DNA of 31,069 nucleotides from a virus, in the IMG/VR virus record IMGVR_UViG_3300047325_000188, positions 1 to 31,069 of that record. One strand, written 5' to 3'. The position numbers and the translations under genes are program-made. The notes beneath the pieces are model-generated. The model was not told where the DNA came from and did not search any database. It saw nothing but the letters and a program-made list of their open reading frames with translations. This document shows, one piece after another, positions 1 through 31,069 of this stretch. Each line of letters opens with the position of its first letter. Position 1 is the first letter of the stretch.

Positions 1-568
1 CAACGGAGCTGCCCGAGCCGTTGCCGACTTCAAATCCGACATTAAACGGATTGTGACCGGAGATTTCGAGGAGGAGCCCCTCGCCGGTTTGGTCCGGCGT
101 GTCGTTCCACCAAATGAGGCCGCGGTCGATGTTGTTGAAACCAGTCGCCCAGACGAGCGCCTCGACGGAGAACGAACTCGTTCCGTTCGGGTCATAAACG
201 CCATAGATTTGAGCGACGCTGTTCCCAGTTTCTTCCGCGCAGAGCGTTTGGTCGCCAACGAGTCCCGGAGCGTTCGATGCAATCGAATGGCCTTGCGAGC
301 CGCTGCCGGGGGTGCCGCTATTCCATCCGCCGACGTTCCCGGTGTCGATGTAATGCAGCGCACCGGTATTCTCGTTGAGGTTATAGAGGTGCGCGGCGCC
401 CATCGCCAACTGTTGCAAGTTGAAGGAGAGGTCGCTAATCGTAAGATGCGCGGTAAGGCTATCGGTAAGTTGCGCCGACGTGCCAGCCGAAAGAAACTGC
501 TCGCCGTTTTCAAGCAGAAGCGCGCCACCGCCCTCGATACCGAACGGCAGAACGAACGGGCTACTCAT
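1..568 (-). CDS. Lectin-like tail/fibre protein, N-terminal part (cut by window edge)
   Basis: The reading frame opens with ATG at 568 (protein begins MSSPFVLPFGIEGGGALLLE) and stays open for 189 codons to the window edge, so the C terminus is missing. The visible part is rich in G, N, S and aromatic residues. It includes a stretch around residues 145-170 (SFSVEALVWATGF, GLIWWNDTPDQTGEGLLLEI) that resembles the core strands of LamG/concanavalin A-like lectin domains: VEALVW on one strand, then a solvent-exposed W and a GLLLEI strand. It is the last gene of the tail cluster seen here, 5 bases after the stop of the preceding gene. Inference: a host-binding or fibre protein at the tail tip. The fold assignment is by eye, and a different beta-sandwich is possible. 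Confidence 0.75.
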   Translation of the reverse strand, partial: MSSPFVLPFGIEGGGALLLENGEQFLSAGTSAQLTDSLTAHLTISDLSFNLQQLAMGAAHLYNLNENTGALHYIDTGNVGGWNSGTPGSGSQGHSIASNAPGLVGDQTLCAEETGNSVAQIYGVYDPNGTSSFSVEALVWATGFNNIDRGLIWWNDTPDQTGEGLLLEISGHNPFNVGFEVGNGSGSSV

Positions 569-573
569 CGCGC

Positions 574-1095
574 CTAGAACTCAGAGGTCGTGAAGGTCAC
601 GACGACGGTGCCGAGACTGCCGTTTGGCGTAAAGACGCCGGTCGTCGCGTCGATGCTCCCGACGTCGCCCGAGATGCTCCACGTGCCGGACGGATTCGCG
701 ATAACCGTGCCGTTTGAGCCGGTGAGCCGTGCGTGAAACGTGAGCGGGACGTACCCGTTCGAGGTCACATTTGCGGGCGTGATGGCGAGCGTCCAGGTGA
801 CTGCTTGTGCGTATTCAACCGCAAGTTGCGCCACGCGAGCGCGAACGGTTTGATTCGACTGCGCAAATTCAATCGCGAGTTGCGCGAGCCGGGCGACGGA
901 TGAAGCGCCTGCCGTTTGCGCATATTCTATCCCAAGTTGGGATAGTCGCGCATGCGACGAGACGAGAATCGAGAGCGAGGCGTTCAGGCTTTTGGTGCCA
1001 ATGCCCTCCGTCGTCAAGGACGCGCTAAGTTGCGCATCGCCCTTTGCGGAGATGGTGAGGTCGGCAGAGGTCGAGATGCTAGTGTTCGTATACAT
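574..1095 (-). CDS. Tail-associated protein with three QLxxEYAQ repeats and an Ig-like domain
   Basis: A 173-residue protein starting at ATG 1095, 12 bases after the stop of the lectin-like gene before it. The first ~45 residues are S/T-rich. Residues 48-97 hold three near-copies of ARLxQLxIEYAQ, about 18-19 residues apart. Residues ~100-173 look like a bacterial Ig-like (Big-type) domain: it begins LAITPANVTSNG, contains GTWSISGDVGSIDATTGVFTP and ends VVTFTTSEF, a pattern typical of Big_2 domains in phage and bacterial surface proteins. The QLxVE repeat type is common in phage tail proteins of unknown role. Inference: a virion surface or fibre accessory protein that helps adhesion. No catalytic motif is visible. 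Confidence 0.75.
   Translation of the reverse strand: MYTNTSISTSADLTISAKGDAQLSASLTTEGIGTKSLNASLSILVSSHARLSQLGIEYAQTAGASSVARLAQLAIEFAQSNQTVRARVAQLAVEYAQAVTWTLAITPANVTSNGYVPLTFHARLTGSNGTVIANPSGTWSISGDVGSIDATTGVFTPNGSLGTVVVTFTTSEF
805..954 (-). repeat. Three tandem repeats coding ARxxQLxxE[YF]AQ
   Basis: Three divergent direct repeats of about 54-57 bases encode residues 48-60, 67-79 and 85-97 of the host protein (HARLSQLGIEYAQ, VARLAQLAIEFAQ, RARVAQLAVEYAQ). The amino acids are kept better than the bases, so the repeats seem to be maintained at protein level. Confidence 0.8.
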
Positions 1096-1107
1096 CGAAC
1101 ACCCGCG

Positions 1108-2136
1108 CTAGACGGTAACCTTTATCGCGCCCTGAATGGCAGAAAGGTCGGTCGGAACCCACGGTGCGCTCGTAAGCGGATTCGTGTCGAAGTTCTTGCG
1201 GGCATACGTGTAGCCGGAGCCGAGCGCGATATTCCCGCCGAACGATTCGGTCGTGCCGTTGCCGACGCCAAGCGCGATGCTGCGACCGCCGCTTGCGTCT
1301 TTGCGCGTGTAGCCGCTCACCTGAACCGCAAGAACGGAATTGACCGTATTGGAAATGGCAGCCATAACGTAGGCGTCTTCGAGGTTGACGGCATTGGCGC
1401 CGTTGTAGTTCGAGTCTCCGGTGGGCGGGTTTTCCGCAGCATTGCCGTGGTTGGTTCCCGAGCTTGGGGTCCACTGCGTCACGCGACCCGCGCCCGTCGG
1501 GAGCAAATACCCGACGTGGATGTCCCCGTCGAAGCCGTTGTTATACGAGCCGGTCGCGTCGTTGATGTAGACGTCTCCGCCGTACCAAAGGTTGGCCGCG
1601 GCGCTCGCGAATCCGGCGGCGTTCGCGTAGGAATTCGCCGACTTGGCCGTCACGACGTTCGTCGCGGTCGCCACCGAGGCCGAGTTGAGTTGCACGGAGA
1701 CCGAGCCGGTCGCCCCGGTCTCGAACGTCACTTTGAGTTCGAGGTAGAAGGCCGAGCCCGCCGAGACCAGGCCGCTCGCCGAGGAGGCGATGACCGTGAA
1801 GCCGGTCGCGTAGTCGCTGTTTGTCGTATTTGTGACGGCAACCGAGCCGTCAGCGCGCAGCGCGACACCGCACTGGAAGGTTCCGGCGTCCCAGAAGCCC
1901 ATGAGGAGGGTCGTGGGAACGGAGCCGCCGGGAATGATAAACCGCGCGCCGATGATAAGCTCGTTCGCGTTTTCGCCCAGGTTGACGTAGCCCTCGCCTG
2001 CGGCGCTAAACGTGAGCCCCTGGGGGGCGACGCCGTCGGGGTTGTGGCTCGTAATCGTTAAGTTGCCGGGGCTGCTGTATTTCGCGGCGATTTGCGCCGA
2101 GTCGTACGTTTGAGCCGAGTCAAGGAAAAGGTTCAC
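1108..2136 (-). CDS. Concanavalin/LamG-like virion protein
   Basis: A 342-residue protein that starts at GTG 2136, with GGAGG six bases upstream (a strong ribosome site). There is no signal peptide or membrane segment. The first ~200 residues alternate short beta-strand-like stretches. These include LTFSAAGEGYVNLGENANELIIGARFII, GFWDAGTFQCGVALRADGSVAV and SAFYLELKVTFETGATGSVSVQLN, an order (strand, exposed aromatic, YLELKV strand, SVSVQLN) common in lectin-like laminin-G folds of phage tail proteins. The C-terminal part (VNLEDAYVMAAISN, APWVPTDLSAIQGAIKV) matches the end of the module often seen in phage fibre-like proteins. It follows the spike gene directly. Inference: a tail-tip adhesin or fibre subunit; the precise position is unknown. 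Confidence 0.75.
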   Translation of the reverse strand: MNLFLDSAQTYDSAQIAAKYSSPGNLTITSHNPDGVAPQGLTFSAAGEGYVNLGENANELIIGARFIIPGGSVPTTLLMGFWDAGTFQCGVALRADGSVAVTNTTNSDYATGFTVIASSASGLVSAGSAFYLELKVTFETGATGSVSVQLNSASVATATNVVTAKSANSYANAAGFASAAANLWYGGDVYINDATGSYNNGFDGDIHVGYLLPTGAGRVTQWTPSSGTNHGNAAENPPTGDSNYNGANAVNLEDAYVMAAISNTVNSVLAVQVSGYTRKDASGGRSIALGVGNGTTESFGGNIALGSGYTYARKNFDTNPLTSAPWVPTDLSAIQGAIKVTV

Positions 2137-2196
2137 GTCGGGCCTCCCAAGGCGTCCTTGTCCTATACGGCGACGGGCCTCTAGGCGCCTCGCTCC

Positions 2197-3093
2197 CTAG
2201 GTGGCCTGGGTCGCAGTCGTGCCTATCGGGTCGGGAGCGGGCGAGGCCGGAATACCGCTCGTGTCGATGCCCGACTGGACCCCAATATGGATGTGCTCGT
2301 TGAAGGCATCGGTGAGCGCTTGGACGTCGCTCTTGAAGGCAAGCTCCTGGGCCCCGTCCTCGCTGCCGATGTAGACGTGCGGCGCGAGGAGATTGAGGTT
2401 CTCGACCGCGGTCACGGTAATGTTGCCGTTTTGGTCGATATTCACGCTCGCGCCGGAGGGCATCGCGATAGAGAGCAAGCACTCGCCGACCGCGGGCTCG
2501 TCGAGCGTAACCCTGGCGCCGGACGGCATGTTGATGTCGAGCTTCCCGCGCTCGGGCGGGTTGGGTGGGACGTAGGGCGCCGGAGGGACGACGGGTGCCG
2601 GGGGGTAGTCGGGCGGCGGATACTCCGAAAACTCGATAAAGGCGCCCGAGTAGAAGCCGATGGTGAAGATGACCGGGGAGCCCAGGTCTGGGCCCGCGGC
2701 CGTCGCCGATGAGCCGTAATTGCGGAATCGAATGAAGCTCTGCGTCTCTTCGTGATGCACGACGAGGTCGTCGGGATACTCGAACCAGGATGGAAGCGGG
2801 TCCGCATACGCCGGGACCGAGGACTGGTTGAACACGTGGCCCCAGGCCGTCGCAAACTGAGGCGAGCCCTTGACGCAATAGATGCCAGCCTGCATGCCGT
2901 TGCGAGCGTTGCGCGTGACGCCAGCCGGTGCCATCCACGGAATCCGAGAAGCAAGGAAGCTATTGTCGATGGGCAAGACGTCGACGTAAAGTTGCTTACG
3001 ATAGCGACCGCTCGTCGTGACCGGATAGACCTTCGTCACCGTCCCGGTGATGAAGGGCATGTCGAACCACTGAACCCGGTGGTTGCGCGCCAT
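2197..3093 (-). CDS. Baseplate spike/puncturing protein (gpV/gp5-like)
   Basis: A 298-residue protein starting at ATG 3093, with GGAGG seven bases upstream, directly after the hub stop codon. The N-terminal ~120 residues contain an OB-like segment (FITGTVTKVYPV, LYVDVLPID), as in phage spike proteins. A proline-rich linker (residues ~165-190, PPPDYPPAPVVPP) leads into a series of short strands: KLDINMPSGARVTL, LLSIAMPSGASVNID, GNITVTAVENLNLLAPHVYIGS. This is the pattern of the C-terminal beta-helix of gpV/gp5 spikes. Near the end FNEHIHIGVQSG provides HxH-type residues, as in metal-binding tips of spikes. The position after the hub protein supports this. Inference: the trimeric membrane-piercing needle. 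Confidence 0.8.
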   Translation of the reverse strand: MARNHRVQWFDMPFITGTVTKVYPVTTSGRYRKQLYVDVLPIDNSFLASRIPWMAPAGVTRNARNGMQAGIYCVKGSPQFATAWGHVFNQSSVPAYADPLPSWFEYPDDLVVHHEETQSFIRFRNYGSSATAAGPDLGSPVIFTIGFYSGAFIEFSEYPPPDYPPAPVVPPAPYVPPNPPERGKLDINMPSGARVTLDEPAVGECLLSIAMPSGASVNIDQNGNITVTAVENLNLLAPHVYIGSEDGAQELAFKSDVQALTDAFNEHIHIGVQSGIDTSGIPASPAPDPIGTTATQAT

Positions 3094-4512
3094 CTATTTG
3101 CCTCCCGGGAACCGAAGCGACAGCGTGGTTCTCCAGTCTTGGCCAAAGCTCCCCGAATGCTCGATGTGCTCGATGTACCACGGCTGATTCGTCGTGGCCG
3201 CCTTCGCCGTTTTGACGGGAACGGTGATGCGCTGGCCGACGCGCCAGGCCGTCGAGCCGCGGATAACCAAGTGCATACGGAAGAGGCTGTTGTGGTACAG
3301 TTGCACCGCTTTGCGCTGGACCTCGGCATCCGCGGTGCTAATCGCGTAGAACGCTTCGAACGTCGCGGAACGAAAGCCGTACGTTTTGACAATTTGCTCG
3401 GAAGTGAGCGCTTGCGCATCGGAGATGCCGCCCGCGAACCCAAGACTCGCAGCGTAGCCCTTGACGAATTCGACGGCGTATTGTGCCGACATCGCGCCGT
3501 ACGGGATAACCGTCAGGAACGTGATGAGGTCGGCGTCATCCATGCTGATTTGGCAGTCGTAAATATCGCTCGCGTTGAGGACGCCGGTCGGAGTCTGCGT
3601 CGTCCAGGCGTTGATAGCCGAGTCGAAAATGAGTTGGCCGATTTCGTTGACGAAGAGCCGGAATGCCGGGGGGTTGCGAAGCTCCATCGCGTTCGCCCAC
3701 GTCGAGCCGGTCGTGACGCTAAAGGGTGGAAAATTCGAGTAGCTGAGGTTTTGGAAAGTCGGGTCGAGGGCGTCCGTGCGCACGAAGTTGCGCCAAGGGA
3801 AGCCGTACGCAAGAAAAGTCTGATTCTCGTCCGGCGTTACTTCGAGGGCGGGCACCGCAAGCTCGATGTCCTTGGTCACGACGAGGTCGAGCACGTTCAG
3901 TAGGAGTTGCGTTCCCGACGTCGGTCCGCTCAAGACGATGGTCAGCGCGTTTTGATAGATAGCGCTGAGGTACGCGATGGACGCCGCCGGGACGTTCGCG
4001 TCGTTCATGTAGAAGATTTTGGTGAGGTCTTTGCCGGAAATCGAAATGTGCGCCGACGGCTGGTCGCTCATCGTCAGCGGAACCTCGACCGGATTGTCCG
4101 CTAAGCCAATCATCACGCACGATGCCGAACCCATCGCCACCATGCTCGCCAGGTCTCCGTACGAAAGGTTCGTATTGAGCGCGTCGAGCGTCGAGCCGGT
4201 CGGGCCGAGCGGAATCGTGTTGGGGTCATCGACCCGCGTGCGAAAAGCATAGATGGCGACAAGGTCCATCGGCCCCATCACCGAGGCATAGGCTTTGACG
4301 ACGGGGTTCGGCTGGCCGGTCTGCGTGTAGGGGTCGACATAGGGAATCGTCAGCGAAAATTGTCCGGCATCGCCCGAGTCATCTTTACTCGTCGAGAATT
4401 CCAGCACATCGTAAAACACGAACGGCGTCGGGGCGAAGGGCGAAATCGCAATCGCGACCCACTTGATTTTGTCGTCGCCCCAGTACGGGCCGTACTCGGT
4501 CTCTGGATACAT
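3094..4512 (-). CDS. Baseplate hub protein (gpD/gp27-like)
   Basis: A 472-residue protein whose ATG at 4512 overlaps the previous stop by one base (TGATG). The N terminus (VAIAISPFAPTPFVFYDVLEFSTSKDDSGDAGQFSLTIPY) fits the first beta-barrel of hub proteins, where a field of co-ordinated strands describes tilted planes. The middle holds ISISGKDLTKIFYMND, close to the 'v.G.D.....' segment of late-control-D type hubs. The C-terminal region (WRVGQRITVPV, QPWYIEHIEHSGSFGQDWRTTLSLRFP) is the typical ending of hub proteins. The gene lies between a tail protein and the spike, the normal place. Identification is by motif and position, not by a catalytic residue. Confidence 0.8.
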   Translation of the reverse strand: MYPETEYGPYWGDDKIKWVAIAISPFAPTPFVFYDVLEFSTSKDDSGDAGQFSLTIPYVDPYTQTGQPNPVVKAYASVMGPMDLVAIYAFRTRVDDPNTIPLGPTGSTLDALNTNLSYGDLASMVAMGSASCVMIGLADNPVEVPLTMSDQPSAHISISGKDLTKIFYMNDANVPAASIAYLSAIYQNALTIVLSGPTSGTQLLLNVLDLVVTKDIELAVPALEVTPDENQTFLAYGFPWRNFVRTDALDPTFQNLSYSNFPPFSVTTGSTWANAMELRNPPAFRLFVNEIGQLIFDSAINAWTTQTPTGVLNASDIYDCQISMDDADLITFLTVIPYGAMSAQYAVEFVKGYAASLGFAGGISDAQALTSEQIVKTYGFRSATFEAFYAISTADAEVQRKAVQLYHNSLFRMHLVIRGSTAWRVGQRITVPVKTAKAATTNQPWYIEHIEHSGSFGQDWRTTLSLRFPGGK

Positions 4513-5291
4513 CAGTCGGGTACGGCAGTGAGCGCGTCAAGCGCGGCTTGCGCCTGCTCTTGCGCGACCTGAAGCGACGCTCCGATAGATTGCGGCGAGA
4601 CGTTCGGCGTGCCGGACGAGTAGTCGTAGAGAATCGTCGCTTGGATGCGCAACACGCCACGATTCGGATTGTCCGCGTCCTGCGTGAGCGAAACGCCGTC
4701 TTGCGTGATGACGTACGAGCGTCCGAGGTAGCTATCGTGGAAGCGCAGCGTGAACGGCGTATCGCCGGAATTCGGCGCGCTCATCTTCGCGGTCCCGAGT
4801 TGGTCGAAAAACTGCTGCACCTGTGCCGAGGGCGTCGGACTCCAAATGACAATCGCTTCGATGTCGAGCGAGCCTGGCGCGAGTCCAAACTCGTTGACGT
4901 GGTAGCCCGCGAGCGACTGCTGGATGCTTTGCCGCGCGCGGCGCTCGTAGTTGATGCGTTGCGCGAAGCCGTTTATCGAAGGGCTTACCGCGACGTCGAA
5001 CGTGAGCGATGAGACTGGCGGAAGCCCGGAGCCGCCGACAGCCACGCCGGAGGTCGCGGATTTCACGCGCGTCGCCGAGTAAAGCTCCAGCGTGAAGGTC
5101 CGCTTTGCCGGATTGGTGACCAGTCCGCTCGGACCCGTCGTCTTACCCGCACCACTCGCCGTTTGCGCAGCCGAGAGTTGTCCCGCTTGCGCACGCGAAG
5201 CCGCTACTGCCTGCGCGGCAGCATAGACGGCCTGGGCGCGAGCATCATAGATGTAAATGACTTGCTGCGCGATATTCGAGAGAAAGCTCAT
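4512..5291 (-). CDS. Baseplate/tail protein between tape measure and hub
   Basis: A 259-residue protein starting at ATG 5291, one base after the tape-measure stop. The N-terminal 50 residues are Ala/Gln-rich and probably helical (residues ~15-45, RAQAVYAAAQAVAASRAQAG). The rest is beta-rich: TFTLELYSATRVKS, IEAIVIWSPTPSAQVQQFFDQLG, TPFTLRFHDSYLGRSYVITQDG, NRGVLRIQATILYDY. Its place right after the tape measure and before the hub is where the gp53/LysM-like or distal-tail-type baseplate proteins sit. Which one cannot be decided by eye. No enzymatic motif seen. Inference: an inner baseplate or tail-tube-cap protein. Confidence 0.65.
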   Translation of the reverse strand: MSFLSNIAQQVIYIYDARAQAVYAAAQAVAASRAQAGQLSAAQTASGAGKTTGPSGLVTNPAKRTFTLELYSATRVKSATSGVAVGGSGLPPVSSLTFDVAVSPSINGFAQRINYERRARQSIQQSLAGYHVNEFGLAPGSLDIEAIVIWSPTPSAQVQQFFDQLGTAKMSAPNSGDTPFTLRFHDSYLGRSYVITQDGVSLTQDADNPNRGVLRIQATILYDYSSGTPNVSPQSIGASLQVAQEQAQAALDALTAVPD

Positions 5292-5292
5292 T

Positions 5293-7428
5293 TTAGAAGC
5301 TCGCTACGGGACGAGAAGAGATGCGACCACCGGCGTTGGGCTTGTCGTGGTCTTTGACGAATTTCGCCGTTATTTGAATCTTACCGCCAGGGACTTTCAC
5401 CGAGTTGTTCAGCGTGCTTACGAGCCGGTCGGCGTAGTCGTTCGTTCCCGCCGCGTTGGGATTCCCGGCGTTATAGATGCCACCGATGCGGCGAACGTCG
5501 TGGTGGCTTTCCCAGTCGGACGAAATCAAGCTCGCAGCGAGGTCCGCGGCCTCCGCGGCGTTCATCCCGTTATGGTGCGTTTTGAGCCACTTTGCCCAGG
5601 TGCGGTCGTCGATTTGGAACATGCCGTGACCGTGACCGTGGTCGCCCAGGCCGTTCTTATCGAGCGTGCCCCCGAAGGCGCTTTCCATATCCGGCAGCGC
5701 AGCGAGCAAGAGCGGCGGGATGCCGTGCTTTCGCGCCGCCGCGTTGATGATGTCCGCGTGCGGTCCCACGTAGGCGGCATCGACCGCAAGAGCACCGGCG
5801 ACAGAGTTATTGACGCCCTGCGCTCGCAGGCTCGCATACGTCAAGCTATCGGCGAACGGGTTGCGCTTGAGGCGCCTTCCGTTCACGGTGCCGTGCTGGA
5901 TGTCTTGCTCCAGGCCCTCGACGGCGAAACCCAGTGCAATCGGAGCCGCAATCGGGCCCGCAATCTTTCCGAGCAAACCGCGCACCCCGGCCGCTCCGGC
6001 GGCGCCGCCAAGACCCGGCAGTGCGCCGATGAGCTTGCCCGTCAGGATGGCGCCCACGATAGCCACCGTCGAAAGCTCGATGGCGGTGACCACCGGATTT
6101 TGCTGTCCGAGCGCGTCGAACACGTGGACGAGCGAATCGAGCCCCTTCTTGCCGTCGGCCGTCATCGTATTCTCGGCTCGCGCCATCCACTGCTGAACCT
6201 GTCCAGCCGGAGTCGCCATCGCTGCCTGCGCTCGCCCGTAGTCCGGGCTGCCCGGGTCCGTCGCGAAGCTCCAGGAGTTGCCGTTCTTCGCGTAGAGCGC
6301 AGCGAGCGTGCGAGCTTGGTCTTGGCCGACGAGCCCGACGAGCGCCATGCCGCCTCGAAGCGTGTTCGGGTCGCCGGATTCGCGCGTAAGCTCGCGCAGG
6401 ATGCGGAATGAATTCGCGTTATTCGGGCCGCTCCGGCCGTAGAGGGCGTCGAGCGGCGAGACCCCGGCGCGATAGGAGAGTGCCGCGCGCCGAATGTCTG
6501 AGTCGGCCCCGGTGGAGACGCCTTGGATGGCCGAAAAAGCCGCACCGGCACCTGCGGCCGTTCCAAAGAAGCCGCCGAGTTGCCCCATGCGCGCCATGAA
6601 GGCCGAGGGCCCGGCGGCCGACTGGTTGAGTTCCGGGTTGGAATACTGAAGGGCTGCGAGCGCCGAGGTGGCCGCGCCGATGAATTCCTCGGTCCGGCGC
6701 CCGAAGTTGCCGCCGTGCTCCGCGCCGCCGAACAAGGCGCCCGCCGCGCTCGAAAAAGACTCTCCATTGAGCGCTGTAGCGCCGCCAACGAGTCCGGCGA
6801 CCTGAGATGGCTCAAGACCGTACGAACGCGCCAGGCGGGCCATAAGCGGGGCTGCGCTGGCCGCTTGCGCGGCGTTGGCTCCCGACGAACGGCCGTACTG
6901 GGCCATCGCGTCGGTCATTACCTGAACGCTGTAGCCGTACTTCTCGCCCGAGTAGGCCGCGGACTGAATTCGATTCAGGTTTCCGGCGAAGCCCGAGCCC
7001 ATCCCGACCGACAGCGCCGCCGCGGCCTTGACCGAGGCTTTCTCGAACTCGTAGGCCATCCGAATGGACTGCCCGACGATGACGCCGACCGCGGTGACGG
7101 CCGCGCCGACCGAGGTGATGCCGATGAGGCTCCCGAGGCCGCCGCCCATGCCTGAGCTTCGGACCACGGTCGAGGCCAGGTTTTGAAACTGCTCGCCGAG
7201 CCCCTTGACCTGATTGGTAAGCCGCTTGGCCTCATCGCTCGACGAGCCGAAGTTCTTGCGAACGTCGTTGAGCCCGTCGGCCATCTTTTTGAACTTGACC
7301 GTCTCGGCGTCGTTGGGGCCCTTGACGGCAGCCGACGCCTTCGCGAGCGCCTCAACGTCGCGGGCAAATTCTTTGAGCCTGCCCTCCGTTCTATCGACGA
7401 GCGATAGTTGGAGCTTGACGTCGGAGAT
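5293..7428 (-). CDS. Tape measure protein with C-terminal lysozyme-like domain
   Basis: This protein fixes tail length and may help cross the cell wall. It is long, helical and rich in Ala/Gly. It has hydrophobic stretches near residues 95-115 and 445-515. The last ~170 residues hold a soluble lytic transglycosylase/lysozyme-like (SLT) domain: ALPDMESAFGGT contains the ES catalytic Glu, HGMFQIDDRTW is the G-x-FQI motif, and GGIYNAGNPNAAGTNDYADRLV is the YNxG region. The first ATG is at 7284 (663 residues), but the frame reads on cleanly upstream (SDVKLQLSLVDRTEGRLKEF) to 7428. That stretch contains no ATG, GTG, TTG or CTG, so the natural start may be the ATC at 7428 (711 residues) after AGAGGG. 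The exact start is uncertain; the identity is not. Confidence 0.88.
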   Translation of the reverse strand: MSDVKLQLSLVDRTEGRLKEFARDVEALAKASAAVKGPNDAETVKFKKMADGLNDVRKNFGSSSDEAKRLTNQVKGLGEQFQNLASTVVRSSGMGGGLGSLIGITSVGAAVTAVGVIVGQSIRMAYEFEKASVKAAAALSVGMGSGFAGNLNRIQSAAYSGEKYGYSVQVMTDAMAQYGRSSGANAAQAASAAPLMARLARSYGLEPSQVAGLVGGATALNGESFSSAAGALFGGAEHGGNFGRRTEEFIGAATSALAALQYSNPELNQSAAGPSAFMARMGQLGGFFGTAAGAGAAFSAIQGVSTGADSDIRRAALSYRAGVSPLDALYGRSGPNNANSFRILRELTRESGDPNTLRGGMALVGLVGQDQARTLAALYAKNGNSWSFATDPGSPDYGRAQAAMATPAGQVQQWMARAENTMTADGKKGLDSLVHVFDALGQQNPVVTAIELSTVAIVGAILTGKLIGALPGLGGAAGAAGVRGLLGKIAGPIAAPIALGFAVEGLEQDIQHGTVNGRRLKRNPFADSLTYASLRAQGVNNSVAGALAVDAAYVGPHADIINAAARKHGIPPLLLAALPDMESAFGGTLDKNGLGDHGHGHGMFQIDDRTWAKWLKTHHNGMNAAEAADLAASLISSDWESHHDVRRIGGIYNAGNPNAAGTNDYADRLVSTLNNSVKVPGGKIQITAKFVKDHDKPNAGGRISSRPVASF

Positions 7429-7434
7429 GGCGAA

Positions 7435-7689
7435 CTACCCTCTGGAGCGCTTGCGGAGTGCCTCTAAGGTTCGCTCGAAGGTGTCTACGTCGCCTCTCTT
7501 GACCACGCGCGAGCGCCCGGGACCGGCCGCCCGGCGGGTTGCTAATTCGGCGATTTCGGCTTCACAGAGTCCGAACAACGTGTAGTGGACTTCGGTCCAG
7601 CAGGACGTCGGCATGGGCTGCCCTGCTTTAAGGTGAGTCAGGTGTTGCCCGAGAAGAACGCCGCCTAGTTCACCCGACTGAAGTAAAAA
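7435..7689 (-). CDS. Tail assembly chaperone, -1 frame extension (GT-like)
   Basis: In the -1 frame relative to the preceding chaperone, codons stay open past its stop and end at 7435, just before the tape measure. The likely slip site is the run of five T at 7689-7685 (frame 0 reads CGT TTT TAC), where a P-site Phe tRNA can move from TTT to TTT. Slippage would add about 84 residues: FLLQSGELGGVLLGQHLTHL, then TSCWTEVHYTLFGLCEAEIAELATRR and a basic tail ending LRKRSRG. Known family fact: tail chaperones upstream of tape measures commonly make a short G and a frameshifted GT form. An independent start at ATG 7614 (59 residues) is the alternative. The slip site is weaker than the classic XXXYYYZ. 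Confidence 0.55.
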   Translation of the reverse strand, partial: FLLQSGELGGVLLGQHLTHLKAGQPMPTSCWTEVHYTLFGLCEAEIAELATRRAAGPGRSRVVKRGDVDTFERTLEALRKRSRG

Positions 7690-8402
7690 CGGATTTCTTC
7701 CTGCGTCGGCTGGACGGCCAACTTCCATTCGGCGAAGGCTTTCCAGAGCGGGATAATCTCGTCGCTTTGCACGTACGGGTCGCGCGTTTCGAGCCAGTGG
7801 TTCTCGCGAAACGCGGGCCACTTGCTCGGGTCGTTGATATGCGCGCGAAAGACCTGCACGTCGGGCGAGTTGAGCGGATACCACCCGAGGATGGCCTTGA
7901 GAAGCTCGCCCACGATGCCGATGAGGATGTCGCCGTTGCTCACCTCGCGCCCGAGGGCGGTCGCTTCGCGCTGGACGTCGAGCATCTCGTTCTGGACCGG
8001 GAACCGGCCCACGAAGAACTTGTTCCGCTCTTTGAGAGCGAACGTGAACACCGGCCCGCGAAGTTTTGGGTCGAGAAACAAGGCGACCTTATCGAAGATG
8101 GCCTGCTCCTTCTCGGCAGTGGTCGCAGCCGAGTCGGCCGTGAGGACTTCGGTCTTGCCGGTCACGCCGTCGAGCACAACCATCGGCGCACCGCTCGCGA
8201 GCTTCTCTTCGGCGACCTTCGTCAGTGCTTCGAGTTGGCCGAGGAGGTTGGTTTTCTCGCCCCTGCTCACCGAGGGCGGCTCGACGGTTCCATCCGGCCG
8301 GATGTCGCGGCGGTCGGCTCGGGCCCGCGGCTTCTTGGGCGCCATACCACCGCTCTCCGCGCGCTGGCGGGCAAGCTCTTCTGAGGCTGAGGGCATCGTC
8401 AT
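7665..8402 (-). CDS. Tail assembly chaperone (G-like)
   Basis: Located between the tube and the tape measure, the standard place for tail assembly chaperones that coat the tape measure before tube polymerisation. The call from ATG 8402 gives about 245 residues (MTMPSASEELARQRAESGG). A better ribosome site (GGAG, nine bases) precedes a second ATG at 8345 (MAPKKPRARADRR). The N-terminal ~50 residues are basic and disordered-looking. Residues ~60-245 are helical (LLGQLEALTKVAEEKLASG, DILIGIVGELLKAILGWYPL, LWKAFAEWKLAVQPTQEEIRFYFS). There is no enzymatic motif. It has its own promoter-like upstream sequence (8444-8472), unusual in an otherwise continuous operon. Confidence 0.7.
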   Translation of the reverse strand: MTMPSASEELARQRAESGGMAPKKPRARADRRDIRPDGTVEPPSVSRGEKTNLLGQLEALTKVAEEKLASGAPMVVLDGVTGKTEVLTADSAATTAEKEQAIFDKVALFLDPKLRGPVFTFALKERNKFFVGRFPVQNEMLDVQREATALGREVSNGDILIGIVGELLKAILGWYPLNSPDVQVFRAHINDPSKWPAFRENHWLETRDPYVQSDEIIPLWKAFAEWKLAVQPTQEEIRFYFSRVN

Positions 8403-8420
8403 GGAGTCAATGATAGAGAA

Positions 8421-8443
8421 AGGGGTCGCGAATCGCAACCCCT
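8421..8443 (-). terminator. Hairpin between tail tube and chaperone genes
   Basis: A nine-base-pair stem (minus strand: A GGGGTTGC, loop GATTC, GCGACCCC T) with one G-T pair, followed on the minus strand by TTTCTCT. It could end transcription from the tube operon. It also lies just after a promoter-like element, so it could equally be a 5' leader hairpin that protects or attenuates the chaperone transcript. Confidence 0.5.
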
Positions 8444-8472
8444 AAGATATACTAGCGCGCTGTTTTTGTCAA
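8444..8472 (-). promoter_or_regulatory. Sigma70-like promoter before chaperone gene
   Basis: On the minus strand TTGACA (8472-8467) is a perfect -35. After 17 bases comes TATCTT (8449-8444), a fair -10, with TATATC two bases nearer as an alternative. It lies in the short gap after the tube gene. The AT-rich track AAAAACAGC and TAGTATATCTTAG contrasts with the G+C-rich surroundings. Not tested; a decent match by consensus only. Confidence 0.5.
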
Positions 8473-8473
8473 C

Positions 8474-8989
8474 CTATTCGGACCAACGAATGCCGATTTG
8501 CGCGTCTTCCATGATGATAACGCCGTCGATGTCGACCGCTCGCCGGAGCGACATCAGCACGCAGTCGTGGTAGACCGCGAGGGCATTCGATTGCGCATCG
8601 AGTTCGACGATGTTGAAGTAGAACTGCGTGAAATCGACGTTGGCTTGGTACTGGCCGACGACCGGCCGGATGCCGCCGCCGAACGCGGTTTCGAGGGTCT
8701 GGCCGAAGATGAAGCTCTTGTTAAAGCTCGCGGTCGCCTCGTAGACGCCGGGGATGATTGCGACGGCAACCGCTCCGCCGATGGCGCGGACGCGCTGTTG
8801 GTTGAACTGCTCGTCCACGGAGAGCGATTTGATAAGCCCTTGCAACTGGCCATTGACCACAATGGCCAAATTAACCGCCGTCGAGGTGTTGGCCGGGTTC
8901 GGCTGGAGGCTGGCCGAAAAAGCCCCCGGCAGGTTGACGTTGCCGATGGCACTCGCGATTCCCGATTGGATTTGACCGTAAGCCGACAC
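8474..8989 (-). CDS. Tail tube protein
   Basis: A 171-residue protein starting at GTG 8989 with GGAGG upstream (GGAGGAAATATCA-GTG). Size and position directly after the sheath are those of contractile-tail tube proteins. The sequence has alternating beta strands: NLAIVVNGQLQGLIKSLSVDEQF, VAVAIIPGVYEATASFNKSFIFG, DFTQFYFNIVELDA and ending DGVIIMEDAQIGIRWSE. The pattern 'G..iG.iksl.v' then 'P..yeg..s' and a final 'e.v.wse' type end is seen in tube families. Tube subunits form hexameric rings stacked inside the sheath. Assignment rests on length, fold pattern and neighbour. Confidence 0.8.
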   Translation of the reverse strand: MSAYGQIQSGIASAIGNVNLPGAFSASLQPNPANTSTAVNLAIVVNGQLQGLIKSLSVDEQFNQQRVRAIGGAVAVAIIPGVYEATASFNKSFIFGQTLETAFGGGIRPVVGQYQANVDFTQFYFNIVELDAQSNALAVYHDCVLMSLRRAVDIDGVIIMEDAQIGIRWSE

Positions 8990-9004
8990 TGATATTTCCT
9001 CCGA

Positions 9005-10912
9005 CTAGCCTGAAACCGTGCCGCCAACGCTGACGGGTGCTTGGAACGGGATGAGCGTTTGGTCGACTGCCAAGTGATTGAACGGGAGCGTGGGCGCCGC
9101 GGAGTACGCGACGACGTTGTCCGTACCGTTCACGCCGCTCGGACCGATGGTGACCGATGCCGGGTCGAACGCCGTGACCCAGTTACTCGACAGCGCTGCT
9201 TCAAGGATGTCGCGCACTTCCGCGAGGACGGCCGACTGGACTTTGACCGTGTTGCCGTTGCCCAGGTTCTTCGGCTGCGCCGCTTCGACGTAACCCTTGA
9301 CGTTGGCCAGAAGTGCATCCGAGACGCGCACGACCGAAAGCTCGGCGAAAATCCAGGGCTGGCCGGTGGAATCGTTCGGCGCCGTGGTGACCGACTGCAC
9401 GATGCGCACGGAGCCCGGCCCCGAGGTCGAGACGCGCTCGAACATCACCAGGCCGCCCAGAATGCCGCGGTCCTGGTCGCCGGTCGTTTTGAGGACTTGG
9501 TAATCGACGTCGGCCGCGATGGACGGGTAATCGAAGGTCATCGGCGTGGCCGGACCGCATTGGCCGGTCGCACCGGTGAGCGCGATTTGTCCAACGTAGA
9601 CGATGGCTGCATCGACGAAGCCGAATTGACCCGTCGCCGGGTTGAGGACGTTGAGCTTCTGCGCGCACATCGAGGAGCGCGGGGAGTTGATAGCCTGCGC
9701 TGCCGCGACGCCCGAGTTGACGACGGCTTCGGAGTTTTGGAGCTTGGTCTGGCTCGGGCTGGCCGAGGTCGTGCATTGATGGACCCACGTGCGCAGGTAG
9801 CCGAGCGGATAGAGCGTTTGGGCTTGCTCGTCGGCATAGACCTGGGGCGCGGTCGCGTAGCACCCGACCAAGTGGCCGATGTCGAAGCTCACGTCGATAA
9901 GCTCGTCGACGGCGTGCTCGTAGTCCGAATTCACGAGGGACTGGGCGCCGCTGCCGGTGCCGCCCGCGAGCGGCGTGGCCGCCATATTGGCCGGAACGCC
10001 GTCGATGGTCACGGCCAGCGAGAGGAGCGGCTGATAGCCGGTTCCCACCGCAGGCGTGATGAGCGAATTCGCCAGCATCGCTGCCTGGAGGGCCAGGAGC
10101 GAGGCGAGGTTATCGAACGTCGAGCCCGGGCCGCCGATGGTCTGGGTCTGGCCAGAAATCGGGTCGGGGTAGGTGAACGTCGCGCAGAATCCGCTCGTCG
10201 AGCCGGTCGTGAACTTGACGGTGATGCCGTTCGTCCACGTGCCTTCGTCGCCTGCGGTGAACGTCGCAGCCACGGCTCCGGCGTAGACCAGGGTCGAGCC
10301 CGAGGCCGTCAGGGTGCCCGACGACGACGTCTTGGAAACGGTGAGCGTGTATTCGCCCGTCGCGCCTTCCACGACGGCCGTAATCGTGATGACCGAACCG
10401 GTCACCGAGACATTGACGAGCGGGCCGACGGTCGCGTCGTTTTGAATCGCGGCGCCAAGGTGCTGCGCGATGAGTGCGGTGGTCGTATCGCCCGAAACCG
10501 TGTCGTAGGTGACCTCGTGACCGTCGATGGTCACGTTGGCCACGTCGGTTCCGCCAACCCAGGTTCCGCCGACCGTGACCGAGCCCGAGGCGTGGTCGGC
10601 CGTACCGGAGGTGACGTCGAGCGTCGCCGGGGTCTTGGTTCCAGCCACGCAGGCAACGAAGCCCGACGCGCCGCCGACGTTCGCGGCGACCTGAAGGGCG
10701 TTCAGAAGCGGCCCGCCGCGGAGCACCTGCTGAGCCTGCGTGATGGAGTTGAAAATGTAGACGGTCCCGCTGCCGAGTCCGCCGTCCGAGGCGCCGACCA
10801 TGCAAATCGTTCCGAAAGGCAGCAGTTGGAGAACGCGCTGCGTGCCGATGGTCGACCGAAGGATGAACCCTGGTGCGACCATGGTCGTGCCTGCGAAGGT
10901 GAAACTGGCCAC
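9005..10912 (-). CDS. Contractile tail sheath protein
   Basis: The protein of 635 residues starts at GTG 10912 with GGGAG upstream (N terminus VASFTFAGTTMVAPGFILRS). An upstream frame from 10975 is judged spurious. The N-terminal segment TMVAPGFILRSTIG and LLPFGTICMVGASDGG, and the C-terminal part (DYQVLKTTGDQDRGILGGL, WIFAELSVVRVSDALLANVKGYV), match the sheath family. In that family the strands around QVLKTTG exchange with neighbouring subunits. Residues ~90-230 hold a Thr/Gly-rich inserted beta domain (SGSVTVGGTWVGGTDVANVTIDG, TGEYTLTVSKTSSSGTL), facing outward in known sheaths. The next gene is the tube. Its presence makes this a myovirus-type particle. Confidence 0.92.
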   Translation of the reverse strand: MASFTFAGTTMVAPGFILRSTIGTQRVLQLLPFGTICMVGASDGGLGSGTVYIFNSITQAQQVLRGGPLLNALQVAANVGGASGFVACVAGTKTPATLDVTSGTADHASGSVTVGGTWVGGTDVANVTIDGHEVTYDTVSGDTTTALIAQHLGAAIQNDATVGPLVNVSVTGSVITITAVVEGATGEYTLTVSKTSSSGTLTASGSTLVYAGAVAATFTAGDEGTWTNGITVKFTTGSTSGFCATFTYPDPISGQTQTIGGPGSTFDNLASLLALQAAMLANSLITPAVGTGYQPLLSLAVTIDGVPANMAATPLAGGTGSGAQSLVNSDYEHAVDELIDVSFDIGHLVGCYATAPQVYADEQAQTLYPLGYLRTWVHQCTTSASPSQTKLQNSEAVVNSGVAAAQAINSPRSSMCAQKLNVLNPATGQFGFVDAAIVYVGQIALTGATGQCGPATPMTFDYPSIAADVDYQVLKTTGDQDRGILGGLVMFERVSTSGPGSVRIVQSVTTAPNDSTGQPWIFAELSVVRVSDALLANVKGYVEAAQPKNLGNGNTVKVQSAVLAEVRDILEAALSSNWVTAFDPASVTIGPSGVNGTDNVVAYSAAPTLPFNHLAVDQTLIPFQAPVSVGGTVSG

Positions 10913-11028
10913 GCTGAAACTCCCACGAAAGAGCTTGGAATCCGTGGCTCGCTCCCCTAGCCGCCGGAGCAGCACGAGGGGAGCCGATGTCCACTAGGAG
11001 TGGCTCTTCTCCGCGAAGCCTGCGGCCC

Positions 11029-11829
11029 CTACGGAAAGTCGCTCTCTAAGGTTTGGTCGTTGCCATCGACCGTTTCGATGGTTAACTCCTGCCCGATGAG
11101 ATTCCCCAGCGTGGCGATTCCGGCGATGAAGTCCATGTGGGTCATCAGGTAGGTCAAGGTCCGCACGAAGATGAGGGCCTCGCCGCCCGGAACGTCGAGC
11201 GTCAACCCGGCATTGTCGACCCCGTTGAGCCGGAGCACGTTGAGGTAGCCCAGGCTCATAAAGGTCTTTTCCGCGGCGAACATCAGGGTCTTGATGAGCA
11301 GGTATAACTGGTCGGCGCGGTTCTCTTTCGTATCGTAAATGTTAATTTCGATGGTGACGTCGGAAACTTGGTGCCGTAAGTAAATCTCGGCGTCCTCGGG
11401 GATGGTCTCGGAGTCCGTGACGATGTCGCCGCCCTCGGAGGTTTTGCGACCGTGCCCCTCGGCAAGCTCGCTGACCGAAATGCGCCGCGCGACGTCCCCG
11501 GCTCGCGCGACCTGAATCACCGGCTGCGAGACGGTGGGGGCATGGGCGAGGTCATTCTTCTTCGAGACGTCGTACATGCGGAGCAAAGACTGCTGGAAGG
11601 TGCCGTCCTTGATGACCGGGATGCTGCCGACCGGATTCCCAAACTGTTCGAGACCGAGCCGCAAGAGGACGGCCACGTCCGTTTTTGCATCGCGCGGAAT
11701 CGGCCAAATAACCGATGTATCGTCGGGCGTGCCGAGGTCCGGGTTCGAGCCCTGGTCGGGAAAAACTTGGGGCTGATTGGAGATGAAGAGTCGCGCGTTG
11801 AGGCTCTGGGTCGTGACGGTGAAGCTCAT
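11029..11829 (-). CDS. Probable tail terminator/neck protein
   Basis: ATG 11829 overlaps the preceding stop (ATGA), giving 266 residues (MSFTVTTQSLNARLFISNQP). Coupling and position between a gp10-like protein and the sheath point to a tail completion or terminator role. No close motif was recognised. Visible are a beta-rich N half (TDVAVLLRLGLEQFGNPVGSIPV), then residues ~130-190 charged and polar. The C half holds DVTIEINIYDTKENRADQLYLLIKTLMF, a helix-like LYLLIKTLMFAAEKTFMSLG, then VRTLTYLMTHMDFIAGIATLG. No signal peptide or strong transmembrane signature. A 116-base stretch follows before the sheath start (10913-11028), where I see only a small hairpin (CCACT-AGG-AGTGG) and no gene. Confidence 0.55.
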   Translation of the reverse strand: MSFTVTTQSLNARLFISNQPQVFPDQGSNPDLGTPDDTSVIWPIPRDAKTDVAVLLRLGLEQFGNPVGSIPVIKDGTFQQSLLRMYDVSKKNDLAHAPTVSQPVIQVARAGDVARRISVSELAEGHGRKTSEGGDIVTDSETIPEDAEIYLRHQVSDVTIEINIYDTKENRADQLYLLIKTLMFAAEKTFMSLGYLNVLRLNGVDNAGLTLDVPGGEALIFVRTLTYLMTHMDFIAGIATLGNLIGQELTIETVDGNDQTLESDFP

Positions 11830-12485
11830 AAGATGAGCCCGAGCGGGACGTTGCCCTCGATAAAGCGAGCCCACGCCGCTTCAACGTCCGCTCGGAAGAG
11901 CGGCTCGATTTTCTCAGCGGTGGCTTGCATGAACGGGCGGGCGGGCTGTTGCGGAATTATCCACCCCTTCGAGTTGGGTCCCACCTTGCGAAAGGCGATG
12001 TACGCTGAGCCCATGAGCTTCCCGGTCGAAGCGATTTTCTGGACGCGCGTAAAGCCGGTCGGACTTCCGCCGTTCGCCTTCGACCATCGCGTAGCCGCGC
12101 GAGCAATCGCCCCGGCCACTGGAAGCGGCACGGTTTTGCCCATGAGGAACGGCTTCATATCCACCGGACCGCGCGTGCCCTGCTCGACGTCGGCGGCATA
12201 CTCCGCGCCCGCGGTCACGACGCCCGAGAAAGCGTTCGGGTAGCTCGCCTGGATGGAGCGCGCGAGCTTGCCGGTCATGCGCTGAATCGTGAATGTCCCC
12301 TTCGAGTAGGTCACGACGCCGCCTGAGACGTTCTGGACGGCCATCTTCTGGGCCGCCACGGTATACTTGCGAACGATAGCCTGGAGGTCGCGAATCGAGG
12401 TCGCGGACACGGAAAGGCGCTCGGCGAGTTTGTCGGCGCCGATGAGCGTGAGGCCCAGGTCGTAATCGAGCGCGGAGCGACCCAT
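11826..12485 (-). CDS. HK97 gp10-like neck/tail completion protein
   Basis: 219 residues from ATG 12485, directly after the small gene's stop codon at 12486. The sequence TVAAQKMAVQNV, then MTGKLARSIQA, AGAEYAADVEQGTR and IPQQPARPFMQAT is the typical order in HK97 gp10-like proteins: helix, T/G-G-x-L-x-x-S-I, then YA..vE.GTR, then 'R.PFm.pa'. These proteins lie at the head-tail junction or end of the tail tube. The gene order (connector, gp10, terminator, sheath) supports it. Nothing odd is seen in length or frame. Confidence 0.85.
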   Translation of the reverse strand: MGRSALDYDLGLTLIGADKLAERLSVSATSIRDLQAIVRKYTVAAQKMAVQNVSGGVVTYSKGTFTIQRMTGKLARSIQASYPNAFSGVVTAGAEYAADVEQGTRGPVDMKPFLMGKTVPLPVAGAIARAATRWSKANGGSPTGFTRVQKIASTGKLMGSAYIAFRKVGPNSKGWIIPQQPARPFMQATAEKIEPLFRADVEAAWARFIEGNVPLGLIL

Positions 12486-12587
12486 CTAACGCATCTCCTG
12501 GTCGTGCAGCCACACGAAAAACCCAATCGCAAAGAACGGCACCATGCCTGCGGCCGCCAGGACAAATACGATGCGCCAATCGTCCAT
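12486..12587 (-). CDS. 33-residue single-pass membrane peptide
   Basis: ATG 12587 to TAG 12486 encodes MDDWRIVFVLAAAGMVPFFA followed by IGFFVWLHDQEMR. Residues ~6-27 are one continuous hydrophobic helix with a charged, mostly acidic N-terminal end (DDWR) and HDQEMR behind it. It starts one base past the previous stop and ends at the base next to the ATG of the gp10-like gene, so it is exactly packed into the operon. No family recognised. Inference: a small phage membrane protein, possibly a holin-like or membrane-anchoring peptide. It would escape gene callers with a length cut-off. Confidence 0.6.
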   Translation of the reverse strand: MDDWRIVFVLAAAGMVPFFAIGFFVWLHDQEMR

Positions 12588-12588
12588 A

Positions 12589-12693
12589 TTAGCGGCGCCT
12601 TTCCATTATGAGGTCAATGAGGCCGCACCCGGTACCCAGGAGCGCCACGGCGCCGATAATGGTAGCCACGTAAAACCACGGGTCGGTCGGCAT
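12589..12693 (-). CDS. 34-residue single-pass membrane peptide
   Basis: ATG 12693 overlaps the previous stop (TAATG) and the frame ends TAA at 12589. It encodes MPTDPWFYVATIIGAVALLG followed by TGCGLIDLIMERRR. Residues ~7-27 form a hydrophobic helix, and the ERRR tail suggests the C terminus stays in the cytoplasm (positive-inside rule). The two tiny membrane peptides are adjacent, and neither looks like a recognised lysis or connector family. The coupled start and exact fit in the operon support translation. Confidence 0.6.
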   Translation of the reverse strand: MPTDPWFYVATIIGAVALLGTGCGLIDLIMERRR

Positions 12694-13217
12694 TAGAGGG
12701 TGTCCGCCTTTACCAAGAGCTTCCACGCGAAGCGGACGTTTGCATCGACGAGCGGGACCGGCCGCGCCTTCGCCATCCACCGCCGCCCATCGACGACGAA
12801 GCGGTCGAAGGTCATCGTCGGCTGCGCCGGGTCGCGCACGACTGCGAAATTCCCATTCGTGTAGGCGTCAAAATACTCGGGCGAGAGCGGCTGGATGCAG
12901 TTCGCCGGTTCCGGCGTGAACGGCAGCGCGAAGCCTAGCTCCGCGTCACCGGCCTCGACGCCGCCGTAGCGCGCCCAGAACTCATTGAGGTTCTTGTTCG
13001 TGAAGTACGCGCGGAGCTTGACGTAGGGCCCGTAGACCTCGTCGAGATTTCCGCTCGCCGTGTAGACCGCATCTCCGGCCGGTCCCTCGCCGCCGAGCGG
13101 CGCGAGAGGCTGACCGTAGTAGGGGTCGAGTGACGCCGCCGCCGGTGGCTGCGCATGGCTCCAGTCGATGATGGAGCCCCTCCTGCGAATGAGGGCCACG
13201 ACGGCGGCAGCGTTCAC
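12693..13217 (-). CDS. Head-tail connector-type virion protein
   Basis: 174 residues from GTG 13217, with GGGGAG nine bases upstream that overlaps the end of the previous gene. Sequence: N-terminal helix MNAAAVVALIRRRGS, then a mixed segment (DEVYGPYVKLRAYFTNKNLNEFWARYGGVEAGDAELGF) and a strand-rich end (NFAVVRDPAQPTMTFDRFVVDGRRWMAKARPVPLVDANVRFAWKLLV). The ending 'RW.A.a.p.pl.....aW...' recalls head-closure or connector families. Position between capsid genes and the gp10-like protein supports that. No catalytic motif. Inference only. Confidence 0.55.
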   Translation of the reverse strand: MNAAAVVALIRRRGSIIDWSHAQPPAAASLDPYYGQPLAPLGGEGPAGDAVYTASGNLDEVYGPYVKLRAYFTNKNLNEFWARYGGVEAGDAELGFALPFTPEPANCIQPLSPEYFDAYTNGNFAVVRDPAQPTMTFDRFVVDGRRWMAKARPVPLVDANVRFAWKLLVKADTL

Positions 13218-13223
13218 TTGACT

Positions 13224-13712
13224 TTACTCCCCGGTCGGCGACTCCGCGGCACGGACGGCATCCCGATTCGCTCGCGCGGTCCGGGTTGCGTTCTTCTTCC
13301 GGGCCTCTTCGAGTGCGGCCTCGCGCTCGGCCGTGATTTTCTTGGCTCCCTGCGCGGCACGCGGGTCGGCCATCGCCTGGTCGCCCTCGACTGCGGGAAG
13401 GAACGGGCCCATCCGAGCCACATCGTAATCAGCCGGAACCGGAATGGCCATACCGGCCGGGTACCAGTATTTCGGCTGACCGGCTTCGGCAGCGACGGTG
13501 TTTTCCTCGCTCTCGACTATCCACGCAGCCTCGGCTGGGGTCATGTAGCACTTGTAGTTGCGGAAGTGCCGGAAATGGTTGACCTCCTGGACGTTCTCTT
13601 TCCCGTCGACGTTCTCGACGTGGAACGAGCGACCCACGCGCACGCGAACCTCGCGATAGCGCGACTGCACGAGTACCTTAATGGTCGAGAGTTCTGCGGT
13701 TGCAGTTGGCAT
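13224..13712 (-). CDS. Small basic/acidic virion-region protein of unknown function
   Basis: 162 residues from ATG 13712, with AAGGAG then four bases; the five-codon longer reading has no better site. Residues 1-75 are beta-like (STIKVLVQSRYREVRVRVGRSFHVENVDG), residues ~55-85 are aromatic and polar (FRNYKCYMTPAEAAWIVESEE). The last 45 residues form a charged helix (KKITAEREAALEEARKKNA, then TRTARANRDAVRAA). No family recognised. Between the connector genes, so perhaps a head-tail joining or chaperone-like protein, but the function remains open. Confidence 0.6.
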   Translation of the reverse strand: MPTATAELSTIKVLVQSRYREVRVRVGRSFHVENVDGKENVQEVNHFRHFRNYKCYMTPAEAAWIVESEENTVAAEAGQPKYWYPAGMAIPVPADYDVARMGPFLPAVEGDQAMADPRAAQGAKKITAEREAALEEARKKNATRTARANRDAVRAAESPTGE

Positions 13713-13870
13713 TAGTCTCCTTCGCACCCCTCATACGGGGGCTGCTTTGGACGCTGACTTTGATAGCCGCCTGTCCGGGGCCTTGTCTTTTGTGGCGCAA
13801 ATTGCGGTATAAAGGAGTCGGACCCGATTGCGGGATTCCCGTTCCGGCGTCCTCGCGACGTTGCGGAGCT

Positions 13871-13951
13871 AAAATCGGGCGGCTTGGCTGAGCGTGGGAA
13901 TATCGGTCTGGGCCATCGCCGAGCCCTTGGCTTGGCCAGTCGCCCGATTTT
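13871..13951. repeat. 11-bp inverted repeat spanning ~81 bases in the intergenic gap
   Basis: In the gap 13713-13979 (267 bases without a gene on the minus strand), AAAATCGGGCG (13871-13881) and CGCCCGATTTT (13941-13951) are perfect inverted repeats. Between them lies GGGC-catcgccga-GCCC, a further small hairpin. On the plus strand the right arm runs into TGTTTTC. On the minus strand the end is TTTTAGC. Either strand could form a terminator-like or small structured RNA. No tRNA features (no T-loop, no D-arm) are visible. The gap otherwise shows only a 15-codon minus reading frame that I do not call. Confidence 0.55.
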
Positions 13952-13979
13952 GTTTTCTATTTAAGGCCAGCGTCAAGGT

Positions 13980-15062
13980 TCACACAACCATTTGAACGGC
14001 GTACTTCGAGATGAGACTCTTGATGATTTGCTCGTCGTCTTTATCGAGGGAGCCCCCGTACGGACTCGACCCGTAGCTTTCGCTCGCTCCGTCGACGGAG
14101 AGGCTCGCCAGTCCGTTCGAGAGGCTATACCAATTCTGTCGCCGGATGCGATTGGCGACCAAGCGCGCCACCGACATTGAGACTCCCGCAGGAATTCCCG
14201 AGGACCAGTCGATGCCGACCGCGGGCACCGAAGAGGTGCCGGTTCCGGGCTTGGTCGGAATCACCAGGCCGTTGCCCGGCGGGTCCGCGCTGCCGGGCGG
14301 ATTGAATTGCAGGGGCGAGCCGTCGAGATAGCTCGTGGGCGGAAATCCGAACGAGTAGTGAACCTCGATGTTCACGTCGCCGGGCGTAAACGTGTAGTTC
14401 CAAAGCGGCAACGAGACGCCAGCGTACAGGACGCGCGGCGGAATCGTGATGGTGCGGCGGCGCGTATCGACGAGCAAGTCCGCATCCTCGATGCCCGTCG
14501 GAAAGATGGGACCACTGGCCTGCACGGCAGCGTCGTAAATGTTAATGGGAAACTGCTCGGGACCCGGCGCATAGGGCTCTTGCGAACCGATGGCCAGAAA
14601 CTCCGTGCCGTCGAGCTTGCGCGGGCGCACGAAGTGATACCACACGTTGCTCGGCAAAATACGGATGAAGACGGTGGTGACTTCGAGGATGTTGCGGTCC
14701 GGCAACGAGAGTTTCGGGCCGCCGGAGCCATCAAAGAAGCGCACGACGTAGCAGAAATCGAACGGCGTGCGAAGCTCGCGCACGACGTAATCGGTGGCCT
14801 CTTGAATATAGAGGCTCTTGAGCGTCTCGTAGGCTGCAAGCGTGCCGTTGCAATCGCGGAAGTTGTCGAGGTTCGTCCCAAGCAGCATCGCGTCGACTTG
14901 GCGCGGGCTACAGTGCGGGCGCGGGTCCTGGTCCGTGTAGACCATGCGCGCCGGAATCGTGTACGGCCAAAACGCCACGCCCGGCTGCTGCGGAACGGGA
15001 TTCGGCGGATTCGTGGGCGGATTCGCCGGGTTCGCAAACACCGGCCCGAAGTTGCTCGACAT
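13980..15062 (-). CDS. Neck/connector structural protein
   Basis: 360 residues from ATG 15062, with AGGAG six bases upstream. The N terminus is Asn/Pro-rich (NPANPPTNPPNPVPQQP). The centre is beta-rich (RNILEVTTVFIRILPSNVWYHFVRPRKLDG, DTRRRTITIPPRVLYAGVSLPLWNYTFTPGDVNIEVHYSFGF). The C-terminal segment ASLSVDGASESYGSSPYGG with the helix after it (DDEQIIKSLISKYAVQMV) closely follows the ending of head-tail connector proteins in many phages. The gene lies right after the capsid gene (the GIY-YIG remnant sits between), consistent with a head-tail joining role. No enzymatic motif. Confidence 0.65.
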   Translation of the reverse strand: MSSNFGPVFANPANPPTNPPNPVPQQPGVAFWPYTIPARMVYTDQDPRPHCSPRQVDAMLLGTNLDNFRDCNGTLAAYETLKSLYIQEATDYVVRELRTPFDFCYVVRFFDGSGGPKLSLPDRNILEVTTVFIRILPSNVWYHFVRPRKLDGTEFLAIGSQEPYAPGPEQFPINIYDAAVQASGPIFPTGIEDADLLVDTRRRTITIPPRVLYAGVSLPLWNYTFTPGDVNIEVHYSFGFPPTSYLDGSPLQFNPPGSADPPGNGLVIPTKPGTGTSSVPAVGIDWSSGIPAGVSMSVARLVANRIRRQNWYSLSNGLASLSVDGASESYGSSPYGGSLDKDDEQIIKSLISKYAVQMVV

Positions 15063-15071
15063 ACCTGGCTC

Positions 15072-15461
15072 CTATGCCGGGACGAGGGCTTCTTTCCTCT
15101 TCGCGTCCCAGGCAGACTTTGCCGCCCGGTTGCACTCGCGACAGCCCTTCTTTTGGCCTTCGACCCACGTGGAGTCCCTTGGCGCAGCGGCTCGGGTCGG
15201 CACGCTTCGTCGACGGCTTGCCCTTTTTCGCGGCCGACATCTTCGCCTTAGCTTCGGCTTGTTCCAGGCGTTCTGGAGAGGCTTGTTGGGATGTGAGTTC
15301 TCGCGCAACTCCCGCCGATGCTTCGCCCAGCGCGATGAGAACTGTCCGGCTTGGCCTACGTAGCGCTTGCCGGTCGCGCGATTGACTATTTCGTAGATGC
15401 CCGCCGAGTCAGAAAGAAAACGAGGTAGAGATTTTTCACTCATACCTCGTATTCTATTCAA
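15072..15461 (-). pseudogene. Frameshifted GIY-YIG homing endonuclease
   Basis: The frame from TTG 15461 (ATG 15443 also possible) starts with a clear GIY-YIG nuclease core: AGIYEIVNRATGKRYVGQAG, FSSRWAKHRREL, then HPNKPLQNAWNK. After that the coding sense switches frames. The second frame holds ERLEQAEAKAKMSAAKKGKP, a NUMOD3-like DNA-binding repeat, and STKRADPSRCAKGLH. Around 15175-15185 the good sequence returns to the first frame: STWVEGQKKGCRECNRAAKSAWDAKR (a CxxC finger-like end). So at least two indels or deletions separate an originally continuous protein. The flanks are AT-rich with a promoter-like site. This is a free-standing homing endonuclease remnant between capsid and connector genes. 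Confidence 0.7.
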
Positions 15462-15481
15462 CCTTTTGGTTAACTTGTCAA
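15451..15481 (-). promoter_or_regulatory. Promoter-like signal before GIY-YIG remnant
   Basis: Minus strand TTGACA (15481-15476), then 19 bases, then TAGAAT (15456-15451), which matches TATAAT at five of six places. The spacer is two bases longer than ideal. It contains AACC-AAAA-GGTT, a small palindrome that could be an operator. The AT-rich block differs from its surroundings. Confidence 0.45.
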
Positions 15482-15484
15482 ACC

Positions 15485-15513
15485 ATGATTCCTAAAGCCT
15501 TATTAGGAATCAT
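15485..15513 (-). terminator. Perfect 11-bp hairpin after capsid gene
   Basis: Arms ATGATTCCTAA (15485-15495) and TTAGGAATCAT (15503-15513) are exact inverted repeats with a seven-base loop, starting seven bases after the capsid stop. The stem is AT-rich and no strong T-run follows, so it could be a weak terminator, an mRNA 3'-end stabiliser, or part of the inserted mobile gene's edge. Confidence 0.5.
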
Positions 15514-15519
15514 TCCTGG

Positions 15520-16590
15520 CTAGGAGTAGACCGGGGCGAGCGTCGAGTTCACGCCTTCCAGGAGGCCCTGGTACTGCGTCACGCCGATTTGGAGCATGGT
15601 CGTCTCGTAGACGATGCCGCGCTCGGCGGTCGTGATGGACTGGAGGTCGCGGTAGTGGACGGGGTCCACGTCGACCATCTCGACGACGTTGCCGGAGTTC
15701 TTGTCATCCTGCGTCGCGTCGTCCAGGAAGATGACCCGTTCGAGGCCGGAGCCGTCGGGAATCATATACTGGTCGGCGATGAGGTCGACCGAGCCGGTGC
15801 CGAAGTCCCACGTCTCCAGCGAGAAGCCGCCCTTGTACGCCGTGCTGTTCGCGCCCGAGCCAACCTGACGGATGGCGTAGATGCTGCCGAGCATTTGTGT
15901 GAGCAGTTCCATGATGGTGTAGGACATGATGAGCGCGCGCGTGCGTCCGCCCGCAAGTTTGATGGCGAACATTTGCTGGCGAATTTGCTGATACGCCAGC
16001 GCCGCGCCGCCACCGGCCGACACGTCGAGGATGTTGAACCCGTCTTGCTGGATTTGCGTGATGAGACCGTCGAAGGCGAGACCGCCGGTCGCGCCCGAGT
16101 CGCCGTTGAGGATGAAATACTCCTCGGCGAGCCCGACGTTAATCATCTTCACGCGCTTCTGCTGCGCGAGGATGTCGATGTAGGACTCGTCTTGCGCTTG
16201 GTCCTGCCACGCCACGATGACCAGGTCACCGATGTTCGAGTAGGGCCGCGAGACGTACTGGTACTGCGGGTCGATGGAGACCGGCAGACCGCCCTTGGTG
16301 AAGGCCGCTCCCGTCGGGTCCGTACCGAGGTACTTCGTGGTCGTCTGGGTCGCACCGAGGTTCGAGACGAGCTTGTAGAAAGCGTGCGCCTTACCGTTGC
16401 CCTTTTTACGGGAGATGCGGTTGCGAACCGGGGTGTCCAAGTTCGCAGCGAGCTTCAGGTCATCTTCGAGGTCCTGCCGCACGACCTCCAGGCCCACGAC
16501 CGCAGTGTTCGACTTGCGAATCTCGTCGAATTTCTGGAGTTGCCGGAGAATGCTCTCCGGGTTGGGCAGTTCACTGGTAATCTTCGCCAC
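15520..16590 (-). CDS. Major capsid protein (HK97 fold)
   Basis: 356 residues from GTG 16590. N-terminal helical delta-like part (PESILRQLQKFDEIRKSNTAV), then an E-loop and P-domain-like core (TAVVGLEVVRQDLEDDLKLAANLDTPV, KAHAFYKLVSNLG), a long helix region (DESYIDILAQQKRVKMINVGLAEEYFILNGD), and AYQQIRQQMFAIKLAGGRTRALIMSYTIMELLTQML as typical for the spine helix and A-domain. The C end is VHYRDLQSITTAERGIVYETTMLQIG. The order scaffold-capsid, its size and the strong leader support it. A terminator-like hairpin follows the stop. The capsid forms the shell after scaffold removal by the protease. Confidence 0.85.
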   Translation of the reverse strand: MAKITSELPNPESILRQLQKFDEIRKSNTAVVGLEVVRQDLEDDLKLAANLDTPVRNRISRKKGNGKAHAFYKLVSNLGATQTTTKYLGTDPTGAAFTKGGLPVSIDPQYQYVSRPYSNIGDLVIVAWQDQAQDESYIDILAQQKRVKMINVGLAEEYFILNGDSGATGGLAFDGLITQIQQDGFNILDVSAGGGAALAYQQIRQQMFAIKLAGGRTRALIMSYTIMELLTQMLGSIYAIRQVGSGANSTAYKGGFSLETWDFGTGSVDLIADQYMIPDGSGLERVIFLDDATQDDKNSGNVVEMVDVDPVHYRDLQSITTAERGIVYETTMLQIGVTQYQGLLEGVNSTLAPVYS

Positions 16591-16612
16591 GGAAGTTTCC
16601 TCTCACAAGGTG
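16591..16612 (-). promoter_or_regulatory. Capsid translation leader CACCTTGTGAG-N11-GTG
   Basis: The 11 bases CACCTTGTGAG (minus strand, 16612-16602) stand exactly 11 bases before the GTG start of the capsid gene. The same 11-mer at the same distance precedes the GTG of the gene at 18489-19304. It includes the ribosome site GAGAGGA. A shared leader suggests similar strong expression. Confidence 0.5.
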
Positions 16613-16683
16613 GGACTTGAAGGACCTGAGCTTCGCGTCATCCGGTCACGACACCGGAAGCAGCGTTGGGGGGAGTTTGTTTC

Positions 16684-17553
16684 CTAGGTAAGTGCTACGC
16701 CCTGGTGATTGGCGTTCTTGACGAGAACTTGGAGCGCCGTCTCCGCGTGGTTGATTTCCTCGGAGATTTTGCTCTTGCGAAGTTCCTCTTGCGGAGTCAA
16801 CGCAATCTTATTGGCCGCTTTTTCCAGGAACGACGTGCGCTCCTGTTTGAGCACGTCGAGTTGCTCCGAGAGCTTCGCGTACATGCCCTTCGCGTCGGTC
16901 GGGTCGGTCGACGTCGAAACGCCGTCCTTCTTGACGACTTCGCCGCCCGCGCCTTGACGCGGCTGGATTTCCTTGGCGCCGCCGAGGCGACCCTCGAAAG
17001 CCTTGGCGAATTCGGTGAGCTTGGCGTCGAGCATCTTCGAGATGGAGTCGGCGGTGACGCCGGAGCTACCGCGAGCGGCGCGCTTCGCATCGAGTGCGGC
17101 AACGGCGTCGGCGGCTTTCTTGAGGTCGCCCGAGCGGATGGCCTTGAGGGCCTCGTCCATGTCGTTGTTTTCGCCGGTGCCCGCGGGGTCGCCGTAGACG
17201 TCCTCGTCGCGCATCCCGGCACCCTTCATCAGAGCGCCGCGGCACTTGTCGAGAGCCTGCACGTGAGCCTTCACTTCTTCGGGCTCCGGCCACTTGCTCT
17301 CTTCCTCGCCACCCTCGTCGCCCATGCCCGAGGGGTCTTCCGTGCCGGAATCCTCCCCGTAGCCGGTCTCTGCGAGGTCTTCCTTGCGGATGACCGCAAC
17401 GTCGGCGTCCTTGCTGAGCACGATGTTCCCCTCGGCATCCTTTTTCAAGAAGTCCGATTCGGGAACCACGAAAAACTTCGCATCGCCCTTGGCTTTTGCC
17501 ACGGCGTCGGTCTTTGCATAATCATTGAGGGCGGCGATTTTCTTGGTTTTCAC
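16684..17553 (-). CDS. Capsid scaffolding protein
   Basis: 289 residues from GTG 17553, with AAGGAG upstream. Very acidic N half (residues ~65-90, GYGEDSGTEDPSGMGDEGGE; then EEESKWPEPEEVKAHVQALD), several predicted helices (DMDEALKAIRSGDLKKAADAVAALDAKRAA, SISKMLDAKLTEFAKAFEGRL), and a C-terminal helix with coiled-coil-like heptads (AKLSEQLDVLKQERTSFLEKAANK, KISEEINHAETALQVLVKNAN). This composition, and the position between protease and capsid, is the standard for phage scaffold proteins. These line the inside of the procapsid and are removed. No enzymatic motif. Confidence 0.75.
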   Translation of the reverse strand: MKTKKIAALNDYAKTDAVAKAKGDAKFFVVPESDFLKKDAEGNIVLSKDADVAVIRKEDLAETGYGEDSGTEDPSGMGDEGGEEESKWPEPEEVKAHVQALDKCRGALMKGAGMRDEDVYGDPAGTGENNDMDEALKAIRSGDLKKAADAVAALDAKRAARGSSGVTADSISKMLDAKLTEFAKAFEGRLGGAKEIQPRQGAGGEVVKKDGVSTSTDPTDAKGMYAKLSEQLDVLKQERTSFLEKAANKIALTPQEELRKSKISEEINHAETALQVLVKNANHQGVALT

Positions 17554-17565
17554 GTGGAAGGCTCC

Positions 17566-18168
17566 TTAGATTGAGAGCAAATCCGAAAGCGTTGGACGGT
17601 GCAGGATGGAGGCGGCTTTGACGATGGAGCCACAGACCCCTTGCCCTAGCTCTCCGCGTTTGGTTACGGCGGTGATGACACATTTCCCGTTCGCCGGAAC
17701 ATCGACGAGCGAAAGTTCATCGAGCGCGTACTCGGTAATGCGGCGGCATTTCTTGCCGGTAACGTCTTTTGAGGTGACCGCGTCGACGACGTGGCCTCCA
17801 ATCGACGACCCGGAAAGGGTGCCATCGAGAATCTTCTGCCAGGTGGACTCGGCACCTTCGGAAACATGGATGCCGACGTAGACTTTCTTTGCCTTGTGGT
17901 CGGCGACCACCTTAATGGCGCGGCCCGCGGCGATGGGTTGGTGCATCTCGCGGATATTGCCGTGCCAGCGCTTGAAGGCGCGGAGGGTGGCCTCGAAGTC
18001 CACGATGTCGCCCTGGCTGTCGGCCTTGGCGTCCTCGGATTGTCCGACGACCCAAACGGTGCGCGCGGGCCGGTCGATACGGTCGAATTTGAGGAAAATA
18101 TGGCCGTCGCGCAAGCCTTTGGCGAGCGGCGTCGAGTCCGGCGGACGAAGCGGGATGTTAGCCAACAT
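17566..18168 (-). CDS. Prohead protease (XkdF-like serine protease)
   Basis: 200 residues from ATG 18168, overlapping the previous gene by 11 bases. Motifs: DFEATLRAFKRWHGNIREMHQP with H76 as the probable catalytic His, then VGIHVSEGAESTWQKILDGTLSGSSIGG with S121/S122 as the probable nucleophile, then ITEYALDELSLVDVPAN, typical of the family's end of the core. Upstream of scaffold and capsid as in most phages. The protease clips scaffold and capsid N termini in the procapsid. Alternative: XkdF-type fusion without cleavage activity; the motif set is complete enough that I favour an active enzyme. Confidence 0.85.
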   Translation of the reverse strand: MLANIPLRPPDSTPLAKGLRDGHIFLKFDRIDRPARTVWVVGQSEDAKADSQGDIVDFEATLRAFKRWHGNIREMHQPIAAGRAIKVVADHKAKKVYVGIHVSEGAESTWQKILDGTLSGSSIGGHVVDAVTSKDVTGKKCRRITEYALDELSLVDVPANGKCVITAVTKRGELGQGVCGSIVKAASILHRPTLSDLLSI

Positions 18169-18487
18169 TGCGGTCTCCAAGGGCAACTCGGTCCATGCCC
18201 ATCGCCTTGAGTACGAACGGAACGACTTGCTTGGCAAGGAGGGCCGCATCGAGCATCGACAACTCCATGCCCTCGCCGGTGATGATGGGAATGAGGCCGT
18301 ATTCGCCGACGACGATGCCCCGCAGCGCCTCGACAATGTCCTTGCCGACCCGCTGGCGCACTTCCGGGTCGCGGTCCATGACCTTGAAGTGAATGACGAT
18401 TTTCTGCTCGTCGGGCTTGGTCAAATTGAAAGGGAGGGTGGCTCGCCCCTTGCGAGGCGGGCCGTACCCTCCCACGTTGTCGTTCAT
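18158..18487 (-). CDS. Small protein upstream of protease, unknown function
   Basis: 109 residues from ATG 18487, only one base after the preceding stop. Begins MNDNVGGYGPPRKGRATLPF, followed by strands (KIVIHFKVMD), then a helix (VRQRVGKDIVEALRGIVVGE), GLIPIITGEGMELSMLDAALLAKQVVPFVLKAM and a short tail. The gene overlaps the protease gene by 11 bases, so translation is likely coupled. I do not recognise a family. It might be a head accessory protein or protease co-factor; nothing in the sequence decides. Confidence 0.6.
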   Translation of the reverse strand: MNDNVGGYGPPRKGRATLPFNLTKPDEQKIVIHFKVMDRDPEVRQRVGKDIVEALRGIVVGEYGLIPIITGEGMELSMLDAALLAKQVVPFVLKAMGMDRVALGDRNVG

Positions 18488-18488
18488 G

Positions 18489-19304
18489 CTAGGAGGTGAA
18501 GTCCTCGACCTGGACTGCCAGGATGTCGATGCGCAGACCCGAGGTCGGGCCCTTCGCCACTTCGGCGTGCGTCGGCAAGACGTACGGCTGGAGGGTATGC
18601 GTACCGTCGTCCTTGCACGTGCCCGAGGGAGCAACGCCCTTGGCCACGAGGTACTTCGGGATGAGGCCGGTCGAGTCGGTCGCGACGATGTCGTACGTCA
18701 GACCCGAGTCGATGTGGTCCGACGGCAGCGCCGGAGCCGTGACCGTGATGTAGTCGGTCGCGGTGAGCGTGGCCGGGGCCGAACCGACGCCCGCCGAGGC
18801 GGCCGAAGGCGGTGCGAAGCGCGCGGTGCGGTCGCGACCGGCCGGAGGGCCGAGTTGGAGCGGACCCGAGGTTTGCACGTTGCCCTGGCCGTAGACCGAG
18901 GGAGCCGTGACGATGCTCGGGAGGTTCTGGCGCTTCTCGGGCGGCGGACCCGAGGTGAAGTTCATAAACAGCGGCGTGCCGCCGTTGCCCGGACCCGGGT
19001 TGAGCGGGTAGCGCGGAACCGCCACGTAGTAGTACGTGGTCGAGCCGGAGCCAGCCGCAAGCGTGCCGCTGGGCGCCTCGATGCTCTCCGCGTGCGCGTC
19101 CCAGAAGGGGCGCAACTGGACGCGCAAAACCTGCGCGATTTGCTTGTCGGTGATGACGCCGTCCGAGATGAGTTGGCCGAGCTTCGCGCTCGACGCAACC
19201 GCGTAGGCTTCATCCGTCGCCGGAAAGCCCAGGATGTCGTCGGCGATAGTCGTCGTGTCCCACTCGGTGGGAAAGTTGCCGGTCGGGTTGAGTACGGTTC
19301 CCAC
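18489..19304 (-). CDS. Probable abundant head protein (shares leader with capsid)
   Basis: 271 residues from GTG 19304. It has no recognised motif. N third is helical (DEAYAVASSAKLGQLISDGVITDKQIAQVLRVQLRPFWDAH). The centre is low-complexity Pro/Gly/Ala/Ser-rich, with TTYYYVAVPRYPLNPG, GNVQTSGPLQLGPPAG and FAPPSAASAGVGSAPATLTA. The end is beta-rich (ITVTAPALPSDHIDSGLTYDIVATDSTG, SGLRIDILAVQVEDFTS). The gene has the same CACCTTGTGAG leader and 11-base spacing as the capsid gene, so it is probably made in large amounts. A decoration or minor capsid protein would fit. It is not near a fibre cluster. Function unproven. Confidence 0.55.
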   Translation of the reverse strand: MGTVLNPTGNFPTEWDTTTIADDILGFPATDEAYAVASSAKLGQLISDGVITDKQIAQVLRVQLRPFWDAHAESIEAPSGTLAAGSGSTTYYYVAVPRYPLNPGPGNGGTPLFMNFTSGPPPEKRQNLPSIVTAPSVYGQGNVQTSGPLQLGPPAGRDRTARFAPPSAASAGVGSAPATLTATDYITVTAPALPSDHIDSGLTYDIVATDSTGLIPKYLVAKGVAPSGTCKDDGTHTLQPYVLPTHAEVAKGPTSGLRIDILAVQVEDFTS

Positions 19305-19326
19305 GTGACGGAGCCCTCACAAGGTG
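19305..19326 (-). promoter_or_regulatory. Second copy of leader CACCTTGTGAG-N11-GTG
   Basis: CACCTTGTGAG (minus, 19326-19316) ends exactly 11 bases before the GTG start, as for the capsid gene. The ribosome site here is GAGGG. The flanks differ, so the shared 11-mer is not part of a long duplication. Confidence 0.5.
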
Positions 19327-19372
19327 ATACGAAGTTGGTTTCGTCCTTCGTCCGCCTGCGGGTTGCTCCTCT

Positions 19373-19732
19373 TTAGGGAACGCCGTTCTCGGGTGCGGCC
19401 TTGGCTCCGGCCATGAATTGCTCGGCTACGACTTCGGCTTGACCTGAGCCGCCCATCGCTGCCGCCAACTGGTCCTGAAAGCTATCGTAGGGGCCTTTGT
19501 AATGGTTCAACTCGGTGAAAAGTACGCCGGGCTTGGTCTGTCGGATGAAGAGGAACGCTTCAAGCGTCTCGTGATTTTTGGCCGACGTGGTGAGATAGGC
19601 CGGAATCGAAACGGTCGGCGGCGGCGCAATCGTTAAAAAGGCCGGGAGCGTCATCCACTCCCAGACCGGCGTGGCAATCGTCAGCGAGGCTTCGAGCGTC
19701 GCGGTGGCCGGGTAGAAATCGTCGTTGAACAT
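19373..19732 (-). CDS. Small structural-type protein, unknown
   Basis: 119 residues from ATG 19732, three bases after the previous stop. The N two-thirds contain repeating short strands (TATLEASLTIATPVWEWMTL, PAFLTIAPPPTVSIPAYLTT, LEAFLFIRQTKPGVLFTEL), the last third is helical and small (YDSFQDQLAAAMGGSGQAEVVAEQFMAGAK). No family recognised. The Leu-rich regular beta pattern resembles small virion proteins, but function is open. Confidence 0.55.
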   Translation of the reverse strand: MFNDDFYPATATLEASLTIATPVWEWMTLPAFLTIAPPPTVSIPAYLTTSAKNHETLEAFLFIRQTKPGVLFTELNHYKGPYDSFQDQLAAAMGGSGQAEVVAEQFMAGAKAAPENGVP

Positions 19733-19735
19733 CCC

Positions 19736-20122
19736 CTAGACCTCCGGGGACTCGTCGTCCTCGTCGTCGTCTCCGGCCGGGACGAAGACCTCGTCCATCT
19801 CTTCGGGCTGGCCGCAGGTGACATCGTCGCCGTCGCGCTCGTAGGGGACCTTCCAGACCTTATTCTCGTCCATGCACTCGACGAGCGCGTAATCGGGAAA
19901 CGTCGCGATGACCGTGCAGAAGTGCGTTCCCGGCTCCTGCGACGAAGGGTCGGCTGACGGGGGGTTCTCGCAGCCGGACGCCTCGACGACGTGCGGCGCG
20001 ACGGCCTTGATTTGCTCGTCGTACGAGCCCTCTGCCGCCGACTTGCGCAGCCGACGCGGCGGGCGGGCGCTCAGCGCCTTGGAGAGCTTCGTGGGTGGTT
20101 GAACCGCGTCGCCGAGTTTCAT
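19736..20122 (-). CDS. Small acidic head-region protein
   Basis: 128 residues from ATG 20122, overlapping the previous stop (ATGA). A basic N part (residues ~10-35, KLSKALSARPPRRLRKSAAE) is followed by a small beta segment THFCTVIATFPDYALVECMDENKVWKVPYERDGDDVTCGQPEEM. This 'VWKVPY.RDGDDVT.G.P.E' pattern is frequent in phage proteins encoded near the head protease and capsid. The last 20 residues are mostly Asp/Glu. Inference: capsid or scaffold accessory domain; in other phages the same domain is sometimes fused to the protease or scaffold. Confidence 0.6.
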   Translation of the reverse strand: MKLGDAVQPPTKLSKALSARPPRRLRKSAAEGSYDEQIKAVAPHVVEASGCENPPSADPSSQEPGTHFCTVIATFPDYALVECMDENKVWKVPYERDGDDVTCGQPEEMDEVFVPAGDDDEDDESPEV

Positions 20123-20334
20123 AGTCGCTTCCCCTTCCCGAGTCGCCGCTCCATATACTCCTGGTCGATTTCGTCGGGCTCCGGCCGCGGCGCCGGATAG
20201 TCGGGAACGAACGGCACGACGTTGGCCAGTTCTTCGCGCTCGCGGTCCTCGCGGTCGAGGTCCTCGGGCGTGTCGCCAAGCCGCAGCCGGGTCTCCCGGA
20301 TTTGGCGCTTCTGCTCGTCGCTCAGTGGGCTCAT
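20119..20334 (-). CDS. Small charged protein, unknown
   Basis: 71 residues from ATG 20334. Nearly all charged and Pro residues: MSPLSDEQKRQIRETRLRLG, PEDLDREDREREELANVVPFV, YPAPRPEPDEIDQEYMERRLG. It probably forms two helices and a disordered Pro-rich linker. The gene overlaps the next by ATGA. Nothing identifies its role; a binding partner of a neighbour is possible. Confidence 0.5.
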   Translation of the reverse strand: MSPLSDEQKRQIRETRLRLGDTPEDLDREDREREELANVVPFVPDYPAPRPEPDEIDQEYMERRLGKGKRL

Positions 20335-20370
20335 TCCACTCTGTAGTCTAGCAGAAAGTCAAGGGATTTG

Positions 20371-20604
20371 CTAGTCCCCAAGGGGACCGCCGACGATGGC
20401 ACCGCTGCTATCGTAGAGCATGCTCGAACCGCCCCGCTTGCGGAGCGCCGCGCGGGCCTCCTTCTCATCCTCGAAGTGCGCGACAAGATAGAGGTTCTCG
20501 GGAGGCTCTTCGTAGTCGTCGATGTCGACGAGATTCCATCCGTCCTTGGGCGTCAGTTCTTTGCGGCGCGCGAGCGCAGCCGAAAGCGAGTCGGCGAAGC
20601 TCAT
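20371..20604 (-). CDS. Small acidic protein coupled to the RelA/SpoT gene
   Basis: 77 residues from ATG 20604, whose ATGA overlaps the stop of the alarmone-synthetase-like gene. Composition is Asp/Glu-rich in the centre (NLVDIDDYEEPPENLYLVAHFEDEKEARAAL), then KRGGSSMLYDSSGAIVGGPLGD. Not recognised. Because small-alarmone-synthetase toxins often have a small neighbouring antitoxin with overlapping reading frames, this is one candidate antitoxin; the zinc protein on the other side is another. This is an inference from context only. Confidence 0.55.
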   Translation of the reverse strand: MSFADSLSAALARRKELTPKDGWNLVDIDDYEEPPENLYLVAHFEDEKEARAALRKRGGSSMLYDSSGAIVGGPLGD

Positions 20605-21317
20605 AGGCAACCGACCGTATCGCGGACGACCGGGGTGCAGGGAGGCGGCGCGAAGTGGCCTTCCTTCTTCGCGTCCATCGCGTAGTAGTAGTCGCTCATT
20701 TTTTTGGCATAATCGACGATTTCGGGCATGTGCGCGCGGATGGCCTCTGCGTTCGGGTGCAGGTCCTTGTAAATGGTATTATGCGCCCAATCGGCGAGCT
20801 TCGTTTGGTTCGCCGTGCGCAACTGGATTTCGGCCACCCGGCCTTTCATCTCTACGTTGATATGATACCCACGATAGTAGTCGCCTAACGGCTTTTCGAG
20901 CAAATCTTTCTCGCGGACGAAATGGAAGTTCGCCTTGATTTTGGCGACGGCCGCCGGGAAGTCTCTGACCGAATCGAATTGAACGCGCATTCCGATAATG
21001 TCATAGAGTTCGGCCGGACCTTTGCCTTCCGCCATACATTTGCGGTTCATCGACGTCACATCTTTGACGCGGCCCTTTACGACGGCACCGGGAAACAGCT
21101 TCTTGAGCCGGGTCAGCGCGCGATTCATCGGCTCCTTCGCCTTCTCGTGCGCGACCTCGCACGCCGTACGGAGCTTCGTGCTCTCGGCGGATTCGGCAGC
21201 CGGGGTCGCGGGAACGTCGATGACCGCTCCGGCGGAGCCGCCGGTCGTCCACTTTCCGCCTTGGTCCCGCGGCTCGCTCGGGTTGAAGTCCTTGATGAGC
21301 CTAGCGAGCTTCGTCAT
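20601..21317 (-). CDS. RelA/SpoT alarmone-synthetase-like protein (toxSAS-type)
   Basis: 238 residues from ATG 21317 (ATGA overlap with the zinc-protein gene). The synthetase core is complete by eye. VKGRVKDVTSMNRKC carries R83, K85 and S89. YDIIGMRVQFDS carries D106 and the GxR. GDYYRGYHINVE is the G-x-YRGYH nucleotide loop (R149, H152). VAEIQLRTANQTKLADWAH has E163 as the second acidic catalytic residue and W-A-H. There is no HD hydrolase domain. The N terminus contains NPSEPRDQGGKW (residues 12-23), the motif shared with the neighbouring proteins. Known family: synthetases transfer pyrophosphate to GDP/GTP, and short forms act as toxins. Inference: an effector expressed with, and possibly packaged in, the virion. 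Confidence 0.85.
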   Translation of the reverse strand: MTKLARLIKDFNPSEPRDQGGKWTTGGSAGAVIDVPATPAAESAESTKLRTACEVAHEKAKEPMNRALTRLKKLFPGAVVKGRVKDVTSMNRKCMAEGKGPAELYDIIGMRVQFDSVRDFPAAVAKIKANFHFVREKDLLEKPLGDYYRGYHINVEMKGRVAEIQLRTANQTKLADWAHNTIYKDLHPNAEAIRAHMPEIVDYAKKMSDYYYAMDAKKEGHFAPPPCTPVVRDTVGCL

Positions 21318-21604
21318 CCCTCTTTGTGGGTGAACCGCGTGTAGTCGTCGTTGGGGTGGTCGTCACAATGGAACGACATCCCGAAGTTGCCGTGGTCCTT
21401 GAAGTGGGTCGCCTTGTTTTTGCACTTCCCGCCCGAAGCCGTCTTGCCGCCGCAGGGGACCGGGTCGCCCGGCTCGCCCTTGCCGCGCGTCGGACCCGGG
21501 CTCGGGGAGAACCGGCCATCCTGGTCGCGCGTGTAATCGCGCTCAGGAACCTTGCGCGGGACGTGCGAGCCGTAGGTCTTCGCGACGGCGCCGAGCTTAG
21601 GCAT
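21314..21604 (-). CDS. Small zinc-binding protein with PRDxxGRF-like motif
   Basis: 96 residues from ATG 21604, overlapping the end of the kinase gene by 8 bases. Residues 22-32 (RDYTRDQDGRF) match the RDxxGRF motif of the neighbours. The second half carries C51, C61, H67, H71, H79, C80 and H83 (CGGKTASGGKCKNKATHF, HGNFGMSFHCDDHP), enough for a zinc site. Translation is coupled to the RelA/SpoT-like gene via ATGA. No family recognised. It could be an antitoxin, a cargo partner, or a small DNA-binding protein; the sequence only shows a probable metal-binding fold. Confidence 0.65.
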   Translation of the reverse strand: MPKLGAVAKTYGSHVPRKVPERDYTRDQDGRFSPSPGPTRGKGEPGDPVPCGGKTASGGKCKNKATHFKDHGNFGMSFHCDDHPNDDYTRFTHKEG

Positions 21605-23420
21605 TTCCGAACGCCTCCCGATGGACGCCCGGGTTTGTTTTCGTTCCTGGCGTTCGATAATCGCTCTTCGAGCGGCCGGGGTTTTCCCAACTTTCCATTG
21701 GGTCCTTGGGCTCGCGCGCTCGCGTGGCGTCGGCCGCCTTCTTCGCGTTCTTCGGCGCGACGTAGCCCTTGGGAGCGCCCTTCTCGGTGAAGCCCAGGCG
21801 GCGTGCATGGGCAAGGTCCTCGTCCGTGTAGGTCGGCGTGTGCTTGAAGTCGATGGGCAGCCCCTTGGCGTGGCCCTCCTCCGCGAATTGCTTGAGGCCG
21901 GGAAGGATGCTCGCAACCTTATCGTGCGTTCCGTTGAGCATCGGCTCGGGAACCGTGCGTTTACGGTCGGCATTCCGGTGATGAGCGACTTCGCGCGGCG
22001 CGTCGGCATGGTTGAACTCGACGTCGTAGCCGTTGTCCATCGCGTCTTGAGCCCACTTCTTATAGTTCGCCGAGCCGGTCGAGTCGTAAATGAAGCTCCC
22101 ATGATTCGGGTCGCGCAGCGCGTTCTGGAGCCGCTGCTTGACGACGTGCGACGAAATCTCGTGCGTTAGTCCGCCGCCGAAATCTTCGCCGCGACCGTCC
22201 TCGTTGCGCGGCTGGCCTTCTTTGGGATGGCCCTTTTCATACGGGTCCTTGATAACGTGGTTGGCGAAGTCGCGCGCGTCGCGGAACCCGGTCGAGCGCT
22301 GAATGTGCTCGTCGAGAGCCGCGCGCTCGTGCTCGGGGTACTGCTGCAACTCCGCCCATGAGGTCGGGCCGCTCGGGCCATACTTCCCCGCATGCTCGGG
22401 TCCGCGAGCGCCGCTCGGATGCTCGCCCTTCTCGTGGGAGTAGAGCGGATTGCGCGCCTTCTCGGCATCGCTGTCGAAGATGGGCGCGTGCTCGAAGCCG
22501 GGCTTCGGCGCGATGTATTTCTCGTGCCCAGGCGCGATGGTCTCTTCGGTGGCGGTCCCGTCACCATTATCGCGGTGATACGTGTCGCCCTCGTTGCCGG
22601 TGTAGCTCTCTTTGACCACGCCGCCCTTGCCGACTCCGCCCCCGCCAATCATAAAAATGGCCTTGCGCTTGAGCGTGCTGGAGACCGGCAGGAAGCCCTG
22701 GCGCTTGCGGTCGGCAATCGCGGAATCGCCGTCGAGCGCGCGGGTCTCGGGGTCGGTGTGCTCGCGCATGATTTTCTCACGCGGCGTTTCCGGCTTGCCC
22801 TGGGCGCCCTTGGATTCGTGTTCGTGCGTCTCGGCGAGATGCGCGGCAGCGCCGTGCGGATGAGCAAAATTGCCCTTGAATTCCTTCTTCCCGTTCGCAG
22901 CGACGGAGCGCGCCTGGTAGCTTGCTCGATTCGGTCGAGCCGCGTCTGGAATCGGCTTTATCTCGCCGACCTGGCGCTCGGAAGAATGGAGGGTGTGGCC
23001 GCCGCCTTCGCGGGGCCGAATGTCGTAGTTGCCGCCGGACTTCGTCTTAGCCGAACCGTGCCCGCTCTCGTCGATAGAGATTTTCGAGCCGCCGCTCGAC
23101 ACGAATTGACCGTTCTCCGGGGAGTGCTCGTGACCGGATTCGTCTTTGGCCTTGAGGAGGTCGCCTGCCTTGACCGTTTTGTCCGAGCGGTCTTCGCGGG
23201 CATCCATCATTTCCTGGAGCTTGCGGTAGTGACCGTTGACCTCGGCGTGCTGCTCAGGGGTCATGTTCCGGCTCCCCATCGCCGTGTGCCTGGCGACGAG
23301 GTTGTGAATCATGTCCTTGTGGGACTCGATGTCGGCCTTGGTGGGGGCGCCGGTCGACGTGAAGCGACCGTCGTCGTCACGCGGCTGGCCATCGCTCTTC
23401 AAAACGTCGCCGATTTTCAC
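21597..23420 (-). CDS. Large polyvalent protein with zeta-toxin-like kinase
   Basis: 607 residues from GTG 23420 with GGAGG upstream. N-terminal MKIGDVLKSDGQPRDDDGRF, repeated in looser form at residues ~84-106 (AGDLLK... SPENGQF), then a third QPRNEDGR at 403-410. A P-loop kinase domain lies at ~250-510: KAIFMIGGGGVGKGG (Walker A, 259-267), SSHVVKQRLQNALRDPNHGSFIYDST (conserved helix and strand), then DVEFNHADAPREVAHHRNADRKRTVPEPML, which resembles zeta toxins' R...R..GR.VPe segment. Known zeta enzymes phosphorylate UDP-sugars and block cell-wall growth. There is a long Gly/His-rich disordered part between. Inference: a head-associated kinase effector or regulator. Confidence 0.75.
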   Translation of the reverse strand: MKIGDVLKSDGQPRDDDGRFTSTGAPTKADIESHKDMIHNLVARHTAMGSRNMTPEQHAEVNGHYRKLQEMMDAREDRSDKTVKAGDLLKAKDESGHEHSPENGQFVSSGGSKISIDESGHGSAKTKSGGNYDIRPREGGGHTLHSSERQVGEIKPIPDAARPNRASYQARSVAANGKKEFKGNFAHPHGAAAHLAETHEHESKGAQGKPETPREKIMREHTDPETRALDGDSAIADRKRQGFLPVSSTLKRKAIFMIGGGGVGKGGVVKESYTGNEGDTYHRDNGDGTATEETIAPGHEKYIAPKPGFEHAPIFDSDAEKARNPLYSHEKGEHPSGARGPEHAGKYGPSGPTSWAELQQYPEHERAALDEHIQRSTGFRDARDFANHVIKDPYEKGHPKEGQPRNEDGRGEDFGGGLTHEISSHVVKQRLQNALRDPNHGSFIYDSTGSANYKKWAQDAMDNGYDVEFNHADAPREVAHHRNADRKRTVPEPMLNGTHDKVASILPGLKQFAEEGHAKGLPIDFKHTPTYTDEDLAHARRLGFTEKGAPKGYVAPKNAKKAADATRAREPKDPMESWENPGRSKSDYRTPGTKTNPGVHREAFGNA

Positions 23421-23464
23421 AGGTAGACTCCTCCGGGGTCTTGCCGAGCTTCGACTTCGGGCCT

Positions 23465-23998
23465 TCAGCCCCTCGACGTTCGCAGCGCTAAGCGCTCGCA
23501 GACAAAGCTATTGTCTTCCTCAACCAAGAGCGAGATGACGATGCTCTTGAGGTCGTGGAACTCGAAAGCGTCCCGCTGGACCTTTGCGTCGAGGGCCGCG
23601 GCGAAGAGGATGCGGCCGAAAATCGAGACCGGCGAGACGCCGAGCACGATTTGGGGGCTGGCCGTCGCTATCACGACGCCGCGCGGTCGCTGCGCGAGCG
23701 AAATCGAGCGCCCCTCCGCCTCCGCCCAGTCCTCTTTGGAAATCGCGCTGACTGCCTCGTAGGGCCCCATCGAGCGAATCAGGGTAAAAGGAACCGTGCT
23801 CCAGGTCTGGGCGGCCGTGACCTCGTCGGTGGCTTTGAGGTTATCGAGAACCACAAACCGCCCCTCGACCTGGTCGGCCCGAATCCCGCGGACGCGCCGG
23901 AAGCGGGAGAGATGCGTGAGCACCTCGTCGCCGAGTAAGACGAATTCGATGGGCACGAGACCCCGCTGCGTCACGACCCGGCTGCCGACCGCGACCAT
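23465..23998 (-). CDS. Orphan Hint (intein-like) protein
   Basis: 177 residues from ATG 23998, three bases after the stop of the preceding gene. Residues 2-36 (VAVGSRVVTQRGLVPIEFVL, then LGDEVLTHLSRFRRV) align with the N-terminal block of the intein in the neighbouring gpF gene (VAAGSTVSTLRGALAVEDV, then GDFALTHLGRFRRV). About 20 of 35 positions are identical. Near the end VISLLVEEDNSFVCERLAL parallels the intein's C-terminal block VYDLQVREDESFIAQGVAI. But the N-terminal Cys is replaced by the start Met, the block-B TxxH is not found, and the final HN is missing. So it is a stand-alone Hint fold with splicing residues lost. Its role is unknown. Confidence 0.7.
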   Translation of the reverse strand: MVAVGSRVVTQRGLVPIEFVLLGDEVLTHLSRFRRVRGIRADQVEGRFVVLDNLKATDEVTAAQTWSTVPFTLIRSMGPYEAVSAISKEDWAEAEGRSISLAQRPRGVVIATASPQIVLGVSPVSIFGRILFAAALDAKVQRDAFEFHDLKSIVISLLVEEDNSFVCERLALRTSRG

Positions 23999-24001
23999 GC
24001 C

Positions 24002-24292
24002 CTAATCTCCCGTCAAGCGGTCGAGCTTCTCGTGAATGAGTTCGTGAGACTCCCCGAGGTCGGCGTGATGCTCGCAGGACTGTTTGGCGAGCGAAGCCGC
24101 GACGAACAAAATGACGAGTTGAATCGCGTTCTCGACGTACGAGCCGATGGTGAGGCCCGGGTCGAAGCGGCCCCGGGAAAACCACGAGCCCGCGGCCCAG
24201 CCGAAGACGAACACGCACGCTCCAAGCGCGGTCATCGGGTTCGCGCATAGGTCGTTGACCTTGTTCCAAAAATCGACGAGCTTGCGGCTCAT
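24002..24292 (-). CDS. Two-helix membrane protein, low-affinity iron permease-like
   Basis: 96 residues from ATG 24292, seven bases after the gpF gene's stop. Residues 1-18 (MSRKLVDFWNKVNDLCANP) are amphipathic. Membrane helices lie at ~20-38 (MTALGACVFVFGWAAGSWF) and ~53-71 (ENAIQLVILFVAASLAKQS). The end reads ESHELIHEKLDRLTGD. This order (basic amphipathic start, two helices, short helix ending H.KLD.L) follows the low-affinity Fe/Cu permease family, whose members are membrane proteins of unclear transport activity. In a phage head operon it might act at infection or be a moron. The family name is by similarity; iron transport is not shown. Confidence 0.65.
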   Translation of the reverse strand: MSRKLVDFWNKVNDLCANPMTALGACVFVFGWAAGSWFSRGRFDPGLTIGSYVENAIQLVILFVAASLAKQSCEHHADLGESHELIHEKLDRLTGD

Positions 24293-24299
24293 GCTGACC

Positions 24300-26168
24300 T
24301 CATTCGACGGGCAAATAGACGCACCGGCAGTTGTGAATTGCCACGCCTTGCGCTATAAATGATTCATCTTCGCGCACCTGCAAATCATAAACCATCCCTG
24401 AATAGGTCGAGTCTTGAATAAGCGCGGAACGAAGCGATGGGAGAAGCTCAGGCCGAGTGACGAGCAAGTCAGGGCTTGGCATGCGGAGCATTTGGCTGGC
24501 AAGTCGGTCAATCAACTTCACCGTGAAACTGGTTGTAGTTGCCTGGCTATCACGCGATGGTTTCGTGAACGCGGACTCTCGCACCGCGGGCAAAGTGCGG
24601 CTGAGGATGCTAAGTGGAGCGCGATGACTCCCGAGCAGCGGCGCGCGCAGACCGACGCTGCTCATGCCGCCGTGCGAGGTCACTCGTGGAGTCGCGAGAC
24701 TCAACTGAGCCAAGCCGCCGGGCGCCAAGCTAAGCCAAAAATCTCGAACTGGGAAGCCGCAATGCTGAGCGAGTTGGAGAATTTGGGCGAGCAGCCTGTG
24801 CCCCAATTCGCCATTGACATCTTCAACGCCGACCTGGCCCTGCCCGACGCGATACTCGTCGTCGAAATGGATGGCGGCGCTTGGCATGCTGTGCCCAAGA
24901 AGCGCATGCAAGACGCGCGAAAAGATGCGGTACTCGCCGCGCTTGGCTGGGGCATCGTACGCATTCAATGCCAAAGCCGCATGATGAGCCGCCTGCCAGT
25001 CTACGCCGAGGACATCCGCGCGCTCGCCGAGGTGCGACGCGAGACGGAACCCGTCCGGCGTCAGAACGGGGTGATTGCCCGTTACCCGAAGCCCATTCAC
25101 GTGAAAGATAGAGCCCGAATGGTGCCGCGACATTACGGCATCGACGCGACGGAAGCGGCCGAGATGCGTCAGCGCGAAGTCCCCGACCCTGACGTCCTCG
25201 ACGGCAAGGGCTCCACGAAGAGTTGAGACCGTGCTTCCAGCCGCAACGCAGCGCGGATGGATGGGAATATACGGCCCCCACGCATCGACCCTCTTGCCGT
25301 AGTTCGATTGGCCGATGATGTCGCGGATTCTGAACTTTTCACCGGTGAAGAGGCGCTTGCAGTGGTCGCAAACGCGCGAGTCGTGCGCGTACGAGCCCTC
25401 GCACCATTCGAAGCCTTGGTCGAGTAGCTCCTGGAGTCTTCCGGCGGATTCTGCGCGGGCCGTCTCGGTGACCGCAATCGTGCCGAAATCGAGGTTGTAG
25501 TCCTTGGTCGTGTTGGCCATCGCTCGCGCCACTTCGCGCGGGTTCTTGCCGAGCGTGGCGGCGGCGATGAGGTGGTTGCGTAGCTCGGCTTTCATCTCTT
25601 CGAACTTCGCATCTAGTTCGTTGAAATTGTGATGTTCGAGGAACTCGATAGCGCGCCGGTCCTCCGCCGTCACCGGCCGGTGCAGCACGGCGCGGCCGAC
25701 ATTCGACGAAGGACGGTTTTCTCGACGGGCACTGGCGGCCTGGTGAGCGGCGGCGGCGTCCGTCGCGAGCATTTGGCCGATAAGGTACGCCTGCATCGGG
25801 TGCGAGGCGAGGTTCACCATCGCCTTGCGTTTCCAGTTCTCGACCGGTTCGTCGAGTTGGTAGGGGTCGAGGCCCTCCCACGTCCCGCCGGTCTTCTCGT
25901 AAATTTGGTCGACCAACTCGCGTAAATCGCGCGCCAGTTGCGGCTGGCCCTCAACCATCGCGCGGTAGACCGCGTCTTCGTGGGCGCCAATTTCCCGGAT
26001 GCCGTGGTCGCCGGGGTCGCCCGGATGCCAGTCGCGCTTTTCCAGGTCATGGCCCCAGTGGCGTTCGAGCGCGCGCGCAGCCGCGACGGCGTTCGCCCCT
26101 TTGCGGACGACCAGTTGCGCCATATCGAATCCGATTTCGAGCGCGAGCTTATCCATCGTGGTCCCCAT
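24300..26168 (-). CDS. Mu gpF-like head morphogenesis protein with intein
   Basis: 622 residues from ATG 26168. An ATG at 26156 has a better site (GGGG), and may be the true start. The host protein is residues 1-306 plus 614-622: a helical N half, then an alpha part (RGNHL..., GKNPREVARAMAN, DFGTIAVTETARAESAGRLQEL) and the zinc-like end CEGSYAHDSRVCDHCKRLF ... IHPR|CRC, the conserved C-rich segment of gpF minor head proteins. The protein acts inside or at the vertex of the procapsid. Residues 307-613 are an intein (see separate entry), placed exactly in the most conserved IHPR-CRC motif. Splicing would give 315 residues, the usual size. Confidence 0.85.
   Translation of the reverse strand: MGTTMDKLALEIGFDMAQLVVRKGANAVAAARALERHWGHDLEKRDWHPGDPGDHGIREIGAHEDAVYRAMVEGQPQLARDLRELVDQIYEKTGGTWEGLDPYQLDEPVENWKRKAMVNLASHPMQAYLIGQMLATDAAAAHQAASARRENRPSSNVGRAVLHRPVTAEDRRAIEFLEHHNFNELDAKFEEMKAELRNHLIAAATLGKNPREVARAMANTTKDYNLDFGTIAVTETARAESAGRLQELLDQGFEWCEGSYAHDSRVCDHCKRLFTGEKFRIRDIIGQSNYGKRVDAWGPYIPIHPRCVAAGSTVSTLRGALAVEDVRVGDFALTHLGRFRRVDAVMSRHHSGSIFHVNGLRVTGNHPVLTPDGFRLASHLGERADVLGVDWQAAHHAALALNAYDAPAKRGEYRIFSRVLHALLGHSMPSAAIHFDDEYRVGQGQVGVEDVNGELGHRLLAQILQLAQHCGFPVRDFWLSLAPGGLAQLSLATPRVTSHGGMSSVGLRAPLLGSHRAPLSILSRTLPAVRESAFTKPSRDSQATTTSFTVKLIDRLASQMLRMPSPDLLVTRPELLPSLRSALIQDSTYSGMVYDLQVREDESFIAQGVAIHNCRCVYLPVE
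24331..24359 (+). promoter_or_regulatory. Promoter-like site for the antisense nuclease gene
   Basis: Plus strand TTGTGA (24331-24336), exactly 17 bases, TATAAA (24354-24359; five of six match). It lies within the DNA that codes the intein's C-terminal block (SFIAQGVAIHN), 55 bases before the TTG start of the nuclease. If real, selection for the splice motif and the promoter act on the same bases. Consensus-only prediction. Confidence 0.5.
24414..25226 (+). CDS. EDxHD/Vsr-like homing endonuclease, antisense within the intein
   Basis: 270 residues from TTG 24414 on the plus strand, fully inside the intein DNA and codon-for-codon in register with it. Residues ~14-55 form a helix-turn-helix (VRAWHAEHLAGKSVNQLHRE, TGCSCLAITRWFRERG). 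Residues ~110-185 are the nuclease core: NWEAAMLSELENLG (Glu-containing helix, E114), QFAIDIFNADLALPD (D140), VVEMDGGAWH (E151, D153, H158), and RKDAVLAALGWGIVRIQ (D171), the order of the Vsr-related EDxHD family. This core spans DNA opposite intein residues ~95-279, between blocks B and F. The ~85-residue tail lies opposite blocks A and B. Inference: it drives intein homing. Local G+C is about 48% at 24481-24540. Confidence 0.85.
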   Translation: MNKRGTKRWEKLRPSDEQVRAWHAEHLAGKSVNQLHRETGCSCLAITRWFRERGLSHRGQSAAEDAKWSAMTPEQRRAQTDAAHAAVRGHSWSRETQLSQAAGRQAKPKISNWEAAMLSELENLGEQPVPQFAIDIFNADLALPDAILVVEMDGGAWHAVPKKRMQDARKDAVLAALGWGIVRIQCQSRMMSRLPVYAEDIRALAEVRRETEPVRRQNGVIARYPKPIHVKDRARMVPRHYGIDATEAAEMRQREVPDPDVLDGKGSTKS

Positions 26169-26180
26169 TTTAGAAGCACC

Positions 26181-26212
26181 AAGCCCGCTCTCCCCCGAGG
26201 GGAGGCGGGCCT
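26181..26212 (-). terminator. GC-rich hairpin upstream of gpF gene
   Basis: Left arm AAGCCCGCTCTCCCC, right arm GGGGAGGCGGGCCT (plus-strand notation) form a strong stem with a small bulge and short loop, in the gap between the 150-residue gene and gpF. No T-run follows, so it may not terminate; it could tune expression. Confidence 0.45.
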
Positions 26213-26237
26213 AGTGTGCGCGCTTGGCTTGCGTTCT

Positions 26238-26690
26238 CTAGACGGACAGGCTCGGCGTTCCGGTCGAGCTATCGCTGAAGAGCTTCGTGTTGGTCGGGTC
26301 GACCGCGGTGACCGTCGCGCCGACGGTAAACGTGATGTTCGAGCCGCCGACGATAAGCTCGACGGTGTCGCCCTGATTGGCCTTGATGCGTTTGCGTGGG
26401 ATACGCACGCCGTTGGCCGCGATGCCGAGGCCGCTTTCGAGCGGGTTCGTGGCCGAGGGGCCGCCCTGGAGGATGACCGCCGCTTCGCTGGCCGTGTCGA
26501 TGATGTCGTACCAAAACTCGCAGACTTGGTCGACCGAGGCTGCCCCCGTCGATGCGCCGCTGTCCAGCGCCGACGTCACCGGATTGACGAGCACCTTGAA
26601 ATTGACGTTCGTCGCGTTGGTCTGCGCGGTTCCGTCCTGCGTGACGGCGCCCGTCGCAGGGGTGAAATGATAGGCGTGATTGACGGGCAT
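26238..26690 (-). CDS. Small virion-type beta protein
   Basis: 150 residues from ATG 26690 with AGGAG upstream. It is beta-rich: VNFKVLVNPVTSALDSGAST, a conserved-looking FWYDIIDTASEAAVILQG, then VRIPRKRIKANQGDTVELIV and SNITFTVGATVTAVDPTNTK. The TVELIVGGSNITFTVGATVTAV end suggests a beta-sandwich of the type found in decoration or capsid-associated proteins. It lies between portal and gpF. Not recognised as a family. Inference: head accessory protein. Confidence 0.55.
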   Translation of the reverse strand: MPVNHAYHFTPATGAVTQDGTAQTNATNVNFKVLVNPVTSALDSGASTGAASVDQVCEFWYDIIDTASEAAVILQGGPSATNPLESGLGIAANGVRIPRKRIKANQGDTVELIVGGSNITFTVGATVTAVDPTNTKLFSDSSTGTPSLSV

Positions 26691-26698
26691 GACTTCTC

Positions 26699-28513
26699 CT
26701 AGTCGAGCATCTTCACGAGGTCGTCGCGAAGCGATTCGAGGTCCCTTTTCTGAACCCCGCTCCCCGGAACCTGGGGTTTGGGCGGATGCGGTGGCGCCGG
26801 GGGCTTCCCGTCGCTGCCGCCGGGCTGACCATCCTCGCCGCCCTCTTCTCCGCCGCCGCCTTCGCCGCCGGGCGGCGCGTCCTCTTGGGGCGTGAGCGTC
26901 GGGAGGTCTTCGACCTTGATTCCGGGCTTGGTCGAGATGGTGATGACGTCGCCGCCGGGAACGGGCGGCAGGCCAAGCTCGCGCCGGACTTCGTTACGCG
27001 AGAGCACGCCGCCGTCGATGAGGGTTTCGGCGCGCTGGGCGTCTTCGAGCTTGGCTTCCTTGTCGTCCTCGACGAACTCGAATTTGACGTCGTGGAAATC
27101 GAAGATGTCCTTGCCGTAGCCGGTGAGGTCGTTCGGGTCCAGGGCATTGTTTCGAATCCACATCTTGCCGTGGACGATTTCACCGTTGAAAAATTCCTGG
27201 ATGTTAACCGCCATCGAATGGATGCCGCGGGACTGCGTTAGCTCGTGCTGCGTCTCAGAGGTCGTGCGATGGAGGTCCTCGGTGAAACCGATGTCGTTGA
27301 GCGAGAGCCCGTAGACTGCGCACTTGACGTTGGCCCAGTATTTGAGCATCTCCAGGACTTCATTGTCGCGCATCGTGCCCTGCTGGAGCGGAATGAAGCC
27401 CTTGACCCCTTCCTTCGAGCCGATGAAGAGGCCGCGGCGCAGACCCTTGGCCACCTTCTCGTTCCAGGCGACTTCGATGGCGTCGCGCTCGTCTTGGCTG
27501 ACGTCGGGCCCGAGGTCGAACACGAATTGCGGCGTGTTGTTGTTCCGAAAGAAGTCGACCATGTAGGCGTCGCCGTAGAGCGCGCCGACCATCTTCTCCA
27601 GAATCACCTCGATGGGCGGCTTGCCGTAGCCGCTCGACTGTTCGTTCTGGACGATGTAGACGAGTTCGTCGTTATTGTAGTAGCCCCGGACGATGCCTTG
27701 GTCGTACCAGTCGTACGCCGGTTCCGGCGGCTGGGGCGTGGCGAGGTCGGGACGCCGGTAGCGCCGCACGTCCTGCCCGGGCAAAAGGTACATCTCGCCC
27801 AGACCCGAGCCGTCCACGAGCGGATTCTTCACGATAGGCGCGGCGTCGTACAGGGTTAGGTTATCGACGATGCGGTTCAGGAAGGCCCGGAAGCTCGACT
27901 CGGCCGACGGGTTCGGACTCTCGAACATCTCCTGAACGGGCAGGATGTGGCTCTCGGCTACGACTTCGTGGTACGCGAGGCAGGCGTCGAAAAACTCGCG
28001 CAGCCGGGCGTTCTGCGAGAGGCCCTTACCCGCGGCCTGCTCGGAGGAGATGATGTCTTTGAGCGCCCCGGTCGCACGGAGATAGAAGCTCGGCAGGAGG
28101 ACCTGCGGCTTGAACTCCGCCATGAGTTGCGGGTAGTTCATCGACAACTCGGCGACCGTGTGCCAGCGCTTGAGGTCGGCCTTGATTTTTTCGACGTCGG
28201 GAACGATTTTCCACGGCATCTCGCCGATTGCGCGCTTGAGCGTATTGCGGATGGCGAAGATAATGTCGTCGCGGTCAGCCAGCGTCTCCAGCGTATAGCC
28301 GGGCACGGCGTAGCGCGAGCGCTGGACGAGATTCTCGCGCGTGCCGAGCGTCGACTCGGGCCGCGAGAGGGCGCCGTTGAGACTCTTCGGCTCGCCGCCC
28401 TTACGCGGTGCAACGCGCTTGGGGCCGAGAAAGAACCGGCTGAACCCGCCCGGCGTACTCTTCCGAAGCGGATGTGAAAAACCGACCGGAACGAGCGAGT
28501 GAGAATCCGACAT
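26699..28513 (-). CDS. Portal protein
   Basis: 604 residues from ATG 28513; a longer reading from TTG 28546 has no site. The sequence holds typical portal segments: DDIIFAIRNTLKRAIGEMPW, SSFRAFLNRIVDNLTLYDAAPIVKN, LYLLPGQDVRRYRRPDLATP, YYNNDELVYIVQNEQSSGYG with the following helix PPIEVILEKMVGALYGDAYM, and GPDVSQDERDAIEVAWNEKV, WANVKCAVYGLSLNDIGFTEDLHRTT. The final ~85 residues are Pro/Gly/Glu-rich and end KRDLESLRDDLVKML, a helix that may dock on another head component. Portals form a dodecamer through which DNA enters. The absence of terminase nearby suggests it lies to the right of the window. Confidence 0.85.
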   Translation of the reverse strand: MSDSHSLVPVGFSHPLRKSTPGGFSRFFLGPKRVAPRKGGEPKSLNGALSRPESTLGTRENLVQRSRYAVPGYTLETLADRDDIIFAIRNTLKRAIGEMPWKIVPDVEKIKADLKRWHTVAELSMNYPQLMAEFKPQVLLPSFYLRATGALKDIISSEQAAGKGLSQNARLREFFDACLAYHEVVAESHILPVQEMFESPNPSAESSFRAFLNRIVDNLTLYDAAPIVKNPLVDGSGLGEMYLLPGQDVRRYRRPDLATPQPPEPAYDWYDQGIVRGYYNNDELVYIVQNEQSSGYGKPPIEVILEKMVGALYGDAYMVDFFRNNNTPQFVFDLGPDVSQDERDAIEVAWNEKVAKGLRRGLFIGSKEGVKGFIPLQQGTMRDNEVLEMLKYWANVKCAVYGLSLNDIGFTEDLHRTTSETQHELTQSRGIHSMAVNIQEFFNGEIVHGKMWIRNNALDPNDLTGYGKDIFDFHDVKFEFVEDDKEAKLEDAQRAETLIDGGVLSRNEVRRELGLPPVPGGDVITISTKPGIKVEDLPTLTPQEDAPPGGEGGGGEEGGEDGQPGGSDGKPPAPPHPPKPQVPGSGVQKRDLESLRDDLVKMLD

Positions 28514-28660
28514 ATTAGGGCAGGAGGTTCGGAAGCCCGGCTCCAAACCCCCTCGCCCGGGCCGTAGAAGTCTATGGAAATCTACGTGTTCGGGATAGAC
28601 TCTTACGCGATGACGGGCCTAGCCCGGCTCGCGTTTTTCACTTCCTTGGGGGAAATTGAC

Positions 28661-28789
28661 ATGCCCGAAGCAGAGACACAGACCGCCCAAACCGCCCAGC
28701 CCGAGGCCCCGACTTGCGAGCGCCGCGAACCATCCAGCGTCTACAACCCGGCGATTCACGGTCCCAATTTTTGCCCGGACTGCGGCTAA
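28661..28789 (+). CDS. Small plus-strand protein with Cys cluster
   Basis: 42 residues from ATG 28661, eight bases after the strong ribosome site GGGGGAA. The longer frame from ATG 28574 has a weaker site. Sequence: MPEAETQTAQTAQPEAPTCE, RREPSSVYNPAIHGPNF, CPDCG. The start is Thr/Gln/Pro-rich; the end has C19, H35?, C38 and C41, a small zinc-finger-like end. It faces the minus-strand genes and its stop overlaps the end of the gene at 28786. Not recognised; with only 42 codons a chance ORF cannot be excluded. Confidence 0.5.
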   Translation: MPEAETQTAQTAQPEAPTCERREPSSVYNPAIHGPNFCPDCG

Positions 28790-29046
28790 GCGAAACGAAG
28801 GTCGTCGGCAAGACGGTAGAACGGCGTCGTTGAGACGCGCTCGTCGTCGACGAAGTACCTCAGACTGCCGGTGGGTGCGAGCGAAAACTCCCCGACCGGC
28901 AGTCCCTTTTTCCGGGTGAAAAGCCCGAGTGAATAGGCGTCGGCGGCTTTGACGAGGTCGTGGAGGTCGTCGAGATTCTTGACGAAACGCAGGCGCAGGT
29001 TCGCCCACGCAGAGGCTTGCGGGGGAGTGAGATTTTCAGGCGGCAA
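28786..29046 (-). CDS. Small protein, unknown function
   Basis: 86 residues from TTG 29046; the start overlaps the end of the metallopeptidase-like gene. Residues 1-35 are helical and end in LRFVKNLDDLHDLVKAADAY; the rest is strand-like (GLPVGEFSLAPTGSLRYFVD, RVSTTPFYRLADDLRF). No family recognised. It could be longer (ATG 29088), but that would read through the conserved end of the gene before it. It is the last gene of this minus-strand cluster before the portal; a 270-base interval (28514-28785) separates it from the portal, holding only the tiny plus-strand gene. Confidence 0.55.
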   Translation of the reverse strand: MPPENLTPPQASAWANLRLRFVKNLDDLHDLVKAADAYSLGLFTRKKGLPVGEFSLAPTGSLRYFVDDERVSTTPFYRLADDLRFA

Positions 29047-29743
29047 CGGTGGCCTTTCTGCGGGAGCGCCGCAGGATGCTCGCCTCATTGTCGAGGGCGT
29101 AGAGTTTGTCGCGCAGCCGATGGATGTCGGCCTGGAGCTTCTTGCGCTCGACCTCGATTTGAGCCAGCCGCTTTATCGTAGCCCGCGCGAGCGGCTTTGC
29201 CAAGACGCTCGACTTCCCGACCTTGACGCGCATCTTCTTCGCGAGCGCTCGCGAGACGCTGGCCGGTACGTCGGCGTACCGAGCGAGCAGGTCGATATAG
29301 ATGCGAACGAAGTCCGGGCCGTGTCTGGCATCTTCCGGCGCGAGACTGTGCGCGACCTCATGCAGCACTATCCAACGGATGCGCATGCGGACCGGGAGCT
29401 TGATGGTCTCGGTGTTTTTATCCCAGCAAGCCGTACGCGAGCGGCGGCGCCCATCGCCGATATGCACCATGTGGCGTCCGTAGTCGTCGCGGACCTGACG
29501 GATGAGGTCGGCGCACTCTTGGAGCGAGAGCTTGACGTTGAGCTTCGCGAACTCGACTTGCGGCCGGAACTCGTGGTCGCACTTCGGTTCCTCGAACCGG
29601 CCAGCGTCGTACGGCGGCCCGAACGACTTGACGAACTGCCGCTTATGCTCGTGCTCGTAGCCGTCGCAAACGACGCAGCGATGGCGGCAGAGGCGCGTCT
29701 CCCAGTCGTAGACGCGCTGGCGTTGCGTATCGCGCTTTTTCAG
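29036..29743 (-). CDS. HExxH zinc metallopeptidase-like protein
   Basis: 235 residues if translation starts at CTG 29743 (CTGA overlap with the gene before it). The next possible start, ATG 29470, would lose the first 91 residues, which contain a Cys/His-rich segment (CRHRCVVCDGYEHEHKRQF, C19, C23, C26). No ATG, GTG or TTG lies in frame between. The core RIRWIVLHEVAHSLAPEDARHGPDFVRIYIDLLARY holds H128, E129, H132 and H141: a HExxH-x8-H zinc site, as in SprT/HGPxF-type phage and actinobacterial proteins. A C-terminal coiled coil is present (AQIEVERKKLQADIHRLRDK). Inference: DNA-repair-type or regulatory protease; its substrate cannot be inferred. Confidence 0.7.
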   Translation of the reverse strand: MKKRDTQRQRVYDWETRLCRHRCVVCDGYEHEHKRQFVKSFGPPYDAGRFEEPKCDHEFRPQVEFAKLNVKLSLQECADLIRQVRDDYGRHMVHIGDGRRRSRTACWDKNTETIKLPVRMRIRWIVLHEVAHSLAPEDARHGPDFVRIYIDLLARYADVPASVSRALAKKMRVKVGKSSVLAKPLARATIKRLAQIEVERKKLQADIHRLRDKLYALDNEASILRRSRRKATVAA

Positions 29744-29997
29744 CAGCCCACCGCCTCTTTCTCGGTGGTCGGAATGTCGACCACGCCGAGGATGTCGATG
29801 GTAACTGCGTAGCCCTTGCGGACCGCCTCACGGACCGTGATAGCGGCGACGGAGCCAGCGGCTCGACGCTGCTTCGAGTAGTGGTCGTACTGGCCGAGCG
29901 CGCGCCGAACGGCGAGCGTCGGGTCGTTCGTTTGCAGGCTGAAGGTTTGCGGCGTGAGTCCTGCGACTCGCACCTGGACGTTGTAAGCCTTGGCCAT
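29740..29997 (-). CDS. Small protein, unknown function
   Basis: 85 residues from ATG 29997, immediately after the previous stop. Strand and helix pattern: KAYNVQVRVAGLTPQTFSLQ, then RRALGQYDHYSKQRRAAGSV, ITVREAVRKGYAVTIDILGVV. The reading overlaps the next gene's CTG by three bases. No family recognised. Possibly a small regulatory or DNA-associated protein. Confidence 0.55.
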   Translation of the reverse strand: MAKAYNVQVRVAGLTPQTFSLQTNDPTLAVRRALGQYDHYSKQRRAAGSVAAITVREAVRKGYAVTIDILGVVDIPTTEKEAVGC

Positions 29998-30297
29998 TTA
30001 AGCCTCCTCTCGGTTGAGGAACTCTTCCTCAGCGATGTTGCCAGCAGCGAGCCACAACAGGCGCTGTATGTTTTGGTGGTGGTCTGCGAGTTCGGCTTCA
30101 TCCCATGCGCCGTACTCTTTGAGTTCCTTGCGGACTCGGTCCGGTTCGAGCTTCGCGAGTTGCTCGGCGATGTACGGGATGTTCGAGCCATCCGCGACAT
30201 CGTCGTCGCATCGGCCCTGATGCGACATGCTTTGCGCGTCTTCAAGCGTGAGTCCGATTTCGACGTAGTTGAAAGAAGCGTAGAGGAGGTCAGCCAC
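29998..30297 (-). CDS. Small acidic protein, unknown function
   Basis: 99 residues from GTG 30297, overlapping the previous gene by eight bases (GTGGCTGA). The upstream frame from 30492 runs through the earlier gene and is not used. Acidic and largely helical (LYASFNYVEIGLTLEDAQSM, EQLAKLEPDRVRKELKEYGAWDEAEL, ADHHQNIQRLLWLAAGNIAEEEFL). No family recognised. Confidence 0.55.
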   Translation of the reverse strand: MADLLYASFNYVEIGLTLEDAQSMSHQGRCDDDVADGSNIPYIAEQLAKLEPDRVRKELKEYGAWDEAELADHHQNIQRLLWLAAGNIAEEEFLNREEA

Positions 30298-30541
30298 CCT
30301 GCACACCCTCGCACAGTAGCATGTTGATGGCTTCGCGGACCGCGCCGCGCCTGTAGTCGCTGACGCCCATCGCGACCGTCTTCCCGCCGAGTCCGAAGAT
30401 TTCGGCCGTGAAGTACGACGTGATGTTTTTCGAGGGGCGGACGGCGCATGCATACGGCTTGCCGTCGTAGTAGAAGCGCTCGCCAGACTCAACTTTTTTG
30501 AGGAAGTCGAGCCCGAAGAGTTCGGGTTGAAGTTCGTTCAG
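30290..30541 (-). CDS. Small protein, start probably CTG
   Basis: 83 residues if started at CTG 30541, with GGAG eight bases upstream and CTGA overlapping the stop of the membrane-peptide gene. No ATG, GTG or TTG lies close in frame. Sequence LNELQPELFGLDFLKKVESG, KPYACAVRPSKNITSYFTAE, IFGLGGKTVAMGVSDYRRGA, NMLLCEGVQGG: a small alpha/beta protein. Not recognised. Its rare start is supported by the fit of the operon and by a second case (29743). Confidence 0.5.
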   Translation of the reverse strand: MNELQPELFGLDFLKKVESGERFYYDGKPYACAVRPSKNITSYFTAEIFGLGGKTVAMGVSDYRRGAVREAINMLLCEGVQGG

Positions 30542-30699
30542 TTGAGCACTCCGTTCAAGAGACCGCCCAGGAAAGACGCGACGGCCTGGGCGGTGTATTG
30601 CCAGGCCGCGACATAAAGGGTGATGGCCCCGACGAGGAACCAGTCCGGCACGTAGAGGGCGAGGAAGGCCGCTTCGGCCGCTCGTTCCATTTGAGTCAT
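30538..30699 (-). CDS. 53-residue membrane peptide
   Basis: ATG 30699 to TGA 30538 encodes MTQMERAAEAAFLALYVPDW then FLVGAITLYVAAWQYTAQAV ASFLGGLLNGVLN. One long hydrophobic segment (~10-50) can cross the membrane once or twice. The gene is tightly packed (start two bases from the previous stop; end overlapping a CTG start). Too short for most gene callers. Function unknown; holin-like or membrane-anchoring peptide would be guesses. Confidence 0.6.
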   Translation of the reverse strand: MTQMERAAEAAFLALYVPDWFLVGAITLYVAAWQYTAQAVASFLGGLLNGVLN

Positions 30700-30701
30700 C
30701 T

Positions 30702-30872
30702 TCAAGTTTTGCGCAGCCTTTCATAGCGAGCGTCGCGGCGCTTCTGCATGCAGCCGACGCACCGGGCGAAGGTGCTCGCGGCGACCTTGGCGCCGGTCAC
30801 CTGGTTGGTGGCGCGAATGTCGCGCTCGCAATCAACGCAGAACCCGGCCGCCCGGCGCTGCTTCTTGGTCAC
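30702..30872 (-). CDS. Small zinc-finger protein
   Basis: 56 residues from GTG 30872, overlapping the previous stop (GTGA). Sequence VTKKQRRAAGFCVDCERDIR, then ATNQVTGAKVAASTFARCVG, CMQKRRDARYERLRKT: C-x2-C ... C-x2-C with basic ends. Longer upstream reading (30974) overlaps the preceding gene and is not used. The Cys spacing fits a zinc ribbon or knuckle; basic residues suggest nucleic acid binding. Paralogue-like to the gene before it. Confidence 0.65.
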   Translation of the reverse strand: MTKKQRRAAGFCVDCERDIRATNQVTGAKVAASTFARCVGCMQKRRDARYERLRKT

Positions 30873-31063
30873 TTCGGCTGCCCGGCGGCGTACATCCGCT
30901 CCCGCATTTTTGCGAGCTTCGCATCCCGGTTCGCGTTCTTCTTCGCCTGGAGGGCGTCGAGGCAGCTTTCGCACCGTTTGTAGTAGAGCTTCAGCATCGG
31001 CACCATGTACGGCGCAACTTTCTGGCAGTCGCGGCAGAGATTCGGGTTTTTCTCGTTCTTCAT
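30869..31063 (-). CDS. Small zinc-finger protein (near window edge)
   Basis: 64 residues from ATG 31063 (a GTG one codon earlier is also possible; the edge lies three bases on, so a longer start cannot be excluded). Sequence MKNEKNPNLCRDCQKVAPYM, then VPMLKLYYKRCESCLDALQA, KKNANRDAKLAKMRERMYAAG. Two C-x2-C pairs and a basic tail, as in the next gene. Coupled to it by GTGA. Probably a small nucleic-acid-binding or regulatory protein. Confidence 0.65.
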   Translation of the reverse strand: MKNEKNPNLCRDCQKVAPYMVPMLKLYYKRCESCLDALQAKKNANRDAKLAKMRERMYAAGQPK

Positions 31064-31069
31064 CACAAT

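Follow-up and report, generated by a model that had tools for sequence, protein, structure and literature searches.

When both strands of a phage gene can be read as protein over about 270 codons, is the second reading a gene of its own or merely the mirror image of the first? This question is raised by the IMG/VR virus record IMGVR_UViG_3300047325_000188, of which the whole analyzed stretch of 31,069 nt is called the window here and provides the numbering used throughout. Its minus strand encodes a MuF/gpF-like head morphogenesis protein (24300..26168; 622 codons plus stop; Phage_Mu_F 1.5e-6, PHROG 115 minor head protein 1.2e-13). Within this gene, a preliminary description of the window had seen a complete-looking intein in the motif IHPR|CRC and, on the plus strand of the same DNA, a 270-residue EDxHD/Vsr-like nuclease with a helix-turn-helix (HTH), in register with the intein codons.

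The head gene intein and the gene opposite to it

The intein was recovered at the very coordinates of the preliminary description, 24330..25250 on the minus strand, and motifs as well as profiles confirm it. It comprises residues 307-613 of the head protein (307 residues from Cys1 to Asn307, followed by Cys+1) and, according to the translation, stands between an N-extein of residues 1-306 ending in ...PIHPR (25251..26168, minus strand) and the C-extein CRCVYLPVE (24303..24329, minus strand). The insertion point lies in the HPR|CRC motif of the MuF-like protein, and HPN|C is the usual insertion site among relatives. Matches were obtained with Hint_2, Vint, Intein_splicing and TIGR01443 (intein C-terminal; 21.8 bits vs. 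a cut-off of 15.6), and a profile search hit solved inteins. The Hint N-terminal part with blocks A and B (CVAAGS ... TGNHPVLT; 25008..25250, minus strand) scored 54 bits with a HintN HMM, and the C-terminal part with blocks F and G, including the Cys+1 codon (GMVYDLQV ... AIHN; 24327..24401, minus strand), scored 39 bits with a HintC HMM and matched TIGR01443. All features of a class 1 Hint intein were found in one uninterrupted host frame, i.e., Cys1 in block A, TxxH in block B, block F, HN and Cys+1, represented here by CVAAGS, TGNHP, VYDLQV and AIHN|C. In AlphaFold2 models, the two Hint ends reached a pLDDT of mostly 85-96 and matched the structures of known inteins, and the linker between them (intein residues 91-270) showed no confident fold (pLDDT 32-69). 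The Hint domain should splice itself out of the head protein.

Downstream of the head gene, the window also encodes a free-standing Hint-like protein of 177 aa (23465-23998, minus strand), which shares 43% identity over 56 residues with the N-terminal block of the intein (4e-10), starts with Met in place of Cys1 and ends in VEEDNSFV; it is perhaps a decayed intein paralogue. Further phage genes on this strand encode a RelA/SpoT (p)ppGpp synthetase domain (20601-21317; 1.8e-17) and, adjoining it, a 607-aa protein (21597-23420) with a weak match to Zeta_toxin (1.8e-4), slightly below the Pfam cut-off.

The plus-strand gene (24414..25226; 270 aa plus stop, TTG start) lies entirely within the intein, and its codons align exactly with those of the minus strand over its whole length (phase 0). 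Its AlphaFold2 model has a mean pLDDT of 82, with values mostly >90 for residues 11-210 and low ones in the tail. The prediction of an HTH joined to an EDxHD/Vsr-type nuclease holds. Residues 16-52 (24459..24569, plus strand) form three helices in the model, and HTH families of the resolvase/transposase type match many relatives. The subsequent basic linker RGQSAAE...AAHAAVRG (residues 58-89; 24585..24680, plus strand) is nearly invariant by column across 83 family members. The EDxHD/PD-(D/E)xK core (residues 112-211; 24747..25046, plus strand) carries E114 (24753), D140 (24831) and E151 (24864); among the 83 members D140 as well as N138 are invariant and E114 and E151 are kept in at least 90%. 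The motif His, contained in GGAWH in the window, is no more than a majority residue in the family. In Pfam, the window nuclease matched REase_MTES_1575 above the gathering threshold (2.4e-10) and also DUF559; 43 of the 83 antisense nucleases scanned match the former, the window copy best of all, and single HTH families match up to 27.

The best PDB match of the model in Foldseek was I-Bth0305I (3r3p), a group I intron-encoded protein, with a TM-score of 0.79-0.80 by target length and a probability of 1.0, at an E-value of only 2e-3; Vsr appeared further down the list. Consistently, a profile of the antisense nucleases matched 3r3p, the catalytic domain of I-Bth0305I, with 3.7e-6, and 3hrl with 1.4e-7. 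The C-terminal tail (25047..25223, plus strand) lies opposite Hint blocks A and B, as the preliminary description had placed it; it is predicted to be largely disordered (pLDDT about 36-54), and of the two frames, the intein frame is under the stronger constraint here in relatives.

The same layout in other phages and genomes

A tblastn search with the window nuclease returned 111 phage records. Among the first 17 loci opened, 14 were head-gene loci with the nuclease antisense and in phase 0 within one uninterrupted gene, including Escherichia phages Snoke and fEg-Eco06, Salmonella phages LP31 and PST-H1, and phages of Vibrio, Gordonia, Haemophilus, Edwardsiella, Pseudomonas, Idiomarinaceae and Klebsiella. 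In fEg-Eco06 (L016), the intein occupies a different, upstream Cys of the Snoke-type head gene, and an antisense nuclease is present there too. The other three (L015, L017, L018) are helicase inteins of Corynebacterium phage phi673 and Vibrio phages with a distantly related EDxHD-like nuclease in sense. From IMG/VR, two scans with a nuclease alignment brought in 136 further loci, and L019 came from an earlier scan; alignments A1 and A2 proved too diverse for use as queries, and the UNVERIFIED record GE_vB_M4 (L159), whose frames are broken, was left out. Counting the window, 152 of the 155 loci from nuclease searches have the gene antisense to one Hint ORF, invariably in phase 0 (152/152), and the other three are the helicase inteins. 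The Hint ORF is broken only in L107. These 152 loci collapse to 112 at 90% identity and are not all independent.

A reciprocal search by the Hint N-terminal block gave at least 582 confirmed relatives. The best 80 of these all carried the antisense nuclease in phase 0, one of them as a weak match on a cut contig, and neither a sense nuclease nor a mini-intein occurred among these 80. The loci from this Hint search (L160-L239) partly overlap contigs of the nuclease search; with this overlap, more than 200 phage sequences examined share the layout of intein and antisense nuclease. The earlier suspicion that "empty" linkers of other Hint-containing head proteins hide the same design, for which a search of such inteins for opposite-strand nuclease ORFs had been proposed, was thereby borne out well beyond the window. 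Moreover, the layout occurs in a Gordonia genome, two other genomes, a Chloroflexota plasmid and a Streptomyces plasmid; a scan of genome contigs gave one locus, in the Gordonia genome, and of 296 genomes sampled, three had matches, the Gordonia genome included. The searches made for a close relative of the window copy found none, and a quick tree places it together with Vibrio phage 1.266.O on a long branch. The evidence on selection and mobility given below comes from family members other than this copy.

Conservation by strand and antisense start signals

Could the antisense frame be a by-product, i.e., could the linker be a conserved in-frame intein domain whose reverse reading merely mirrors this conservation? 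In-register antisense frames often open by chance in GC-rich DNA, and any conserved protein yields mirrored conservation on the other strand. The open frame in fact proves nothing here because the DNA is GC-rich and has other long in-register antisense runs, spanning 205-648 codons in other genes of the window and up to 813 codons over the exteins of related loci; with long antisense frames this common, we rejected openness as evidence. What goes beyond chance are the domain matches, the confident fold, the conservation and the constant phase-0 layout. Ten antisense control ORFs, all longer than the nuclease, gave no Pfam match at 1e-3, whereas matches to nuclease and HTH families and a confident fold resembling I-Bth0305I were obtained for the antisense protein. 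The linker, by comparison, matched no Pfam domain in 82 members and folds poorly, and the idea of a folded in-frame domain was rejected on these grounds; this agrees with the initial view of the linker as the reverse reading of the nuclease.

The two frames also differ in how well they are kept. Over the core, nuclease identity exceeded linker identity in 22 of 22 independent pairs, with 1016, 593 and 1506 differences at nuclease codon positions 1, 2 and 3 over 4531 codons; the alignment of the pairs followed the nuclease frame, a choice that may favor this frame if the pairs are diverged and hardly does so at >85% identity. The preliminary description had named as its refutation a conserved linker frame over a nuclease core that is not conserved, and the outcome was the opposite. 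For the tail, which faces Hint blocks A and B, 239, 60 and 175 differences fell on nuclease positions 1, 2 and 3, and conservation is usually higher in the Hint frame. By inspection of the alignments, the catalytic stretch YNxDFA...VAVEV corresponds in reverse register to the sense motif DFHGD...VEIV, and the tail motif YRVIRG to Hint block B, TPNHPxLT.

A natural control is offered by Acinetobacter phage P1068, in which a family member is a free-standing gene (L245:3001-3894) just past an intein-less head gene and convergent with it; IME285 and BUCT629 carry the same nuclease with 100% identical protein. This gene has 12 TTA/CTA/TCA codons in 298 and its opposite frames are full of stops, which speaks against a family that exists only as a mirror image. 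These three codons are absent from 35,678 codons of the antisense nucleases, where about 666 would be expected in 127 loci; since the searches looked for matches in open frames, part of this absence is a product of the method. More telling is that the matches span nearly the full length in both frames, except in L107, L149 and L150. The codon-position G+C of the window core (GC1/GC3 0.69/0.68 vs. 0.61-0.68/0.79-0.87 in ordinary genes) is only suggestive. Taking both sides together, we give the by-product reading next to no probability. In a quick tree, the free-standing nuclease nests inside the antisense family beside Haemophilus Aaphi23 (SH-aLRT 84, larger clade 99), and this position suggests a secondary escape from the intein.

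How might the antisense gene be expressed? About two thirds of 103 loci have an antisense ATG or GTG across from the His of the HVYNL motif in block F, in most cases accompanied by a GAGG-type Shine-Dalgarno sequence opposite Asn-Leu of the same block. The His opposite ATG is encoded by CAT in 63 of 70 cases vs. 197 of 526 in exteins (Fisher 1.6e-17) and the Leu opposite the Shine-Dalgarno sequence by CTC in 65 of 86 cases vs. 26% (7e-22); codon choice in block F is biased towards keeping the antisense start and Shine-Dalgarno sequence. In both Edwardsiella MSW-3 and Klebsiella RCIP0061, the nuclease is immediately preceded by genes on its own strand. Simple scans found no sigma-70-like promoter for the antisense gene in the window and no suitable one in Snoke. 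The nuclease would be expressed from the antisense strand.

The window itself is an exception. At the site of the relatives' conserved ATG (24393..24395, plus strand) it reads CAT, the intein having Met in place of His, and an in-frame TGA follows at 24399; in place of the strong Shine-Dalgarno sequence, a weak AGG (24404-24406, plus strand) precedes the TTG at 24414 by 7 nt. The loss of the ATG, the stop right after it, the weak start and the lack of close relatives in our searches could mean that the window nuclease is a decaying relic of an otherwise active family, and that decay occurs is shown by the identical contigs L149 and L150, in which the nuclease frame stops early at a TGA and the intein frame is open. 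This truncation is as expected from homing endonuclease decay and shows the nuclease to be dispensable at times. In the window, however, the remaining frame is intact, the catalytic residues are kept and the MTES_1575 match is the strongest among the 83 members scanned, and we consider a relic possible yet rather unlikely.

Mobility, proposed explanation and known systems

Distribution and divergence of the element point to mobility. With the Snoke head gene as the query, blastn gave 497 phage records, 70 of which cover at least 80% of its length; among the matches listed, most others align to the two exteins only, joined without the 816-bp element (272 codons). Among coliphages and Salmonella phages, this element is either present or cleanly absent; the empty allele in Kagunavirus fFiEco03 measures 1044 bp, exactly the length of the exteins. 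The Snoke paper likewise reports, in its intein passages, that the intein is present in LSPA1 and absent in K1ind2 (PMC6776784). Between Snoke and LP31, the inteins are 87-98% identical per 60-bp bin and the exteins 58-88%; the core differs at nuclease position 3 in 25 of 180 codons vs. 135 of 262 at extein position 3, a contrast that likely exceeds what dual-coding constraint alone would give. Kagunavirus and Jerseyvirus relatives hence display the marks of a mobile element, i.e., precise presence or absence at one site and an element more alike than its flanks.

An alternative option could be that both frames are real and the nuclease serves another use of the phage, e.g., cutting competitor or host DNA, with its place in the intein owed to compactness. 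The best Pfam match to the broad REase_MTES_1575/DUF559 group and the free-standing version next to an intein-less head gene would fit such a role, to which we assign a small probability in view of the tight tie to the single insertion motif HPN|C, the clean presence or absence, the near-identical intein within diverged exteins, and a layout of HTH and EDxHD domain that is found among known homing endonucleases (PMC3943268).

We consider it very probable that the locus is a mobile intein coded on both strands with an antisense homing endonuclease within, one that would splice, be expressed from the antisense strand, cleave and home. The minus strand, i.e., the strand of the late head operon, would encode the MuF head protein interrupted at HPR|CRC by a self-splicing Hint domain, whose linker would be the codon-for-codon reverse reading of a separate plus-strand gene for an HTH and EDxHD (Vsr/I-Bth0305I-like) homing endonuclease. 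This endonuclease would be made from an antisense transcript, in most relatives from a ribosome-binding site and start within the block F codons, and would cut intein-less copies of the head gene during mixed infection, whereupon repair would copy the intein jointly with its antisense gene. The antisense layout may let the endonuclease be made apart in time from the late structural protein, which is a guess. With somewhat less assurance, we further hold it likely that a major phage intein family obligately keeps its homing endonuclease antisense in full register, which would make it a widespread extant case of complementary-strand coding with the ribosome-binding site and start of the nuclease inside a conserved intein motif, and with separate timing of nuclease and capsid as the selective reason.

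Tailed phages commonly carry the element, among them sequenced coliphages and Salmonella phages in which it is annotated merely as intein or head protein. It accounts for "empty" intein linkers, calls for caution in gene calling and suggests a route by which a late structural gene could carry an independently made homing endonuclease. It moreover offers a natural system for studying how dual coding is kept up, in which two protein families are coded in register on the two strands and a free-standing homologue can serve as control.

The annotated inteins of coliphage Snoke and Salmonella phage LSPA1 belong to the family of the window element (PMC6776784); neither the intein passages of that paper nor the feature table of the record mention the antisense nuclease of Snoke. 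A full-text literature search, covering mostly non-subscription papers, likewise found no antisense endonuclease gene in an intein. Inteins with an in-frame endonuclease domain, e.g., PI-PfuI and PI-SceI, share with the window element the Hint domain, the nuclease between its N- and C-terminal parts and the insertion in a conserved motif, and the helicase inteins of phi673 and Vibrio phage 104E43.1, with their EDxHD-like nuclease in sense, belong to this kind. In the window family, by contrast, a gene of its own on the other strand encodes the nuclease and the linker is only the reverse reading of that gene, a design found family-wide in MuF-type head genes. I-Bth0305I, the EDxHD homing endonucleases and Vsr share the catalytic fold and acidic residues with the window nuclease, whose N-terminal HTH arrangement differs from that of I-Bth0305I.

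The ShiLan insertion, a same-strand, out-of-frame HNH gene without a splicing domain (PMC11855218), is alike in its hidden endonuclease over a stop-free in-frame insertion, its poor fold in the host frame and its mobile distribution, whereas the window element has an EDxHD nuclease on the opposite strand, in register, and a Hint domain that makes it a true intein. An endonuclease gene antisense to a splicing element is known from nuclear group I introns such as Didymium Dsq.L2066, where the host element is RNA and the gene, placed in a peripheral loop, overlaps no other protein frame that must stay free of stops (PMC9548176). In the window, both strands appear to code for protein in register over about 270 codons, and the splicing element reads as a protein intein with one open frame through it. 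The element would be a new architecture within a known kind, the mobile inteins with homing endonucleases.
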